A DNA stretch of 64,000 bases from the NCBI GenBank assembly GCA_947593925.1, contig CANQDU010000002.1:62001-126000 (forward strand). The letters run 5' to 3'. The position numbers and the translations under genes were made by a program. Below are positions 1 through 64,000 of the stretch, in pieces. Positions within the stretch are counted from its first letter, which is position 1, and each line of letters starts with the position of its first letter. Source of the stretch: an uncultured Clostridia bacterium. Lineage in GTDB: Bacteria > Bacillota > Clostridia > Oscillospirales > JAAYOS01. Below the pieces are notes generated by a model, which was given only the letters and a program-made list of their open reading frames with translations, searched no databases and had not been told where the DNA came from.

Positions 1-252
1 CGCACGAAGCTCGGCGCGCTCATGGTAAAGGACGGAATAGACGACCTCAAGAACATGATGGACTACAACTCCGTCGGCGGAGCGCCGCTGCTCGGCATAT
101 CGCGCCCGGTGTACAAGATACACGGCTCTGCGGGCGAGCAGGCGGTCACGAGCGCGATAGGCGGCGTGAAGAAGTACGTCGAGAGCGGCATCATAGAGGA
201 GATAGCGAAAAACATCGAATATATGCGTCTTGAGCCTGCCCCCGGAAAATAG
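1..252 (+). CDS. plsX: Phosphate acyltransferase PlsX, C-terminal end (partial)
   Basis: The frame is open from the window edge, so this is the 3' end of a gene that begins upstream. The peptide carries the PlsX C-terminal signature GGAPLLGISRPVYKIHGS and ends with the family's usual amphipathic helix. PlsX makes acyl-phosphate from acyl-ACP for phospholipid synthesis and acts at the membrane surface. The next gene is acyl carrier protein, the substrate carrier of the same pathway, and plsX-acpP-rnc is a standard Firmicutes order, which supports the call. The N-terminal three quarters are outside the window, so nothing can be said of its start or promoter. Confidence 0.93.
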   Translation, partial: RTKLGALMVKDGIDDLKNMMDYNSVGGAPLLGISRPVYKIHGSAGEQAVTSAIGGVKKYVESGIIEEIAKNIEYMRLEPAPGK

Positions 253-263
253 TTAAAAAGGGG

Positions 264-292
264 TTGACAATCGGGCAAAATATGAATATCAT
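264..292 (+). promoter_or_regulatory. Sigma-A promoter of acpP-rnc
   Basis: TTGACA at 264-269, a 17-bp spacer, and TATCAT at 287-292, between the plsX stop and the acpP ribosome site. acpP can therefore be transcribed apart from plsX. Read directly from the sequence; not tested. Confidence 0.7.
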
Positions 293-346
293 CATTTTAG
301 AGGAATGCGTTATGCCTTCCGAGAACGACCGGAGGAGGTGAACAGC

Positions 347-586
347 ATGGACATGGAGATATTTGAAAAGATAAGAGGGATAGTGGCGGAGCAGTTCGGC
401 GTAGACCCGGATGAGATCACCCCGGCCACCAGCTTTGAGGATAACTTGAGTGCCGACTCGCTTGACGTGGTAGAGCTCACAATGTCGCTTGAGGAGGAAT
501 TCGACCTCGGCGAGCTTGAGGACGAGGCACTGGAAAACCTTCGCACGGTCGGAGACGTCGTAAATCTGATCGCATCGAAGCAGTAA
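347..586 (+). CDS. acpP: Acyl carrier protein
   Basis: A 79-residue acidic protein of the usual ACP length. The phosphopantetheine site is in ADSLDVVEL (Ser38), followed by the acidic helix II. It carries growing acyl chains in fatty-acid synthesis and feeds PlsX. The start is set by the GGAGGAGGTG site at 331-340, seven bases before ATG 347; an in-frame ATG at 305 has no ribosome site and would add a non-ACP tail. Two small departures from typical ACPs are the residues NLS instead of LG before ADSLD, and a helix II end that reads [11 protein letters not shown]. It has its own promoter and is followed by rnc. Confidence 0.95.
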
Positions 587-670
587 GCAAAACTGCCCTC
601 GCCAGCGGCGGGGGCAGCTTCATATTTGCGGAGACTGACTTTTAAGGCTGCATACGTGAAAGGGATCGCT

Positions 671-1354
671 TTGAACGGAAGTATTGAAAGCTACGAAAAG
701 ATAATAGGCTACGAATTTAAGGACAAGTCGCTCATAGAGACCGCGCTTACGCACAGCTCGTACACGAACGAGCACCACGGAGGCGGCGAGGACTATGAGC
801 GCCTTGAGTTCCTCGGGGACAGCATACTCGGCTTCTTTACGGCGGAGTATCTCTTCGGCGAGTGCCGCGACGCGGAGGGCGAGCTCACGCGCATGCGCGC
901 GGCGCTCGTCTGCGAGGAGAGCCTTGCTTCGGTGGCCGAGGAGCTTCGCATCGGGGAGCACCTGCGCATCGGCAGGGGCGAGGAGGCAAGCGGCGGAAGA
1001 CAGCGCCGCTCCGTCCGCGCCGACGTGGTGGAGGCGACTCTGTGCGCCATCTACCTCGACGGCGGCGAGGAGCCGGCGCGCGAATTCGTGCGCCGCTTTA
1101 TCCTGACGCCCGAGCGGGTGGCGGCGTCCTCGCGGACCGAGGACTACAAGACCGTGCTCCAGGAATACGTTCAGCGCGACCGCGCCTCGGTGCTCTGCTA
1201 CCGGCTCGTGGGAGAGTCCGGCCCGGATCACCGCAAGCGCTTCGAGTCGGAGGCGATAGTCAACGGCGAGGTCATGGGGCGCGGCGTCGGAAGCTCCAAG
1301 AAGAAGGCGGAGCAGGCGGCGGCGCAGGATGCGTGCAGGCGGCTGGGCATATGA
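671..1354 (+). CDS. rnc: Ribonuclease III
   Basis: About 227 residues, usual for bacterial RNase III, which cuts double-stranded RNA in rRNA maturation and mRNA turnover. The N-terminal catalytic domain has ERLEFLGDSILGF (metal ligands E and D), and the second acidic cluster is ADVVEATLCAIYLDGG. The C-terminal dsRNA-binding domain ends with GSSKKKAEQAAAQDA. The start was chosen as TTG 671 because AAAGGGA lies about seven bases upstream and the protein then begins directly before the catalytic domain; GTG 656 and TTG 626 are in-frame alternatives. The stop overlaps the ATG of the next gene (ATGA), so the two are translationally coupled. Confidence 0.93.
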   Translation: MNGSIESYEKIIGYEFKDKSLIETALTHSSYTNEHHGGGEDYERLEFLGDSILGFFTAEYLFGECRDAEGELTRMRAALVCEESLASVAEELRIGEHLRIGRGEEASGGRQRRSVRADVVEATLCAIYLDGGEEPAREFVRRFILTPERVAASSRTEDYKTVLQEYVQRDRASVLCYRLVGESGPDHRKRFESEAIVNGEVMGRGVGSSKKKAEQAAAQDACRRLGI

Positions 1355-2343
1355 GAGCGAGAAGGAGCATCATACCGGTGTTCGTGCCGCACCTCGGCTG
1401 CCCGAGGAACTGCGTCTTCTGTAACCAGCGCTCGATAGCGTCCCCGCACGAGCCGTCGGCGGAGGAAGTCGCGCGCGAGATAGAGTCCGCGCTCGGGCGC
1501 TCCGGGGACGGAGCGGAGCTCGCGTTCTACGGCGGAAGCTTTACCGCAATAGAGCGCGAGAAGCGGCTCGCGTACCTCGAGGCGGCGCGGCCGTTCCTTC
1601 GGGACGGGCGCCTCTCGTCGATTCGCGTGTCCACGCGCCCGGACGCGATAGACGCTGAAATCATGGACGAGCTGCACCGATACGGCGTGGAGACTGTCGA
1701 GCTCGGCGCACAGTCCACCGACGACCGCGTGCTCGAGCTCTCGGAGAGAGGGCACACCCGCGAGGACATCGCGCGCGCAAGCGAGTTGCTGAAGCGCGAG
1801 GGCTTCACGCTCGGCCTTCAGATGATGATAGGACTTCCCGGCGAGAAGCCGGACGGACATATCACGACCGCGCGCGACCTCGTGCGCTTCGGCGCGGACT
1901 TCGTGCGCGTCTACCCGACGGTCGTAGTAAAGAACACGGCGCTCGAGGACATGTGGCGCGCGGGACTGTATACCGCGCTCACGCCGGAACGGGCGGCGGA
2001 GCTCTCCGCCGACGTGCTCGAGATATTTGAGAAGGCGGGAGTGCCGGTCATACGCCTCGGGCTCAATCCCACCGAGGAGCTGTGCGGCGAGGTCGCCGCG
2101 GGCGCGTACCATCCGGCGCTCGGGGACATGGCGCGCGGCGTTCTCATGCGCCGCCGCGCGGAGCGGGTGCTCCCGCCGTACCGCCACGCGAAGGAGGCGG
2201 CGCTTTTCGTCGCGCGCGGAAGGACGTCCACCATGACGGGTCAGCACAGATGCAACTTAGAGCTTTTGGAGAAAGAATTTGACATAGGACGCCTCAAAGT
2301 CATCGAGCGGGACACTCTCGAGGGCTTTGAGGTGGTTATATGA
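1351..2343 (+). CDS. Elp3-like radical SAM protein
   Basis: A 330-residue protein with the radical SAM cluster motif GCPRNCVFCN (CxxxCxxC) near the N-terminus, followed by FYGGSFTAI and LQMMIGLPGE, which are typical of the Elp3/HemN-like branch. The iron-sulfur cluster should cleave S-adenosylmethionine. The acetyltransferase half of true Elp3 is absent, so this is a short Elp3-like protein; these are commonly found between rnc and smc in Clostridia. Its substrate is unknown, and tRNA or rRNA modification is the obvious guess. The start at 1351 overlaps the rnc stop by four bases. The same frame is open upstream through rnc, but that extension is out-of-frame rnc sequence. Confidence 0.85.
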   Translation: MRARRSIIPVFVPHLGCPRNCVFCNQRSIASPHEPSAEEVAREIESALGRSGDGAELAFYGGSFTAIEREKRLAYLEAARPFLRDGRLSSIRVSTRPDAIDAEIMDELHRYGVETVELGAQSTDDRVLELSERGHTREDIARASELLKREGFTLGLQMMIGLPGEKPDGHITTARDLVRFGADFVRVYPTVVVKNTALEDMWRAGLYTALTPERAAELSADVLEIFEKAGVPVIRLGLNPTEELCGEVAAGAYHPALGDMARGVLMRRRAERVLPPYRHAKEAALFVARGRTSTMTGQHRCNLELLEKEFDIGRLKVIERDTLEGFEVVI

Positions 2344-2394
2344 CAATATCCTGCCCGCGCGGCGGCGTCCGCCGGGAGAAATGAGGAGAAAAGA

Positions 2395-5300
2395 TTGTTC
2401 TTAAAATCACTTCAACTGCAGGGCTTCAAGTCCTTTCCGGACAGGACGGTGCTCGACTTCGACAGAGGGATGAGCGCCGTCGTCGGCCCGAACGGGAGCG
2501 GAAAGTCAAACATCGCGGACGCGGTGCGCTGGGTGCTCGGTGAACAGTCGAGCAAGACCCTGCGCGGCGCGAAGATGGAGGACGTGGTGTTCAAGGGCAC
2601 GGCGGAACGCGGCCCCGTGGGGTACGCAGAGGTGTCGCTCGTCCTTGACAACGGCGACGGGACGCTTCCCATAGAAGCGGGAGAGGTCATGGTGACCCGC
2701 CGCTACTTCCGCTCCGGCGAGAGCGAGTACTACATCAACCGCGAGCCGGTGCGCCTGAGGGACGTCCATGAGCTCTTCATGGACACCGGCCTCGGAAGAG
2801 ACGGATATTCGATAATAGGGCAAGGACGCATCGACGAGATACTTTCCACCCGCAGCACCGACCGCCGCGAGATATTCGAGGAGGCGGCGGGCATCTCCAA
2901 GTACAGGTACCGCAAGGAGGAGGCGGAGAGAAAGCTCGACGCCACCGAACAGAACCTCCTGCGGATAAACGACAAGATAGCCGAGCTTGAGCTTTCGGTG
3001 GGACCGATGCGCGAGCAGGCCGAGACCGCGAAGAAGTACCTCGTGCTCCGCGACGATCTGCGCGTCGCCGAGACCTCCGTATGGATGGCAACACTCGAAC
3101 GGCTGAGACAGTCGGCGCAGAAGTCGCGAAGCGACCTCGCGATAGCTACGGAGCAGCTTGAGCGCGAGCAGGCCGAGCTCGACAGTCTCTACGCGCGCGC
3201 GGAAGCGCTCGCGGAGAAGATGACAAAGGGCGACGTCGAGGCGGAGGCGGCGCGCGCCGCGCTCTCCGAATCAGAACAGCGGCTTTCGGCCGCGCGGAGC
3301 GAGGCGGAGCTTATCGAGGGACGCATAAAGAACCTCGAGGAGAACATCGAACGCACGACGGGCGAGCTTGAGGACGAGCGGACGCGCGAAAAGTCCCGCT
3401 CCGAGCAGATAGCCGACCGCGAGCGCCGCGCGAACGAGTGCGAGGAGGAGGTATCCCGGGCGGACGCGGAGATCTCCGAGCTCGAGCGGAAGATAAGCGA
3501 GATGCTTGCAAGCGAGGGAGAGATCGGCGGTAAGGCCGACGCGCTCGCGGCGAGAATAGCGGACGAGGATGCGGAGCTGTCACAGCTCCGCCTGGAGCTC
3601 GGCACGCTCGAGGCGGCGAATGCGGAGACCGAGCGCCGCCGGTCGGAGGCGGAGAGCGGCCTTGAGTCAAAGCAAGCGGAGCTTGCCGCCGCAGAGACCG
3701 AGCTTGCCGCAAAGAACGGGGAGCTCGAGGAGGAGCGCGGGCGTCTTGAAGAGCTTGCAAACGCTATCTCCGGCTACGCGATGCGCCTCGAGCGCCGCCG
3801 CGCAAAGCTCGACGGCCTCCGTGAGGAGAGCACGAAGATGAGAATGAGCCTCGCGGCGGCGGACGACCGCATAAAGCTCCTTACCGACATGGAACGCGAG
3901 AACGAGGGAGCGCCCCGCGCGGTGAAGATGGTCCTCTCGGAGGCGGAGCGCGGCGGACTTCACGGCATACACGGTCAGCTCGCGCGGCTGATAAGCGCGG
4001 ACGATCGGAGCGCCCTCGCCATAGAGACGGCGCTTGGGGCGGCGCTGCAGAACGTCGTCGTCTCCACCGAGGAGGACGCGAAGGAGGCCATAGCCTACCT
4101 CAAGCGCCGCGACGGGGGACGCGCCACCTTCCTGCCTGTCTCCGCGATACGCGCGCGGGACTTCGGGGAGAACGTCGCCGGAGAGAAGGGCTTCATCGGC
4201 GTTGCAAGCGAGCTTGTCACATGCGACGCGAAGTACCGCGACATAGTCTCGAACCTCCTCTCGCGCACAGTCGTCGTAGACAACATGGATAACGCCATAG
4301 CGATGGCGCGGCGGCACTCGCAGCGCTTCCGCATAGTCACCTCCGACGGACAGATAATCAACGCCGGCGGCTCGATGACCGGCGGCTCCGCCGGGCGCGG
4401 GACGGGCGTGTTGAGCAGGGCGAACGAAATATCGCGCCTCGGGACGGAGCGCGAAAAACTCGCGCAGAAGCTCTCTGAGCAGGAAAAGACCGTGCGGGAA
4501 GCGGAGCGCGAGGTCACGGCGGCGGAGTATGAGAACAGCGTCGCCGAGGACGAGCGCCGCGAGGCGTCCGAGGCGGCAATACGCCTCGAGGGCGAGCTGC
4601 ACACTATTGAGGCGCGGCTCGAGTCCGCACGGGAAGCCGCCGCGTCGCTAGAGAGCGAGGCGGCGTCCGCCGAGGAGCGCCTGAAGGAGAACGCGGAGCG
4701 CGCGGCGGAGCTTTCGGAGGAAATATCGCGGCACGGGTCCGCGCGGAACGCGGCCTCCTCCGAGCTTGACAGGCTGAAGGAGGGGAGCGGCGAGCTGACG
4801 GAACAGCGCGGCAGCTTCTCCGAGAAGATGGCGGAGCTCCGCGAGAAGCGGAGCGCGGCGGCGGCGGAGCTCGAGTCGCTTCGCGGGAGCATAGAGGACT
4901 TCCGGAAGATGGGCGAGCAGTACGCTTCCGACACGCTGCGCCGCGAGGAGCAGATAGAGCAGTACCGCAAGGAAAAGGACGGGCTTATGAACTCCGCCGG
5001 GGAGAAACGCGGAGAGATAGCGGAGCTCGAGCGCGAGCGGGACGGGAAGAACGCCGCGGTCGAGGCGCTTCGCCGCGAGCGTATGGCGACCGACGCGGAG
5101 CGCTCCGCGGTAGACCGCGACGTGCAGGAGCGGAACCGCGCGGTGGTGAGCCTCACAAACGAGCGCGCGCGCCTCGAACAGCGCACCGGCGAGGCGGACA
5201 TGCAGGAAAAGCAGATCCTCGACCGTATGTGGGAGAGCTACGAGCTGACGCCGCTCACGGCGGCGGAGGTCGCAAAGCCGGTAGAGAACTTACAGAGCGA

Positions 5301-5967
5301 GCAGCGCCGCGCGTCCTCGCTGCGCCGGGAGATGACGGCTCTGGGACCGGTAAACATCGGCGCGATAGACGAGTGGGCGCGCCTCAGCGAACGGTACGAA
5401 TATCTCACGAGCCAGCGCGACGACGTGACGGGCTCCGCAGACGAGCTGAAGAAGATAATCGCGGAGATAACGGGCGAGATGAAGGAGATATTCACCCGCG
5501 AATTTGAGCGCATAAACGAGAAGTTCGGAGAGACGTTTGCGGAGCTCTTCGGAGGCGGAAAGGCTTCCGTCCGCCTTGAGGACGAGAGCGACGTGCTCGG
5601 AAGCGGCATAGCCATAGACGTCCGACTCCCCGGCAAGACGACGCTCGCGATAGGCTCGCTCTCCGGCGGCGAGAAGGCGTTTGTCGCGACGGCGCTGTAC
5701 TTTGCAATACTTAAAGTGCGCCCTACGCCGTTCTGCATAGTCGATGAGGTGGACACCGCCCTCGACGAGCGGAACGTACTGCGCGCGGCGGCGTACATGA
5801 AGCGTCTCTGCGAGTCAACGCAGTTCATAGCGATAACGCACAAGCGCGGCACGATGGAGGCCTGCGACGCGCTCTACGGAGTGACGATGCAGTCTCCGGG
5901 CGTATCGAAGATACTGCCGCTCAGCATAAGCGAGGTCGAGCGCGAGCTCGGCATGGAGCTGAAATAA
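2395..5967 (+). CDS. smc: Chromosome segregation ATPase SMC
   Basis: A 1190-residue protein, the normal SMC length. The N-terminal head has Walker A GPNGSGKSN at residues 31-39. Two long Glu/Ala/Arg-rich coiled coils flank a hinge around residues 505-670, where GGSMTGGSAGRGTG marks the hinge end. The C-terminal head has the signature LSGGEKAFVATAL and Walker B FCIVDEVDTALDERN. SMC with ScpAB extrudes DNA loops and aligns sister chromosomes. The start is TTG 2395 behind GAGGAGAA, giving MFLKSLQLQGFKSF, the canonical beginning. It sits 51 bases after the radical SAM gene and 15 bases before ftsY, in the common smc-ftsY pair. Confidence 0.97.
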   Translation: MFLKSLQLQGFKSFPDRTVLDFDRGMSAVVGPNGSGKSNIADAVRWVLGEQSSKTLRGAKMEDVVFKGTAERGPVGYAEVSLVLDNGDGTLPIEAGEVMVTRRYFRSGESEYYINREPVRLRDVHELFMDTGLGRDGYSIIGQGRIDEILSTRSTDRREIFEEAAGISKYRYRKEEAERKLDATEQNLLRINDKIAELELSVGPMREQAETAKKYLVLRDDLRVAETSVWMATLERLRQSAQKSRSDLAIATEQLEREQAELDSLYARAEALAEKMTKGDVEAEAARAALSESEQRLSAARSEAELIEGRIKNLEENIERTTGELEDERTREKSRSEQIADRERRANECEEEVSRADAEISELERKISEMLASEGEIGGKADALAARIADEDAELSQLRLELGTLEAANAETERRRSEAESGLESKQAELAAAETELAAKNGELEEERGRLEELANAISGYAMRLERRRAKLDGLREESTKMRMSLAAADDRIKLLTDMERENEGAPRAVKMVLSEAERGGLHGIHGQLARLISADDRSALAIETALGAALQNVVVSTEEDAKEAIAYLKRRDGGRATFLPVSAIRARDFGENVAGEKGFIGVASELVTCDAKYRDIVSNLLSRTVVVDNMDNAIAMARRHSQRFRIVTSDGQIINAGGSMTGGSAGRGTGVLSRANEISRLGTEREKLAQKLSEQEKTVREAEREVTAAEYENSVAEDERREASEAAIRLEGELHTIEARLESAREAAASLESEAASAEERLKENAERAAELSEEISRHGSARNAASSELDRLKEGSGELTEQRGSFSEKMAELREKRSAAAAELESLRGSIEDFRKMGEQYASDTLRREEQIEQYRKEKDGLMNSAGEKRGEIAELERERDGKNAAVEALRRERMATDAERSAVDRDVQERNRAVVSLTNERARLEQRTGEADMQEKQILDRMWESYELTPLTAAEVAKPVENLQSEQRRASSLRREMTALGPVNIGAIDEWARLSERYEYLTSQRDDVTGSADELKKIIAEITGEMKEIFTREFERINEKFGETFAELFGGGKASVRLEDESDVLGSGIAIDVRLPGKTTLAIGSLSGGEKAFVATALYFAILKVRPTPFCIVDEVDTALDERNVLRAAAYMKRLCESTQFIAITHKRGTMEACDALYGVTMQSPGVSKILPLSISEVERELGMELK

Positions 5968-5982
5968 TACGGAGGTAGAACG

Positions 5983-6888
5983 ATGGGATTTTTTGACAAG
6001 ATACGCAAGGGACTCACAAAGACGAAGGAGGGCGCGGGCGGAAGGCTCCGCGGCATCTTCGGCGGCTACACAAAGGCGGGCGAGGAGTTCTTCGAGGAGC
6101 TCGAGGAGACACTTATCCTCGCGGACGTCGGCGCGCCGGTGGCGATGAAGGCGACCGACGAGCTCCGCGAGCGCGCCAAGCGGGACAGGCTCGACTCGGC
6201 GGAGGAGCTCCGCGCGGAGTTTGAAAACATAGTCCTCGAGATACTCGAGAGCGGAAAGAGCGAGCCGAAAACCGGCTATCCCACCGTGATACTTGTCATA
6301 GGCGTGAACGGCGTGGGCAAGACCACGACGATAGGGAAGCTCGCCGCGCAGTACGTCGCGGAGGGGAAGAAGGTTCTGCTCTGCGCGGCGGACACCTTCC
6401 GCGCGGCGGCGGCGGACCAGCTCGAAATATGGGCGGAGCGCGCGGGATGCGGCATCGTCCGCCAGTCGGAGGGCTCCGACCCGGCGGCGGTCGTGTTCGA
6501 CGCATGCGCCGCGGCGAAGGCGCGCGGCGTGGACGTGCTTATTTGCGACACGGCGGGACGCCTCCAGAACAAGCAGAACCTCATGAACGAGCTGACAAAG
6601 ATAAGCAAGGTCCTCGAGCGCGAAATGCCCGGCGCGGCGCGCGAGACCTACCTTGTCATCGACGCGACGACCGGCCAGAACGGCCTCGAGCAGGCAAAGC
6701 AGTTCGACGCGGCCGCAGAGCTCACCGGCCTCGTCCTCACGAAGCTTGACGGCACCGCCAAGGGCGGCATAGTCATAGCCATAGCGGACGCGATGAAGGT
6801 CCCGGTGCGCTACATCGGCGTCGGCGAGCAGGTGGACGACCTCATGCCCTTCGACGCGAAGGGATTTGTGGACGCGCTTTTCGAGTAA
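5983..6888 (+). CDS. ftsY: Signal recognition particle receptor FtsY
   Basis: A 301-residue SRP GTPase that docks SRP-bound ribosomes at the membrane. The N-terminal A domain is short, about 20 residues, followed by the four-helix N domain and the G domain. G1 is GVNGVGKTT at residues 107-115, the insertion box contains DTFRAAAADQL, G3 is DTAGR and G4 is TKLDG. The start ATG 5983 has CGGAGGT upstream. It lies 15 bases after smc and four bases before rdgB, so these genes are likely one transcript. The short acidic region is usual for Firmicutes. Confidence 0.97.
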   Translation: MGFFDKIRKGLTKTKEGAGGRLRGIFGGYTKAGEEFFEELEETLILADVGAPVAMKATDELRERAKRDRLDSAEELRAEFENIVLEILESGKSEPKTGYPTVILVIGVNGVGKTTTIGKLAAQYVAEGKKVLLCAADTFRAAAADQLEIWAERAGCGIVRQSEGSDPAAVVFDACAAAKARGVDVLICDTAGRLQNKQNLMNELTKISKVLEREMPGAARETYLVIDATTGQNGLEQAKQFDAAAELTGLVLTKLDGTAKGGIVIAIADAMKVPVRYIGVGEQVDDLMPFDAKGFVDALFE

Positions 6889-6892
6889 GAAT

Positions 6893-7489
6893 ATGAAGCT
6901 GATACTTGCGACAAGAAACGCGCACAAGACCGCCGAGATGCGCGAGATACTTGCTCCGTGGGAGGTACTGAGCCTCGCGGACATAGGCTTTGAGGGCGAG
7001 ATAACGGAGGACGGCGCGACCTTCGAGGAAAACGCCATGATAAAGGCGCGGGCGGCGGCTTCCGCCGCGCCGGGATGCGTCGCTTTCGCGGACGACAGCG
7101 GCATCGCGGTCGATGCGCTCGGCGGAGCGCCGGGTATCTTCTCCGCGCGCTACGGCGGAGACCTCTGCAAAAGCGACCGCGAGCGGACCGAGCTGCTGCT
7201 CCGCAGCATGCGCGGCGAAACGGACCGCGCGGCGAAGTTCGTGTGCTGTATAGCCTGCGTCCTTCCGAACGGAGAGAGCTTCACCGTGCGCGGAGAGTGT
7301 CCCGGAACGCTCGCGGAGGAGTACCGGGGGGAAGGCGGCTTCGGCTACGACCCGATATTCGTCCCGGAGGGATCCACTAGGACGATGGGGGAAATATCCC
7401 CGGAGGAAAAGAACGTGATCTCACACCGCGCCCGAGCGCTCGCGCTCTTCCGTGAGGAGCTTGAGCACAGGGCGGAAAGGAGCAGATAA
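6893..7489 (+). CDS. rdgB: XTP/dITP diphosphatase (non-canonical purine NTP pyrophosphatase)
   Basis: A 198-residue Ham1/RdgB protein that hydrolyses dITP, XTP and ITP to keep deaminated purines out of nucleic acids. The N-terminus MKLILATRNAHKTAEM, the central FADDSGIAVDALGGAPG and the C-terminal GGFGYDPIF followed by SHRARAL are the family's substrate-binding motifs. ATG 6893 was preferred to an in-frame GTG at 6866 because the latter lies inside ftsY and adds residues before the conserved beta-strand. The stop overlaps the start of the next gene by one base (TAATG), indicating translational coupling. Confidence 0.95.
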   Translation: MKLILATRNAHKTAEMREILAPWEVLSLADIGFEGEITEDGATFEENAMIKARAAASAAPGCVAFADDSGIAVDALGGAPGIFSARYGGDLCKSDRERTELLLRSMRGETDRAAKFVCCIACVLPNGESFTVRGECPGTLAEEYRGEGGFGYDPIFVPEGSTRTMGEISPEEKNVISHRARALALFREELEHRAERSR

Positions 7490-7770
7490 TGCTGACGGGA
7501 AAGGACAGGGCGCGTCTCCGCGCCATGGCAAACGGAATAGACACGATAGGGCAGGTCGGCAAGGACGGCATAAACGAGAACCTCGCCGCGCAGATGCGGG
7601 ACGCGCTCGCGGCGCGGCAGCTCGTGAAGTACCGCGTGCTCGAGAACTGCCCGCTCTCCGCGCGCGAGGCAGCGCGGGAGCTGGCGGATATAACCGGCGC
7701 GGAGATAGTGCAGGTCATAGGCTACCGCTTCGTGCTCTACCTCGCGGACAAAGAAAACCCTCTTATCTGA
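7489..7770 (+). CDS. yhbY: CRS1/YhbY-domain RNA-binding protein
   Basis: A 93-residue single-domain CRM/YhbY protein. It starts MLTGKDRARLRAMAN, has the GQVGKDGINENL segment where the GxxG-type loop binds RNA, and closes with GAEIVQVIGYRFVLY. The family associates with pre-50S ribosomal particles. It overlaps rdgB by one base and is 12 bases before nadD, the same rdgB-yhbY-nadD-yqeK run found in many Firmicutes. Confidence 0.92.
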   Translation: MLTGKDRARLRAMANGIDTIGQVGKDGINENLAAQMRDALAARQLVKYRVLENCPLSAREAARELADITGAEIVQVIGYRFVLYLADKENPLI

Positions 7771-7782
7771 CGGGAGCGCAAG

Positions 7783-8400
7783 ATGGCTGAAAATAAGGAA
7801 ATGCGGATAGGAATATACGGCGGGACGTTTGACCCGCCGCACTACGGCCACGTCGTCGCGGCGGCGGAGGCGATGAGAAAGCTTTCGCTTGACAGGCTTT
7901 TCGTAGTCCCCGCGAAGACGCCGCCACACAAGTCCGTAGAGGGACACAGCTCCGCCGAGGACCGCTTCGCGATGGCGGAGATAGCCTTTCGGAAGATACC
8001 CGGCGCGGTCGTGAGCGACATAGAGCTTCAGCGCGAAGGGCCGAGCTACACCGCCGACACGCTCGAGGAGCTTTCGCGCCGGTACCCGGACGCGCGCTTC
8101 TTTCTGCTCATGGGGGCGGACATGTTCCTCTCGCTTCAGAGCTGGCGGCGCTCGGAGGAGATACTTTCGGAGTGTACGCCGGTGGCGTTCGCGCGCGACG
8201 AGGGACAGTACGACGAGCTCGTGCGCCACGCCGGATTTCTCATGGAGCGCTATGGAGCGCACTGTGAGGTGATAGAGAACCACGCGCTTCCCGCGTCGTC
8301 AAGCGAGATACGGGAAGCGCTTCGCAGGGGGGAGAAGAGTGAGTTCCTTCAGGACGGAGTCCTTGAATATATCGGAAGACGGCGCCTTTACGGAGATTAG
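7783..8400 (+). CDS. nadD: Nicotinate-nucleotide adenylyltransferase
   Basis: A 205-residue nucleotidyltransferase that joins nicotinate mononucleotide and ATP to form deamido-NAD in NAD synthesis. GIYGGTFDPPHYGH is the conserved phosphate-binding loop with its HxGH-type histidine, LLMGADMF is the central strand, and ASSSEIREAL is the ISSTxIR-type C-terminal motif. The start at ATG 7783 has a GGGAGC site. The last 62 bases overlap the yqeK reading frame, an unusually long but commonly seen coupling of nadD with yqeK. Confidence 0.95.
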   Translation: MAENKEMRIGIYGGTFDPPHYGHVVAAAEAMRKLSLDRLFVVPAKTPPHKSVEGHSSAEDRFAMAEIAFRKIPGAVVSDIELQREGPSYTADTLEELSRRYPDARFFLLMGADMFLSLQSWRRSEEILSECTPVAFARDEGQYDELVRHAGFLMERYGAHCEVIENHALPASSSEIREALRRGEKSEFLQDGVLEYIGRRRLYGD

Positions 8401-8965
8401 CGCGGAGTTTTGCGAACGCGCGCTCGCGCTCGTGAAAGAGAAGCGGCGCGCGCACGTCCTCGGATGCGCGGAGTGCGCGAGGACGCTCGCCCGCGCCTTC
8501 GGCGCGGACGAGACTGCCGCCGTGCGCGCGGCACTGCTGCACGACTGCACAAAGCGCCTCAGCGACGATGAGCAGTTGAAATTGTGCGGAGAGTATGGTA
8601 TAATACTGACTCAGGCGGATCTCGAAAGTCCGCAGGTGATACATGCGATAACCGGCGCGGAGGTCGCGCGGCGCGAGTTCGGACTTAGCGAGGAGGAGTG
8701 CGGAGCTATCCGCTTCCACACCACCGGCCGCGCGGACATGACCCCGCTCGAAAAGACGGTCTACCTTGCCGACGTCATAGAGCCGACCCGGAGCTACGAC
8801 AACGTCAAGCACCTCCGAAAGCTCGCGGCAAGGGACGCGGAGAAGGCTCTGCTCGAGGCGGCGGCAAGCACCATGGCTCTGCTCGTCAAAGAGAAGCGGC
8901 CGGTGCACCCGCTCACCGTCGAGATGTATAATTTCCTTTTGAACCCTCAGAGAAAGGCACAGTGA
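8339..8965 (+). CDS. yqeK: HD-domain hydrolase YqeK (diadenosine tetraphosphate hydrolase)
   Basis: A 208-residue HD-domain protein. The metal-binding histidines appear in RRAHVLGCA, LLHDCTK (the HD pair) and IRFHTTG. Characterised YqeK proteins hydrolyse Ap4A symmetrically to ADP. The start is GTG 8339, with the GGGGGGAGAA run just upstream, which places the beginning 62 bases inside nadD. Compared with shorter family members the N-terminus has about 35 extra residues before the HD core, so a start further in cannot be excluded. Its stop overlaps the region of the LCP gene start. Confidence 0.9.
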   Translation: MSSFRTESLNISEDGAFTEISAEFCERALALVKEKRRAHVLGCAECARTLARAFGADETAAVRAALLHDCTKRLSDDEQLKLCGEYGIILTQADLESPQVIHAITGAEVARREFGLSEEECGAIRFHTTGRADMTPLEKTVYLADVIEPTRSYDNVKHLRKLAARDAEKALLEAAASTMALLVKEKRPVHPLTVEMYNFLLNPQRKAQ

Positions 8966-8967
8966 CA

Positions 8968-10551
8968 ATGGCTCCGAAAAAGACGAAGATAGCGAGCGGC
9001 TCCGGCAAGCGGGCAGGCTCGATAAAGCGCGCCGCACCCAAGAGAAGCGAGGAGCGTCCGGCGCACGCCGCGGGAAAGACAAAGCAGAACCTTTGGGAGC
9101 GGCTGACGCCCGGAAAGCGGGCGCTCGTGGTGCTCGGCTCGGTCGTGGTGATGGCGGGTCTTCTCGCCCTGCTGATGTGGACAAGCTTCAGCTCCATCGT
9201 CCGGCCGCCGGTGATAACGCCTCCTTCCGCGGGCTCCGCCGAGCCGACGGCGCCGGGAGTGTCGCGCGACCCGTCCTCGGGCGCGCAGCCGTCGGACGGC
9301 GGCACGGCGTCCTCCCGCCTTGACGGGATGTACACCGTGCTCGTCATGGGGCACAATCAGGGCCTCACCGACGTGATGATGGTCGTCGGCTTCGACACGG
9401 AAAACGACAAAATCGACGTCGTCAACATCCCGCGCGACACCTACTCAAACGATATACCTTCCTATCCCAAGAAGATAAACGGCGCGTACAACATCGGCGG
9501 CATGGACCTCGTGTTTGAGGCGGTGGAGGGAGTCATAGGCTTCCGGCCGGACAAGTACGTCCTGATAGACTACGACGGGTTTGTCGCCCTTGTGGACACC
9601 CTCGACGGGGTGGAGTTCGACGTTCCGCAGAACATGCGCCACGTCTCGGACAGCGGCAAGGTCGATATCGACCTGAAGAAGGGCCTGCAGACGCTCACGG
9701 GCAAGCAGGCGCTCGGGCTTGTGCGCTACCGCTCCGGCTATGCCGACCAGGACCTCGGAAGGATAAGGACGGCGCAGAAGTTCCTCGCCGCCTGCGCGCG
9801 GAAGATGGTGGACACCATCTCGTTTAGCAAGATAGGCGACTATGTGAATATCTGCATCGACTACCTCGATACCGACCTCACGGCGGGCGAGATGATATGG
9901 TTCGTGCAGCAGGCGTTCGGCGTCGATATGGAAAACGACCTGAACTTCCACACGCCGGAGCTGAACGCCTACACCTATCAGGGCGCGGCGTACGTCTTCC
10001 TGCACGCGGACGCCATGGCCGACCTGATAAACAGAACCGTGAACCCGCTCTCGCACGACATCAAGCCGGAGGATCTTGACATCTTTAACCCGATAACGAG
10101 CGGCGCGGGCGCCGTGCCGGAGACTAGCACGAGCGGCGGCTCGACAAGTACCGGAAGCTCGTCCGGGTCCTCGGGCGGAAGCTCGTCGGGTTCGGGCGGT
10201 TCGTCGGGCTCCTCGGGCGGAAGCTCGTCGGGCTCCGGCAGTTCGTCCGGGTCCTCGAGCGGGTCGCAGACAACGGCGGCGCCCTCCGCCGAGCCGAGCA
10301 TGACGCCGTCCTCGTCGCCGAGCGCCGAAACTACGGAAGCGCCGGCCTCCTCCGAGCCCACGTCGGAGCCGAGCGGGACGCCCGTCTCGGGCGGAGAGAC
10401 GCCGACACCGAGCGCGGAACCGGGCGGAACGACTTCGGGCGAGCCTGCGGCGGAACCCTCGGAGAGTCCGACGGAGACCGCCGAGCCCACCGTCGCACCG
10501 TCGGAGGAGGCGAGCGAGGAACCGTTCATCCCCGCCGTGCCGGAGGTGTAA
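8968..10551 (+). CDS. LytR-CpsA-Psr (LCP) family wall-polymer ligase
   Basis: A 527-residue protein with a basic cytoplasmic N-terminus, one membrane segment at residues 52-71, a proline/serine linker and an extracellular LCP domain from about residue 123. Family motifs present are VVNIPRDTY, KINGAYNIGG, DTLDGVEFDVP and ALGLVRYRSGYADQDLGRIRTAQ; the arginines bind the polyprenyl pyrophosphate. LCP enzymes attach teichoic acids or other glycopolymers to peptidoglycan. The last 145 or so residues are a low-complexity Ser/Gly then Ser/Thr/Pro/Glu tail. The AAAGG site at 8953-8957 favours ATG 8968 over GTG 8962. The yqeK-LCP-rsfS order is typical of Clostridia. Confidence 0.92.
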   Translation: MAPKKTKIASGSGKRAGSIKRAAPKRSEERPAHAAGKTKQNLWERLTPGKRALVVLGSVVVMAGLLALLMWTSFSSIVRPPVITPPSAGSAEPTAPGVSRDPSSGAQPSDGGTASSRLDGMYTVLVMGHNQGLTDVMMVVGFDTENDKIDVVNIPRDTYSNDIPSYPKKINGAYNIGGMDLVFEAVEGVIGFRPDKYVLIDYDGFVALVDTLDGVEFDVPQNMRHVSDSGKVDIDLKKGLQTLTGKQALGLVRYRSGYADQDLGRIRTAQKFLAACARKMVDTISFSKIGDYVNICIDYLDTDLTAGEMIWFVQQAFGVDMENDLNFHTPELNAYTYQGAAYVFLHADAMADLINRTVNPLSHDIKPEDLDIFNPITSGAGAVPETSTSGGSTSTGSSSGSSGGSSSGSGGSSGSSGGSSSGSGSSSGSSSGSQTTAAPSAEPSMTPSSSPSAETTEAPASSEPTSEPSGTPVSGGETPTPSAEPGGTTSGEPAAEPSESPTETAEPTVAPSEEASEEPFIPAVPEV

Positions 10552-10607
10552 CACATACATTCGCTGAAAAAGACGGTTTTGCAGCCGAATAAGGAAAGGA
10601 GAACCCT

Positions 10608-10958
10608 ATGGAATCCCTTGAGCTTGCAATGAAAATAGCGAAGATCCTCGACGACCGCAAGGCGCGGGATCTGCAGGTGATAAAGATAGAGGAGCTGACG
10701 GTGATAGCGGACTACTTCGTTATCGCGACCGGCACCTCCACCACCCACGTCCGCTCTCTCGCGGACGAGGTGGAGTTCAGACTGAAGCAGGAGGGCGTGA
10801 CGCCGCTCAGCATCGAGGGCTACGACTCCTCGAGCTGGGTGCTCACCGACTACGGCACGGTCGTCCTGCACGTCTTCCTCGAGGACGCGCGCGGGTTCTA
10901 CGCGCTCGAGCGCCTGTGGGGAGACGCGCCGAGAGTGGAGCTCGACTTCAACAAGTAA
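10608..10958 (+). CDS. rsfS: Ribosomal silencing factor RsfS
   Basis: A 116-residue Iojap/RsfS protein. It binds ribosomal protein uL14 and blocks 30S-50S joining when nutrients are short. The motifs DYFVIATGTSTTHVRSLADEV and EGYDSSSWVLTDYGTVVLHVF are diagnostic. The start ATG 10608 has GGAAAGGAGAA upstream. It sits between the LCP gene and leuS, the usual position, and 27 bases before leuS. Confidence 0.95.
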   Translation: MESLELAMKIAKILDDRKARDLQVIKIEELTVIADYFVIATGTSTTHVRSLADEVEFRLKQEGVTPLSIEGYDSSSWVLTDYGTVVLHVFLEDARGFYALERLWGDAPRVELDFNK

Positions 10959-10985
10959 TCAAATTCTTTTGGAAGTGATAGAGAT

Positions 10986-13511
10986 ATGAAGTACGATTTT
11001 ACCGCAATAGAGAAGAAGTGGCAGAAGCGCTGGGAGGACGAGAAGGCTTTCCGCACCGAGGGTCCCGAGTCGAAGAAGCCGAAGTATTACGTCCTCATCG
11101 AGTTCCCGTACCCGTCGGGAGACGGACTCCACGTCGGCCACCCGCGCCCGTACACCGCCATGGACATCCTCGCGCGCAAGCGCCGCCGCGACGGGTATAA
11201 CGTCCTCTTCCCGATGGGCTTCGACGCGTTCGGACTTCCCACCGAGAACTACGCCATAAAGAACCACATCCACCCGGCGACGGTGACCGAGAAGAACGTC
11301 GCGCATTTCGAGGAACAGCTTAAAGCGATAGGCTACAGCTTCGACTGGGAGCGCGAGATAAGGACAACCGACCCCGAGTACTACCGCTGGACGCAGTGGA
11401 TATTTCTCCAGCTCTTCAAGAAGGGCCTCGCGTACAAGACGAATATGCCCGTGAACTGGTGCACGAGCTGCAAGTGCGTGCTCGCAAACGAGGAGGTCGT
11501 GGACGGAGTCTGCGAGCGCTGCGGAAGCCCGGTCGTCCGCCGCGAGAAGAGCCAGTGGATGCTGAAGATAACCGACTACGCGCAGAAGCTCCTCGACGGG
11601 CTCGACGAGGTGGACTACCCCGAGCGCGTCAAGACCCAGCAGCGCAACTGGATAGGCCGCTCCACCGGCGCGGAGGTAGACTTCGGGACGACGGCGGGTG
11701 ACAAGCTCACTATCTACACCACCCGCCCGGACACGCTCTACGGCGTCACCTACATGGTCGTCTCGCCGGAGCACCCGCTGATAGAGAAGTGGGCGGATAA
11801 GATATCCAACATGGACGAGATACACGCCTACCAGGAGGCCGCCGCGCGCAAGAGCGACTTCGAGCGGAGCGAGCTTGCAAAGGAGAAGACCGGTGTCCGC
11901 ATAGACGGCGTTGAGGGCATCAACCCGGTAAACGACGAGAAAATACCGATCTACGTCTCGGACTACGTCCTCATGACCTACGGCACCGGCGCGATAATGG
12001 CCGTTCCGGGCCACGACACGCGCGACTGGGAGTTTGCAAAGAAGTTCGGTCTGCCGATAATCGAGGTCGTGGGCGGCGGCAACGTCGAGGAGGCCGCGTT
12101 TACCGACGTCGAGACCGGCATACTCGTGAACAGCGGCATACTCAACGGTCTCGAAGTCGCGGACGCGAAAAAGAAGATAATTGCCTTCCTCGAGGAGAAG
12201 GGCGTCGGCCGCGCGACCGTGAATTACAAGCTCCGCGACTGGGTGTTCAGCCGCCAGCGCTACTGGGGCGAGCCGATACCGATAATCAACTGCCCGCACT
12301 GCGGGCACGTCCCGCTCGACGAGAGCGAGCTTCCGCTGCTCCTGCCGGACGTCGAGAGCTACGAGCCCACCGACTCGGGCGAGAGCCCGATTGCCGCCAT
12401 GCGCGACTGGGTGGAGGTCACATGCCCCATTTGCGGCGCAAAGGCCGAGCGAGAGACCGATACCATGCCGCAGTGGGCCGGTTCGAGCTGGTACTTCCTC
12501 AGATACATGGACCCGCACTTCGACGGCGGCCTCGCCTCGAAGGAAGCGCTCGACTACTGGGGTCAGGTAGACTGGTACAACGGCGGCATGGAGCACACCA
12601 CGCTCCACCTGCTGTACAGCCGCTTCTGGAACCAGTTCCTGCACGACATCGGCGTCGTGCCCTACTCCGAGCCGTATGCGAAGCGCACGAGCCACGGCAT
12701 GATCCTCGGACAGAACCCGCACTGCTTCAGCTGTATGTCCCCCGAGGAGCAGAAGAAGCTCGTCGAGGAGCACGGCAGCGAGAAGGCCGCAAAGAAGTGG
12801 CTCGTCTCGAAGTACGGCGAGATGGCGGAGCGGCCGGTAGTGAAGATGAGCAAGTCGCTCGGCAACGTCGTCAACCCGGACGACACCATTCGTCAGTACG
12901 GCGCGGACACCCTCCGCCTCTACATCATGTTCATCGGCGACTTTGAGAAGGCCGCGAGCTGGTCGGACGATGCGGTGAAGGGCTGCAAGCGCTTTCTTGA
13001 CCGCGTGTGGAACCTCGCGGAGGCCGCGACGGATTCGGACGAGATACGCGAGAAGTACGAGTCGAATATCCACCGCACGATAAAGAAGGTCAGCGCGGAC
13101 ATCGAGGAGCTGAAGTTCAACACCGCGATAGCTTCGCTTATGACGCTCGTCAACGACCTCTACGACACCGGCGCTACGCGCGGCGAGGTGAAGGTTCTGC
13201 TCCAGCTTCTCAACCCGTTCGCTCCGCACATCACCGAGGAGCTGTGGGAGATGCTCGGCGGAGAGGGACTGCTCTCGCTCGCTCCGTGGCCGCAGTATGA
13301 CGAGGCGAAGTGCACGGCAAGCCATATCACCTTCGCCGTACAGGTCAACGGCAAGCTCCGCTCGACGGTCGAGCTCGCGTCGGACGCCTCCGACGAGGAT
13401 ATTGTCGCGGCGGCCATGGCGGACGAGAAGGTGCAGCGCCACACCGAGGGCAAGTCGCTTGTAAAGACGATAGTCGTCAAGGGCAAGCTCGTAAACCTCA
13501 TAGTGAAGTAA
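10986..13511 (+). CDS. leuS: Leucyl-tRNA synthetase
   Basis: An 841-residue class I synthetase charging tRNA-Leu. The HIGH motif reads HVGH at residues 49-52 and KMSKS is at 620-624. The CP1 editing domain has TTRPDTLYG and [16 protein letters not shown] with the essential Asp. A zinc-type cluster, [22 protein letters not shown], lies before the editing domain, and a second set of cysteines ([15 protein letters not shown]) follows. The C-terminal anticodon-binding domain ends in [16 protein letters not shown]. The start ATG 10986 follows a GGAAGTGATAGAG stretch. A palindromic hairpin follows the stop. Confidence 0.97.
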
Positions 13512-13518
13512 CAACAAC

Positions 13519-13542
13519 GGCCGCACCGAAAACGGTGCGGCC
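13519..13542 (+). terminator. GC-rich hairpin after leuS
   Basis: GGCCGCACCG (13519-13528), loop AAAA, CGGTGCGGCC (13533-13542). The stem is a perfect 10 bp, but no U-run follows directly, so it is a likely transcript-end structure rather than a textbook terminator. A 22-bp AT-rich perfect palindrome at 13561-13582 lies just downstream. Confidence 0.5.
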
Positions 13543-13680
13543 GAGCCTTGTCCGAAAATATTTTTTGAAAATTTTCAAAAAAGCTGTCCTCAAAACCGAA
13601 TGAGCGGACATATACGGTCGGAACGTCGGAGAGGGCGGACTTTGCCGCCGCTCCGCATAAACCGGAGGAGGTGCTTTTGA

Positions 13681-14718
13681 ATGAAAAGAAAGGTATTGGC
13701 GGCGCTGCTTGTCGTTGCGGTCTTCGGAACGCTCGCGGCGGCGGAGACGGCTGTGCTTCGGAACCGCGTGAACGCGGACTTCGGGAACGTCTGCGACGTG
13801 TACTACTACTCCGAACCGTGGTATTTATATAACCCCGCAAACGAGATAAAAATCGAAAACCTTGAAGGCGACACGAACCTGTTGAACATCAGGCATGTCT
13901 ATATAGGGACAACGGATGCCTCAAGCCTGCGAAGCACCGAAGCGGACATTCTGTACGACGCGACGACAGACATCGCGCTTACAGCCGGTTACTACAATGA
14001 CGGAGAGATTTTAAGCGAGCCGGCCGTTCTGAATTCGGTGTATAAGCTGGACGCGGACGGAGAGTGGGATTGGTACTCAAATTCGATGTACGCGATGGGG
14101 GTTCTGATGATGCACGCCGGGCAACCGATATACCCGGTTCTGCCGAGCGGTGAGTCGGAATACACGAGACTGACGCTCCCGGTATGCGAGCCGGGAAGAT
14201 ACAAGTGCTGCCTGTACTTCCGCGAGGCCGTGAGCAACGAAAACTTCCACTATGAGACCGGTTTGGAACGGTACAGCATCTCCTTCGAGTATGAGATACC
14301 GGAGGCAAGCGTCAACCGGTTTGACCTGGCCACGCTAACGGTTTTGGAAGGAGGCGAGTCGTATGGGCTGTACGTCGAGCCGACGATACGCGCTAACCGC
14401 GGCAAGCCCCCGTATCTCGACCGGGCCGAAGGAAAGCTCGAGATGAAGACGGAGGACGGCTGGGAGGACATTTCAGACCTGCTGAGGCTCTGCCCGGAGT
14501 ATGATAAGCGGCGGTTTACGGATAATGACGTGTACGGTTCCCTGAGCAAAGACCGCATATACACGGAACCGCTAGAGCCCGGCGGCGAGTATCGTATAAC
14601 TCTCTGCTACCGTGAAAACGAGGACGGCACGGGCGAGCGTTACGAGCTCACCCTGCACCTGAAACCGGCGGAGAGGCCGGCGGAGCAGGAGCAGGAGCAG
14701 GAGCAGGAGCGGGCGTGA
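13681..14718 (+). CDS. Exported protein of unknown function
   Basis: A 345-residue protein with a Sec-type signal peptide (MKRKVLAALLVVAVFGTLAAA, cut probably near residue 21). I do not recognise the family. Two beta-rich segments look immunoglobulin-like: one ending near GRYKCCLYFRE and one near GGEYRITLCYRE, each a strand pattern common in secreted Clostridia proteins. The C-terminus is a short Glu-Gln repeat (EQEQEQEQERA) produced by a GAGCAG tandem. It starts behind a strong GGAGGAGGTG site. Base composition is less GC-biased than leuS before it. It stands alone between the leuS hairpin and the rpsU promoter. Function not assigned. Confidence 0.75.
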   Translation: MKRKVLAALLVVAVFGTLAAAETAVLRNRVNADFGNVCDVYYYSEPWYLYNPANEIKIENLEGDTNLLNIRHVYIGTTDASSLRSTEADILYDATTDIALTAGYYNDGEILSEPAVLNSVYKLDADGEWDWYSNSMYAMGVLMMHAGQPIYPVLPSGESEYTRLTLPVCEPGRYKCCLYFREAVSNENFHYETGLERYSISFEYEIPEASVNRFDLATLTVLEGGESYGLYVEPTIRANRGKPPYLDRAEGKLEMKTEDGWEDISDLLRLCPEYDKRRFTDNDVYGSLSKDRIYTEPLEPGGEYRITLCYRENEDGTGERYELTLHLKPAERPAEQEQEQEQERA

Positions 14719-14765
14719 ACATCGGAGCGTTTTACACCGTCATTTCCTCTTTGTATGAAATTGTC

Positions 14766-14794
14766 TTGACAAGGCATATAATTTGCGCTATAAT
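14766..14794 (+). promoter_or_regulatory. Consensus sigma-A promoter of rpsU
   Basis: TTGACA at 14766-14771 and TATAAT at 14789-14794 with a 17-bp spacer, a full consensus match. The rpsU ribosome site GGGGGGAGGG follows at about 14830, giving a leader of roughly 45 bases. Confidence 0.9.
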
Positions 14795-14844
14795 AATAGC
14801 CACGAACAACTATGTTCAGTCGTCACCCGGGGGGAGGGATACAA

Positions 14845-15027
14845 ATGTCGGAAGTACATGTCAAGGAAAACGAGAGTCTTGACAGCGCACTGAAGCGCTT
14901 TAAGCGCAGCTGTGCAAAGGCCGGCGTACTCGCCGAGGTGCGTAAGCGTGAGCATTACGAAAGCCCGAGCGTCAAGCGCCGCAAGAAGAGCGAGGCCGCG
15001 CGCAAGAACAAGCGTAAATTCCGCTGA
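14845..15027 (+). CDS. rpsU: Small ribosomal subunit protein bS21
   Basis: A 60-residue, very basic protein of normal bS21 length. It begins [21 protein letters not shown] and ends with the Arg/Lys-rich helix [16 protein letters not shown]. bS21 binds the 30S platform near the anti-Shine-Dalgarno region. ATG 14845 was chosen because GGGGGGAGGG precedes it; an in-frame ATG at 14812 lies before that ribosome site. It is a single-gene unit with a consensus promoter and a clear terminator. Confidence 0.96.
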
Positions 15028-15040
15028 AAAGCAAACTCCA

Positions 15041-15069
15041 AACGGGACGGTTCACACCGTCCCGTTTTT
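15041..15069 (+). terminator. Rho-independent terminator of rpsU
   Basis: AACGGGACGG (15041-15050), loop TTCACA, CCGTCCCGTT (15057-15066), running into a T tract. A ten-base-pair stem with U tail, 13 bases after the rpsU stop. Confidence 0.9.
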
Positions 15070-15084
15070 CGTACCGAAAAACCG

Positions 15085-15113
15085 TTGATTTTTGCGCGGC
15101 GCGGGTATAAAAT
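15085..15113 (+). promoter_or_regulatory. Promoter of the zinc-ribbon/SPFH operon
   Basis: TTGATT at 15085-15090, 17-bp spacer, TAAAAT at 15108-15113. The leader to ATG 15181 is about 60 bases. Confidence 0.6.
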
Positions 15114-15180
15114 ATAAAAGGAAAGGTATATACGTTTGCTCCGAACCGTGAGCACCGGCCCCGAAAGCGAGGAAAACCGT

Positions 15181-15930
15181 ATGGAATACACAAGAGAATT
15201 TGAGTTTAACGGCGTCCGCTACCGCAGCTCGGAAGGCTCCGTCGAGCTCAGCCTCAGCGGCGCGGGCAGGTGCCGCGTGGACGCGAAGGACGAGGAAACG
15301 GCGGACGCCTTTCGGGACGTGCTGACGGCGATCCTGCCGAACATCTTCGAGCTTTGCGGAGACAGCGGCGTACCGTATAACTTCATGGCCGTCAAGCCGG
15401 ACGTTATCACGCAGGTCACGAAGGAAGTGTTCGCGCAGATACTGCCGGAGGACTCGCCCACGCTGATAAGCCTCGCGTTCACGGCGCTCTGCCCGGATGC
15501 CGAGAGCGTCAGGCGGCTCATCGAGTCGAAGCGGATGCTGTCTGTCCGCCGCCTCTGCCCGAGGTGCGGCAAGGACATGACCGCCACGCCCAATGCGGCG
15601 TTCTGCACCGCGTGCGGCACGAAGCTCGGCGCTCCGCCGGAGCCGCCTAAGGCGTATTCCGCCGTGGAGGAGTACATACTTACAAATTTCCAAGGGTTCG
15701 AGAGGGTGGAAGCGGTCAGCTACTACCGCAGCGCGACCGGCGCGGACGCCAAGACCGCAAGAGAAGCCGTTGCAAATCTCTACAAACAGAAGAACAAGCA
15801 GCGCGGCCTCATAGACACATTGTACTCGGTGGACGTGACGCCGACCGAGAAGATAGACTATGTGGTAGAAGGTATAAACAAGGGCATAAACAAGCTGAAG
15901 AGCTTCTTCGGCGGCGGAATGAAGCAATAG
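15181..15930 (+). CDS. Zinc-ribbon protein with an L7/L12-like motif, first gene of the SPFH operon
   Basis: A 249-residue protein. The N-terminal 125 residues have no motif I recognise. A four-cysteine zinc ribbon follows (CPRCGKDM and CTACGTKLG, near residues 125-146). After it, RVEAVSYYRSATGADAKTAREAV resembles the ribosomal L7/L12 C-terminal helix-loop-helix seen in several Firmicutes proteins. The C-terminus is basic with KGINKLKSFFGGG. The start ATG 15181 has a GAGG site; TTG 15136 is an in-frame alternative. It is 12 bases before the next zinc-ribbon gene. Role unknown; context suggests a membrane-associated complex with the SPFH protein downstream. Confidence 0.75.
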   Translation: MEYTREFEFNGVRYRSSEGSVELSLSGAGRCRVDAKDEETADAFRDVLTAILPNIFELCGDSGVPYNFMAVKPDVITQVTKEVFAQILPEDSPTLISLAFTALCPDAESVRRLIESKRMLSVRRLCPRCGKDMTATPNAAFCTACGTKLGAPPEPPKAYSAVEEYILTNFQGFERVEAVSYYRSATGADAKTAREAVANLYKQKNKQRGLIDTLYSVDVTPTEKIDYVVEGINKGINKLKSFFGGGMKQ

Positions 15931-15942
15931 GAGGTGTCATAG

Positions 15943-16926
15943 ATGCAGGATTACAGCGGTATCACGATGCTGCCGTTCCAGGCTGTCCCCGGGATTGACA
16001 ACTGGACGTTCCGGCTCTACCTCGAGACCCTCGACAGGGGCGGCGAGAAGCTCCAAAAGCAGCTCGAGGAGCGCTCAAAGAGGCTTGAGGAGCGTAAAAA
16101 GCCCGGCAAGCTGTGCTGGATGACCTGCTGGATAGACGACGAGCGCTGCGCGGCGTGCGCCGCCGCGCAGGAGAAGGTCTACAACGGCATAGACGAGGTA
16201 CATCAGATGGAGAAGGCGCTCATGTACCCCGAGCTGCGGAGCGTGAAGAAGTGCGACAAATGCACCTTCTGCGGCGCGCCCTACGAGCCGGGGGAGACGG
16301 TCTGCTCCTACTGCGGTACGGAGTACCCCGAGGGCGCGGTGTCGATAGACCTTCCGACAAACCCGGAGGAGCTCAAGCGGCTCATGCGCCGCCGCGCGGT
16401 AGAGGTGTGGAGCCTCTACCCGGACGTCATCGTGACGCAGATAAAGCAGCTCCTGAATGACGCCACCGCGGCGGACGACCTTATCTACAGAGTGACCTAC
16501 GCCATGCTGTCACAGAACCTTGCCGAGTCGTATGCGATGACGCTCGAACAGCTCGAGCACGGCGCGGAGATCAACGCGATGTCGCTTTCGGAGTACATGA
16601 TGGCGGTGATAAAGGGCCAGGTGGAGGCGGAATCGCTGAAGGTCGTGAAAGCGCAGCGGGAGGCGCTGAACAAGCAGCGGCGGGAGGCGATGAACGCGCA
16701 GCATGAGCGCGAAATGGCGTCCATCGAGCGTCAGAAGCAGGCCAACGCCGAGTTCTGGGAGCGGTATCGGCGCGATCACCAACCGGCGGGTTACGGCGGA
16801 GGCGCCGGAGGAAGCAGTTCTACCTGTATCGACTGTACCTTCTATTCTGCCGGAGCACAAAAGTGTGCCTATTTCAACAAAAGCACTACCGCCGGCGACT
16901 ACTGCAACCGTTTCCGCAGAAAATGA
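15943..16926 (+). CDS. Zinc-ribbon and coiled-coil protein of the SPFH operon
   Basis: A 327-residue protein with several cysteine clusters: CWMTCWIDDERCAAC near residues 58-72, a TFIIB-like ribbon CTFCGAPYEPGETVCSYCG near 107-125, and a C-terminal set (CIDCTFY, CAYFNK, CNRF). Between them is a helical, Gln/Arg/Glu-rich coiled coil (about residues 225-280). There is no signal or membrane segment. It resembles the zinc-ribbon proteins that neighbour SPFH genes in Firmicutes, such as the ydjG-I locus of Bacillus, where the set recruits PspA to the membrane; that parallel is an inference. It starts behind GGAGGTG and overlaps the next gene by four bases. Confidence 0.75.
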   Translation: MQDYSGITMLPFQAVPGIDNWTFRLYLETLDRGGEKLQKQLEERSKRLEERKKPGKLCWMTCWIDDERCAACAAAQEKVYNGIDEVHQMEKALMYPELRSVKKCDKCTFCGAPYEPGETVCSYCGTEYPEGAVSIDLPTNPEELKRLMRRRAVEVWSLYPDVIVTQIKQLLNDATAADDLIYRVTYAMLSQNLAESYAMTLEQLEHGAEINAMSLSEYMMAVIKGQVEAESLKVVKAQREALNKQRREAMNAQHEREMASIERQKQANAEFWERYRRDHQPAGYGGGAGGSSSTCIDCTFYSAGAQKCAYFNKSTTAGDYCNRFRRK

Positions 16927-17228
16927 TGACAGGCAAAGATATGTACGGCGCGGACGGCAGGAGGCTCTACCGCGTGGGCGGGCGCATCGTCGTCTGGCTC
17001 TTCGATGAGAACGAGCGCGACGCGGCAAAGCTCCCGGCGGACAACCTTTCCATCCTCGACGGGGACGGCGCGGAGGTGTGGAACCTCCGCCGCGCGACGG
17101 GCAGGGAGGACGTCTGCGTGCTTCTCCGCATAGACGGCGAAGAGATGTATTTCACGACATTCAACGGATTTTCGGCGCGGGTGGACGTCCGCACTCTCGT
17201 TCTTACCCGCCTTCCTTCACGGAAATAG
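16923..17228 (+). CDS. Small conserved-looking protein of unknown function
   Basis: A 101-residue protein starting at the ATGA overlap with the preceding stop; ATG 16926 and ATG 16941 are other possible starts. It appears to be a compact beta-rich domain (RRLYRVGGRIVVWLFDENERD, then EMYFTTFNGFSARVDVRTL). There are no catalytic motifs, cysteine clusters or membrane segments. I do not recognise it. Its position between the zinc-ribbon and SPFH genes suggests a partner in the same complex. Confidence 0.65.
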   Translation: MMTGKDMYGADGRRLYRVGGRIVVWLFDENERDAAKLPADNLSILDGDGAEVWNLRRATGREDVCVLLRIDGEEMYFTTFNGFSARVDVRTLVLTRLPSRK

Positions 17229-17246
17229 TGCTTTTGAGGTGACAGT

Positions 17247-18434
17247 ATGGGACTTATCAAGGCATTTACTGACAGCGCACTCGGCTACATCGGCGACATG
17301 TGGGCGGACTACATATACTGCGACGCGCTTCCGGGGGACGTGCTCGTGAGCAGGGGACGCAAGCGCCGCTCCGGCGGCGGCGACCGCGCGAACGAGAACG
17401 TAATAACCGAGGGGAGCCGCGTCGCCGTCAACGCGGGTCAGGCGCTCATCGTGGTAGAAAACGGCCGCGTCATCGACTTCACGGCGGAGCCCGGCGGCTA
17501 CGAGTATCTGAGCACGACCGAGCCCTCGATGTTCCGCGGCGACCTCGGCGCGTCGCTTGACGCGGCGGTGGAGCGGATAAAGGAGAGGGTGAAGTTCGGA
17601 GGCATACCCGCAAACGACCAGCGGGTCTACTTCGTCAACACCAAGGAGATACTTGACAACCGCTTTGGCTTCGGCCGCGTGCCCTATCGCGACAGCGAGT
17701 TCAATCTTTCGATATACCTTCAGGGCTTCGGGGTGTACAGCTTCCGCGTGACCGACCCGATGGCTTTCTATGAGAACGTGTGCGGCAACGTCGCGGAGAG
17801 CTACAACAAGACGGAGCTCAACGCCCAGCTCAAGGCGGAGCTCCAGAACGAGATGCTGCCGATACTCGGCGAGCTCTCCGGGCGCGGACTGCACTACGAC
17901 CGTCTGCCTCTCGAGAGCGCGGAGATATTGAAGCTGCTGAAGGAGAGACTCAGCCGCAAGTGGCACGACGAGCGCGGCGTCGAGATAATGACGCTGACGT
18001 TCGGCAGCATCCTCCCGGACGACGAGAGCTTTGACAAGATACGCGACCTCCAGGAGTCGCGGGTGTACTCCGAGAGCCGCGCGATGCTCGGCGCGAGGGT
18101 GGGCGCGGCCTCCGCGAACGCAATGGAGTCGGCGGCGGAGAACCCGTCCGGCGCGGTGAACGGCTTCGTCGGCATGGGTATGGCGAGAGGCAGCGCCCCG
18201 ATAGACGTCGCCGAGCTGATGCGGGACGTTCCCTCGGAGCCGGCTCCGCAGAAGCCCGAAAATCCGCAGGACAGCTGGACCTGCGTCTGCGGCATGGTCA
18301 ACACAATGTCCTTCTGCCCCAACTGCGGCAGGAAGCGTCCCGAGCCGAAGAAGTGCCCCTCCTGCGGATTTGTCTTCCCGCCGGAGCTCGCGGGGATGAA
18401 GTTCTGCCCGAACTGCGGGACAAAAGTAGAGTAA
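17247..18434 (+). CDS. SPFH-domain protein with two C-terminal zinc ribbons (YdjI-like)
   Basis: A 395-residue protein. Residues about 30-290 form an SPFH (stomatin/flotillin) domain of the virion-core/YdjI type, with the typical FGGIPANDQRVYFVNTKE and the segment FNLSIYLQGFGVYSFRV. The C-terminus has two double-CxxC ribbons: CVCGMVN with CPNCGRK, then CPSCGFV with CPNCGTK. YdjI in Bacillus localises to the membrane and helps recruit the envelope-stress protein PspA; no pspA gene is present here. It is the last gene of the four-gene unit beginning at 15181, with a hairpin 16 bases after the stop. Confidence 0.85.
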   Translation: MGLIKAFTDSALGYIGDMWADYIYCDALPGDVLVSRGRKRRSGGGDRANENVITEGSRVAVNAGQALIVVENGRVIDFTAEPGGYEYLSTTEPSMFRGDLGASLDAAVERIKERVKFGGIPANDQRVYFVNTKEILDNRFGFGRVPYRDSEFNLSIYLQGFGVYSFRVTDPMAFYENVCGNVAESYNKTELNAQLKAELQNEMLPILGELSGRGLHYDRLPLESAEILKLLKERLSRKWHDERGVEIMTLTFGSILPDDESFDKIRDLQESRVYSESRAMLGARVGAASANAMESAAENPSGAVNGFVGMGMARGSAPIDVAELMRDVPSEPAPQKPENPQDSWTCVCGMVNTMSFCPNCGRKRPEPKKCPSCGFVFPPELAGMKFCPNCGTKVE

Positions 18435-18450
18435 TTTCGCGGGAAATCGC

Positions 18451-18473
18451 GGGGGCAGACTTTGTCTGCCCCC
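18451..18473 (+). terminator. Hairpin at the end of the SPFH operon
   Basis: GGGGGCAGAC (18451-18460), TTT, GTCTGCCCCC (18464-18473): a perfect 10-bp stem with TTACC after it. The U-run is poor, so the strength is uncertain. Confidence 0.6.
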
Positions 18474-18538
18474 TTACCAATTTACCGCGAATCGAAGTTG
18501 CCAAGGTGACATCGTCAAGAAATGGTGGGGTCTAGTAT

Positions 18539-19633
18539 ATGGGTAAATCATCAGGTGTAATTTATATTCTAACAAATCCGTCGTTCCCTCAATATGTAAA
18601 GATCGGCTATGCCGATAATGTGGAAACGCGGTTAAAACAACTGAATAACAGCGAGTGCATTCCTTTTGCTTTCCGCATTTACGCCACATACGAGGTTGAG
18701 GAACGTTTGACGGATTTGAAGCTCCACGCATTGATCGACCAGCTCAATCCGAACCTACGGTCCATTGACAATGTGGACGGCAAAAAGCGTATCCGTGAGT
18801 TTTACGCCATGGCTCCAGAACAGGCTTACTCTATACTCGAAACGATTGCCGTGCTTGGCGGTCGTAAGGACAGACTCCATCTGTACGATCTCTCCGCAGA
18901 AGAGAAAAAGAGTGAGAATTTGGCTCAGGAGATCGAGGAAGAACACATTGAGCGGATGTCCCCATTCGCCTTTTCCAAGTGCAATATTCCGATTGGCGCG
19001 GTAATCACATTCTTCAATCAGGGCAACGACAATTCGGGTACGCAATGCACGGTTGTGGATGATAAGACGGTAGAATATCAGGGACGGAAATTATCGCTCT
19101 CCGCCCTTGCCACCGAGCTTACGGGTAGTAAATGGGGCGTTGCCGGCCCACGTTATTTCAAGTATAACGGCGAGTGGCTGAACGATTTGCGCGCAAAAGC
19201 AGAAGGTCGCAAAGTCTCCTCACGCCTTGATGACGTGTGGATCCTTCCTTGTAACCCGAATTATTACGATATTATCGCTGCTTTTGACAACCTTGATGTG
19301 ATTGAGTGGAGTCAGTCTACCAATATCACCGTAGGCGACACGGTGTACATATATGTCGGTGAAAAAAACAAATCCATTATGTTTAAATGCGAAGTTGTCG
19401 CTGCCGATCAGTATGGCAACCGGTCAACTGATGATTACCCTTATTACAAGAAGTTAACAAAAGATCCCGATGCCCGCTATATGAAACTGAAGTTGATCGA
19501 AAAATATCCTGTTGGGATGTATCCGCTAAAGGAACTTAAGGAAAACGGTCTTGCAAGTGTTCAGGGGAGGAGCAAGGCAACCGTGCAGTTAATGAAGTAT
19601 TTTGAAAAACAAAAAATGTTAGCGGCACTTTAA
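18539..19633 (+). CDS. GIY-YIG nuclease / RAMA-like / EVE-like protein (putative modified-DNA restriction enzyme)
   Basis: A 364-residue protein, visibly AT-richer than its neighbours. Residues 1-105 match the T5orf172/Mug113 branch of GIY-YIG nucleases: VIYILTNPSFPQYVKIGYA, with a central Arg in VETRLKQL. Residues about 150-220 look like a RAMA/DUF4357-type domain (VEYQGRKLSLSALATELTG, then YFKYNGEWLNDLR), a module linked to modified-DNA recognition. Residues about 230-355 resemble an EVE/PUA-like domain (VWILPCNPNYYDIIAAF, then GDTVYIYVG), a family that can bind modified bases. The combination suggests cutting of foreign modified DNA. There is no methyltransferase next to it. GTGGGGT precedes ATG 18539. 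Domain assignments are by eye. Confidence 0.75.
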   Translation: MGKSSGVIYILTNPSFPQYVKIGYADNVETRLKQLNNSECIPFAFRIYATYEVEERLTDLKLHALIDQLNPNLRSIDNVDGKKRIREFYAMAPEQAYSILETIAVLGGRKDRLHLYDLSAEEKKSENLAQEIEEEHIERMSPFAFSKCNIPIGAVITFFNQGNDNSGTQCTVVDDKTVEYQGRKLSLSALATELTGSKWGVAGPRYFKYNGEWLNDLRAKAEGRKVSSRLDDVWILPCNPNYYDIIAAFDNLDVIEWSQSTNITVGDTVYIYVGEKNKSIMFKCEVVAADQYGNRSTDDYPYYKKLTKDPDARYMKLKLIEKYPVGMYPLKELKENGLASVQGRSKATVQLMKYFEKQKMLAAL

Positions 19634-19825
19634 AGCAATGAAAGATTTTTGATACTAAACAGTTATAACAGATGGTCGCCCTCTAAAGAACGGACTCCAT
19701 ACGATTCATAAATGTCAAATCGGGCTTTTGGTGAGACATATACCACTGAATCCATCATTAATGAATCGTTTTGCTGCAGTAGGTCTACCTATTCCGGAAG
19801 AATAATCAGGGATACACCCGAAAGA

Positions 19826-19863
19826 AACAGACATACCCGGTCTATAAACCGGATATGTCTGTT
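19826..19863 (-). terminator. Terminator of the PocR-AraC regulator gene
   Basis: A 16-bp stem (19826-19841 with 19848-19863) around a six-base loop. The single non-Watson-Crick pair is G-U wobble only when read on the minus strand, and the minus strand continues TTTCTTTC, so it terminates the leftward AraC transcript. Confidence 0.75.
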
Positions 19864-19899
19864 CTCATTTGCAGCACCCTGCTTGGTAGCTGCCCTTTA

Positions 19900-19953
19900 T
19901 CAGTACTGTGTTCGATGTTGTTTTATCGAAAGCTGCCGGAAAGTGGCGGCCAT
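19900..19953 (-). CDS. Possible 17-residue small ORF downstream of the AraC gene
   Basis: On the minus strand, AAAGGAG followed by seven bases and ATG opens a frame reading MAATFRQLSIKQHRTQY and a stop, three bases after the AraC stop codon and just before the terminator. Spacing to the ribosome site is good. It is too short to call on statistics; it may be a chance ORF or the stub of a decayed gene. Confidence 0.25.
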   Translation of the reverse strand: MAATFRQLSIKQHRTQY

Positions 19954-19956
19954 GTT

Positions 19957-20781
19957 TTATTCTCCTTTGCCTTCGCGGTACTCGCCGGGGGTGACGCCGC
20001 AGTGACGCTTGAACACCTTCGCGAAGTAGCCCCTGTCCGAGAAGCCGCAGCGGTTCGCGACTTCGTCAAACGGAAGCGAGGTCTCGCGCAGAAGCTCCTT
20101 CGCCTTCGACACGCGCACCTTGACGAGATACTCGCCTATCGAGCAGCCGTTCGCCGCGCGGAAGGCGCTCGTGATGGTGGCGCGGCTGCAGTACAGAGTC
20201 TCGCACAGGCGCTCGAGGGTTATCTTTGAGGCGTAGTGCTCGTCGAGGTACTGCCGCGCCTGTGTCGCGAGGTCGCGCGTGTCGGTGCGGAGCTGGTTTG
20301 TGAGGGTTATGTAGGAGGCGCAGATGCTCATTATCTTTATAGCGCTGCGTATCTGGTCGTCGCTTCGGACCGGGACGAGGTTCAGCGCCTCGTTCAGCAC
20401 CTTCTCGTCCTTTATCAGCTCGAGCGCCGCCGAGCGGCAGCGTTCGCGGCTGAGGGGAGAGGGGTCTATCGTCTGACCCATCATCATGTAGCCGGAGAGT
20501 ATGCCGAAGCTGTATATCGGCACGACCGCCTCGTGCAGCCCCATGTGACAGCGGTAGACACACGCCTGTCCCGTTCTCCTGACCTTCTCGAAGGAAGCTA
20601 TGTCGCACGCTTTGCACCGGCGGTGAGCCTCCGGATTTTCGCGCATGAGCCGGCAGAAGGGCAGCGGCTCCTGCGGATACGCATAGATCTCCTTGAAATC
20701 TATGTCGTGTATCGTTATTCTGAAACCGGATATGTTGTGCAGCTCGCGCATCACGTCCAACAGCTCATGATATTCGTTCAT
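19957..20781 (-). CDS. PocR-domain AraC-family transcriptional regulator
   Basis: A 274-residue regulator. The N-terminal ~170 residues are a PocR ligand-binding domain: FCRLMRENPEAHRRCKACD, then ACVYRCHMGLHEAVVPIYSFG and GYMMMGQTID. The C-terminal ~100 residues are an AraC helix-turn-helix pair, ITLERLCETLYCSRATITSAF and DEVANRCGFSDRGYFAKVFKRH. PocR domains bind small hydrocarbon-derived ligands in characterised members; the ligand here is unknown. ATG 20781 is set by GGAGGAAC; the frame extends upstream without a ribosome site. No obvious target operon is adjacent, so it may act elsewhere or on the TIM-barrel gene behind it. Confidence 0.9.
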   Translation of the reverse strand: MNEYHELLDVMRELHNISGFRITIHDIDFKEIYAYPQEPLPFCRLMRENPEAHRRCKACDIASFEKVRRTGQACVYRCHMGLHEAVVPIYSFGILSGYMMMGQTIDPSPLSRERCRSAALELIKDEKVLNEALNLVPVRSDDQIRSAIKIMSICASYITLTNQLRTDTRDLATQARQYLDEHYASKITLERLCETLYCSRATITSAFRAANGCSIGEYLVKVRVSKAKELLRETSLPFDEVANRCGFSDRGYFAKVFKRHCGVTPGEYREGKGE

Positions 20782-20880
20782 TTTTTTTAGTTCCTCCGAT
20801 GCCCCGGCGGGGCAGGCAAGCAGGCGGACGATGAACCGATGCGGGCGGTAAGTCCTTACGGACTCTTCGCCTGTACATCT

Positions 20881-20908
20881 ATTATAGCACAATTTTTAGA
20901 ATAATCAA
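20881..20908 (-). promoter_or_regulatory. Possible promoter of the PocR-AraC gene
   Basis: On the minus strand TTGATT (20908-20903), 16-bp spacer, TATAAT (20886-20881), in the AT-rich stretch between the two leftward genes. The transcript would have a leader of about 95 bases. The -35 box is weak. Confidence 0.45.
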
Positions 20909-20928
20909 ATATTTATTTTGCAATTTGA

Positions 20929-21717
20929 TTATTTGAATTTATTCAAATCGTCAAGCGCATCGGAGACGTCCGGCCAGCAGAGGAACGCCTCGCGGAAGCC
21001 GCACCCCCGCGCGATATTCAGCTTGCGGAGCATGGAGCGCTCGTCGTCAAAGAGCGCGAAACGGCTCTCGCCGGAGGACGTGCGATAGGTAAAGTAGTTT
21101 GCCGAAAGCTCGTGGGAGAAGTAAACCATCGAGCCGTGCTCTGAGCGTATCTCCTCGAGGCGCTGCGGCGTCGTGAAGTCCTCCGCGCCGCGCGGGGAGG
21201 GCATGGCAAAGTCGATGCACACCGGCTCGAACAGCAGCGCCGCGCGGCCGGGGCCGTACCTGAACACGGCGCGGCGGACCGACTCCTCGTAGGAGCCTCC
21301 GAGCGTCGCGCCGGAGATGAGGAGCGTCGCGCCGGGCGCGGTGTCCGCGAACGCCTCCGGCACGCAGAGACGCATACGAAGTGAGGAGAAGTACAGCGCC
21401 GCCTCGTAGGCAAAGCGCGAGGTGAAGGCGTTCGGTGGCTGCTCGAAGTCGCAGAGCACGCCGTCAAAGCCGCGCGCGTCGCACTCGCGGCGTATGTCGC
21501 GGAGCAGGTCGGCAGGGTAGGGCGTGGCGTCGGTGACGCCACGGTCGCTCACCCCGAGCAGTCCGCCCCTCACGCCGACGCCGAGGTCGCCCCGGCACAG
21601 CCTGCCGTCCTCGCCGAAGCCGTAGGCGAGGTGGCAGAGCGGGAAGCCGTGCCCCTCCGCCGCGCGGACGTCGGAGGGCAGAACGCATATCGTTATTTTG
21701 AAGCTGTCGGACGGCAT
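20929..21717 (-). CDS. TIM-barrel, GH18-like hypothetical protein
   Basis: A 262-residue protein without a signal peptide. The segment RGFDGVLCDFEQPP looks like the DGxxxDxE active-site strand of GH18-type barrels, and strand-like segments recur through the sequence (ATLLISGATLG, AALLFEPVCIDFAMP, SMVYFSHELSANYFTYR, EAFLCWPDVSDAL). Similar short barrels occur in spore-formers, but I cannot name a substrate. The acidic residue at the end of DFE would be the catalytic acid if it is a true GH18 enzyme. GGAGGTG 13 bases upstream sets ATG 21717; a longer frame to 21981 runs into the repeat element and is not real. Its last codons contain a perfect ATTTGAAT/ATTCAAAT dyad. Confidence 0.6.
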   Translation of the reverse strand: MPSDSFKITICVLPSDVRAAEGHGFPLCHLAYGFGEDGRLCRGDLGVGVRGGLLGVSDRGVTDATPYPADLLRDIRRECDARGFDGVLCDFEQPPNAFTSRFAYEAALYFSSLRMRLCVPEAFADTAPGATLLISGATLGGSYEESVRRAVFRYGPGRAALLFEPVCIDFAMPSPRGAEDFTTPQRLEEIRSEHGSMVYFSHELSANYFTYRTSSGESRFALFDDERSMLRKLNIARGCGFREAFLCWPDVSDALDDLNKFK

Positions 21718-21762
21718 GGAAAACACCTCCGCTGTAAAATTGAGCGACGCCGCAAAAAAGAT

Positions 21763-21791
21763 TTGTGTATTGCGGCGGCATTTGCTATAAT
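21763..21791 (+). promoter_or_regulatory. Promoter reading into repeat copy 1 and yqeG
   Basis: TTGTGT (21763-21768), 17-bp spacer, TATAAT (21786-21791). The predicted start, near 21798, falls almost exactly on the first base of the repeat element at 21796, so the element would be the 5' leader of the yqeG transcript. Confidence 0.55.
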
Positions 21792-21795
21792 ATAG

Positions 21796-21985
21796 TCGGC
21801 GCGAAATGTGCTCGCTTCGCTGCGCAATTCCCACGCGGCCGGCGACCGCGTGGGAGCCCTTCCGATTTAACGTGCTCGGGCGAATGAATCGCCCTGTGCG
21901 AAGTTGCTTGCCGCAGGCAAGCAACTTCAACCGCGCAAACCGGCGCGGAAGCGGGCTTCGCCCGCGACCTATTTCCCGCAAGGTC
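21796..21985 (+). repeat. Dispersed hairpin-rich non-coding element, copy 1
   Basis: Non-coding stretch sharing ordered blocks with 27477-27724: TCGGCGCGAAATGTGCTCG, CGCAATTCCCA, CCCTTCCGATTTAA, GAATGAATCG, GCGAAGTTG and CAACTTCAACCGCGC, then AACCGGCGCGG. Between the blocks lie hairpins whose stems differ from copy 2 in both arms. Here they are CCCACGCGG/CCGCGTGGG (21831-21854), GGGCGAATGAATCGCCC, AGTTGCTTGC/GCAAGCAACT and GCGGGCTTCGCCCGC, with a last GACCT/AGGTC pair. It lies between a promoter and yqeG. Confidence 0.75.
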
Positions 21986-22077
21986 GTAGAGAAAAACAGT
22001 TGGGATTCTGTTTCACGCTATAGGCAACATTCAGTTCGTACATATAAAACTATGCCCGGCATGACGGAGGTATGAGA

Positions 22078-22602
22078 GTGTTTTTGCGGCTGAGGGCGGA
22101 CGCGGAGTTTTACGACGTGTGCGACATATCGGCGGAGTGGCTGAGCGCGCACGGCGTCCGCGCCGTGGCGCTCGACATGGACAACACCATAGCGAAATAC
22201 TCCGAGACCGAGCCGGACGCGCAGGTGAAGGCGTGGCTCCGCTCGCTTGAGGACGCGGGCATCCGCGCGGCGATAGTCTCGAACACTCGGCGCGAGGCGC
22301 GCGTGAGCGCTGTCGCCAGAGCGCTCGGGATACCCTACCGCCTCGGCTGCCGCAAGCCCGGGAAAAAGGGCTTCCTGTGGGCGGCGGAGACGCTCGGCGT
22401 CCGCCCGGACGAGCTCATGTCGATAGGCGACCAGATATTCACCGACGTGTGGGGCGCGAAGCGCGCCGGATGCAAGGCGGCGATAGTCTATCCGCGCGGG
22501 ATGGACGAAAACCCGCTGTTCCGCCTGCGCCGCCTCGCGGAGATGCCCTTCATAGCGCTTTCACGCGAAAGATACGGAAAGAAGGTAAAGCATGGCAGAT
22601 AA
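22078..22602 (+). CDS. yqeG: HAD phosphatase of the YqeG (IIIA) family
   Basis: A 174-residue HAD protein. Motif I is LDMDNTIAKY with the DxD pair, motif II is IVSNTRR, motif III the Lys in GCRKPGKKG, and motif IV GDQIFTDVWGAKRAG. The YqeG family (HAD-IIIA) is near-universal in Firmicutes; the cellular substrate is not established, and some relatives act on phosphatidylglycerophosphate. GGAGGT at 22066-22071 is six bases from GTG 22078 and abuts ATG 22072, so GTG is preferred; it also gives the family's usual N-terminus. It overlaps the next gene by 11 bases. Confidence 0.9.
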   Translation: MFLRLRADAEFYDVCDISAEWLSAHGVRAVALDMDNTIAKYSETEPDAQVKAWLRSLEDAGIRAAIVSNTRREARVSAVARALGIPYRLGCRKPGKKGFLWAAETLGVRPDELMSIGDQIFTDVWGAKRAGCKAAIVYPRGMDENPLFRLRRLAEMPFIALSRERYGKKVKHGR

Positions 22603-23458
22603 ACTTGCGCTCTTCGGCGCGGCGGGAAATTCGGACAGCTTCTCCGCCGTGAGCAAGAGCTCGCTCGACGCACCGAAGTGGCTGCATGAGACGATGGGTA
22701 TAGACGCATACGAGTACCAGTGCGGCAACGGCGTCCGCATAAGCGGAGAGACCGCCGCGAAGCTCGGCGAAAACGCGAGGGCGCATTCGATAGCGCTCTC
22801 GCTCCACTCGCCGTACTTCATCAGCCTTACGAACCTCGCGAACATGGAAAAGAACATAGGCTACGTCCTGCAGTCCTGCGCCGCCGCGAAGGCGATGGGC
22901 GCGGACCGCATAGTCATACATTCCGGCTCGACTACCGGCCGCGCGCGCGAGGAAGCCCTTGCGGACGCGAGGACGACGCTTCTCGAGTGCCTCCGCGCGG
23001 CGGAGGCGGAGGGGTACGGCGACATCACGCTCTGCCCCGAGACGATGGGTAAGATAAACCAGCTCGGCGACTTTGACGAGGTGACGGAGCTCTGCCTTGC
23101 GGACGACCGTCTCCTCCCGTGCGTGGACTTCGGGCACCTCTACGCCCGCACGCTCGGCGCCCTCGAGGGTAGGGAGGCTACGGCAGAGCTCCTTGACAAG
23201 CTCGAACGGAAGCTCGGGCGCGAGCGCGCCGAGAGCTTCCACATACACTTCTCGCACATCGAGTTCTCGAAGGGCGGGGAGAAGAAGCACCTCGTCCTCT
23301 CGGACGGGTCGTTCGGACCGGACTTCCGTCCGCTCGCGAGGCTCCTCGCGGAGCGCGGGCTTGTGCCGCGCATTATATGCGAGAGCGCGGGGACTCAGGC
23401 GGAGGACGCCGCCGAGATGAAGCGGATATATCTCGAGGAGCTTGAGAAGCTGGGGTAA
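22592..23458 (+). CDS. nfo: Endonuclease IV-like apurinic-site endonuclease
   Basis: A 288-residue xylose-isomerase-like TIM barrel of the Nfo family, which cuts DNA 5' to abasic sites using three zinc ions. Candidate ligands are seen in order: HSPYFISL, IVIHSGS, LCPETMGK, VDFGHLYAR, HIHFSHIEF, DGSFGPDF and IICES. It starts 11 bases inside yqeG behind AAGAAGG. Sequence departures from E. coli Nfo (for instance PETMGK in place of ENTAGQ) are usual in the Clostridia branch. A role in a sugar-isomerase reaction is less likely given the full ligand set. Confidence 0.85.
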   Translation: MADKLALFGAAGNSDSFSAVSKSSLDAPKWLHETMGIDAYEYQCGNGVRISGETAAKLGENARAHSIALSLHSPYFISLTNLANMEKNIGYVLQSCAAAKAMGADRIVIHSGSTTGRAREEALADARTTLLECLRAAEAEGYGDITLCPETMGKINQLGDFDEVTELCLADDRLLPCVDFGHLYARTLGALEGREATAELLDKLERKLGRERAESFHIHFSHIEFSKGGEKKHLVLSDGSFGPDFRPLARLLAERGLVPRIICESAGTQAEDAAEMKRIYLEELEKLG

Positions 23459-23514
23459 GCAGATACGCGCACTGCGCGACAAAATATGCAAACATTTCAC
23501 AGGAGGCAGATATT

Positions 23515-24585
23515 ATGTCCAACGTAGAAAAGATCCGTTCGATCCTCTCCGAGGCCGGCACCGACGCGATGCTCATAACCTCGGGCGTGAACCGCAGAGC
23601 TGCCACCGGGTTCCCGTCGAGCGCGGGCGCGGCGGTCGTGACGGCGGACGGAGCGTGGTTCTTCACCGACTCCCGCTATATCGAGGCGGCCGAAGCGAAG
23701 ATAGAGGGCTACAAAGTCCTCCCGGTGGGACGCGGCCGCCGCTATCAGGCGCTCATAGGCGAGGTTCTCGCGGAGGCCGGCGCAAAGACCGTCGCCTTTG
23801 AGGACTCGCGCATGACCATAGGCGAGTACAACGTCTGGAAGAGCGGCCTCGAGGGGTACGAGCTCGTCCCGCTGGGCTCGAAGCTCGAGCTTGCGCGCGG
23901 CTCGAAGACCGACGAGGAGATAGAGCTGATGATAAAGGCTCAGCGTATTAGCGAGAAGGCGCTCGAGGAGGTCCTGCCGAAAATAAAGCCCGGCGTCACC
24001 GAGAAGGAGATAGCGGCGGAGCTCGTGTACCGTCAGCTCCTGAACGGGGCGGAGAACGTCAGCTTCGACCCGATAGTCGTGAGCGGAAAGAACTCGTCCA
24101 TGCCTCACGGCGTCCCGTCCGACAAGAAGATAGAGGACGGCGACTTTATCACGATGGACTTCGGCAGCAAGTATCACGGCTACTGCTCGGATATGACCCG
24201 CACCGTCGCCGTCGGCCACGTCACCGATGAGATGAGGAAGGTCTACAACACCGTCCTCGAGGCACAGCTTGCGGGCATCGCCGCGAGCAGGGCGGGCGTC
24301 CCCGGAGAGGACATAGACGCCGCCGCGCGCAAGGTCATAGAGGACGCCGGATACGGCGAGTTCTTCGGCCACAGCTACGGCCACAGCCTCGGCCTCGAGA
24401 TACACGAGGGTCCGAACGCCGCGCCGGGCGTGAAGACGCCCATGCCGCTCAACGCCGTCGTCTCCGCAGAGCCGGGCATCTACATACCGGGACAGTTCGG
24501 AGTGCGCATCGAGGACGTCGTCATCATGCGCGAAAACTGCGGCGAGGACATCACGAAAGCGCCCAAGGAGCTCATAATTCTTTGA
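23515..24585 (+). CDS. M24 aminopeptidase P / Xaa-Pro dipeptidase family protein
   Basis: A 356-residue peptidase with a creatinase-like N-terminal domain (residues 1-125, including FFTDSRYIEAA) and a pita-bread M24 domain. The five metal ligands appear as DFGSKYHGYCSDMTRTV (two Asp), GHSYGHSLGLEIHE (His), SAEPGIY (Glu) and RIEDVV (Glu). It removes N-terminal residues before proline or cleaves Xaa-Pro. It directly precedes efp, the standard Firmicutes pairing; efp relieves ribosome stalling at proline runs. GGAGG lies before ATG 23515. Confidence 0.93.
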   Translation: MSNVEKIRSILSEAGTDAMLITSGVNRRAATGFPSSAGAAVVTADGAWFFTDSRYIEAAEAKIEGYKVLPVGRGRRYQALIGEVLAEAGAKTVAFEDSRMTIGEYNVWKSGLEGYELVPLGSKLELARGSKTDEEIELMIKAQRISEKALEEVLPKIKPGVTEKEIAAELVYRQLLNGAENVSFDPIVVSGKNSSMPHGVPSDKKIEDGDFITMDFGSKYHGYCSDMTRTVAVGHVTDEMRKVYNTVLEAQLAGIAASRAGVPGEDIDAAARKVIEDAGYGEFFGHSYGHSLGLEIHEGPNAAPGVKTPMPLNAVVSAEPGIYIPGQFGVRIEDVVIMRENCGEDITKAPKELIIL

Positions 24586-24603
24586 GCCTCGGGAAAAAAG
24601 GTA

Positions 24604-24632
24604 TTGCAATAGCGCGGGATATAGTGTAAAAT
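24604..24632 (+). promoter_or_regulatory. Promoter of efp
   Basis: TTGCAA (24604-24609), 17-bp spacer, TAAAAT (24627-24632). A 14-bp perfect palindrome CTGTATATATACAG (24645-24658) lies at about +6 to +19 and could be an operator. Confidence 0.65.
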
Positions 24633-24679
24633 AACTTAGTTAGACTGTATATATACAGGTTTCATGGAGGTTTTGAAAT

Positions 24680-25240
24680 ATGATTTCTGCTGGTGATTTC
24701 CGCAACGGAGTAACCTTTGAGCTTGACGGCCAGGTAATGCAGGTCATCGAGTTCCAGCACGTTAAGCCGGGCAAGGGCGCGGCGTTCGTCCGCACGAAGA
24801 TGCGCAACGTCATCAACGGCGGCGTCGTGGACCGCAGCTTCAGCCCGACCGAGCGTTTCCCGACCGCGTTCATCGAGCGCCGGGACATGCAGTACCTTTA
24901 CAGCGAGGACGATCTCTACTACTTCATGGATAACGAGACCTACGACCAGATCCCGATAAGCAAGGACAAGCTCGACGACAACTTCAAGTTCGTCAAGGAG
25001 AACGAGAACGTCAAGGTCCTCAGCTACAAGGGCAACATCTTCGGCATCGAGCCGCCGACGTTCGTCGTGCTCGAGATAACCGACTGCGAGCCGGGCGTCA
25101 AGGGAGACACCGCCACTAACGTCATGAAGCAGGCGACCCTCGAGACCGGCGCGACCATCAAGGTCCCGCTCTTTGTCAACGTTGGCGAGTTCATACGCAT
25201 AGATACCCGCACCGGCGAGTATCTCGAGCGCGCGAAGTAA
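24680..25240 (+). CDS. efp: Translation elongation factor P
   Basis: A 186-residue, three-domain EF-P, normal length. The loop [10 protein letters not shown] in domain I carries Lys32, the residue modified in bacteria that use lysylation; no modification enzyme is visible in the window. The C-terminal domain III motif is [16 protein letters not shown] enters the ribosomal E site and helps form Pro-Pro bonds. It has its own promoter and the codon choice of a highly expressed gene, with more ATC than ATA isoleucine. The next gene follows in 10 bases. Confidence 0.97.
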
Positions 25241-25250
25241 GGCGGGCAGT

Positions 25251-25823
25251 ATGGAGCTGAAAAAGCAGATATCCTACGTCAAGGGGCTTGTCGAAGGCAT
25301 GACCCTCGACGCCGACACGCCGGAGCACAAGCTGATAGCGGCGCTTATCGACGTCATCGGCGGCCTCGAGGAACAGACCGAGACGCTCGAGGAGCGTGTG
25401 AAGGCGCTCCAGGACACCGTTGACCTGATGGACGAGTCGATTGACGACATCTTTGAGATCCTCGCGGACGACGACGAGGACGACGACGGGTGCGGCTGCC
25501 ATCACTGCCACCACCATCACGACGGCGACGATGAGTCCGAGGACGGCGACGAGGACGGGTGCGGCTGCGGACATTGTCACCACCATCACGGCGATGAGGA
25601 TGAGGACGACGACGTGCCCGAGCTCGGCCTTGAGCTTGCGTGCCCCGTCTGCGGTGAGAAGATAGAGCTCACCGAGGAGATGTGGCGTGACCGCGTCTTC
25701 GAGTGCCCGCATTGCGGCGACCGCCTTGAGCTTGACTTCGGCGAGGACGAGCATCATCACCACCATCACCATCATCACCACGGCGAGGACGCCGAGGGTG
25801 AGGATACCCACGAGGAAGAATAA
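25251..25823 (+). CDS. CD1247-like coiled-coil protein with His/Cys/Asp-rich metal-binding segments
   Basis: A 190-residue protein. Residues 1-70 (ISYVKGLVEGM, then EEQTETLEERVKALQ) resemble the N-terminal domain of the CD1247-type proteins that follow efp in Clostridia. Then come two similar blocks, CGCHHCHHHHDGDD and CGCGHCHHHHGDED, inside long Asp/Glu runs. A zinc ribbon follows (CPVCGEK with CPHCGDR), and near the C-terminus is a run of ten histidines. The density of His, Cys and acidic residues points to metal binding or storage, probably zinc or nickel. No signal peptide, so it is cytoplasmic. Probably co-transcribed with efp. Function otherwise unknown. Confidence 0.8.
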   Translation: MELKKQISYVKGLVEGMTLDADTPEHKLIAALIDVIGGLEEQTETLEERVKALQDTVDLMDESIDDIFEILADDDEDDDGCGCHHCHHHHDGDDESEDGDEDGCGCGHCHHHHGDEDEDDDVPELGLELACPVCGEKIELTEEMWRDRVFECPHCGDRLELDFGEDEHHHHHHHHHHGEDAEGEDTHEEE

Positions 25824-25834
25824 GCAGGCAACAT

Positions 25835-25860
25835 CGGAGCGGCACTCTTGTGCCGCTCCG
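25835..25860 (+). terminator. Hairpin between the His-rich protein gene and GH43
   Basis: CGGAGCGGCAC (25835-25845), TCTT, GTGCCGCTCCG (25850-25860), followed by TCCTTC. The GH43 ribosome site AGGAGGG begins seven bases later, so the structure separates the two transcription units or modulates readthrough. Confidence 0.6.
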
Positions 25861-25880
25861 TCCTTCAGGAGGGAAAATTT

Positions 25881-27476
25881 ATGATACATAACCCGATAAT
25901 TCCCGGCTTCAACCCCGACCCGTCGATAGTCCGCGTGGGGGACGACTTCTATCTCGCGACCTCGTCCTTCTCCTACTTCCCGGGAATACCGCTCTACCAC
26001 AGCCGTGACCTCGAGCACTGGGAGCTCGTAAACTACGCCTTTACGAACCCGGACTATCTGCCCCTCGCGCCGGACGGCATCTCGGGCGGACTGTTCGCCC
26101 CGACGCTCCGTTATCACGACGGAAAGTTCTACCTGATAGTCGTCAATATGAGCGTCCTCACCACCTACATCGTCACGGCGGACGACCCTCGCGGGGAGTG
26201 GAGTGAGCCGCACAAGTTCCCGATGCTCTTCGATCCCGACATCTTCTGGGATGACGACGGCTCTTGCTTCATAACCTACGCCGGTTCGATGATGCCCGGC
26301 GGGAACGACAAATACCGTATAGTCCACCGCGAGCTCGACCTTGAGAAGTGGGAGCTCGTGGGGGAGGAGTACGGCCTTTGGACGAGCGCCCTAGTGGATG
26401 CGTCCGCGCCGGAGGCTCCGCACATCTACCATGTGGGCGACTGGTACTATCTCATGATAGCCGAGGGCGGTACCGAGCACTACCACGCGGTGACGATAGC
26501 GCGCAGCCGCACCTTGCATGGCCCGTACGAGGGATACCGCGGCAACCCGATACTCACTCACCGCCACCTCTCGAACATGCACCCGATATGCAACGTCGGC
26601 CACGCCGACCTCGTAGAGCTGAAGGACGGGTCGTGGTACGCGGTCTTCCTCGGCAGCCGCATCTACGGCGGCTACCACAAGAACATGGGGCGCGAGACCT
26701 TCATCGCCCCGGTCGTCTGGGAGGACGGCTGGCCGGTCATATCCCCCGAGACCGGAAAGTGCGAGTTCACCTACCCGTCGTCCGACCTGCCGGCGCATCC
26801 GTTCCCGGAGAAGCCCGCGCGGGACGACTTCGACGGCGAAAAGCTCTCCCTCGAGTGGAACTGGCTCGGCACGCCCGCGAATACTCCGACGCGCCTAGAG
26901 GACGGCAAGCTCGTCATCCGCGCGGAGGGGACGATACGTCCCGAGTTTGTAAAGCCGGATATCGAGATGATAATGCAGGGCGGCATGAAATTCACGCCGC
27001 ACGCGCTCGGCTTCCTCGGGCGGCGTCAGCAGCACATGAGCTTCGAGGCAAAGACGCATATCGAGTTTGCGCCGACCGCCGGAAGCTTCGCGGGGCTTGC
27101 GATAATCCAGAACAACTACGCGGGAATGAGCATCGAGCTTGCGGAAAAGGACGGACGCCGCGTCCTCCGCGCCGTGAAGCACGCCGCGTGGCAGGAGGGC
27201 GAGAGCTTCACGGATATGCAGATAAAGAGCGAGACCGAGGTTCTTGCCGAGGTAGAGTGGGAGCACGACTGCGCCGTCCTTGAGATAAAGGCGGCGGGCC
27301 AGAGCCACAGCTTCCTCTACGGCGAGGACGAGGAGCATCTGCGCCCGCTGTATGAGGGTCTTGACGGCGGTTACATCGGCAGCGAGACCGCCGGAGGCTT
27401 CGTCGGTGCGTTCATAGGGATGTTCGCCTCGGGCGACGGCGGCGAGGCAAAGTTTGACTGGTTCGAGTACAAATAA
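25881..27476 (+). CDS. Glycoside hydrolase family 43, beta-xylosidase/arabinofuranosidase type
   Basis: A 531-residue cytoplasmic enzyme. The five-bladed propeller begins NPIIPGFNPDPSIVRVGDDFYLATSSF, whose Asp in NPDPS is the general base; LFDPDIFWDDDG holds the pKa-modulating Asp and DASAPEAPHIY the acid Glu. The C-terminal ~200 residues are the beta-sandwich found in GH43 xylosidases (GGMKFTPHALGFLGRRQQH). Such enzymes release xylose or arabinose from xylo-oligosaccharides. There is no signal peptide, so it would act on imported oligosaccharides. AGGAGGG sets ATG 25881. No transporter is adjacent. Confidence 0.93.
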   Translation: MIHNPIIPGFNPDPSIVRVGDDFYLATSSFSYFPGIPLYHSRDLEHWELVNYAFTNPDYLPLAPDGISGGLFAPTLRYHDGKFYLIVVNMSVLTTYIVTADDPRGEWSEPHKFPMLFDPDIFWDDDGSCFITYAGSMMPGGNDKYRIVHRELDLEKWELVGEEYGLWTSALVDASAPEAPHIYHVGDWYYLMIAEGGTEHYHAVTIARSRTLHGPYEGYRGNPILTHRHLSNMHPICNVGHADLVELKDGSWYAVFLGSRIYGGYHKNMGRETFIAPVVWEDGWPVISPETGKCEFTYPSSDLPAHPFPEKPARDDFDGEKLSLEWNWLGTPANTPTRLEDGKLVIRAEGTIRPEFVKPDIEMIMQGGMKFTPHALGFLGRRQQHMSFEAKTHIEFAPTAGSFAGLAIIQNNYAGMSIELAEKDGRRVLRAVKHAAWQEGESFTDMQIKSETEVLAEVEWEHDCAVLEIKAAGQSHSFLYGEDEEHLRPLYEGLDGGYIGSETAGGFVGAFIGMFASGDGGEAKFDWFEYK

Positions 27477-27684
27477 TTCGGCGCGAAATGTGCTCGGGCA
27501 ATGAATTGCCCTGCGCACCCTTTCGCAATTCCCAAACGCTCCTTTGGAGCGTTTGGGAACCCTTCCGATTTAAATGCTCGCCCCGAATGAATCGGGGCTC
27601 CGCGAAGTTGGCGGCTTTGCCGCCAACTTCAACCGCGCGAACCGGCGCGGCGCCGCCGTTGGCGGCGAAACTCTGCGAGGCTGT
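27477..27684 (+). repeat. Dispersed hairpin-rich non-coding element, copy 2
   Basis: Begins directly after the GH43 stop and repeats the ordered blocks of 21796-21985. Its hairpins are different but equally complementary: CCCAAACGCTCC/GGAGCGTTTGGG (27530-27556), CCCCGAATGAATCGGGG, AGTTGGCGGC/GCCGCCAACT and GCCGCCGTTGGCGGC. Near the 5' end it has an extra GGCAATGAATTGCC hairpin that copy 1 lacks. The GH43 transcript would carry this as its 3' tail. A terminator using the CCACGCGG hairpin that is internal in copy 1 follows at 27686. Confidence 0.75.
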
Positions 27685-27685
27685 G

Positions 27686-27723
27686 AAATTTCCACGCGGT
27701 CGGTGACCGCGTGGGAATTTTTT
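27686..27723 (+). terminator. Rho-independent terminator after GH43 and repeat copy 2
   Basis: A 16-bp stem (27686-27701 with 27705-27720, one G-U pair), loop GGT, then a run of six T. The stem core CCACGCGG/CCGCGTGG is nearly the same as the first hairpin of repeat copy 1, so the two loci share a hairpin module. It also faces the end of the leftward blaR1 gene. Confidence 0.85.
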
Positions 27724-27736
27724 AGCCGCTCCTTTA

Positions 27737-29629
27737 CTAATTTTCAGCAAAATCGTACCAATCTACCGAAAATGCGTACTCCGCGCGACAGGTCTCGCCG
27801 CCGCAGTCGAGCTCGACCTTCACCCTGTACACGGCGGCGAAGTCCGCCGGGTCCACGGCAAACACATCACCATCGGGACACGCCTCCGCGCGGACAGCTT
27901 CGCCGCCCGCCGTGGGGCAGTATTCGACCTCAATCTCCGAGACGGCCGGCATAGAGAACGAGAGCTGCATCCCGTCCGGCTGCATGCCGTAGATGCCGCT
28001 AATGTCGCTCACGCTACGTGCGCGCTCGCGGACCGTCCGCTCGCTCCCGTCCGCGTCGATGAAGGTGAGAACGTCCGGCGTGACTTCCAACGAGTGACCG
28101 GCCACTCTGTTACTGCCGCTGGAGAGCAGGACATCCAGCTCGGGTATCTCCGGCGCGATATGCCGTAGAAAGTCCGCGTCCGCGCCGCCCCGGATAAAAT
28201 AGTTGGAGGTGCGGAGGCGGAGACGGCTGTCATACTCTTTGACCGTGAGGTAGTTTTCGTATATGTCAAGATAGAAAGACTGGCCGTCTGCCCGGTCGTA
28301 CACCGCTTCCATCAGCCTGTCCTCATCGGGCGGGTCGAGAAGGAAGGAGGACATATTTTCAAGCTCCAGCCCGGAGAGATATGCGTAAAGCGCGTCCGCG
28401 TCTATGTTGTCCGGCACAGCTCCGGTGAGGTCGTAGCTGCCGCCGGTGAAGTAAGACCTGCTGTCGTTTCTTCGGACGGAGGCGAGAGTGTACTCGTCTG
28501 AGCCGAATATCGCGTCGCCCCCGGAGACCTCTCCGTATGCGAGCGCGACGCTGCCGCTGCATACCAGCAGCAGGAACGTCAGGACGCCGACGATTATAGC
28601 GCCCGCTTTCCGCGCCTTGGGACGCATCACCGAGCCGAGGCGGTAGCGCATCGACGCGGCGGAGGATGCGAGGCAGGTCGAAAATCCGCTGTCGTCCCCT
28701 GCGGTATTCAGTATCAGCTCGGCATAGAGGCGCTTCGTCTCGGCGTCACAGCCGAGAAGGACCGTCTCGTCGCAGCTGAGTTCGAGGTCTTCGGCGTTCT
28801 TCCTCGAAGCTATCCAGATAAGGGGATTAAACCAGCAGACCGCCGAGCAGAAGACCATGAAGAACTTGCACCACACGTCCTCGCGCTCGATGTGGACTAC
28901 CTCGTGGCGGAATATCAGGCGAAGCTCCTCCGGCGTGTACTTCCTCTCCGGCAGGACTATCCTCGTCGTAAAGCGAAAGAGACCTATCGAGAGCGGGGAG
29001 CGTACCGCGTCCGAGACGACGGGACGGTACAGAGAGCGCTGCTTCCGTCGGCCGGGACGGTACCTCCACGCCTCCTCGAGCAGTATCGTGACGGCGTCGG
29101 GATCATCGAGCGGCCTCGCGTTCTTGAGTATCCTGTGACGAAAGATAAGGTGCGAGACTATCTTCCACAGAAAGACGACTACAAAGCCCGTGCCCCAGAT
29201 GCCTATGAGCCACCATATATTGATCCCGCGAAGATGAAGGACGAACACCGGCATATCAAAGCCGTTGTATACATTGCTCCAGACGACGGTGAAAAGGAGA
29301 AAGTCGGGGAGCATCCAGATGAGCGCGACGGTCCTCGCGCCGATGTGCCGCCGAAGCACCGGCAGAAGCGGAAGAAGCAGGGCGTAGTAGACGCATATCT
29401 CCGCAAATATCGGGAAGAACACCGCAAACAGCTCGGGGAGCGACCTCGCGCCGTATTTGTATACACAGACGCCGCAGATGAGGAGGACGTAAAGCGGCAG
29501 AATTATCGAGTAGCTGAAAAGACGGTGACTTCCTTTTTCGCTCTCCTTGCCCTCATCCGGGTCAAACCACATCAGGACGGCGAAGGCGAATATCGCGCTC
29601 ACGAGCGCCGAGAAGAATATTCTCATCAC
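27737..29629 (-). CDS. blaR1: BlaR1/MecR1-family M56 metallopeptidase sensor
   Basis: A 630-residue membrane protein. The N-terminal ~160 residues have several membrane segments. The zinc peptidase site is HEVVH at residues 242-246, with the second cluster AEDLELSCDE near 279-288. A further membrane segment (about 347-369) leads to a ~260-residue C-terminal domain that should be extracellular. In BlaR1 and MecR1 this domain is a penicillin sensor; here I see no STxK, SxN or KTG motif, so the signal is probably not a beta-lactam. Signal binding should activate the peptidase and inactivate the BlaI partner, whose gene overlaps by four bases (ATGA). Confidence 0.88.
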   Translation of the reverse strand: MMRIFFSALVSAIFAFAVLMWFDPDEGKESEKGSHRLFSYSIILPLYVLLICGVCVYKYGARSLPELFAVFFPIFAEICVYYALLLPLLPVLRRHIGARTVALIWMLPDFLLFTVVWSNVYNGFDMPVFVLHLRGINIWWLIGIWGTGFVVVFLWKIVSHLIFRHRILKNARPLDDPDAVTILLEEAWRYRPGRRKQRSLYRPVVSDAVRSPLSIGLFRFTTRIVLPERKYTPEELRLIFRHEVVHIEREDVWCKFFMVFCSAVCWFNPLIWIASRKNAEDLELSCDETVLLGCDAETKRLYAELILNTAGDDSGFSTCLASSAASMRYRLGSVMRPKARKAGAIIVGVLTFLLLVCSGSVALAYGEVSGGDAIFGSDEYTLASVRRNDSRSYFTGGSYDLTGAVPDNIDADALYAYLSGLELENMSSFLLDPPDEDRLMEAVYDRADGQSFYLDIYENYLTVKEYDSRLRLRTSNYFIRGGADADFLRHIAPEIPELDVLLSSGSNRVAGHSLEVTPDVLTFIDADGSERTVRERARSVSDISGIYGMQPDGMQLSFSMPAVSEIEVEYCPTAGGEAVRAEACPDGDVFAVDPADFAAVYRVKVELDCGGETCRAEYAFSVDWYDFAEN

Positions 29630-30003
29630 AGCGCCCCCTCGTCAAGCAGCCGCCGCAGCTCGGCAATCTCCTCCTTCGTGAGACCGCCGTCGCAGAGCGC
29701 GGACGCGAACGCCGACACGCTCCCGCCGCACAGCTTGTCAAAGAAACGGCGGCTCTGCGAGGCGAGGTAGTCCTGTCTTGCGACGAGCGGGACGTACTCC
29801 GAGCGCCGGCCGTTCTTTTCTATCGAGATAAAGCCCTTCTCCGCAAGGCGGGCGAGGAGGGTGAGAAGCGTCGTCTGCGCCATGGGGTGCGTCTTTCTGA
29901 GGATTTCGTCGATGCCCGCCCGCGTGACGGGCGGGGCGCAGTCCCAGACGGCCTGCATGACCTCGAGTTCCGCGTCCGGCAGACGGCGGAAGGAGCTGTT
30001 CAT
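29626..30003 (-). CDS. blaI: BlaI/MecI-family transcriptional repressor
   Basis: A 125-residue winged-helix repressor starting at ATG 30003 behind GGAGGCC. MNSSFRRLPDAELEVMQAVWD, ILRKTHPMAQTTLLTLLARLAEKG and the C-terminal dimer helix (GGLTKEEIAELRRLLDEG) match the family. The conserved cleavage region seen in BlaI (around NMLKEKRN in staphylococci) is not recognisable. It is the first gene of the leftward pair, with two operator dyads in its promoter, so it autoregulates. No beta-lactamase or PBP gene is linked, so the wider regulon is elsewhere or absent. Confidence 0.92.
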   Translation of the reverse strand: MNSSFRRLPDAELEVMQAVWDCAPPVTRAGIDEILRKTHPMAQTTLLTLLARLAEKGFISIEKNGRRSEYVPLVARQDYLASQSRRFFDKLCGGSVSAFASALCDGGLTKEEIAELRRLLDEGAL

Positions 30004-30022
30004 AGAGTGGCCTCCTTAATTC

Positions 30023-30073
30023 TACAATTGTAGAAGCTAATATAATTCTACATTTGTAGAATGAACTTGTCAA
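30023..30073 (-). promoter_or_regulatory. BlaI promoter with two operator dyads
   Basis: On the minus strand TTGACA (30073-30068), 17-bp spacer, TAGAAT (30050-30045). Two TACAnnTGTA dyads of the BlaI/MecI type are present: TACATTTGTA (30049-30058), lying between the -35 and -10 boxes, and TACAATTGTA (30023-30032), just downstream of the start. Centres are 26 bp apart. This is the expected layout for repressor autoregulation. Confidence 0.88.
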
Positions 30074-30114
30074 GCCCCTCCGCGAAAATTCCGGCTAAAC
30101 TTAAGGCATAAAAA

Positions 30115-30136
30115 ACGGACGGCATGCGCCGTCCGT
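30115..30136 (-). terminator. Terminator of the glycosyltransferase-VOC transcript
   Basis: ACGGACGGC (30115-30123), ATGC, GCCGTCCGT (30128-30136). Read leftward the stem is followed by TTTTTTATG, giving a good U tail, 16 bases past the stop of the gene at 30152. Confidence 0.85.
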
Positions 30137-30151
30137 TTCGTTTGCATTGGG

Positions 30152-31486
30152 TTAGGTCTCACTCTTGGGGTCGGTTTCCTCCGAGCGCCTGCCGAAGAGA
30201 CGCATCGTGGCAGTCGCCGTGACGATGACAAGCCCTGTCGCCATAAACACCATCGCGAGCTCCTGCCGGAAGCGGTAGACGCCGTTGAGGTAAGCGTCAT
30301 AGCATATCATGCTCGCCGCCTGCAAAAGCAGCGGGACGGTGATATTCACCGCGCCCGCGCAGGCGCATATGACGCTCAACACCTCCGCGATATAGAAGTA
30401 ACGCTCGTGCATGTACGGCAGAAAGAAGGGTATGCCGATGCACATGGCGAGCGTGAGGAGCATTATCCCCCGGTCGTCGAGGCTCTCCCGGCGGAGGTAC
30501 GCGATAGCGAGCAGCGCCGCGAGGAACAGAAACGCCAGCACGACGAGCAGAAGCGCGTAGGGCTGCAGATTTTCCGCGTCTTTGAACAGGACGGCGAAGT
30601 TTGGCGCGTTCAGGGTGATCCGCGAGGAGTATTCACCCGCCTGACGGACGTATATCAATATCGCATCGAGCGGGGGACGTCCCGCGATTATCGCGGGCAG
30701 CGCCGTCACCGCATAGAAGGCGGGAAAGAGCGGAACGTGCCGCCACTTGATGTGTCCGAGCATCAGGAACACCGCAAATATCGGCAGCAGGAATATCGCC
30801 TGGAGTTTGAACGCGAAGGACACCGCGCCGAACAGCATCGCAAGTACCGGGCGGCGCTCTAGGGCAAAGTACAGCGCGCCGAGTGCGAACGCGGTGTAGA
30901 TACTGTCGCACTGACCCCAGAGAGAGCTGTTGATGAACACCGTCGGCAGCAGCAGAACGGCAAAGTAGGCCGCAAGGCGCGCCGTGAGGTTATCGGTGAG
31001 CCGCGATACGAGCCGCAGGGCAAAGAACGCCATCAGCACATCGAACGCGGCAGACGAGAGCTTTATCAGGTATAGGTCATTGATGGGAATATAAGAGAAG
31101 AAGGCGAGCAGATAGAGGTAAGGGAAGTTATAGTCGCCCAGCGGCACGTCCAGCGCCGCAAAGCCGCCGTTATCGCGGTAAAACTGTACCCATTTCACAA
31201 GAGCCTGGTTATAGTCTCCCGAGCGGAAGTCGATATAGCATATCCGTATCAGGAATGCCGCCGCCGCCAACGCTATCGCGAGGGTGAGGAGACCGCCGCG
31301 CTCAAAATATCCTTCCCGCCACAGGATAAAGAGCGTGAGGAACATCAGCGCGCCATAGAGCAGAAAGACGTACTTACTGATATGCCAGCACGCGAACTTT
31401 GCCAGAAGAGCAAAGATAAGCGACGCGCCGGCGCAAATCGCGAAGGTCACGGGGGCGCGGCGGCATAACATATTGTCCTTTGTCAT
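30152..31486 (-). CDS. Polytopic GT-C type glycosyltransferase / mannosyltransferase-like membrane protein
   Basis: A 444-residue integral membrane protein with about ten to twelve hydrophobic segments. The extracytoplasmic loop after the second or third segment contains DFRSGDYNQALVKWVQFYRDNGG, with an Asp-rich pattern typical of GT-C catalytic loops. LLPTVFINSSLWGQCDSIY and FLPYMHERYFY are found in GT39/GT87-like polyprenyl-sugar-dependent transferases. It probably transfers a sugar to an extracellular acceptor. It begins one base after the VOC gene stop and is probably co-transcribed with it. Donor and acceptor are unknown. Confidence 0.8.
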   Translation of the reverse strand: MTKDNMLCRRAPVTFAICAGASLIFALLAKFACWHISKYVFLLYGALMFLTLFILWREGYFERGGLLTLAIALAAAAFLIRICYIDFRSGDYNQALVKWVQFYRDNGGFAALDVPLGDYNFPYLYLLAFFSYIPINDLYLIKLSSAAFDVLMAFFALRLVSRLTDNLTARLAAYFAVLLLPTVFINSSLWGQCDSIYTAFALGALYFALERRPVLAMLFGAVSFAFKLQAIFLLPIFAVFLMLGHIKWRHVPLFPAFYAVTALPAIIAGRPPLDAILIYVRQAGEYSSRITLNAPNFAVLFKDAENLQPYALLLVVLAFLFLAALLAIAYLRRESLDDRGIMLLTLAMCIGIPFFLPYMHERYFYIAEVLSVICACAGAVNITVPLLLQAASMICYDAYLNGVYRFRQELAMVFMATGLVIVTATATMRLFGRRSEETDPKSET

Positions 31487-31861
31487 TTACTCCACCTCAA
31501 AAAACTCTATCGACTCGCCGTCCGGCCCGAACACGAATGCGTTCGTCATCGGCGCGCTGCCGCCGAGATTGCCGTCGCGCGGCTCGCTCTTGACCGTGGC
31601 GCCGTTCGCTACGGCGCGGTCGAACGCCTCGCGCGCGTTGTCGGTGTGCAGGGCGATGTGCGCCCAGGGACGGTTCTCGCTGCCGGTCTCGTGCGGTATG
31701 AGCTCGACCGTGGCTCCCGGCGCGAGCTCGACCATGTAGATCTTGTGATCGTCCGGGCCGAAGCTCATAGTCACCCTGCCGCCGAGCGCCTCGGTGTAGA
31801 ACTTCAGGCTGCGGGCCGTGTCGCTTACGTACAGTCCGATGTGGTGATAACCCTTGATCAT
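31487..31861 (-). CDS. VOC-family (glyoxalase/bleomycin-resistance fold) protein
   Basis: A 124-residue single VOC domain. IKGYHHIGLYVSD carries the first metal-ligand His, HKIYMVELAPGATVELI and WAHIALHTDN the middle ligands, and DPDGESIEFFEVE-like end GPDGESIEFFEVE the last Glu. Such proteins include lactoylglutathione lyases and methylmalonyl-CoA epimerases; the reaction here is not determinable. GGGAGGAC sets ATG 31861. It is the first gene of a two-gene leftward transcript with the glycosyltransferase. Confidence 0.88.
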   Translation of the reverse strand: MIKGYHHIGLYVSDTARSLKFYTEALGGRVTMSFGPDDHKIYMVELAPGATVELIPHETGSENRPWAHIALHTDNAREAFDRAVANGATVKSEPRDGNLGGSAPMTNAFVFGPDGESIEFFEVE

Positions 31862-31908
31862 TTCGGTAGTCCTCCCAAAAGATATTCTCAAAGACCGTGC
31901 ACGCGACT

Positions 31909-31937
31909 ATTATACTACATATTGGCGGTTATAACAA
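31909..31937 (-). promoter_or_regulatory. Promoter of the VOC-glycosyltransferase transcript
   Basis: Minus strand TTGTTA (31937-31932), 17-bp spacer, TATAAT (31914-31909), about 45 bases before the VOC start codon. Confidence 0.6.
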
Positions 31938-31973
31938 GGCATAAAATGTTTGTAAAAAATTATCGTCACACCC

Positions 31974-32002
31974 TTTCATACGCGGTCGAAATGTGCTATA
32001 AT
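31974..32002 (+). promoter_or_regulatory. Probable promoter of rlmB
   Basis: TATAAT at 31997-32002 preceded at 17 bp by the weak -35 box TTTCAT. About 60 bases separate it from the rlmB start. Confidence 0.5.
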
Positions 32003-32066
32003 ATCAAACAGGTATATCCTGCGATCTGCCTGCGGATATACGCAAGACCGGTTTTGGAGGATGAGC

Positions 32067-32849
32067 ATGAGAGACGAGCGCGCGAGGGAGAGGGACACGG
32101 CTTCCGAGGATCTCGTAGAGGGCAGGAACCCGGTGCTTGAGGCGCTGGAGGCCGGCAAGATGATAGACAAGCTCTATATCGCGCGCGACCCGGACGGAAC
32201 GCTCCGCCGCATCGCCGCCATTGCCCGCGAGAAGGGCGCGGCGGTGGTTGAGGTAGACCGCCGCAAGCTCGACGCGATGAGCCGCACGCGCTCGCATCAG
32301 GGCGTCATTGGCAGGCTTCCGGCAAGAGAGTACGCCGAGCTTGACGACATTCTTGCGGCCTGCGCGGCAAAGCCGAAGGACACGCCGCCCCTACTCGTCA
32401 TATGCGACGGGGTGACCGACCCGAATAACCTCGGCGCGATAATCCGCTCTGCGGAGGCCGCCGGGGCGGACGGCGTGATCACCCGTGAGAGACGCGCGGC
32501 GGGGCTCACCGCCATGGTGAGCAAGGCGTCCGCCGGAGCGCTCGAGCATATACCGGTGGCGCGCGTCGCGAATATCGCGTCGCTTATCGAACGTCTGAAG
32601 GATGAAGGCTTCTGGATATTCGGAACGGCCGGCGGCGGCAGTACGCCGCTCTATGAGACCGACTTCAACACCCCCGCCGCGATAGTCGTCGGGGCGGAGG
32701 GAGACGGAGTGAGCCGGCTCGTGCTCGAACGGTGCGACTATACGGTGTCGATACCGATGCTCGGAAAGATGAGCTCGCTCAACGCGAGCGCGGCGGCGGC
32801 CGTCGTACTGTTCGAGGCGGTCCGTCAGCGCATGAAGAAGCAAGACTGA
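32067..32849 (+). CDS. rlmB: 23S rRNA 2'-O-methyltransferase, TrmH/RlmB family
   Basis: A 260-residue SPOUT methyltransferase. EGRNPVLEALEAG begins the small substrate-binding domain; the catalytic domain has motif 1 DPNNLGAIIRSAEAAGADGV, motif 2 IVVGAEGDGVSRLVLERCD and motif 3 SIPMLGKMSSLNASAAAAVVLFE, which forms the SAM-binding knot. The target is G2251 of 23S rRNA in E. coli RlmB. GGAGG at 32056-32060 is six bases from ATG 32067 and abuts ATG 32061, so 32067 is used. It is 18 bases before the next gene. Confidence 0.93.
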   Translation: MRDERARERDTASEDLVEGRNPVLEALEAGKMIDKLYIARDPDGTLRRIAAIAREKGAAVVEVDRRKLDAMSRTRSHQGVIGRLPAREYAELDDILAACAAKPKDTPPLLVICDGVTDPNNLGAIIRSAEAAGADGVITRERRAAGLTAMVSKASAGALEHIPVARVANIASLIERLKDEGFWIFGTAGGGSTPLYETDFNTPAAIVVGAEGDGVSRLVLERCDYTVSIPMLGKMSSLNASAAAAVVLFEAVRQRMKKQD

Positions 32850-32867
32850 TTAGGGCGGTGAATGCAG

Positions 32868-35330
32868 ATGGATGACAAACGCAGAGATGCGGAGCGGGAC
32901 AAATCCTCTCCGGAGGAGAGACGCGACCCCGCGAGCACTGCGGAGATACTTGCGGATATAGACAGGAGCGTGGAGGAGTACAGCTTCTCCATAGACGATA
33001 TACTCGCGGAGTTCGGCGTCGAGCGCACGGCGGAGCCCGAGCCGGAGCCCGAACCCGAACCCGAGCCGGAGCCGCAGGTCCCGGCGTATGAGATGACGAG
33101 CGAGGAGCTCACCGATAAGCTCGGCGAGGTCGCGGCGAGGATGCAGGAGGAGCGCGAGGAGCAGAAGCTTCGCGAGACCGAGGAGCAGCTCCGCACCGAG
33201 AAGGAGGAGCGGGAGCGCGCCGAGGCCGAGCGCGAGCGGGAAAAGCGCGAAAGAGAGCTCGAGCTCGAGATAAAGCGGCAGGTGGAGTTTGCCGCCGACC
33301 ACGTCACCGAGGAGCAGAACGAGTATCCCGCGGAGCCCGACCAGCGGGACGAGATGGGCAGGATACATATCTTCGAGGAGGAAAAGACCGAGGAAACGGA
33401 AAAGCGCCGCCGCTTCGGCGGGAAAAAGCGCGAGGACGAGGAGCCCGCCGAGCGCCGTACCGTGATGAAGGAGGCCAAGGCCGAGGAGGGAAAGAAGGTC
33501 TTCGGCGGTAAGCTGGAAGGGATCTTCGGCCACGACGCGGAGTTCCGTCCGCAGCTCCGCGGCGGAGACGTGAGCGAGGAAACATTCAAGCAGGAGCACG
33601 AGGAAAAGCTCCGCAAGCACCGCAGGAAGCGTCCCGAGCCGGAGGATACTGCGGCGGAGCCGTCCGAGACAGAGCCGGACATCGAGCCCGAGGAGGAAGT
33701 GAGCCTGCTTGTGAAGGAGCTCGGGCGGGGACGTCTGCGTCTCCTGACGGCGGCACTGCTGACGGTGCTCCTGGCGTTCATCGGCTTTGCGCCGTATATC
33801 GGCATCAACCTTCCCGCGATATTCACCTACGTCGAGAAGCCGTATATCTACATATTCTTCAACGTACTGCTTCAGGTAGGCGTCATGGCGCTCTGCTTTG
33901 AGACGACGGCGGCGGGAGTGCGCGATATAGCGACCCTCCGGCCGAATATGGAGAGCGTCGTAGTATTCGCGAACCTCACGTCGCTTATCTACCTGTTCTT
34001 CGTCGCGATAAAGCCGGAGTGGGGAGGATACTACGGGTTCTCGACGGTCGGCGCGGCGTCGATGCTCGCGGCGGCGTACTACTCGAGAAAACTCACTCTC
34101 GCGAAGCTCAAGAGCTGCCGCGCGGCGGCGGGAATGAGCCGCCCGTACATAATAGCGGCGGAGCCGGAGCTTTACGACGGAGAGGATACGGCGGTCAAAT
34201 ACCGCGCGCAGAAGCCGATAGGATTTGTGAACCGCCTCAACAGTCCCGACCACGCGAGGAAGGTTTGGCGCGTGACCGCGCCGATAGTCATCATAGCGTC
34301 TGTTGTCCTTGCGGCGGTGGCGAGCTTCGGCACCGGCGGCGGGACGAGGTTCGTGTGGTGCCTTGCCGCTATATCCGCGGCGGGCGCGCCGCTGTCGCTG
34401 ATGATGCCGTTCTGCCTCGCGTTCTCACGCGCGGCAAAGCACCTCTACGGTCTCGGCGAGGCGATAACCGGCTGGGCGGCGGCGGAGAGTCTGAGCGGCG
34501 TCACGAACGTCGTCGTCACCGACCTTGACATATTCCCGCCCGGAAACACCGCCCTGAACGGGCTCAAGGTGTACCGGGGATACCCAAAGGACAAGGTCAT
34601 AACCTACGCCGCGAGCCTGATAAACGCGTCCGGCGCGGCGATATCCCGTCCGTTTGCGGAGCAGCACAGCAATCAGACGCCCGAGCCGCTCATGAAGGTC
34701 CAGAACTTCAAGTTCTACGAGAACGGCGGCATCAGCGGCGAGATAGAGGGGAACATGGTCCTCGCGGGCAGCGCGACGTTCATGGTGCGAAACAACATCA
34801 GCATCCCCAAGGACGTCAGCGGAAAGACGAACGTGTTTATCGCCGTCAATCTCGATCTCGTCGGCGTGTTTGCCGTGAGCTACAACGCATCCGGCGCCGT
34901 GAAGCGCGGACTTGCGATGCTCACGCGGCAGCACCTCATGCCGGTATTCGCGACGCGGGACTTCAATATCACCCCGTCGATGATAGAGTCAAATTTCAGC
35001 GTCTCGACCGATACAATAGACTTCCCCAAGGAGGCGGAGCGGATAGCGCTCTCCGACCCGGACAGGCTGTTCGTCGGAAAGATCTCCGCCGTCGTCAGCC
35101 GCGAGGGACTGAAGCACTACGCCGAGTGTATCGCCTGCGCGCGGAACCTCCGGCGCGCGGTGCGCATATCGACGGGGCTCACGCTCACGTCGGTGGTGCT
35201 CGGCATGCTGATAATGTTCTATCTCTGCTTCACTCAGACCCCGACGGTCGCGACGCCGCTCAATCTCCTGCTCTATTCGATACTCTGGCTCATCCCCGGA
35301 TTTATCGCTTCAAGGTGGGCGAGCGCTTAA
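32868..35330 (+). CDS. Large membrane protein resembling a catalytically inactive P-type ATPase
   Basis: An 820-residue protein. The first ~285 residues are cytoplasmic and highly charged, with a Pro-Glu repeat (EPEPEPEPEPEPEP) and an Arg/Glu coiled coil. Then come about six membrane segments, a cytoplasmic domain, and two final segments. The order matches a P1B-type ATPase: LGEAITGWAAAESLSGV before VVTDLDIFPPGN, which occupies the position of DKTGT (Asp552), then KVITYAASLINASGAAIS like the HPLA region, VLAGSATFMV, and MPVFATRDFNITP in place of TGDN. The Lys, Thr, Gly and Thr of DKTGT and the GDGxND motif are missing. It probably does not hydrolyse ATP. Start ATG 32868 fits GGCGGTG spacing better than 32862. 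Confidence 0.75.
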   Translation: MDDKRRDAERDKSSPEERRDPASTAEILADIDRSVEEYSFSIDDILAEFGVERTAEPEPEPEPEPEPEPQVPAYEMTSEELTDKLGEVAARMQEEREEQKLRETEEQLRTEKEERERAEAEREREKRERELELEIKRQVEFAADHVTEEQNEYPAEPDQRDEMGRIHIFEEEKTEETEKRRRFGGKKREDEEPAERRTVMKEAKAEEGKKVFGGKLEGIFGHDAEFRPQLRGGDVSEETFKQEHEEKLRKHRRKRPEPEDTAAEPSETEPDIEPEEEVSLLVKELGRGRLRLLTAALLTVLLAFIGFAPYIGINLPAIFTYVEKPYIYIFFNVLLQVGVMALCFETTAAGVRDIATLRPNMESVVVFANLTSLIYLFFVAIKPEWGGYYGFSTVGAASMLAAAYYSRKLTLAKLKSCRAAAGMSRPYIIAAEPELYDGEDTAVKYRAQKPIGFVNRLNSPDHARKVWRVTAPIVIIASVVLAAVASFGTGGGTRFVWCLAAISAAGAPLSLMMPFCLAFSRAAKHLYGLGEAITGWAAAESLSGVTNVVVTDLDIFPPGNTALNGLKVYRGYPKDKVITYAASLINASGAAISRPFAEQHSNQTPEPLMKVQNFKFYENGGISGEIEGNMVLAGSATFMVRNNISIPKDVSGKTNVFIAVNLDLVGVFAVSYNASGAVKRGLAMLTRQHLMPVFATRDFNITPSMIESNFSVSTDTIDFPKEAERIALSDPDRLFVGKISAVVSREGLKHYAECIACARNLRRAVRISTGLTLTSVVLGMLIMFYLCFTQTPTVATPLNLLLYSILWLIPGFIASRWASA

Positions 35331-35344
35331 CGACAAAAACGCAA

Positions 35345-35377
35345 AAAGAGGCGGGATGCACTGCATCCCGCCTCTTT
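35345..35377. terminator. Bidirectional terminator
   Basis: A perfect 16-bp inverted repeat, AAAGAGGCGGGATGCA (35345-35360) and TGCATCCCGCCTCTTT (35362-35377), with T or A runs on both sides, between the convergent genes at 35330 and 35387. Confidence 0.85.
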
Positions 35378-35386
35378 GATCTATTC

Positions 35387-36466
35387 TCAATTTATCAGCT
35401 CCGAATACTCCACCACGAGCTGCGGGAAGGCGGTGTCCGAGGCGAGAGTCTCCTGCGCGAGACGCGGCGTGTAGCCGGCGTTCTCGGGGGAGATGACGGC
35501 GGTGAGGACGCCGTGACCATCCTCCCGCATGAAGCGGAGATAGCCGGACGAGCGCGCGGCGAGCTCGCTTGCGAGCCGCAGCTCGAGCCCGCTCCCGACG
35601 GCGATGAACCTCCCGAGCGACTCCGGCAGCTCGAGCGCCTGCGAGAAGGCGTCCTCGTTGAAGAGCGGGGAGTCGCTTGCGGCGCGGATGCGGACCGTGC
35701 CGCCGAGACTTGCAAGCGAGAACCGCAGCGTCTCGCCGCCGCTCATCGCGAGCGCGCCGGTGAGGAGGCACGCGAGCAGTCTCTCCACCTCGCGCTCGGA
35801 GAAAAAGGCGGTGGATCTCAGAAAGCCTCCGTCCGCCATGGAGAGGCGGCGAACGCCGGAGCTTGCCATTATCCCGCGGCTTTCGTCGAAGAAGCGGCGG
35901 CAGAACTCGCCGATGTCGCCGCTCGTGACGTCCTTCGCGGGCTCGCGGCGGAGACAGTCGGAGAGCATGGTTATCTGCGTCCTGCGGCGGAAGAGCCGGA
36001 GTATTGTGAGGTCAAGACCCGTGAGAAGGGCGGGATCCTTCAGGCGTGCGTAGTTCTCCACACGCTCGCCGATGCCGAAGCACTGCTCGAGCATCAGGCC
36101 GATGTCGCGGTCGAGCTGTTCGCCGTAGGTCGAGAGCTCGTCCATAAGCGCTCTCTCGCGAGTGTCGCCGCCGCGGCGGAACACGACCGTCGTGGCGGGG
36201 CCGGGGTAGACGTCGAGCCGCCCGCGCTCGTCGCCGAGGGCGAAGTTAGTGAGGTGGACGGACGTGCCGGAGGCGAGGCTGAGGTCGGCGGCGGAGATGA
36301 GATCCTCGCCGATGATGTGCTCCACGCCGTAGCCGCTGAGGTCGAGCCCATCGGTAAACTCCCGGCAGGCTGGGTTCATGTATACGATGTGACCCGCGTA
36401 GAAGGAGAAGACGGGGTAGGGCTTTCCGTCGAACTCCTTTGCAAGGTCTCTCGGGGAAGATGGCAT
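35387..36466 (-). CDS. PAS-domain protein with histidine-kinase-like ATPase domain, no clear phospho-acceptor His
   Basis: A 359-residue cytoplasmic protein. Residues about 10-110 look like a PAS domain (YPVFSFYAGHIVYMNPACREF). Residues about 115-180 are helical (DELSTYGEQLDRDIGLMLEQCFG) in the place of a kinase dimerisation domain, but I find no H-E/D-x-x pattern. The C-terminal half ends with GSGLELRLASELAARSSG, like the GLGL G-box and following helix of HATPase domains. No response regulator is adjacent. It may be a degenerate kinase or a non-phosphorylating sensor. GGAGTG lies 13 bases before ATG 36466. The call rests on weak motifs. Confidence 0.6.
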   Translation of the reverse strand: MPSSPRDLAKEFDGKPYPVFSFYAGHIVYMNPACREFTDGLDLSGYGVEHIIGEDLISAADLSLASGTSVHLTNFALGDERGRLDVYPGPATTVVFRRGGDTRERALMDELSTYGEQLDRDIGLMLEQCFGIGERVENYARLKDPALLTGLDLTILRLFRRRTQITMLSDCLRREPAKDVTSGDIGEFCRRFFDESRGIMASSGVRRLSMADGGFLRSTAFFSEREVERLLACLLTGALAMSGGETLRFSLASLGGTVRIRAASDSPLFNEDAFSQALELPESLGRFIAVGSGLELRLASELAARSSGYLRFMREDGHGVLTAVISPENAGYTPRLAQETLASDTAFPQLVVEYSELIN

Positions 36467-36609
36467 GAAAGATCACTCCTTGCCGCTTCGCAGACTTTGC
36501 TTACAGATAATAGTATAGCGCAAACGCCGAAAATTTCAAGAGCGGAGCCCGCGGAACGCCCGCAAAAAAGAAGTATATTGAAAAGCAAGATAAACTTTCC
36601 AAAAAACTC

Positions 36610-37714
<1,105 letters not shown>

Positions 37715-37730
37715 GCCTTACGCTAAGCAA

Positions 37731-37759
37731 AAAGAGCCGCCCGCACGGGCGGCTCTTTT
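37731..37759 (+). terminator. Terminator of gap
   Basis: AAAGAGCCGCCCG (37731-37743) pairs with CGGGCGGCTCTTT (37746-37758), then TATTTCG. A strong stem with a U-rich tail, 16 bases after the gap stop. Confidence 0.92.
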
Positions 37760-37807
37760 ATTTCGCCTTCGCGGCTTTTGAATGTGCGGGAGCGTGACCG
37801 TCCCGGG

Positions 37808-37868
37808 AAATGTAAAGCAACCGGCTTGTCAACACATGTATAAGCGACAAGCTGAACGCTTTACATTT
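37808..37868. repeat. Nested inverted repeat upstream of tmk
   Basis: Outer arms AAATGTAAAGC (37808-37818) and GCTTTACATTT (37858-37868) enclose inner arms GCTTGTC (37824-37830) and GACAAGC (37846-37852). The internal loop is five bases on each side and the terminal loop is 15 bases. All 18 pairs are perfect. There is no U-run in either direction, so it is not a simple terminator. It lies between the gap terminator and the tmk promoter; its role is unknown. Confidence 0.7.
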
Positions 37869-37906
37869 TCCTTTGAGAGCAAAGTCCGCCCGGCGCCGAT
37901 ACCTCA

Positions 37907-37935
37907 TTGAAAACCGCGTGGAAGAATGCTATAAT
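37907..37935 (+). promoter_or_regulatory. Promoter of tmk
   Basis: TTGAAA (37907-37912), 17-bp spacer, TATAAT (37930-37935), 42 bases before the tmk start. Confidence 0.8.
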
Positions 37936-37976
37936 GATCGTATCAGCGATAACCGTTTTTTTTGGAGGAAACCGAT

Positions 37977-38591
37977 ATGCGCGGTAAATTCATAGTCTTT
38001 GAAGGGCCGGACGGCTCCGGCAAGACGACGCAGCTGCGTCTGCTCGCGGAGCGGCTCGCGGCGGAGGGAGTCTCCGCTGCCTCGGAGCGTGAACCCACCG
38101 GCAGCGCCCTTGGTTCGCTCGTGCGGGAGATACTTTCGGGCAGGCGTGTCTGCGAGCCGCAAACGCTCGCGCTGCTGTTCTCGGCGGACCGCTCGGAGCA
38201 TATCGGCGACATGCTCCGGCTCCTCGACGAGGGAAAGCACGTGCTCTGCGACAGGTACGTCTTTTCGAGCATAGCGTATCAGGGTCTCGACCTGCCGACC
38301 GAGTGGGTGGCGGAGGTGAACCGTCCGAACACCGAGCGCCTCATGCCGGACGCCGTGGTGTACATCGACCTTGACGAGCGCGCCTGCATGGAGCGCATCA
38401 CGCGCGGGCGCGACGCCGTAGAGGAGCTGTTCGAGACGCGGGAGAGGATAAAGCGCGTGCGCAGCAACTACGAGTATGCCTTTGACCGCCTGCCGCCGGA
38501 GAGACTTTTCCGCATAGACGGCGCGCGGACACAGGAGGAGGTCGCGCGCGACATTTACGGCTGTGTGCGTCCGCTCCTTGCGGAGAGGTGA
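37977..38591 (+). CDS. tmk: Thymidylate kinase
   Basis: A 204-residue kinase that phosphorylates dTMP to dTDP. The P-loop is GPDGSGKT at residues 10-17, the DR(Y/x) motif is CDRYVFSSIAYQGLD, and the lid is the Arg-containing segment ERITRGRDAVEELFE. GGAGG sets ATG 37977; a TTG at 37962 opens the same frame but overlaps the ribosome site. It has its own promoter and terminator and is separate from any dnaX/holB cluster. Confidence 0.96.
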   Translation: MRGKFIVFEGPDGSGKTTQLRLLAERLAAEGVSAASEREPTGSALGSLVREILSGRRVCEPQTLALLFSADRSEHIGDMLRLLDEGKHVLCDRYVFSSIAYQGLDLPTEWVAEVNRPNTERLMPDAVVYIDLDERACMERITRGRDAVEELFETRERIKRVRSNYEYAFDRLPPERLFRIDGARTQEEVARDIYGCVRPLLAER

Positions 38592-38635
38592 TATTTCCCG
38601 GGAAAGCGGCGTCGCAAGCGGGGGTTATACGACCG

Positions 38636-38658
38636 AAGCCGGCGTTTCGCCGGCTTTT
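38636..38658 (+). terminator. Terminator of tmk
   Basis: AAGCCGGCG (38636-38644), TTT, CGCCGGCTT (38648-38656) followed by TTCTG. It lies about 45 bases after the tmk stop. Confidence 0.85.
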
Positions 38659-38726
38659 CTGCTGTCCGCGCCGGAAAACGAAACGCGCGAAGTTTCCGCG
38701 CGCCGGATAAATCAGGCTCCGAAATG

Positions 38727-38754
38727 TTGATTTTTTTGTCTGATGGTGTATAAT
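38727..38754 (+). promoter_or_regulatory. Promoter of the zinc-ribbon/propeller gene
   Basis: TTGATT (38727-38732), 16-bp spacer, TATAAT (38749-38754). Confidence 0.7.
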
Positions 38755-38841
38755 TAAAATAGGATGTAATTTGTGCCCGGCGGCGGAGAGTATTCCGCGC
38801 CGTATGAAATAAATCTGGGACTACGGGAGGATATGCGGCCT

Positions 38842-40659
38842 ATGAAGTGCGAACAGTGCGGAGCGGAGATAAAGAGCGGCGAGATATTTTGCAGAGTGTG
38901 CGGCGCGCGGGTACCCGCGTCCTCCGCGTCCACCGCGGAAAAGGAAGCGCCGCCGGTGAAGGAATCGGCCGAGGCCGCGCCCTCCGCCGCTACGCCGCAG
39001 GAGAAGGAGCGTCCGCGCGCCGAGACCTCGGGGCGCGAGGGAACGCGGATCCGGGGAAAAAAGAGCGCCGCGGGCAAACCTGCTCGGCAGGAGAAGAAGC
39101 CGAAAAAGAAGTTCATCTTTATCGGCGCGGCGGCGGTCGCCGCAGTCGTGGTGATCATAGTCGTGCTGGCGCTGATATTCGGCGGCGGACGCGGCTCGGC
39201 AATGCGCCTCGACCCCGAGCGTCCGTTTGCCGTGATGTATGACAACAACGCCATCGTGTACGACGCGGAGGGAGGAGCGCTCCTCAACGTCGAACACGGC
39301 GTGGATGGCGTCGTCACGAGCGTGTGGAACGGCACGATCGTCCTCGACCGAGGCAGAGTGAGCGCGTGGAACGCCGGCGGAGACACCGTCTATCGCGACG
39401 GAGAATACCTGAACGCGAGCGCGGCGGTCATAAGCGCGAACGGCGAGGTGCTGGAGTTCACCGACCTGAACGACGGCGAGAACGAGGGAATGGTTCGGTT
39501 CGCGGGAGACGCCGCCGACAAGCTCGGCGACCTTCACGTCGTTGACGGAACGGTCGCGATGAGTCCGGACGGCAGCCGCGCGGCCTACAATATATTCGAC
39601 GCGGCTTCCGACGCGGAGCATTCGATGCTCGGCGAAACGGGCGAGAAGGGCGAGCGCCTGCTCGACTGTGAGAGGATATACGCCCTCTCGAACGACGGCG
39701 CGTATGTGTACTTTGAGAACAACGGCAGGTTCTACGTCGAGAAGGACGGCGAACGCACCCGCCTCTGCGAGCTTACCGACCTCAAGCTGCCGATAGTGAT
39801 GAATTCCGTCGGCGACGAGATAATTTTTGCCACCTATTCGGACGGGGTACACTACGTCCACGGCGGCGTGAACGACAAGATCTCCGGCGTCGGAGACCTC
39901 GAGGTGTACGGCCCGGTGCAGTTCGCATCCGAGCGCCGCGCGGAGGACACGGTCTCCGTCGCCCGCACCGAGACGTTTGCGGGCTCGGTGCTCATGCTCG
40001 GCGACATGCTCTACGGCGTCGAGCCCGAGACCTTCAAGACGACGATGATAGACTACTGCCTCTCCGCCGCCGCCACGGAGGACGGAAAGCGCCTCGCGTA
40101 TGCGGACGTGAACGGCAGGCTGCACCTTGTCACCGACCCGTGCGGCGAGCGGAAGGACACCGTGACCACGCCGGACGAGCGCGCGACCGCCGTATACGCC
40201 AACAGCGACCTCAGCGAGATTTATTTCACGAACGTCCGCGACGAGCTGTGGAGGCTCAGCGGTGGCCGCACCGAGATGGTCTCCGCAGACGTCGGGAACC
40301 TGTGCCTGAGCGGCGGGGGAGAGCTCTACTTCCTGTACGACGGCGTGGTGCTCTGCCGCGCGGACGGCACCGACCGCGTGTCGCTTGAGAGGACGGACGG
40401 GTTCGTGAGCATAGAGAGCGTGCCGCAGGGCGTCGTCGTCCACCTTGCGGGCGACACGGCGAAGTATTTCCGCGACGGCGCGGCCGAGGGTAAGACCCTC
40501 GCAAAGAGCGGCCCGGCGGCGGGAAGCTCCGCCGCGGGCGAGCCCTCCGCGCCGGCGTCCGCAGCGGCGACGGTGTCGAGTACAGAGCCGAGCGCACTTC
40601 CGACGGGAGACGCGAGCATGGAGCCTTCCGCCGAGGAAAGCGGCGAACCCACGCGATAA
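38842..40659 (+). CDS. Zinc-ribbon, single-pass membrane protein with a WD/PQQ-like repeat ectodomain
   Basis: About 605 residues. The N-terminus MKCEQCGAEIKSGEIFCRVCGARV is a zinc ribbon, followed by a Pro/Glu/Lys linker, a basic stop (KKPKKKF) and one membrane segment (FIFIGAAAVAAVVVIIVVLAL). The remaining ~480 residues are extracellular, with repeated beta-blade patterns such as SPDGSRAAYN, SNDGAYVYFENN and SDLSEIYFTNVRDELW, suggesting a beta-propeller. A Ser/Ala/Pro/Glu-rich tail ends the protein. This architecture (cytoplasmic ribbon, one helix, sensory or structural exterior) is common in Clostridia; function is unknown. GGGAGG lies before two in-frame ATGs, 38833 and 38842; the latter begins like the family. 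Confidence 0.75.
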   Translation: MKCEQCGAEIKSGEIFCRVCGARVPASSASTAEKEAPPVKESAEAAPSAATPQEKERPRAETSGREGTRIRGKKSAAGKPARQEKKPKKKFIFIGAAAVAAVVVIIVVLALIFGGGRGSAMRLDPERPFAVMYDNNAIVYDAEGGALLNVEHGVDGVVTSVWNGTIVLDRGRVSAWNAGGDTVYRDGEYLNASAAVISANGEVLEFTDLNDGENEGMVRFAGDAADKLGDLHVVDGTVAMSPDGSRAAYNIFDAASDAEHSMLGETGEKGERLLDCERIYALSNDGAYVYFENNGRFYVEKDGERTRLCELTDLKLPIVMNSVGDEIIFATYSDGVHYVHGGVNDKISGVGDLEVYGPVQFASERRAEDTVSVARTETFAGSVLMLGDMLYGVEPETFKTTMIDYCLSAAATEDGKRLAYADVNGRLHLVTDPCGERKDTVTTPDERATAVYANSDLSEIYFTNVRDELWRLSGGRTEMVSADVGNLCLSGGGELYFLYDGVVLCRADGTDRVSLERTDGFVSIESVPQGVVVHLAGDTAKYFRDGAAEGKTLAKSGPAAGSSAAGEPSAPASAAATVSSTEPSALPTGDASMEPSAEESGEPTR

Positions 40660-40706
40660 ACCTTCATATCATAATATAAGCACACCGAAAAGGAGGAGAG
40701 AACACC

Positions 40707-41630
40707 GTGAAGACAGAGTACGGATCTTTCATATCGCCGGCGGACGGCATAGTTATTGCGACGCTGACGGTACTGCCGGACGGAGAGCCGAAGGGAGTCG
40801 TCCAGCTCGCGCACGGCATGGCGGAGCACAAGGAGCGCTACCTGCCGTTCATGAAGTATCTCGCGTCGAAGGGCTACCTCTGCGGGATAAACGACCACCG
40901 CGGCCACGGAAAGAGCATCCACGCCGAGCCGGGCTACTTCGGCGAGAACGGCGGCTCCGCGCTCGTCGAGGACATGCACAAGCTCACCTCCATACTGAAG
41001 CGCGGGCATGAGGATCTGCCGTTCTTCCTCTTCGGGCACAGCATGGGGTCGCTCGCGGTGAGGGCGTACACGAAGAGGTACGACAGCGAGCTCGACGGAC
41101 TCGTCGTCTGCGGATGTCCCTCCGGCAACCCGGCGGCGAACGCCGGTCTGAAGCTCGTTCGGACGATCTCGAAGGTCAAGGGCGGACATGCGTACAGCAA
41201 GTTCGTGGAAAACCTCGCGGGCGGCGGCTTCAACAAGCGCTTTGAGAACGAGGGGAGCTCCGCCGCGTGGCTGAGCGTGAACGTCGAAAACCGGAAGGCG
41301 TTCGAGGCCGACCCGCTCTGCGGCTTCACCTTTACCCTCAACGGCTACGAGGCGCTGATGTGGCTGATGTGTGAGACCTACTCGAAGAAGGGCTGGGCGA
41401 TGAAGAATGTCGGTCTGCCGATACTCTTCGTCTCCGGCGCGGACGATCCGTGCGGCATCAGCCCCGAGAAGATAAGGGAGGCGGCGGAGCACATGGAGTC
41501 GCTCGGGTACAAGCTTCCCACCGTTAAGCTCTGGGACGGCATGCGCCACGAGATACTGAACGAGACCGACCGCGAGCAGGTGTACGAGTACGTCTGCGGC
41601 ACCTTCGACGTCTGGGCGGAGAAGAAGTAA
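40707..41630 (+). CDS. Alpha/beta hydrolase, monoacylglycerol-lipase-like
   Basis: A 307-residue serine hydrolase of the Hydrolase_4 type. The nucleophile is the Ser in FLFGHSMGSLAVRAY, the oxyanion region is QLAHGMAEHKERY, the Asp is in FVSGADDPCG and the His in WDGMRHEILNE. These enzymes cleave monoacylglycerols or lysophospholipids. There is no signal peptide, so it is cytoplasmic. The start is GTG 40707 behind GGAGGAGAG. It stands between hairpins, apparently a single-gene unit following the propeller gene by 47 bases. Confidence 0.9.
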   Translation: MKTEYGSFISPADGIVIATLTVLPDGEPKGVVQLAHGMAEHKERYLPFMKYLASKGYLCGINDHRGHGKSIHAEPGYFGENGGSALVEDMHKLTSILKRGHEDLPFFLFGHSMGSLAVRAYTKRYDSELDGLVVCGCPSGNPAANAGLKLVRTISKVKGGHAYSKFVENLAGGGFNKRFENEGSSAAWLSVNVENRKAFEADPLCGFTFTLNGYEALMWLMCETYSKKGWAMKNVGLPILFVSGADDPCGISPEKIREAAEHMESLGYKLPTVKLWDGMRHEILNETDREQVYEYVCGTFDVWAEKK

Positions 41631-41648
41631 CAAAAATAGAACAGAAGG

Positions 41649-41693
41649 AATATCCTGCCACAGACGGCGCTTTGCCGTCCGCGGCAGGATATT
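41649..41693 (+). terminator. Terminator after the alpha/beta hydrolase gene
   Basis: AATATCCTGCC (41649-41659) and GGCAGGATATT (41683-41693) enclose GACGGC/GCCGTC (41663-41668, 41674-41679), and the right arm runs into TGTC. A long, slightly bulged stem 18 bases past the stop. Confidence 0.7.
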
Positions 41694-41797
41694 TGTCTTG
41701 AGGGCGGGAACAATAACCGAAAGACGGCGCCGTCCGTCCCGGCCGCCCGGCGCTCCGGGCGGCGCGCGGACGCCTGCAAAATCGTGGGAGGGAGACC

Positions 41798-42226
41798 ATG
41801 CGTGTCGCGGTAGAGGGCGAAGGGAAGGATCGGTTCATAGAGGAAGCCCGCCGCAGGCTCGGCCTGAGGGACGTCGAGTTCTGCGGCGGGCAGGACAGGC
41901 CGGACGCTCTGCTGCTCCTCGGCAGCGGCGGCGGACCGGAGTGCGGCGCGGAGGTGGCGGTGCTCCCCGGCGACGCCGCGCCGGTGAAGGCGCGGTGCGC
42001 CGTGAGCTACGGCATGAGCCCGAAGGACACCGTGACCGTTTCGAGCGTGGGGGACAGACAGCTCCTCCTCTCGGTGCAGCGGGAGTTTGAAACCCTCGGC
42101 GGCGGGCGGGTGCTGATACAGGAGTTCCCGCTCGACTGGGAGATGTCGCCCCACAGCGCTCTGCCTATAGCGGCGCTCGGCCTTATAACGGGAGAGCTCG
42201 GAGAGGCGGTTTACGCCGCGCCGTAG
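41798..42226 (+). CDS. Hypothetical protein
   Basis: A 142-residue protein with no motif I recognise. It begins MRVAVEGEGKDRFIEEARRRLG and has alternating strands and helices (DALLLLGSGGG, EVAVLPGDAAPVKARCAVSYGM, VTVSSVGDRQLLLSVQREFET, GGRVLIQEFPLDW) that look like a small Rossmann-like alpha/beta fold. GGGAGGGAGACC sets ATG 41798. There is no membrane segment or signal. Its last 16 bases overlap the convergent gene at 42211-42534, so one of the two ends may be slightly mis-called; both have good starts. Confidence 0.65.
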   Translation: MRVAVEGEGKDRFIEEARRRLGLRDVEFCGGQDRPDALLLLGSGGGPECGAEVAVLPGDAAPVKARCAVSYGMSPKDTVTVSSVGDRQLLLSVQREFETLGGGRVLIQEFPLDWEMSPHSALPIAALGLITGELGEAVYAAP

Positions 42227-42534
42227 AGAGCTTCCTCGGCGGACTCCTCGCACTCGCGGCGGGTGTCCCCGCTGCAAACGAAGCGTCCGCGCAGATATGC
42301 CTCGTAGTGACCGTTCACGTTCCTGATGCTTATGACTTCCGCCATTTTCCTTATCTCCTTTCCGAGACGTATGCGTCTGATGCCGACTGTGAGCTGATAT
42401 GCCGCCATTGGCAGCGTGACTAAGAGAAGCGTCGCGTCGATGTGACCGTCCGAGCCGCCCGCCGCTATTGTCGCCAGTACCGAGACGGCGAGGAGGGCAA
42501 GCCCGAGCGCGATGTCGCGCTTTGCCTGTTTCAT
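42211..42534 (-). CDS. Small membrane protein of unknown function
   Basis: A 107-residue protein with two hydrophobic segments near the N-terminus (IALGLALLAVSVLATIAAGG and ATLLLVTLPMAAYQLTVG), then a cytoplasmic tail VISIRNVNGHYEAYLRGRFVCSGDTRRECEE. The tail resembles a compact domain with no known catalytic residues. GGAGGTTGAGAGA sets ATG 42534. It converges on and overlaps the hypothetical gene to its left by 16 bases. No family assignment. Confidence 0.6.
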   Translation of the reverse strand: MKQAKRDIALGLALLAVSVLATIAAGGSDGHIDATLLLVTLPMAAYQLTVGIRRIRLGKEIRKMAEVISIRNVNGHYEAYLRGRFVCSGDTRRECEESAEEALYGAA

Positions 42535-42675
42535 TCTCTCAACCTCCTTTGTGACTCTATCATAGCAGAGCGGATGTCCCAAAAAACGGACTTCCAAAAA
42601 ACTTTTCTGAAAAATCCGAAAAAATTTTCGATACATAAGAACCGCCGTTTCCTCCGCGCCGGGACGCGGATAATA

Positions 42676-42704
42676 TTGACTGCGCAGGGGTTCAGTGGTA
42701 AAAT
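42676..42704 (+). promoter_or_regulatory. Promoter of the MBL-hydrolase-MurF-Ddl operon
   Basis: TTGACT (42676-42681), 17-bp spacer, TAAAAT (42699-42704), about 40 bases before the first start codon. Confidence 0.75.
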
Positions 42705-42746
42705 AAACAGAGCGACACGGTCGGATACTCTATTCGGAGGTGTATT

Positions 42747-43598
42747 ATGGCTGACGCAAAGAAGTATCTTACGGCGGAGTACAGGGAAAAGACGTGGGTG
42801 ATATGCGAGTCCTTCCTTGACGATATGTTCCTGCTCGAAGGCGAGGACGCCGCGCTGCTTATCGACACCGGCACCGGCATCGGCGACCTGAAAGGGTACG
42901 TCGAAACGCTCACCGACAAGCCGGTGACGGTCGTGCTCACCCACGGACACGTTGACCACGCGGGCGGCGTGCGGCAGTTCGATAAGGTGTGGGTCCACTC
43001 GGACGACTTCGAGGCGGTGCGCACTCTTACGGTCGAGGCGCGGCGCGGCTACGCCGCAAACTTCCTCGGCTCGCTTCCTCGGAACATCGAAAAGCCGTCG
43101 TTTGCCCTTGAGGACATAACCGATTACTCGCGGGACCTTCCCGAACTGCTTCCGCTCGAGGACGGACATGTCTTCGACCTCGGCGGACGGAAGGTGGAGG
43201 TCATACACACGCCCGGTCACACGCCGGGCGAGGTCGTGCTTATCGACCACGGTGCGCGCATACTCTTTTCGGGGGACGCGGCAAACCCGAACCTCCTCAT
43301 GAACTTCCCGAACTGCCCGCCGATAGAGACGGCGCTTCGCGCGCTTCTCCGCGTACAGGCGCGGGAGAGCGAGTTTGACGCGAACTTCAACGGCCACATC
43401 CCCGTAATAGACGGGAAGACATGGCCGCTTCCCGACGGCGTCCTCAGCGACTGCATAGAGTGCATGAAGGGCGTCATGGACGGCTCCGTTCCGCTCGAGA
43501 CGGCGCCGGGGATGTTCGGACGCGCTCCGCGCACCGTCGCGAAGTACGGCAAGGTCATGATAAGCTGCGACCCGAACAATATCTATATAAAGGACTAG
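42747..43598 (+). CDS. Metallo-beta-lactamase-fold hydrolase
   Basis: A 283-residue MBL-fold protein. The zinc site is THGHVDHAGG (HxHxDH), HTPGHTPGE and LFSGDAA supply the later ligands, and NGHIPVIDG the last His. The closest look is the general hydroxyacylglutathione-hydrolase-like branch; the substrate is unknown. GGAGG precedes ATG 42747. It is the first gene of a unit whose next three genes follow at 5, 0 and 13 bases, so it probably serves the same pathway as the wall-type ligases downstream. Confidence 0.88.
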   Translation: MADAKKYLTAEYREKTWVICESFLDDMFLLEGEDAALLIDTGTGIGDLKGYVETLTDKPVTVVLTHGHVDHAGGVRQFDKVWVHSDDFEAVRTLTVEARRGYAANFLGSLPRNIEKPSFALEDITDYSRDLPELLPLEDGHVFDLGGRKVEVIHTPGHTPGEVVLIDHGARILFSGDAANPNLLMNFPNCPPIETALRALLRVQARESEFDANFNGHIPVIDGKTWPLPDGVLSDCIECMKGVMDGSVPLETAPGMFGRAPRTVAKYGKVMISCDPNNIYIKD

Positions 43599-43603
43599 AC
43601 TGT

Positions 43604-44383
43604 ATGCAGGCTGTTGTCGGTGGCATAAATACGAATTACGCGGTCGCGGGCGAGGGTGAACCGCTCGTGCTCCTGCTTCACGGATGGGGCTCGAGCCTCG
43701 AGCTGTACCGCCCGACGGTGGCGGTGACGGCTGAGAAGTACCGCACGGCGGCGCCCGACTTCCCGGGCTTCGGAGGCTCGTCCGAGCCGCCGGAGGCGTG
43801 GCGCGTGGACGACTACGCGGACTGGACGGAAAAGCTCGTCGCGTTCCTCGGGGCGGAGCGGGTCATAATCTTCGGACACAGCTTCGGGGGACGGGTCGCG
43901 ATAAAGCTCGCGAGCCGCGAACATATTCCGTTCACGCTCGAACGGCTCGTACTTATCGACAGCGCCGGCATCATCCCCGAGAAGAGCGCGGGCGACAGGT
44001 TGAAGGCAAAGCTCTACAAGGCGGGGCGGTCGGTTATGACCTCCGCGCCGATGAAGAAGCTCTTCCCGGGCGCGGTGGAGAGTATGCGGCGGCGCGTTGG
44101 CTCCGCCGACTACAACGCGGCCTCTCCGCTGATGCGGCGGGTGCTCGTGAACACCGTAAACGAGGACCTCACTTCGCTGCTTCCGCTGATAAAGGTCCCG
44201 ACGCTCCTTGTATGGGGCGAAAACGATACCGCGACGCCTCTCTCGGACGGAAAGACGATGGAACGCCTTATTCCGAACGCGGGACTCGTTACGCTGAAGG
44301 GCGCGGGGCACTACTCGTTCCTTGACGACAGGTACACATACGAGAGGGTCATAAGATCCTTTCTGAAGATAGGGATGGCATAG
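43604..44383 (+). CDS. Alpha/beta hydrolase
   Basis: A 259-residue alpha/beta hydrolase of the AB_hydrolase_1 type. The nucleophile elbow is FGHSFGGRVA, the oxyanion loop LLLHGWGSS, the acid in VWGENDTATPL and the His in LKGAGHYSFLDD. AAGGAC lies before ATG 43604; the frame runs upstream into the MBL gene without a start. It directly abuts the MurF-like gene with no gap. In this company it may hydrolyse a peptidoglycan or lipid-linked intermediate; that is a guess from position. Confidence 0.88.
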   Translation: MQAVVGGINTNYAVAGEGEPLVLLLHGWGSSLELYRPTVAVTAEKYRTAAPDFPGFGGSSEPPEAWRVDDYADWTEKLVAFLGAERVIIFGHSFGGRVAIKLASREHIPFTLERLVLIDSAGIIPEKSAGDRLKAKLYKAGRSVMTSAPMKKLFPGAVESMRRRVGSADYNAASPLMRRVLVNTVNEDLTSLLPLIKVPTLLVWGENDTATPLSDGKTMERLIPNAGLVTLKGAGHYSFLDDRYTYERVIRSFLKIGMA

Positions 44384-45964
44384 ATGGTTTTGACGGTTTA
44401 TATCCTCGCTGCCGTTATCTGGGCGATAACGGCGTATGAGACGCTCCGGCACGAGCTCCACATGTTCCAGCAGAGCGGCTACAAGATAAAGACATACTTT
44501 TTGCGGACGTGCGAGAAGCCGAAGGCTTTCCTTCCGTATCCGCTGCTTGTGGCGGCAAACCTCGCGGCGCTCGTGGTATACCGCTATGGATACGGCGTCT
44601 TCGGCGTCATGGCCTCGGCGCTCGCGTGCGGGATATTCGCGTTCTTTATGCTCCCGAAGCCCGCAAAGAAGCCGCTCGTGTGGACGGCGCGCGTGAAGCG
44701 CCTCGCCGCGGTCTGCGGCGTGCTGCTCATAGCGGCGGCGCTGCTTCCGGCGTTCCTCCTGCCGAGGTACGCGGGGGAGTTGTGGAGCGGCCGCGCACAC
44801 TTCATCTGCGCTTTTGTGACGGCGCTCACGCCGTGCGTCGTCTCGCTCGGGTGCGTAATAAACTCCCCGATGGAGAAGTCGATAAACAACAAGTACATCA
44901 ACGAGGCGCGGAGTATCCTTGCGGATATGCCCGGTCTCACAGTCGTCGGCGTCACCGGCAGCTACGGCAAGACGAGCGTGAAGAACTACCTCGCGGCGCT
45001 CCTCTCCGCTAAGTACAACACCCTCGCGACGCCGGAGAACTACAACACGACGCTCGGCGTCGTCCGCACCGTCCGCGAGAGGCTGAAGCCCACGCACGAG
45101 GTATTCGTCTGCGAGATGGGCGCGCGGCACGTCGGAGACATTCGGGAGATATGCGAGCTCGTGCATCTCGACTGCGGCATCATCACCGCCGTCGGCGAAC
45201 AGCACCTCGAGACCTTCGGCTCGCGGGAGAACATCCGAAAGACCAAGTACGAGCTTGCGGACGCGATACCGCCCGACGGCGGGCTCTTTATCAACATAGA
45301 CAGCGACGGCATCTCCGCCGAGCCTCCGAGGCACAGACACTTCACCTACGGCCTCGGCGAGGGCGCGGAGTGGCGCGGGGAGGTCATATCCGTCTCCCGG
45401 AAGGGGAGCGCGTTCCGCGTTATCTCGCCGGACGGGGAGACGGCGGAGTTCGAGACGCCGCTTATCGGCGCGCACAACGTCCAGAACCTCGTGGGAGCCA
45501 TAGCCTGCGCGTATTCGCTCGGCGTCCCGCTCGAGGACATGCGCCGCCCGCTGCGGCGGCTCGAGGCGGTCGAGCACAGGATGCAGCTCATCCCGCGCGG
45601 AGACGTCACCGTCATAGACGACGCATACAACTCCAACCCCGCCGGCGCGGCCGTCGCGCTCGAGACGCTGGGACTTTTCGAGGCGCAGAGGATACTTGTC
45701 ACGCCGGGAATGGTCGAGCTCGGCGAGCGCGAGAAGGAGCTGAACCGCGAGCTCGGCGAGCGCGCCGCCGCGCACTGCGACGCTGTCGCGCTCGTCGGCG
45801 CGAACCGCGCGGCGCCGATAAAGGAAGGACTTCTCGCCGCGGGCTTCGACGAGAATAAGATATACGTCGCGTCCACGCTTGACGACGCGATGAAGTGGGT
45901 CTACGCCCTTCCGGGCGCGGAGAAGGTCATCCTCCTCGAGAACGACCTGCCGGACAACTACTGA
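44384..45964 (+). CDS. MurF-like Mur ligase with an N-terminal membrane domain
   Basis: A 526-residue protein. Residues 1-160 contain about five hydrophobic segments, unlike soluble MurF. The central domain begins with the P-loop TGSYGKTS at 191-198, followed by AANYNTTLGV-type contact ATPENYNTTLGVVRT and GIITAVGEQHLETFG. The third domain starts near VIDDAYNSNPAGA, the conserved DSYNANP-type motif. MurF joins D-Ala-D-Ala to UDP-MurNAc-tripeptide. The membrane domain suggests a lipid-linked substrate or membrane tethering. It precedes a Ddl-like ligase by 13 bases, so the pair may form and attach a dipeptide. Whether it replaces housekeeping MurF cannot be told here. Confidence 0.82.
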   Translation: MVLTVYILAAVIWAITAYETLRHELHMFQQSGYKIKTYFLRTCEKPKAFLPYPLLVAANLAALVVYRYGYGVFGVMASALACGIFAFFMLPKPAKKPLVWTARVKRLAAVCGVLLIAAALLPAFLLPRYAGELWSGRAHFICAFVTALTPCVVSLGCVINSPMEKSINNKYINEARSILADMPGLTVVGVTGSYGKTSVKNYLAALLSAKYNTLATPENYNTTLGVVRTVRERLKPTHEVFVCEMGARHVGDIREICELVHLDCGIITAVGEQHLETFGSRENIRKTKYELADAIPPDGGLFINIDSDGISAEPPRHRHFTYGLGEGAEWRGEVISVSRKGSAFRVISPDGETAEFETPLIGAHNVQNLVGAIACAYSLGVPLEDMRRPLRRLEAVEHRMQLIPRGDVTVIDDAYNSNPAGAAVALETLGLFEAQRILVTPGMVELGEREKELNRELGERAAAHCDAVALVGANRAAPIKEGLLAAGFDENKIYVASTLDDAMKWVYALPGAEKVILLENDLPDNY

Positions 45965-45977
45965 TGAGAGGTGCAGC

Positions 45978-47162
45978 ATGAACATACGAGTCGGACTTTT
46001 CTTCGGAGGCAAGAGCGTCGAGCATGAGGTCTCGGTCATAACCGGCCTGCAGGCCGCGCAGAACATAGACCGCTCGCGCTTCGACGTGATACCGATCTAC
46101 ATCACAAAGCAGGGAGAGTTCTACACCGGCGACGAGGTGGGGAGGATAGAGAGCTACCGAGACATTCCCACGCTGCTCCGCCGTTCGACGAGGATAACCC
46201 TCGTAAACGACAACGGGCGTGTCTGGATGGTGCGCTATCCCGCAAAGCGCTTCGGTTCGAGCATCGTGGGCGAGCTCGACGTCGCCCTGCCCGCCGTCCA
46301 CGGCACGAACGGCGAGGACGGGACGCTCCAGGGCTTCTTTAACCTCATAGGGCTGCCCTGCGCCGGGTGCGACATACTTTCAAGCGCCGTCGGGATGGAC
46401 AAATTCGTGCAGAAGTGCATCCTGAAGGAGTGCGGCATACCCGTCCTCGATGCTCTGCGGCTCCGCTCCGGCGACAAGGAAGCCGCGGAGAAGATAGAGG
46501 CGAAGTTTGGCTACCCCGTCATAGTCAAGCCGATAAACCTCGGCTCGTCGGTGGGAATAAGCGTCGCGCACGACCGTGCGGGGCTTGAGGACGCGCTTGA
46601 GCTCGCGGAGACCTTCTCGGAGCATTTGCTCGTCGAGCCCGCAATAGAGGAGCTTGTCGAGATAAACTGCGCCGTCCTCGGCGACGCGAACGGCGCCGTC
46701 GCGAGCGAGTGCGAACGCCCGCTCGGCGCGGACGAGATACTGTCCTACGAGGACAAGTACGTCGGCGGAGGGAAAAAGACCTCCGGCGCGTCAAAGGGAA
46801 TGGCGACGCTCGGGCGCGAGCTCCCCGCGAAGATCCCGGACGCCATGCGGGACGAGATACGCTCGCTTGCGCTCCGCGCGTTCGAGGCGCTGGGCTGCAG
46901 CGGCGTCGCGCGCATTGACTTCCTGCTCGACGGCAGAGAGAAGAAGATATATTTAAACGAGTTCAACACGATACCCGGCTCGCTCGCGTTCTACCTCTTT
47001 GAGGCGGCGGGGATGAGCTATCGGGACATGCTGACGCGGCTTATCGGCATGGCGCTCGACCGCGCCCGCCGCGAGCAGAACATCACGTATTCGTTTGACT
47101 CCAACATCCTCTCCTCTGCAAGCCTCGGAGGCGCGAAGGGGAGTAAAGGAGCGAAGCGCTAA
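45978..47162 (+). CDS. ddl: D-Ala-D-Ala ligase-like ATP-grasp enzyme
   Basis: A 394-residue ATP-grasp ligase, slightly longer than typical Ddl. Family motifs are GLFFGGKSVEHEVSVITG, ALPAVHGTNGEDGTLQGF, VKPINLGSSVGISVA and RIDFLLDGREKKIYLNEFNTIPGS. The last motif differs from the NTxPGMTxxS loop of D-Ala-D-Ala ligases: it reads NTIPGSLAFYLFE, so the second-substrate pocket may differ and the dipeptide product is not certain. It follows the MurF-like gene closely. GAGAGGTGCAGC precedes ATG 45978. A strong terminator ends the operon. Confidence 0.88.
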   Translation: MNIRVGLFFGGKSVEHEVSVITGLQAAQNIDRSRFDVIPIYITKQGEFYTGDEVGRIESYRDIPTLLRRSTRITLVNDNGRVWMVRYPAKRFGSSIVGELDVALPAVHGTNGEDGTLQGFFNLIGLPCAGCDILSSAVGMDKFVQKCILKECGIPVLDALRLRSGDKEAAEKIEAKFGYPVIVKPINLGSSVGISVAHDRAGLEDALELAETFSEHLLVEPAIEELVEINCAVLGDANGAVASECERPLGADEILSYEDKYVGGGKKTSGASKGMATLGRELPAKIPDAMRDEIRSLALRAFEALGCSGVARIDFLLDGREKKIYLNEFNTIPGSLAFYLFEAAGMSYRDMLTRLIGMALDRARREQNITYSFDSNILSSASLGGAKGSKGAKR

Positions 47163-47196
47163 AGCGTTTCGCGGGAAATTTCGCGAGGAACACACG

Positions 47197-47238
47197 AAAA
47201 AGCACACCGCAAAACATTTGTTTTGCGGTGTGCTTTTT
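47197..47238. terminator. Strong bidirectional terminator
   Basis: An 18-bp perfect stem, AAAAAGCACACCGCAAAA (47197-47214) and TTTTGCGGTGTGCTTTTT (47221-47238), loop CATTTG, with T and A runs on both sides. It closes the ddl operon and also the leftward MerR transcript. Confidence 0.95.
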
Positions 47239-47303
47239 TGACAGATGTTTTTTCAATTCGGCTTTATATTTGAAATATAGAAGCTTTGTGCGCTTTGGCA
47301 AAG

Positions 47304-47684
47304 TCAGCACGGCGGAATGTCGTTCTCCGCGGGGCGGAGCTCGAGGTCGTAGCGCTCTATCTTATAGTTGAGCCGTTCGAGCGCCGACTGCATGTCGGCT
47401 ATCCGCTCCATGAGCCGCGCCCGCTGTTCGACGAGTATGTCGCGCCGCTCGCCCGCGGTCTGCTCGCCCTCGCGGAAAAGCGAGACGTAGCGGACGAGCG
47501 CTTCTATCTGCACTCCCGCGCCGCGCATGCACTTAGCAAGCTCTATCCAGCGGCAGTCCGCCTCGCTGTAATCCCGTATGCCGCCGGAGGTGCGGCGCAC
47601 GTCCGGGATAAGCCCTATTCGCTCGTAGTAGCGGAGCGTGTCCGGCGAAAGGCCGTACTTTTTGGATACTTCCGCAATAGTCAT
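47304..47684 (-). CDS. MerR-family transcriptional regulator
   Basis: A 126-residue regulator. The N-terminal helix-turn-helix and wing are MTIAEVSKKYGLSPDTLRYYERIGLIP and RDYSEADCRWIELAKCMRGAG, followed by a long dimer coiled coil. No metal-binding cysteine pair is seen at the C-terminus (only a single Cys at the end), so it belongs to the AdhR/YhdM-like, electrophile or redox-type branch rather than the metal branch. Start ATG 47684 behind AGAGGT. It lies 72 bases downstream of the aldo/keto reductase gene, whose promoter has the 19-bp spacer that MerR proteins act on. Confidence 0.9.
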   Translation of the reverse strand: MTIAEVSKKYGLSPDTLRYYERIGLIPDVRRTSGGIRDYSEADCRWIELAKCMRGAGVQIEALVRYVSLFREGEQTAGERRDILVEQRARLMERIADMQSALERLNYKIERYDLELRPAENDIPPC

Positions 47685-47756
47685 CTGTGTTATACCTCTT
47701 TGCAAGAATATTTCGCTTTGCCGCGCCGGGACTTTTTCCGCACGCGGCCTTCTTTC

Positions 47757-48878
47757 TTATTCGCCGAAGAGCGCGGCGGCGGCGCGCATGTTCTCGCGCA
47801 CCGAGACGCCGAACGGACACCGCTCCTCACAGGATCCGCACTCGACGCACTCGCCCGCCTTGTGGTCGAGAAGTGCGTAGTGGCCGCGAACCGAAGGCTC
47901 GTCGCTCCGCCGCGCGAGGTCGTAGTACTTCGTCACCGTGGCGACGTCAATACCGACGGGGCAGGGAGCGCAGTGCGTGCAGTAGAGGCACCGTCCCTGC
48001 CAGTTCACGCGCGGGAAGCCGGAGAGGGCGGCGGCGTAGTCGCGCTCCGCGTCCGGCGTGACTTCGTAGGCAAAAGAGGCGGCGAGCTGCTCCGCGTCCG
48101 CCGCGCCGGAGAGGATGCACGCGACCGCCGGGCGCGTCAGCGCATAGTGGATGCACTGCGCGACGGTGAGCGGCGTACCGGCGGGGGAGTCGTCCCCGAG
48201 AAGGAGACCGCCCGCGAACGGCTTCATCACCGTCACGCCGACGCCGAGACGTTCGCATTCGCTGTACAGCTCGGCGCGCTTGGGCTCGAGAGCCATCGAT
48301 TCCTTGTCGAACTTGTAGTCCCACACAACCTCGCCGGAGGGAATGAGGTCGTAGGCGGGGTTCACCGAGAACATCAGCACGTCGATAATGCCGCTTCGCA
48401 CGGCGGCGAGGGAGGTGTCCGGGTCGTGGCTGCTCATGCCTATCGCGCGCACCTTTCCCTCGCTCTTGAGCTTGAGAAGGTACTGCGGCATACCGTGCTC
48501 GAGGACGGCGGACCAGTCGTCCGCATCGTCTACGAAGTGTATCATAGCGACGTCTATGTATCCGAACTTCCGGAGCAGGTCGTCGAATGCGGGGACGGCC
48601 TCGCCGAGCTCGCGCGTGCGCTTGTACTGTCCGTCGAGCCACGCCGAGCCGAAGTGTCCCTGAATGACGAACTTCTCTCTCCGTCCCTTCAGCGCGGCGG
48701 CGAGTCGCTCACGCGCGCCGGGGTCGGGAGTGAACAGGTCTATGTAATTTGCGCCGTTCTGCTCCGCGAGGTCTATCATTGCTTTTACGCCCGCCTCGTC
48801 CAGATGGACGAACGCCTCGCAGCCGAGACCTATTTCGCCGACGGATATGCCGGTCCTTCCGAGCTTTCTCGTGTTCAT
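47757..48878 (-). CDS. Aldo/keto reductase-fold protein with a C-terminal two-[4Fe-4S] domain
   Basis: A 373-residue protein. The N-terminal ~275 residues are an AKR barrel (TRKLGRTGISVGEIGLGCEAF, then YIDVAMIHFVDDADD). The C-terminus has a ferredoxin-like pair: CLYCTHCAPCPVGID and CVECGSCEERCPFGV. In the usual AKR tetrad the Tyr sits in FDTAxxYG and the Lys in ATK; here the segments read YIDLFTPDPGARE and FVIQGHFG, so both appear lost while the Asp and the later His remain. It belongs to an Fe-S AKR subfamily that shares this change. Electron transfer to an unknown substrate is likely. GGAGG precedes ATG 48878. Confidence 0.88.
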   Translation of the reverse strand: MNTRKLGRTGISVGEIGLGCEAFVHLDEAGVKAMIDLAEQNGANYIDLFTPDPGARERLAAALKGRREKFVIQGHFGSAWLDGQYKRTRELGEAVPAFDDLLRKFGYIDVAMIHFVDDADDWSAVLEHGMPQYLLKLKSEGKVRAIGMSSHDPDTSLAAVRSGIIDVLMFSVNPAYDLIPSGEVVWDYKFDKESMALEPKRAELYSECERLGVGVTVMKPFAGGLLLGDDSPAGTPLTVAQCIHYALTRPAVACILSGAADAEQLAASFAYEVTPDAERDYAAALSGFPRVNWQGRCLYCTHCAPCPVGIDVATVTKYYDLARRSDEPSVRGHYALLDHKAGECVECGSCEERCPFGVSVRENMRAAAALFGE

Positions 48879-48918
48879 ATCATTACCTCCGAATATGTGT
48901 GTTTCAGCCTGTGACACA

Positions 48919-48949
48919 AGTATATACCTTGGAGCGGACTCTAAGTCAA
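48919..48949 (-). promoter_or_regulatory. MerR-type promoter with 19-bp spacer
   Basis: Minus strand TTGACT (48949-48944), 19-bp spacer, TATACT (48924-48919). The spacer contains the imperfect dyad CTTAGAGT...CTCCAAG, the operator form seen for AdhR-like MerR proteins. The long spacer predicts activation by DNA distortion by the MerR protein encoded at 47304-47684. Confidence 0.85.
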
Positions 48950-49091
48950 GTGATATTTGCATCGTAGAGGGGAAATACGGCATAAGCTGCCGCAGAACGT
49001 CGTTTTTTGATAGACTTGAGCGGCGCGGACAATTCTGCCCGCACCGCTCGATGTTATGGGAAACGTATATGGAAGTCAGCTGAAAAATGCG

Positions 49092-49652
49092 CTATACCCG
49101 TTCCTCGCAGTGTAGCCTCCGCATAAGCCGCGCGGCGGCGTCTTCCTCAAGAAAGCGCACAAGCGCCGAGGCGCTTTCCCGAGTGAACGCACCTCTCGGG
49201 ACACGCTCCGCGAGGCGCATAAGCGCCGCGTCGCCGAGGAACGGCGCGAGCGCTAGGACGTCGTCCGGCGTGACGGCGCCGCAGACGCTTCCCGCGAGGC
49301 GGTCCGCCTGCTCCGCGCGGAGCAGCGGCGCGACTTCGATGAGCTCCCGAATGTCGAGCGCCGGCGCGCGTCCCGCCTCGGCGTCCGAGACTATCTCCGC
49401 CGCGCGGCGGCTGCCGAGGATATCCTCTATCGACGTTCCGAGCAGAGCCGCGAGCGCGCCGAGCGTCGAGGCGTCGGGACAGCTCAGGCCGTCCTCCCAG
49501 TTTGAAACGGTGTCTGCGCTTATACCGAGGACTTCCGCGAGCCGCGCCCGCGTGGCGCCCTTCGACTTCCGTAGGCGCGCGATGTTCGCGCCTGTCCTGT
49601 GCATATCGAGAAGCGGCCCGCTCTCTTTCTTTCGTACCCGAAGAGAGAACAT
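49092..49652 (-). CDS. XRE-family regulator with short APFL-type repeats (smaller paralogue)
   Basis: A 186-residue protein. The N-terminal helix-turn-helix is GANIARLRKSKGATRARLAEVLGIS and the following VSNWEDGLSCPD, typical of XRE/Cro regulators. The C-terminal half has shortened versions of the repeat in its upstream neighbour, VAPLLRAEQADRLAG and LALAPFLGDAALMRLAERV, plus a diverged end. GGAGG six bases before ATG 49652 sets the start; the stop of the upstream gene is only one base away, so the two are co-translated. It looks like a partial duplicate of that gene. No ligand known. Confidence 0.82.
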   Translation of the reverse strand: MFSLRVRKKESGPLLDMHRTGANIARLRKSKGATRARLAEVLGISADTVSNWEDGLSCPDASTLGALAALLGTSIEDILGSRRAAEIVSDAEAGRAPALDIRELIEVAPLLRAEQADRLAGSVCGAVTPDDVLALAPFLGDAALMRLAERVPRGAFTRESASALVRFLEEDAAARLMRRLHCEERV

Positions 49653-49653
49653 C

Positions 49654-50664
49654 TCATTCCTCCTCTCCGTCGCCGGTGACGCCCTCGATGAGCCACTTTT
49701 CAAGGAGGTAGCTGTCTATAAACGGCATGAGCGGAGCCGCGCCCTTGAGGCCGTGCTTCTTTATATACTTTGCCGCAAGCTCCGTTACCGTCTCCTCCGA
49801 GAGAAACGGAGCTATGCCCGAAAGCTCCGAGAGGTCGTCCCCGTCGGCGTACATCCTTCGCGCAAGCCCATCCAGCGCTTCTTCGGGGGCGAAGGGCGCA
49901 AGAGCGGCGAGGGCGCCGAGGTCTGCTTCGCCGTCCTTTGACGGGCGCTCGAGGAGCGCCGCTATAGCTTTTTCAGAGAGGAACGGAGCAAGCCCCGCGA
50001 GCTGCGAGAGTCCGACCGAGCCCACGGCCTCCGCCGCCTCGAGCGCTATGCGGTCGAGCGTCTCGGTTTCGAGGAAGGGCGCGAGCGCCGTGACGGGACC
50101 GAGGTCTGTCCAACCGCCGGAGAGCTTTTCCGCCGCTTTTTTCAGCGCCTCGTCGCTCATAAACGGCGCGAGCGCCGCGATGTCTTCTCCGCTTGCCGCT
50201 TCGCCGCCGTCTATCGCTTTTTCTACGAGCATATCCACAAACTTTTCACTGAGGAACGGCGCGACCTCCGCCACCGACGAGAGCGGGAATTTTCCCGTGA
50301 GCTTCAGGGAGACGTCCGGCTCGTCGCCTGCGTCCGTCTTGTCGTCCGTGGTGTTGACCGTGAAGACCGCGACGCGGGGATCGTCGTTTTCTTTGTCCGC
50401 CGCGGAATGCTTTTCCATCGCCTCGTCCTGCGCGACGAGCTCCGCCGCGCGGCGGTTGCCGAGTATCTCGTCTATCGAGACGTCGAGCAGCTCCGAGAGT
50501 TCGCCCAGCTTGGATATGTCGGGACAGCTCTGTCCGCGCTCCCAGTTAGACACCGCCTGGAAGCTTATACCGAGCGCGTTTGCAAGCTGCATCTGCGTCA
50601 TGCCCTTTGCCTTCCGCGCCCGCATAATGTTTGCGCCTATTTTCATCATGTCAAATGTCGGCAT
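49654..50664 (-). CDS. XRE-family regulator with seven APFLSE repeats
   Basis: A 336-residue protein. Residues 1-80 hold a helix-turn-helix (MTQMQLANALGISFQAVSNWERGQSCPD). After a charged linker, about seven ~30-residue repeats follow, each built around hhxhAPFhSEExhxxhhxxh: VAPFLSEKFVD, LAPFMSDEALK, LAPFLETETLD, LAPFLSEKAIA, LAPFAPEEALD, IAPFLSEETVT and LMPFIDSYLLE. The pattern suggests a helical-repeat (HEAT/ARM-like) domain. It could bind a peptide or serve for self-assembly. AAAGAGGT seven bases before ATG 50664 sets the start. First gene of a two-gene unit with the shorter paralogue. Confidence 0.85.
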   Translation of the reverse strand: MPTFDMMKIGANIMRARKAKGMTQMQLANALGISFQAVSNWERGQSCPDISKLGELSELLDVSIDEILGNRRAAELVAQDEAMEKHSAADKENDDPRVAVFTVNTTDDKTDAGDEPDVSLKLTGKFPLSSVAEVAPFLSEKFVDMLVEKAIDGGEAASGEDIAALAPFMSDEALKKAAEKLSGGWTDLGPVTALAPFLETETLDRIALEAAEAVGSVGLSQLAGLAPFLSEKAIAALLERPSKDGEADLGALAALAPFAPEEALDGLARRMYADGDDLSELSGIAPFLSEETVTELAAKYIKKHGLKGAAPLMPFIDSYLLEKWLIEGVTGDGEEE

Positions 50665-50717
50665 TGTCATTACCTCTTTCGTTTTAAGTGTCCCTGCCGG
50701 CCGGCCTCGGTTTGGCT

Positions 50718-50746
50718 TTATTATAGCCCGGCGCGCGGAATACGTC
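50718..50746 (-). promoter_or_regulatory. Promoter of the XRE regulator pair
   Basis: Minus strand TTGACG (50746-50741), 17-bp spacer, TATAAT (50723-50718), about 50 bases before the start. Confidence 0.75.
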
Positions 50747-50860
50747 AAACAAGCGGTGCTTTAGCGGGAGACTTCCGCCGCCTCAACCACGCCTTGAGCT
50801 GTGATAAATCGCGGGAATACGGGCAAGATACCGAAAAAGACCGTGCTTCGGAGGTGCAAG

Positions 50861-52219
50861 ATGAAGAACAACCGGCTTGGGCGCAGGAGCGTCGTTCGGA
50901 TAGTGAGCTTTGTCACGGCGGGGATACTGGTGCTCGCGGGCTTCCTTGTGAAGAACTATCTGGAAAAGGAACGGTATAAAGCACAGCTTGAGGTGAGCTA
51001 TCAGCACTACTTTGACGAGCTCGCGGAGGCGATGCGCGGTATTTCGGACGCACTGCAAAAGAGCCGCTACTCCAATTCGCCGGCGATGGCGGCGTCGCTT
51101 GCAAACGAGGTGACGCGCGAGGCGTCCGCCGCACAGTCGGCGATGAGCGGGCTGCCGTTTGCGAATATCGAGCTTGAGAAAACCGCAAAATTTCTCTCGC
51201 AGGTCGGCGACTTCGCATACTATCTCACGCGAAGGGACGCGGCGGGCGAGGGGATAACCGACGGAGAGCGGCAGTCGCTCCGCGAGCTTACCGAAACGGC
51301 GTACTCCCTCGCGGCGTCTATGGACGAGCTGTACTACGCCGTCGCGGAGGGGTCGATGAGCGTCACCGGCGCGATAGAGGGCGAGTCGCGGGACGAGAGC
51401 GGTCTCGGCGGCATAGCGGACACGCTCGCGGAGATGGAGACGCAGTTTCCCGAGTACGCGAGCCTCATCTACGACGGGCCGTTCAGCGAACACATCCTGT
51501 CGCGGGAACCGGTGTTTCTCGCGGGGCTCGGCGAAGTGACGGTCGAAGCGGCGGCGGAGACGGCAGCAAAGGCGGGCGGCTTCGAGGCGCGCGAGCTGAC
51601 CTTTGAGGGAGAGAGCGCCGGGACGGTGCCCGTGTACTCCTTCAGCGCGGAGCGGGACGGCGCCTCGTGGTACTTCGACGTGACGAAGACGGGCGGCGTC
51701 CTCATCGAGATGTACTCGTCTTATTTGCCGAATGAGACCGAGATGGAGGCGGAGGAGTGCGTAGCGCGGGCGAAGGACTGGCTTGCGGCGCTCGGCCTGG
51801 ACAGCATGACGGAGAGCTACTACTTCCGGCGGGACGGCGTTGTCACGGTAAACTTTGCCGCAAGCGAAAACGGCGTCGTCTGCTACCCCGACCTCGTCAA
51901 GGTGTCGGTCGCGGCGGACACCGGAACGGTCGTCGGCATGGAGGCGCGAGGCTACGTTATGAACCACACGGCGCGCGACCTGCCGCCGGTTCGGGTGAGC
52001 GAGGAGGCGGCGCGCGCCGCTCTCTCGCCGGAGGTCACCGTTGAAAGCGCGCGCCTCTGCGTGATACCGTCCGCCGGAGAGTACGAGCGGTTCTGCCATG
52101 AATTCCTCTGTTCGGACAGCTCGGGACGGCGCGTGCTGATATACGTGAACGCCGAGACCGGCGTCGAGGAGCAGATACTGATACTGCTCGAGAGCGAGGA
52201 CGGCACCCTCGCGATTTAA
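50861..52219 (+). CDS. ypeB: Spore germination protein YpeB
   Basis: A 452-residue protein with one N-terminal membrane segment (VVRIVSFVTAGILVLAGFLV) and a large extracellular region. The C-terminal half has PepSY-like repeats (AARAKDW-type helices after EECVARAKDWLAALGLDSM, and VSVAADTGTVVGMEARGYVMNH, VYVNAETGVEEQ-like IYVNAETGVEEQIL). YpeB stabilises the cortex-lytic enzyme SleB in Bacillus spores and is restricted to spore-formers. The usual partner sleB is not adjacent here, where the upstream genes are leftward XRE regulators. GGAGGTGCAAG sets ATG 50861. The gene is followed by sigG. Confidence 0.9.
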   Translation: MKNNRLGRRSVVRIVSFVTAGILVLAGFLVKNYLEKERYKAQLEVSYQHYFDELAEAMRGISDALQKSRYSNSPAMAASLANEVTREASAAQSAMSGLPFANIELEKTAKFLSQVGDFAYYLTRRDAAGEGITDGERQSLRELTETAYSLAASMDELYYAVAEGSMSVTGAIEGESRDESGLGGIADTLAEMETQFPEYASLIYDGPFSEHILSREPVFLAGLGEVTVEAAAETAAKAGGFEARELTFEGESAGTVPVYSFSAERDGASWYFDVTKTGGVLIEMYSSYLPNETEMEAEECVARAKDWLAALGLDSMTESYYFRRDGVVTVNFAASENGVVCYPDLVKVSVAADTGTVVGMEARGYVMNHTARDLPPVRVSEEAARAALSPEVTVESARLCVIPSAGEYERFCHEFLCSDSSGRRVLIYVNAETGVEEQILILLESEDGTLAI

Positions 52220-52319
52220 GAATAGCGTTTTCTCTCCCGGGAAATACTTCTATCAGCCGGTTGAAAACGACCGTCCGACGGGACGAGCCGGCGGACGGAG
52301 AGTCGGGGGAGGAAACGCT

Positions 52320-53090
52320 ATGCAGACAAAGGTCGAGATTTGCGGGGTCAACACCTCAAAGCTCAGGGTGCTGTCGGGAGAGGAGACGGATAGACTTTTG
52401 AAGGCGGCGCAGGCGGGCGACCGCGCCGCGCGGGAGGAGCTCATCTCCTGCAACCTGCGGCTCGTGCTGTCGGTCATACAGAAGTTCGCGGGCAGGGGAG
52501 AGAACGCGGACGATCTCTTTCAGGTGGGCTGTATCGGACTCATAAAGGCGATAGATAATTTCAACACGGAACTCGGGGTCAAGTTCAGTACCTACGGCGT
52601 TCCGATGATAATAGGCGAGATACGGCGCTATCTCAGGGACAACTCCAGCCTGCGGGTCAGCCGCTCGCTTCGCGATACTGCGTACAAGGTCCTCTCCGCG
52701 CGGGAAAAACTCCAGAGCGCGGGCGGACGAGAGCCGACGGTCGATGAGATCTCGAAGGAGCTCGGCATACCTCGGGAGGACATAGTGTTCGCCATGGACG
52801 CGATAGTCGACCCGGTGTCGCTCTACGAGCCGGTCTACTCGGACGGCGGGGACGCGATATGCGTCATGGATCAGGTGCGCGACACCAAGAACACCGACGA
52901 GAGCTGGACCGAGCATATCGCTTTAAGTGAGGCGATGCGGAAGCTCGGCGACAGGGAGCGGATGATCCTCTCGATGCGCTTCTACGACGGCAAGACGCAA
53001 ATGGAGGTCGCGCGGGAGATAGGCATTTCGCAGGCGCAGGTCTCGCGCCTCGAAAAGAACGCAATAGCGCAGATGAGGAAGTATCTGTAA
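52320..53090 (+). CDS. sigG: RNA polymerase sporulation sigma factor G
   Basis: A 256-residue sigma-70 family factor. The N-terminus KVEICGVNTSKLRVLSGEE is characteristic of SigG, region 2 is NADDLFQVGCIGLIKAIDNF, and region 4 is KTQMEVAREIGISQAQVSRLEKN. SigG directs late forespore gene expression. Usually sigG follows spoIIGA-sigE; here it follows ypeB, so the locus is rearranged. GGGGGAGGAAACGC precedes ATG 52320. The gene fits with an endospore-forming host. Confidence 0.95.
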   Translation: MQTKVEICGVNTSKLRVLSGEETDRLLKAAQAGDRAAREELISCNLRLVLSVIQKFAGRGENADDLFQVGCIGLIKAIDNFNTELGVKFSTYGVPMIIGEIRRYLRDNSSLRVSRSLRDTAYKVLSAREKLQSAGGREPTVDEISKELGIPREDIVFAMDAIVDPVSLYEPVYSDGGDAICVMDQVRDTKNTDESWTEHIALSEAMRKLGDRERMILSMRFYDGKTQMEVAREIGISQAQVSRLEKNAIAQMRKYL

Positions 53091-53098
53091 AAATCGCG

Positions 53099-53140
53099 GC
53101 AGGAAAGAGGCGGGCGCGTCGGCGTCCGTCTCTTTCCTGC
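53099..53140 (+). terminator. Hairpin after sigG
   Basis: GCAGGAAAGAG (53099-53109) pairs with CTCTTTCCTGC (53130-53140), with further pairs inside. No long U-run follows, but the stem is strong. Confidence 0.65.
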
Positions 53141-53146
53141 TATGTA

Positions 53147-53175
53147 TTGAAAACCAACAAAGAAGGTGATAAAAT
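53147..53175 (+). promoter_or_regulatory. Promoter of the clan GH-A glycosidase gene
   Basis: TTGAAA (53147-53152), 17-bp spacer, TAAAAT (53170-53175), 42 bases before the start codon. Confidence 0.75.
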
Positions 53176-53217
53176 ACAGTTAAACAGTACCGATTTTCTC
53201 GGAACGGAGGGACAACA

Positions 53218-55650
53218 ATGAAAAAGAACATCCGTATACATAAGGCGGAGCCGAACACGGGCGCGCTTGACTTCTCGCACCTTCTCGACGCACCCGCCGG
53301 GAAGCACGGCTTTGTCTCCGCGCGGCGGGGGCATCTGTACTTTGAGGACGGGACGCGGGCGAGGTTCATCGGCTTCAACATCGCCGCGCGCTCGAATATG
53401 CCCGACCACGAGACGGCGGAGAAAATGGCGGCGCGGTTTGCGTCGATGGGCGTCAATATCATACGCCTTCACGCGGCGGACAACGTGATAACGGACGGCC
53501 CTACCGACTGGAGCTGCTCGAGGGAAGCGCCGCTCCTTGACTACGAGAGTGGCTCGTCGCGCAAATTCCACCCGGAGGGACTTGACCGCTTCGACTACCT
53601 GTTCGCAAAGCTGAAGGAGCGGGGGATATACCTCCATATAGACACGCTCGTGGCGCGGAGCTTCCTTCCGGGCGACGGGCTCGACTATCCCGGTACGTTC
53701 CCCGCGACGGCAAAGTGCTATCTGACGATGAACGAGCGCCTCATCGAGCTCGAGCAGGAGTTTGACCGGGAATTTCTCTGCCACAAAAACCCGTATACCG
53801 GCCTCCGGCTGATAGACGACCCGGCGGTGGTGACGATACAGATCTCGAACGAGGAGTCGTTTATCAAGTCCACCGCCGACACCGACGGCATTCCCGAGAT
53901 GCAGCCCTACCGCGACGAGCGCCGGGCGCGATTCAACGACTTCCTCCTCATGAAGTACCACACGCGGGAGCGTCTGAAGGATGCGTGGACGTTCGGGGGC
54001 GTCTGCGCCCTCGGCGCGGACGAGGACCCGGAGAAGGGGACGGTGGAGGTCGTCCCGGGCGGCTTCCACCAGCCTACAAACGACCCCATGGGTGCGTGGG
54101 ACGGCGAGATAAGTCCCGCGCGTTACGCCGACTACATGGACTGCGGCATTTGGATGAACCGCAATTACTACCGCCGGATGAAGGACTTCCTCATAAGCCT
54201 CGGCGCGAAGGTTCCGATCGTCTGCTCGAACCTCCTCGGCGGCGCGGCGGACGTCTACGGCCACATCGACGGCGACATGATGGAAAACAACAGCTACTTC
54301 AACCACCCGATACCTCCGTTCGGGGAGGAAACTCAGCTCTGCGCGGGGCCGATGGAGTATGTGTCTGTAAACCCGCTGACTGTACAGCGCGGAGTCGGCT
54401 CTGCGGGTACGACGCTCACGAGCTTCGGCGCGGTCGCGACTGTAAAGGGAAAGCCTTTCATGCTGAGTGAGTGGAACGAGTACGGCCTGCATCCGTTCCA
54501 CTCCACCGGCGTCGTCGAGACGGTCGCCTACGCCTGCCTCAACGACTGGGACGGGCTTATCGTCTACAATCATCACACCTCGGGACACTGGGACGACCAG
54601 CCCGCGGACGAAATTCACAGCGTCTTCGACTGCTACAACGACCCCTCGATGATCTGCCAGTGGGGATTCATGGCGTCGGTGTTCCTGAAGGGGCTCGTGA
54701 GCACGGCGAAAAGCAGCTTCGACGTTGCCTTCACGCAGAACGACCTCCGAACGCTGCCGCCGTTCCACGCCATGCCGACGACCTTCCTGCCGTATATCGG
54801 AAAGTACCGCAACGTCTTCCTCGACGGCGGCGACAGCTATCAGGGCAACGCGGACGTCGTGCTGAACGCGGGCTTTACCGACACCGGCGACCTTCGGGAT
54901 GCGAAGCATGGCGTCTATTACTCGTGGAGCCGGTATCGGGATGCGTACCGCCGCGCGTCCGGCGCGGGACGTCTCGAGCGCGCCGCGGCGGACTGCCGTG
55001 AGACTGCGCCGGGCATACATATCAGCAGACAGGCGCTCGTCATAGACGACATAGCGAGCGCCGCGGGCGGCGGCGATTATCGCGCGCTCGCAAAAGTCCT
55101 CGACGGGGCGATGAAGGAGTGGGGCGTCCTCGCGGAGGGGACGGGTTACGTCGACGGAAAGCTCATATCCGACACCGGCGAGCTTGTCCTCGACCCGGAG
55201 CACTCCCGCTTCCGGGTAAGCACGCCCGGCTGCGCGTTCTTCAGCGGCGCGCCGGAGGAGGAAGTCTCGCTCGGCGGCGTCGTGTCCGTCCGGGCGAAAA
55301 ACGAACGCATATCTCTCTCGCTTCTGCCGGTTGGACAGCGTGAGCTCGCGGGCGCGGGGGAGTACCTGTTGACGGCGATGGGTCCCACCGGCACCGACGG
55401 CGAGACCTGCGAGCCGGTCGGCGAGATGATGGGCGTCACGGTGAGCCGTGTGACGATGGCGGGCAAGCTCTGCGCGGACACGCTCGAGGGAACGCTCACG
55501 GTGAAGGCGCGGTCCGCGCGGCTCGAGATACTCGACCCGGTAGGGAAGGTGCTCGCGTCGCTCGCGGGCGAGCGCACGCCGGACGGCGTTAAATTTGAAC
55601 TCTCGGGCGAACTTCCGAGTCTACAGTATAGACTTACAGTAGAACGCTGA
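53218..55650 (+). CDS. Clan GH-A (GH5-like) glycoside hydrolase
   Basis: An 810-residue cytoplasmic enzyme without signal peptide. The N-terminal segment RARFIGFNIAARSNMP and FASMGVNIIRLHAADNV are typical of GH5-type barrels. The acid/base Glu is in TIQISNEESF, and the nucleophile Glu in MLSEWNEYG. A C-terminal domain of ~250 residues with beta strands follows (ALVIDDIASAAGGGDY, then GAPEEEVSLGGVVSVRA). The enzyme probably cleaves beta-linked oligosaccharides; exact specificity is unknown. GGAGG sets ATG 53218. It has its own promoter and a strong terminator and is not next to a transporter for sugars. Confidence 0.85.
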   Translation: MKKNIRIHKAEPNTGALDFSHLLDAPAGKHGFVSARRGHLYFEDGTRARFIGFNIAARSNMPDHETAEKMAARFASMGVNIIRLHAADNVITDGPTDWSCSREAPLLDYESGSSRKFHPEGLDRFDYLFAKLKERGIYLHIDTLVARSFLPGDGLDYPGTFPATAKCYLTMNERLIELEQEFDREFLCHKNPYTGLRLIDDPAVVTIQISNEESFIKSTADTDGIPEMQPYRDERRARFNDFLLMKYHTRERLKDAWTFGGVCALGADEDPEKGTVEVVPGGFHQPTNDPMGAWDGEISPARYADYMDCGIWMNRNYYRRMKDFLISLGAKVPIVCSNLLGGAADVYGHIDGDMMENNSYFNHPIPPFGEETQLCAGPMEYVSVNPLTVQRGVGSAGTTLTSFGAVATVKGKPFMLSEWNEYGLHPFHSTGVVETVAYACLNDWDGLIVYNHHTSGHWDDQPADEIHSVFDCYNDPSMICQWGFMASVFLKGLVSTAKSSFDVAFTQNDLRTLPPFHAMPTTFLPYIGKYRNVFLDGGDSYQGNADVVLNAGFTDTGDLRDAKHGVYYSWSRYRDAYRRASGAGRLERAAADCRETAPGIHISRQALVIDDIASAAGGGDYRALAKVLDGAMKEWGVLAEGTGYVDGKLISDTGELVLDPEHSRFRVSTPGCAFFSGAPEEEVSLGGVVSVRAKNERISLSLLPVGQRELAGAGEYLLTAMGPTGTDGETCEPVGEMMGVTVSRVTMAGKLCADTLEGTLTVKARSARLEILDPVGKVLASLAGERTPDGVKFELSGELPSLQYRLTVER

Positions 55651-55673
55651 CTTTCACCTCGACACAACAAAAG

Positions 55674-55706
55674 TCCGAGCCTCGGAGCGTTGCTCCGAGG
55701 CTCGGA
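55674..55706. terminator. Terminator after the GH-A glycosidase
   Basis: A perfect 15-bp stem, TCCGAGCCTCGGAGC (55674-55688) and GCTCCGAGGCTCGGA (55692-55706), loop GTT, then TTACGTTT. Read leftward it is followed by CTTTTGTTG, so it may also end the leftward gene at 55741. Confidence 0.85.
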
Positions 55707-55740
55707 TTACGTTTGAGCGTTTTTTCGCGATTGCCCGCGA

Positions 55741-56049
55741 CTATTTTATAATGAGCGTTACGATAGAAACTATCAGCGCCGCCGCGCCGAGGATGAGGGC
55801 GGCGAGGCTCAGTGTGCGCGGGTTGAAGCGGTACTCGTTGACGGCGTCCCAGCCCTTGTCGCGGAGACTTATCCGCGCGTCCGCGCCGGTGCCCTGCATG
55901 AGAATGTACTTCTCATCGAGGACCTTCTTGACAAGCGTCGCGAAATCCTCGCCCGAGAGCTTGGACTTGTGCATGACGGTCTTGACGGGTATGTAGTCGG
56001 GCAGACGCGGAACATTCTTCAAAAGTGAATATTTGGCCTTGGATATCAT
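55741..56049 (-). CDS. Small tail-anchored protein with a possible winged-helix domain
   Basis: A 102-residue protein. Residues 1-75 (LSGEDFATLVKKVLDEKYILMQGTGADARISLRDKGWDAVNEY) have the helix-helix-strand pattern of a small winged helix. The last 20 residues are hydrophobic (LSLAALILGAAALIVSIVTLIIK), a membrane anchor at the C-terminus. GGAGTGGAGAG precedes ATG 56049. No family known to me. The gene is followed by a shared terminator region and stands alone next to a 666-base non-coding region. Confidence 0.65.
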   Translation of the reverse strand: MISKAKYSLLKNVPRLPDYIPVKTVMHKSKLSGEDFATLVKKVLDEKYILMQGTGADARISLRDKGWDAVNEYRFNPRTLSLAALILGAAALIVSIVTLIIK

Positions 56050-56715
56050 TACTCTCCACTCCTTATGTGAAATATCGCCGCCTGATATCTGCTCTGTAAG
56101 CGACGGCAGACTTTCCGCAAGTAAATTATAACACTTTATATGTTGTTTGTCGAGACCAAATTGTAAAAAACATCAAAAAACTATCGGACTTCTCCGCGCG
56201 CCGAGACGCCGATGTACGTCGATTTTGACGGTGCGGCGGCGCGCGTCCTGCGCGCCGGAAGCGCGCAAGGCGGCGAGCCGGGGCGCGGGATGTGGTAAAC
56301 TGACAGAGCGAGGCGCGGAGGCGGCGCGGGTTTTGTGGAAATTGACGGACGCCCTTCCCGAAAATTGAATATTCGGGAAATCCGTGCTGTCAAAAATGCG
56401 AATAGCACGGTGGATAATGTTGCGCCGAATGTGTCCCCATAGCGCGGATATTTGTCTGCGAAAACGGCGAAACCCGCGCCGTTACTATATTTGAGAATTG
56501 TGCCGGAGCAGGAAAATACCGAAAATCCCTCGTAAAAAAATAAACAAAAATCGCCGCCGAGACGGGCTCGTTTGCAACACGATTTACGAAATCCTGCAAA
56601 TCGAGCGAAAAAATATTGACAAAGCGGGGCGGTGAAGTTATACTCTTAGTAAGTTTTCCGAAGCCCCGTCAGTTGGGAGGGGAGCGGAGAAGAAATTGTT
56701 AGGAGGCAATCCAGT
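56050..56715. other. 666-base region without a gene, upstream of the opp operon
   Basis: No coding frame supported. It contains a GC hairpin CGGCGCGC/GCGCGCCG (56237-56257), two adjacent hairpins TTCCCGAA/TTCGGGAA (56355-56379) and CCGTGCT/AGCACGG (56382-56410), and then the consensus opp promoter. The composition changes from AT-rich at the ends to very GC-rich in the middle. No riboswitch, tRNA or known ncRNA recognised. Confidence 0.5.
56616..56644 (+). promoter_or_regulatory. Sigma-A promoter of the oligopeptide ABC transporter operon
   Basis: TTGACA (56616-56621), 17-bp spacer, TATACT (56639-56644). A leader of about 65 bases runs to the AGGAGG site of the binding-protein gene. Confidence 0.9.
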
Positions 56716-58590
56716 ATGAAGTTAAAGAAGTTCATCGCTCTTCTGCTTGCGCTGGTGCTGGCTCTCTCCGTAGCGGCGTGCAACCCCGGCAGCACGACCA
56801 CCTCGAACGAGCCGAGCGGCACCGCAAGCACCGAGCCCGGAGGAAACGAAGAACGTACCTCCATCTCCAAGATCGAGAATTTCGAGCCCGGCACTCACGG
56901 CCTCGACTGGCGTGACTACACCCTCGCGGACGAGCAGGTCCTTGACATTCTGCTCACCTTCCCGAGCACCACGAACCTCGACCCGAACGACTCGACCGCT
57001 TCCAACCAGTGGGAGCTCTTCCAGATGGTAGGCGAGGGCCTTTTCCGCGTCTACGGCAATCCGGACGGCACCCAGACCATGGAGCCCGCCGGCTGCGAGA
57101 GCTACGAGGTCTCGGACGACAACCTTACTTACACCTTCCATCTTCGTGACAACAAGTGGTCGGACGGCAAGGACGTCACCTCTGCCGACTATGCCTACTC
57201 CATCCGCCGCCTGCTCGACCCGGAGGAGGCGTTCGGCTACGCCGAGTACTTCTGGGTCCTCAAGAACGCCGACGCGTACTATCACGGCGAAGGCGGCTTC
57301 ACCGTCGATGACCTCGGTATCGAGACGCCGGACGACAAGACCCTTGTTCTCACTCTTGAGCAGCCGACCCCGTACTTCATCGAGGAGATGGGCATGGTTC
57401 CGATCTACCCGATCCGTCAGGACGTCCTCGAGGCCGCTCCGGATGAGGAGACATGGCAGACCGACTACACCTACCATGTCTTCAACGGCCCGTTCGTTAT
57501 AACCGACCGTGTCATGGACAACAGCATCACCCTTAACCCGAACCCCTACTATTGGGATGCCGAGAACGTCAAGCTCACCCAGGTAAACCTCCTCACCGTC
57601 TCCGAGCAGGCCACTCAGGCTCTGATGTTCGAGAACGGCGAGCTCGACGTCCTCGACGGCAGCGCCGAATTCGTTGACCGTTGGCAGGACGCCGCGAACA
57701 ACGGCGATTTCATTATGGCAGTGTTCGGCCGTCCGCAGACCGGCATGATCTACTTCAACGAGTATGACCACGAGCCCGGCGTCCCCGGCGAGGAGAACAT
57801 TCCCGCCGACCGTCCGCGCGGCGGCGCATCCGGCCTGATGCTCAGCGAGAAGTGCCGTCTTGCCATCTCGCTCTCCATCGACCGTCAGGCGTTCCTCGAC
57901 ACCGTCTACAACCGCTACACCGTCGCCGGCGGCTTCATCCCGAAGGGCATGGAGTGCAACGGCATCAACTTCCGTGAGACCTATCCGGACGACTACATCA
58001 CCAAACTTCAGGCTCAGTATGACACCCCGGAGAAGCTCCGCGCTCTCTTTGAAGAGGGCATGGCGGAGGCCGGCGTCAGCGGCACCGTCTCCGACGTCAC
58101 TCTTATCCTGATGAACACCAGCTCGAGCTCGCTTGCCGCTTCTCAGGTCGAGTTTGTCCAGCAGAACATTCAGGACGTCCTCGGCGTCACCGTTCAGCTC
58201 AAGAACGTTGACAGCTCTGTCGGCCGTACCGAGAGCCAGAAGGGCGCTTGGGATATGATGATGTACAGCTGGATAGGCGACTACAACGACCCCGGCACCT
58301 TCACCTTCCTCTACACCTCTAACAGCGGCTATTACACCACCTTCGGCGGCTTCAACGACGAGGAGTATGACCACTGGCACGAGGTGGCGATGAACTCCAC
58401 CGACCCGCAGGAGCGCGCCGATGCGTTCCACAAGGCCGAGGAGATACTCGTCACCAAGGCCGGCGTCGCCCCGATCTACTACGGCGACCAGATCGTATTC
58501 ACTCAGACCAATGTCCGCAACGTCAACTGGCCGCAGGTCAACCCTGTTGAGATCAGCCGTGCGTTCATCGTCGCGGACGACGCGCAGTGA
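56716..58590 (+). CDS. oppA: Oligopeptide ABC transporter substrate-binding lipoprotein
   Basis: A 624-residue lipoprotein of the SBP_bac_5 family. The signal ends with LALSVAAC, whose Cys22 is the lipidation site, followed by a Ser/Thr/Gly/Glu linker. Domain motifs include TFHLRDNKWSDGKDVTSADY and ISLSIDRQAFLDTVY. It captures peptides outside the cell for the permease. Codon choice (ATC, C-ending) is that of a strongly expressed gene. Size is at the upper end for OppA/DppE. AGGAGG sets ATG 56716. A strong hairpin separates it from the permease gene. Confidence 0.93.
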   Translation: MKLKKFIALLLALVLALSVAACNPGSTTTSNEPSGTASTEPGGNEERTSISKIENFEPGTHGLDWRDYTLADEQVLDILLTFPSTTNLDPNDSTASNQWELFQMVGEGLFRVYGNPDGTQTMEPAGCESYEVSDDNLTYTFHLRDNKWSDGKDVTSADYAYSIRRLLDPEEAFGYAEYFWVLKNADAYYHGEGGFTVDDLGIETPDDKTLVLTLEQPTPYFIEEMGMVPIYPIRQDVLEAAPDEETWQTDYTYHVFNGPFVITDRVMDNSITLNPNPYYWDAENVKLTQVNLLTVSEQATQALMFENGELDVLDGSAEFVDRWQDAANNGDFIMAVFGRPQTGMIYFNEYDHEPGVPGEENIPADRPRGGASGLMLSEKCRLAISLSIDRQAFLDTVYNRYTVAGGFIPKGMECNGINFRETYPDDYITKLQAQYDTPEKLRALFEEGMAEAGVSGTVSDVTLILMNTSSSSLAASQVEFVQQNIQDVLGVTVQLKNVDSSVGRTESQKGAWDMMMYSWIGDYNDPGTFTFLYTSNSGYYTTFGGFNDEEYDHWHEVAMNSTDPQERADAFHKAEEILVTKAGVAPIYYGDQIVFTQTNVRNVNWPQVNPVEISRAFIVADDAQ

Positions 58591-58631
58591 TTTTTCACAG
58601 GACGCTGTAAGAAAGTAAACTGACTCGGTTT

Positions 58632-58666
58632 GGCATCGCCGGACTTGAAGAAAGTCCGGCGATGCC
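58632..58666 (+). other. Intercistronic hairpin between oppA and oppB
   Basis: GGCATCGCCGGACTT (58632-58646), loop GAAGA, AAGTCCGGCGATGCC (58652-58666): a perfect 15-bp stem without a U-run. It probably stabilises the oppA message or lowers permease expression relative to the binding protein, as at many ABC operons. Confidence 0.75.
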
Positions 58667-58695
58667 GTACAAAAGCGAAACTGGGAGTGAATCAG

Positions 58696-59655
58696 ATGCT
58701 AAAGTACACAATAGAGCGGTTCCTCGCAATGATACTGACCCTTTTCATCATCGCCACCGCTACGTTTTTCCTGCTTCAGGCTGTCCCGGGCGACCCGCTC
58801 GTTGCGAAGACGGAGCGTCTTTCCGCGGAACAGCGCGATCGTATGTATGCCAAGTACGGTCTCGACAAGCCCGTGATGGAGCGCTACCTCATCACGATGA
58901 AGGGCTTCCTCGTGGGCGACTTCGGTGAGTCGATAACCTTCCCCGGGCAGACCGTCTGGACGATAGCGCATGAGAAGCTCCCGATTTCGGCGCGGCTTGG
59001 TATACAGCAGATGCTGCTCGGTATTACCGCAGGCCTTGCGCTCGGCATAGTTGCGGCAATGAAGAAGGGCTCGTGGCCCGACTACTTAGTCATAACGCTT
59101 TCGATACTGTTGATTTCGGTACCGAACCTCGTCTTCGGACTTATGCTGCAATATCTCTTCGCGGGAGGTGTCTGGAAGATCTTCCCGACGATAGGATGGC
59201 CGGAGGGCAGTGAGCTATGGACAGGCGGCTGGGAGTACACGATACTTCCCACGCTCACCGGATGCTTCGGCTATATAGCAAGCTACGCACGTCTTCTCAA
59301 GACCTCGATGCTCGACGTCATCAATCAGGACTACATAATGACGGCGGAGTCGAAGGGCCTCTCGCAGAGGAAGATAATCTTCCGTCATGTCTTGCGCAAC
59401 AGCTTCATCCCGGTCCTCACGAACCTTCCGATGAGCGTTGTCATGTGCGTCACCGGCTCCTTCTTTGTCGAGAGGATATTCTCGGTGCCCGGCATCGGAA
59501 TGTACTACACCACGGCCGTTCAGGGCCGTGACCTTGCGGTCGTCCTCGGCTGGACGGTGCTGATAGCCGCGATGATGATAATCGTTATCTACATTACCGA
59601 TATACTCTACACGCTGGTCGATCCGCGGATCCGCCTGCGCGGTGGAAAGAGGTGA
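58696..59655 (+). CDS. oppB: Oligopeptide ABC transporter permease OppB
   Basis: A 319-residue permease with six hydrophobic segments. The cytoplasmic EAA loop is DYIMTAESKGLSQRKIIFRHVLRNSFIP, which contacts the ATPase. The N-terminus MLKYTIERFLAMILTLFIIATATFFLLQ is the family's first helix and GDPLVAKTERLS the following loop. It starts at ATG 58696 behind GGGAGTGA; earlier frame codons overlap the hairpin. Together with OppC it forms the membrane pore. Adjacent genes are OppC, D and F. Confidence 0.95.
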   Translation: MLKYTIERFLAMILTLFIIATATFFLLQAVPGDPLVAKTERLSAEQRDRMYAKYGLDKPVMERYLITMKGFLVGDFGESITFPGQTVWTIAHEKLPISARLGIQQMLLGITAGLALGIVAAMKKGSWPDYLVITLSILLISVPNLVFGLMLQYLFAGGVWKIFPTIGWPEGSELWTGGWEYTILPTLTGCFGYIASYARLLKTSMLDVINQDYIMTAESKGLSQRKIIFRHVLRNSFIPVLTNLPMSVVMCVTGSFFVERIFSVPGIGMYYTTAVQGRDLAVVLGWTVLIAAMMIIVIYITDILYTLVDPRIRLRGGKR

Positions 59656-59660
59656 CAGTG

Positions 59661-60626
59661 ATGGCAGACAAGAAGAACTACACAGTGGAAGACCCGATAG
59701 GGGAAGAAGTAAAGAAGTTCCAGAAGGACGACTTTACGATAATCGGCAGCGATGCGAGCGAGTCCGACGTGATAGTCCGCCCCGCCATCACCTACTGGCA
59801 GGACGCGTGGCGCCGGCTCCGCAAGAACCCCGTAGCGATGGCGTCGCTGATACTGCTCATCGTCGTCGCGATAATGGCCATCGTCGTGCCATACGCCACC
59901 GGCTGGGATCTCTACAAGGTCGAAGCGCTCAACAAGAACCAGTCGCCGTCCTCCGTCCACCTGTTCGGAACCGACTCGATGGGCCGCGACCTGTTTACGA
60001 GAGTCTGGATGGGCGCGCGCGTTTCGATACTCGTCGCGCTGGCGTGTACCTTCATTCAGGCGTTTGTCGGATGTCTCTACGGCGGCATCATGGCCTACTT
60101 CGGGGGCATAGTTGACGACATAATGATGCGTATCATCGAGATAATCACGTCGCTGCCGTCGCTGCTCATCACCCTCCTTATGATGATGGTCCTCGGCAAC
60201 GGCATGGGCGCGCTGCTGATAGCGATGTGTATAACATCGTGGTGCGGCACGGCGCGTCAGATGCGCGGTATGATAATGCAGCTGCGTGAGAGCGAGTACG
60301 TCCTCGCGGCGGAGTCGCTCGGCGCCTCGCCCGCGCGCATCATCAGAAAGCACCTCATCCCGAACTGCATGGGCGTCCTGATACTCAATATCGCGACGAA
60401 CATCCCGGGATACATCTTCACCGAAAGCGGATTAAGCTTCATCGGCATGGGACTTCAGCCGCCGGCAATAAGCCTCGGCAACCTGCTCTCCGCCGGTCAG
60501 CAGCTTATGATGTTCTACCCCTCGCAGCTCATCTGCCCGGCGGCGGTGCTCTGCATCATAGTTCTCGCGTTCAACCTGCTCGGCGACGGTCTGCGCGACG
60601 CGCTCGACCCGCGCCTTCGTCAGTAA
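59661..60626 (+). CDS. oppC: Oligopeptide ABC transporter permease OppC
   Basis: A 321-residue permease with six hydrophobic segments and a cytoplasmic N-terminal region of about 50 residues. The DPP-family segment is FGTDSMGRDLFTRVWMGARVS, the EAA loop SEYVLAAESLGASPARIIRKHLIPNC, and the C-terminus has LLGDGLRDALDPRLRQ. AGAGGTG precedes ATG 59661; GTG 59652 is an in-frame alternative. It begins five bases after oppB. Confidence 0.95.
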   Translation: MADKKNYTVEDPIGEEVKKFQKDDFTIIGSDASESDVIVRPAITYWQDAWRRLRKNPVAMASLILLIVVAIMAIVVPYATGWDLYKVEALNKNQSPSSVHLFGTDSMGRDLFTRVWMGARVSILVALACTFIQAFVGCLYGGIMAYFGGIVDDIMMRIIEIITSLPSLLITLLMMMVLGNGMGALLIAMCITSWCGTARQMRGMIMQLRESEYVLAAESLGASPARIIRKHLIPNCMGVLILNIATNIPGYIFTESGLSFIGMGLQPPAISLGNLLSAGQQLMMFYPSQLICPAAVLCIIVLAFNLLGDGLRDALDPRLRQ

Positions 60627-60644
60627 TAGGGAGGGAGGATACTT

Positions 60645-61691
60645 ATGGATAAGAAGGACAACATTCTCGAAGTCAAAAATCTCCATGTCTCCTACCACAC
60701 CTATGCCGGTGAGGTACAGTCTGTCCGCGGCGTAGACTTTGAGGTCGAGCGCGGCGAGACGCTCGCGATAGTCGGCGAGTCCGGCTGCGGCAAGTCGGTG
60801 ACGATGCGCGCCGTCATGGGCCTTATCAAGGGCCCGACGGGCGAGGTCAAGCCCGAGAGCTACATCTACTACAACGGCGAGAACATCCTCGCCTACGACA
60901 AGAAGCAGCTCTCCGCCTACCGCGGAGCGGAGGCCTCGATAATCTTCCAGGACGCGCTCACCGCTCTTAATCCGACGATGACCGCCGGAAAGCAGATTAT
61001 GGAGAACCTGCGTCTCCACAAGAACATCAGCAAGAAGGAAGCGCGCGCAGAAGCTATCGAAATGCTCCGCGCCGTCGGCATCCCGCAGCCGGAGAAGCGC
61101 GTTGACCAGTACCCGCACGAGTTCTCCGGCGGCATGCGCCAGCGCGTCATGATAGCCATGGCGTTCGCGTGCAACCCGAAGCTCCTGATAGCCGACGAGC
61201 CCACCACGGCGCTCGACGTTACCATTCAGGCGCAGATACTCGACGTTATAAGCGACCTTCAGAAGCAGCACGGCACGTCGGTCATACTCATCACGCATGA
61301 CCTCGGCGTCGTCGCGAACGTCGCAAAGCACATCGTTGTCATGTACTCCGGCAAGATAGTGGAGCGCGGCCTCTGCGACGAGATATTCTATCAGCCGCGC
61401 CACCCCTACACATGGTCGATACTCGGCGCGGTTCCGCGCCTCGACCTCGAGAACAAGCAGGAGCTCGTCGCGATAGAGGGCACGCCGCCCGACCTTATCG
61501 CTCCGCCCGAGGGCTGCCCGTTCTGCACGCGCTGCAAGTTCTGCATGAACATCTGCAAGCGCGAAGCTCCCGACGTGAGCACGTTCAGCGACACGCATCA
61601 GGCCGCCTGCTGGCTCCATCACCCGGAGGCAAAGCACGCCTTCGACGGCACCGGCATCGAGAAGCCCTTTGAGATAGGAGATGTGATATAA
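60645..61691 (+). CDS. oppD: Oligopeptide ABC transporter ATP-binding protein OppD
   Basis: A 348-residue ATPase. Walker A is GESGCGKS, the signature EFSGGMRQRV, Walker B LLIADEPTTALDVT, and the switch His is in LITHDLG. The C-terminal oligo_HPY region has the cysteine cluster CPFCTRCKFCMNICKRE, which in this family can bind an Fe-S cluster. It pairs with OppF to energise peptide uptake. GGGAGG precedes ATG 60645. Its last base overlaps the start of oppF (TAATG). Confidence 0.95.
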   Translation: MDKKDNILEVKNLHVSYHTYAGEVQSVRGVDFEVERGETLAIVGESGCGKSVTMRAVMGLIKGPTGEVKPESYIYYNGENILAYDKKQLSAYRGAEASIIFQDALTALNPTMTAGKQIMENLRLHKNISKKEARAEAIEMLRAVGIPQPEKRVDQYPHEFSGGMRQRVMIAMAFACNPKLLIADEPTTALDVTIQAQILDVISDLQKQHGTSVILITHDLGVVANVAKHIVVMYSGKIVERGLCDEIFYQPRHPYTWSILGAVPRLDLENKQELVAIEGTPPDLIAPPEGCPFCTRCKFCMNICKREAPDVSTFSDTHQAACWLHHPEAKHAFDGTGIEKPFEIGDVI

Positions 61692-62665
61692 TGGACAAAA
61701 GTCATAAGGTCCTGGAGGTCAAAAATCTCAAGAAATATTTCAAAGTCGGCAAGAACGCGATACTCAAGGCGGTCGATGACGTCAGCTTCGACATCTACCG
61801 CGGCGAGACGCTCGGCCTCGTCGGCGAGTCCGGCTGCGGCAAGACCACCTGCGGCCGCACCTGCATCGGCCTCTACGACAAGACCGGCGGCGAGGTGTAC
61901 TACGAAGGGCGCGACGTCCACACCCAGAAGGGCGCCGACCGCAAGGCGCTCCGCAAGGACGTGCAGATGATATTCCAGGATCCGTACGCCTCGCTCGACC
62001 CGCGTATGACCGTCGCGGACATCATCGCGGAGGGTATCGACATCCACAACCTCGCGGCGAACAAGGCCGACCGTACCGAGAAGATCTACCACTATCTCGA
62101 CCTCGTCGGACTCAACAAGGAGCACGCGAACCGCTTCGTTCACGAGTTCTCCGGCGGACAGCGCCAGCGTATCGGCATAGCCCGCGCGCTTGCCGTCGAG
62201 CCGAAGTTCATCATGTGCGACGAGCCTATCTCCGCGCTCGACGTCTCGATTCAGGCGCAGATAGTCAACCTGCTCATCAAGCTCCAGCGCGAGATGGGTC
62301 TCACGTACCTCTTCGTCGCGCACGACCTCTCGATGGTCAAGCACGTCTCCGACCGCATCGCGGTCATGTACCTCGGCGTCGTCGCGGAGCACGCGAAGTC
62401 GGCAGACCTCTACGCAAACCCGCTGCATCCGTACACTCAGGCGCTGCTCTCGGCGGTGCCGGTGCCGGACCCGGAGGTCGAGCGCAAACGTCAGACGACC
62501 CGCATCAAGCTCGAGGGCGAGATACCGAGCCCGATAAACGCTCCGAAGGGCTGCCGCTTCTGCGGACGCTGCCGCTATGCCACCGACAGGTGCCGTGAGG
62601 AAGCGCCTCAGCTCAAGGAGGTCGAGCCGGAGCATTTCGTCGCCTGCCATCTGTTTGACAAGTAA
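61691..62665 (+). CDS. oppF: Oligopeptide ABC transporter ATP-binding protein OppF
   Basis: A 324-residue ATPase. Walker A is GESGCGKTT, the signature is EFSGGQRQRIG, Walker B IMCDEPISALDVS, and the switch His is in VAHDLSMV. The C-terminus has the HPYTQALLSAVP region and the cysteines of CRFCGRCRYATDRC. It starts at ATG 61691, overlapping the oppD stop by one base. It is the last gene of the operon; a consensus promoter and hairpin follow at 62676-62734. Confidence 0.95.
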   Translation: MDKSHKVLEVKNLKKYFKVGKNAILKAVDDVSFDIYRGETLGLVGESGCGKTTCGRTCIGLYDKTGGEVYYEGRDVHTQKGADRKALRKDVQMIFQDPYASLDPRMTVADIIAEGIDIHNLAANKADRTEKIYHYLDLVGLNKEHANRFVHEFSGGQRQRIGIARALAVEPKFIMCDEPISALDVSIQAQIVNLLIKLQREMGLTYLFVAHDLSMVKHVSDRIAVMYLGVVAEHAKSADLYANPLHPYTQALLSAVPVPDPEVERKRQTTRIKLEGEIPSPINAPKGCRFCGRCRYATDRCREEAPQLKEVEPEHFVACHLFDK

Positions 62666-62675
62666 GAAATAACAT

Positions 62676-62704
62676 TTGACAGCATTTGCCCGGCGAAGTA
62701 TAAT
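62676..62704 (+). promoter_or_regulatory. Full-consensus sigma-A promoter after oppF
   Basis: TTGACA (62676-62681), 17-bp spacer, TATAAT (62699-62704). The predicted start lies at about 62711, which is the first base of the strong hairpin below. Confidence 0.85.
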
Positions 62705-62710
62705 AAAACA

Positions 62711-62734
62711 GGGCGGAGGCTCACGCCTCCGCCC
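62711..62734 (+). terminator. Hairpin directly at the predicted transcript start
   Basis: GGGCGGAGGC (62711-62720), TCAC, GCCTCCGCCC (62725-62734) followed by TTGATTTAT. It would act as the opp operon terminator and, for the promoter at 62676, as a 5'-terminal hairpin. Confidence 0.8.
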
Positions 62735-62790
62735 TTGATTTATCCGAAAAATACGCCCCGCGGGACGGCGGGGCTCTGCGGAGGTCACGT

Positions 62791-63150
62791 ATGAAGGGGA
62801 AAGCGTCCGGTGCGTTCAGAGACATAGCGATAGCGGCGGCGGCGGGTCTCGCCGCGAGCGCCGCGATAGGCGTCGTCGCGGCGCTTATCGGCATATTTGC
62901 GGGAATGAAGGGGAGCCTCGAAATTGCCAGAAGCATACTGTTCGTGCTCGGGGCGCTCGGTATGTTCATACTCGCCGGCGCGATTCTTGCCCGGGGCAAG
63001 AAGCCCAAATTCGGCGACGTCAAGGACGAGAAGAAGTGGCGCGAGAGGTTCCGTGTGCTCCGTCTGCCGGAGGTCGTAGGCATAGTCGGGGTGTTCATGA
63101 TAGCCGGAGGCTGCATTGTCGACGTCATATCCCGCGCGATACCGGTGTAA
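62791..63150 (+). CDS. Small membrane protein of unknown function
   Basis: A 119-residue protein with three hydrophobic segments: IAIAAAAGLAASAAIGVVAALIGIFAG, IARSILFVLGALGMFILAGAILA and VVGIVGVFMIAGGCIVDVI. A basic loop with KKPKFGDVKDEKKWRERFRVLR lies between the last two. No recognised motif. GGAGGTCACGT precedes ATG 62791. Transcription is probably from the consensus promoter at 62676, through the hairpin. Confidence 0.65.
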   Translation: MKGKASGAFRDIAIAAAAGLAASAAIGVVAALIGIFAGMKGSLEIARSILFVLGALGMFILAGAILARGKKPKFGDVKDEKKWRERFRVLRLPEVVGIVGVFMIAGGCIVDVISRAIPV

Positions 63151-63251
63151 AGTTTTGAAATCATCTCGCGGAGTTTGATACATCGCCGAAGAAAATAAGA
63201 TATATACGGTTGCAGAAAATGACAATACGCGGCCTTATGGCGGAGGGAAAT

Positions 63252-63887
63252 ATGAATATCACCATTGAAAAACTCTCAAAATCAAATATGGCGGACTTCT
63301 TTGATTTCTTTGACAACAGGGCTTTTTCAGACGGTTCGCCTTTTGCGCCCTGTTACTGCAACGAATTTTATCTGACGCCCGAGGAGGTCTGCGATGATAT
63401 AGGAAAGCGGACAGAGATGCTTGGCGGAGGATTTGAAGGTTTTACTCTTGCGTTAAAGGAATCCGCAAAAGAGCTTATAGAAAAAGGTATTATGCAGGGC
63501 TATCTCGCATACGAGGGCGGAATTTCCGTCGGTTGGTGCAACGCAAACGACAGACAGAATTATGTCCGCGCAGGTTCGTTTGTTTCCTACGAGAGACGTG
63601 ACGAGGATTACTATATTTCGGATGGCGAGCACGGAAAAGTAAAGTCTCTCGTATGCTTTGAAATTGCCCCGGAATACCGTGGAAAAGGTATCGCCAAGGC
63701 TCTTTTGCAGCAGGTCTGCAAGGACGCCGAAAGCGACGGTTACGAATTTGTCGAAGCTTATCCGCAGATGACCGAGAAATATTCCGTCCGTGATTTTGCG
63801 GGCCCGGAGGAGATGTACAGACACTTCGGATTTGAAGAAACGGAACGTCACGGAAGTACCGTCGTTATGCGGAAGAAATTATCATAA
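63252..63887 (+). CDS. GNAT-family N-acetyltransferase
   Basis: A 211-residue acetyltransferase. The acetyl-CoA pyrophosphate loop is CFEIAPEYRGKGIAKALLQQVC, and the last strand and helix contain FVEAYPQ. The N-terminal part FFDFFDNRAFSDGSPFAPCYCNEF is common in a Clostridia subgroup. The gene is AT-richer than the opp genes and has a different codon pattern (ATT, AAA, GAA), which suggests transfer from another lineage. GGAGGG sets ATG 63252. The acceptor is unknown. Confidence 0.85.
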   Translation: MNITIEKLSKSNMADFFDFFDNRAFSDGSPFAPCYCNEFYLTPEEVCDDIGKRTEMLGGGFEGFTLALKESAKELIEKGIMQGYLAYEGGISVGWCNANDRQNYVRAGSFVSYERRDEDYYISDGEHGKVKSLVCFEIAPEYRGKGIAKALLQQVCKDAESDGYEFVEAYPQMTEKYSVRDFAGPEEMYRHFGFEETERHGSTVVMRKKLS

Positions 63888-63906
63888 GACGGAACCGAAG
63901 GGTTTT

Positions 63907-63954
63907 ATATAAGACGAGCGGGACGGTCAAGCGACCGTCCCGCCCGTCTTATAT
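63907..63954. terminator. Bidirectional terminator after the GNAT gene
   Basis: ATATAAGACG (63907-63916) and CGTCTTATAT (63945-63954) flank GCGGGACGGTC/GACCGTCCCGC (63918-63928, 63933-63943). One A/C mismatch in the stem. It lies between the rightward GNAT gene and the leftward gene entering at 63971. Confidence 0.85.
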
Positions 63955-63970
63955 GAGTTTGAACTTTATT

Positions 63971-64000
63971 TTACTTAACGTCGAGCTCCATCACGAAGCC
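63971..64000 (-). CDS. C-terminal end of a minus-strand gene (partial)
   Basis: Read leftward, the frame gives GFVMELDVK and a stop at 63971-63973. It is the expected position of a gene converging on the terminator at 63907-63954. Only ten codons including the stop are in the window, so the product cannot be named. Confidence 0.45.
   Translation of the reverse strand, partial: GFVMELDVK

Follow-up and report, generated by a model that had tools for sequence, protein, structure and literature searches.

A GIY-YIG nuclease domain joined to RAMA and EVE-type domains in a recently acquired, probably defensive gene of a gut Clostridia bacterium

A 64,000-nucleotide stretch of DNA from an uncultured Clostridia bacterium (hereafter the window) contains a gene that, on account of its composition and predicted domains, raises the question of whether it encodes a modification-dependent nuclease and, if so, what company such an enzyme keeps. 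The initial annotation had proposed a fusion of a GIY-YIG nuclease with RAMA-like and EVE-like modules. A check of the open reading frame shows an ATG start and a product of 364 amino acids (Table 1). Its architecture as a T5orf172-type GIY-YIG domain, a RAMA domain and a PUA-like domain of the EVE type is confirmed by Pfam profiles, by AlphaFold2 models aligned with solved structures using VIA-align, and by homology of the C-terminus. All three of the proposed folds were recovered, the last being best worded as "PUA-like, EVE type". The AlphaFold2 model of the whole protein (mean pLDDT 75.7) and that of the C-terminal module folded alone contain the RAMA fold and the PUA-like, EVE-type fold whose absence would have told against the proposal. 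Comparison with the Pfam profiles was borne out in part, the T5orf172 profile matching the window protein and the RAMA (PF18755) and EVE profiles finding no match in it. Further, a search of NCBIfam with the 364-residue protein gave no match, and a sequence-only search of the PDB, run with the full-length protein and with the EVE profile, returned nothing credible.

Table 1. Features of the locus, in window coordinates (borders of the inserted segment are approximate)
Feature	Position	Strand	Evidence
GIY-YIG-RAMA-EVE gene	18539..19633	+	Open reading frame, Pfam, PADLOC PDC-S57, relatives, dN/dS ~0.05 where computable
GIY-YIG nuclease domain, T5orf172 type	18548..18853 (residues ~4-105)	+	Pfam T5orf172 and MUG113, Slx1 fold match
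RAMA domain	18962..19213 (residues ~142-225)	+	AlphaFold2 model, CcrM and MPND fold matches, weak DUF2924
PUA-like domain, EVE type	19229..19606 (residues ~231-356)	+	Separate model, 2eve and THYN1 matches, YjbR and HNH homology
Inserted segment	18434..19943		Alignment with G003, G001 and G004
Palindrome, 19-nt arms	19826..19863		Repeat search; in AT-rich downstream DNA

The N-terminal domain is the most readily recognized of the three. The T5orf172 profile (PF10544) matches residues 6-103 with an E-value of 1.2e-12 (48.7 bits against a curated cut-off of 20), MUG113 matches within the same domain (E 2.3e-8), and residues 1-121 of the model resemble the GIY-YIG protein Slx1 (6sei, Z 7.0). The motif residues are Tyr9, Tyr19-Val-Lys-Ile-Gly23, Arg31, Asp59 in the position of the Glu, and His63. 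Across 51 aligned proteins Tyr9, Gly23 and Arg31 are each present in all 51, Tyr19 in 48, and Lys21 and His63 are likewise invariant. The catalytic Arg/Glu pair of GIY-YIG enzymes, which the initial annotation had treated as decisive, is found here as Arg/Asp, with the metal-binding Glu position occupied by Asp (D59) in 50 of the 51 relatives; D59 is equated with Glu75 of I-TevI by alignment of the motif acid-x-x-L/I-H, which opens the helix following the third strand, and not by superposing the active sites. Glu is kept in five more distant T5orf172/GIY-YIG relatives that were aligned, which come from Bacteroidota, Alphaproteobacteria and Betaproteobacteria and include one Oscillospiraceae protein. 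Membership of the T5orf172 domain rests on profile and fold and stands despite the Asp at the Glu position. Because all but one of the relatives share this Asp and purifying selection acts on the gene (dN/dS about 0.05 where synonymous change is unsaturated), the domain is, judging from these sequence comparisons, probably an active nuclease with an unusual ligand, that is, an active-site variant and not a dead enzyme.

The central region, residues 142-225 of the model, aligns with the C-terminal domain of CcrM (6pbd) with a Z-score of 9.3 and with the RAMA domain of MPND (7ydw) with one of 8.3, the pLDDT over residues 141-220 being mostly 81-95. By modelled fold and by relationship this region may be assigned to the RAMA domains: one relative reaches the PF18755 profile at 0.0038, and DUF2924 appears in Pfam at residues 126-208 (2.8e-5), below the cut-off. 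Whether RAMA domains read m6A is in dispute, even in the case of MPND, as PMC11037411 discusses.

In the full model, residues 226-339 resemble EVE, YTH and ASCH domains. When folded alone (pLDDT 80.8), the C-terminal module aligns over 118 residues with 2eve, the entry from which EVE took its name, at a Z-score of 9.7, and with THYN1 bound to 5mC-DNA at 9.4; ASCH and YTH domains tie with these, so that fold alone cannot separate them. In sequence the module shares 36% identity with the C-terminal part of a YjbR protein (L065) and 32% with the N-terminal part of an HNH nuclease carried by a Staphylococcus plasmid. From their sequences both of these proteins appear to be of the EVE-fusion type, and the former fits the DUF1831-MmcQ/YjbR-EVE type of PMC7641849.

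As to the origin of the gene, the GC figures agree with its initial description as AT-rich, lying in GC-rich surroundings and followed by AT-rich non-coding DNA: it has 45.6% GC and a GC3 of 51.5%, as against about 59-65% and 79-86%, respectively, in five neighbouring genes, and the downstream non-coding DNA has 42%. In three genomes of the same genus (G003, G001 and G004), in which the genes flanking the site are 93-100% identical, the place of the inserted segment is taken by a variable, gene-free spacer of 330-560 bp whose DNA is unrelated and rich in repeats, and this empty site upholds the earlier suggestion of a recent acquisition. Relatives at an E-value of 1e-20 or better occur in 15 of 295 genomes of the order, the three-domain form in the window genome and one other only; given the same flanks without the gene in the three congeners and this sparse distribution, a vertically inherited core gene is rejected. 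The similarity of the DNA to other copies stops at the borders of the gene, and relatives extend to Spirochaetota (Treponema, L020) and Candidatus Scatousia (L015). This gene of a gut bacterium is, then, a real recent acquisition.

The vehicle was sought in several directions. There was no match in 50,697 phage records and none was confirmed in viral contigs, and the plasmid matches are confined to either GIY-YIG(-RAMA) or EVE, on which grounds a phage-borne or known-plasmid gene is rejected. Neither a target-site duplication nor direct or inverted terminal repeats were seen at the segment borders, and the stretch 19640-19950 was not found among the 294 other genomes of the order; with borders free of terminal repeats and downstream DNA absent elsewhere in the order, transposon carriage is rejected too. 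The palindrome in this downstream DNA is possibly a terminator. What fills the spacer at this site differs between the same-genus genomes (L085, L086, L087) and is repeat-rich. Elsewhere, the window has another AT-rich stretch at 63001-64000 (48% GC), with an acetyltransferase-like open reading frame at 63210-63887.

Relatives were found at 58 loci, about 20 of which encode the three-domain protein (67-92% identical), while most of the remainder encode a shorter, two-domain protein (about 220 residues, 36-65% identical). In a tree of the shared N-terminal part the long forms cluster, with 2 changes as against a shuffled mean of 14, which fits one or two origins of the fusion. Other domain combinations were also observed. 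In Akkermansia (L051:8001-8846, also L052 and L053) a GIY-YIG domain of the Asp form, 61-64% identical to that of the window over about 113-126 residues, is fused to DUF4268 in another domain swap that does not involve RAMA, and a frame at L022:7053-8567 joins the N-terminus of an AAA_15/SMC-like ATPase to a RAMA-EVE part, this fusion being either natural or an assembly junction.

The two forms differ in their genomic company. Of the 22 EVE-bearing loci, 16 have restriction-modification (RM) genes within 6 kb, compared with 8 of the 37 others (p 2.5e-4), the RM queries having been drawn from the long-form loci, such that counts for the other loci may be somewhat low. The association persists after near-copies are merged and fragments dropped (Fisher p 1.4e-5), PADLOC tallies for two genes on either side point in the same direction, and proximity by chance would be about 1% per random site, as estimated from the presence of one N6 methyltransferase and one C5 methyltransferase across 1.87 Mb. 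Pfam identifies the neighbours as HsdR (L002, L003, L012), HsdM or HsdS (L003, L010, L017), type III-like Mod and Res (L005, L009), Eco57I-type methyltransferases (L004, L007, L013) and N6_N4 methyltransferases (L008, L011). At 11 loci the gene immediately upstream lies on the same strand, at a distance of -14 to +42 nucleotides. Proteins 95-97% identical adjoin type III, type I-like, Eco57I and N6_N4 systems, and loci L005, L006 and L007 share an island border of 92% nucleotide identity and a nuclease gene of about 90%, while their RM cores differ. Because copies more than 95% identical adjoin different RM types, the EVE-bearing form looks like a portable companion of RM systems. The window protein has the predicted nuclease and reader modules of a type IV architecture, and the RM queries found no neighbour within 6 kb of the gene, which is an orphan. 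The initial annotation, in noting that the gene stands alone without a methyltransferase, was hence right for this locus, yet most three-domain relatives have RM genes with amino-methyltransferases nearby; the lone position is an accident of the window copy and not a property of the system.

Two further kinds of neighbour were noted at these loci. A protein kinase similar to PD-T4-6/Stk2 lies near the nuclease gene at L002:3380-4633 and L020:9341-10552, the two being 70% identical in very different hosts. Additionally, a protein of about 200 residues travels with the nuclease gene (L004:7351-8004, L005:9093-9704 and L011:9075-9696), preceding it in one locus and following it in the other two, with its frame split in two in L011.

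What such a protein might recognize is constrained by the methylation around it. The presence of near-identical proteins beside several RM types implies that the nuclease cannot be tuned to a single RM specificity or methylation site, and it makes the cutting of m6A DNA in general unlikely. Away from the window gene, the host genome encodes HsdMSR, a type I system, along with a C5-cytosine methyltransferase accompanied by a BsaWI-like nuclease. Since hosts and neighbours make m6A by way of type I/III and Eco57I-like methyltransferases and the window host has the C5 enzyme besides, plain m6A or m5C, whatever the sequence around it, is an unlikely trigger unless the host methyltransferases are silent, and a phage-type hypermodified base or a context-specific methyl mark is the more likely one. 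The host C5-cytosine methyltransferase (L090:3225-6235) adjoins two similar frames of 302 and 328 residues, the first of them BsaWI-like, which are possibly a duplicated restriction enzyme.

Taking these features together, we infer nuclease activity, the reading of a modification and phage restriction, and favour, with moderate confidence, a single-gene, type IV-like nuclease whose cutting depends on modification and which serves as a reserve for RM systems; CMoRE, the predicted EVE-GIY-YIG fusions and the wH-GIY-YIG enzymes, all described below, are its precedents. Both of its proposed readers, RAMA and EVE, would hold and inspect DNA, the EVE module most likely flipping the modified base into a pocket in the manner of known EVE and SRA readers, and would bring the GIY-YIG domain to the DNA, which it would cut nearby. 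The EVE-bearing form would spread as a one-gene add-on, lodging beside many RM types and catching phages whose modified bases evade them, whereas the window copy would have landed alone in an unremarkable spacer between genes. The defensive role claimed at the outset is supported by the listing of the family as a phage-defence candidate, and the gene is probably defensive. A more specific version, in which the protein is a mobile companion of many RM operons with an Asp-based GIY-YIG domain, requires both RAMA (for the DNA or adenine context) and EVE (for a cytosine-type modification) and responds to a phage-specific trigger and not to host methylation, is rather doubtful as a whole.

Three other explanations deserve consideration. 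The equal structural matches of the C-terminal module to YTH and ASCH domains could mean that it reads modified RNA, with the enzyme acting on RNA or R-loops during infection. This we regard as highly improbable: the sequence homology of the module points instead to proteins of the YjbR-EVE and HNH-EVE type, the MPND RAMA and CcrM structures were solved with DNA, and GIY-YIG enzymes are known as DNA nucleases. An accessory role alongside RM enzymes would have the protein cut unmodified or RM-damaged invading DNA, with contacts of RAMA and EVE to host methyl marks sparing self DNA. The tight and often overlapping neighbourhood with RM genes, including m6A-type methyltransferases, is in keeping with such a role, as is the association of RAMA with adenine methylation, both by name and through its close structural match CcrM, an adenine methyltransferase. 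However, near-identical proteins reside beside different RM types, by all of whose marks they are unlikely to be protected, and the window copy has no adjoining methyltransferase although its genome has type I and C5 enzymes elsewhere, which leaves this role unlikely.

About equally unlikely is that the change from Glu to Asp has left the GIY-YIG domain weak or dead, such that the protein merely binds modified DNA, for example as a block to replication or transcription, or acts as a regulator. The near-fixation of Asp where I-TevI has Glu75, set beside the distant T5orf172 proteins with Glu, lends this some weight, and Odn, a phage nuclease belonging to that Pfam family, needs the Glu at the position equivalent to D59, replacement of this Glu by Ala giving a dead enzyme (PMC8263062). 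Nevertheless, an acidic residue is always retained, alongside Tyr9, Lys21, Arg31 and His63, and purifying selection on the domain is strong, whereas a loss of catalysis usually frees such positions. A modification-dependent nuclease associated with RM systems remains our preferred reading, and the fixed Asp offers a direct test of how far the GIY-YIG active site tolerates change. Likewise, domain deletions could reveal the contribution of RAMA, whose reading of m6A is disputed, and the near-identical copies in type I, type III and Eco57I-type islands would provide a clean case of portable second-line defence against RM-evading phages.

Among known systems, the closest is the single-gene phage-defence candidate PDC-S57 of PADLOC, whose profile PDLC05043 matches residues 4-222 over positions 3-217 of 221 (E 3.2e-96). 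The GIY-YIG and RAMA part of the window protein is the part that matches; the PDC-S57 profiles have 212-245 positions and the match ends at residue 222, whereas the window protein adds an EVE-type C-terminal domain of about 125 residues, and this EVE-bearing form lies beside RM genes far more often. Two-domain GIY-YIG-RAMA fusions have been noticed as uncharacterized proteins and proposed as candidates for reading 6mA in type IV systems by the 2024 study that describes the wH-GIY-YIG enzymes as 6mA-dependent (PMC11037411); they share these two domains, but the EVE domain, the Asp active site and the RM neighbourhood are not described there. EVE-GIY-YIG fusions, one of them with MmcQ/YjbR between the domains, were predicted in 2020 to be type IV, modification-dependent enzymes (PMC7641849). 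These share the GIY-YIG domain and the EVE reader, but in the window protein it is RAMA that stands between them and not MmcQ/YjbR, and a search by term returned no mention of RAMA domains in that source.

CMoRE (PMC12923530, 2026) is likewise a one-gene GIY-YIG nuclease with a C-terminal modification sensor, a type IV enzyme acting on 5hmC/5ghmC DNA. Its catalytic residues, however, are Arg and Glu, its motif is GIYxY-YIG and its sensor is without known homologues, whereas the window protein has the motif VIYIL...YVKIG, Arg with Asp59, and RAMA and EVE as sensors, and so departs from CMoRE in both the GIYxY-YIG motif and the Glu. VcaM4I, an EVE-HNH endonuclease as cited in PMC11347163, also has an EVE reader fused to a nuclease, but the nuclease is HNH and not GIY-YIG, the EVE domain is N-terminal and there is no RAMA. 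A literature search on all three domain names returned no report of a GIY-YIG-RAMA-EVE triple fusion; it retrieved just one review, and the passages there set out no such protein. GIY-YIG-RAMA and GIY-YIG-EVE proteins are both predicted, uncharacterized classes, whose two readers are here joined in one polypeptide, and what the present analysis adds to the initial annotation is the plug-in association of the family with diverse RM islands and its Asp active site.
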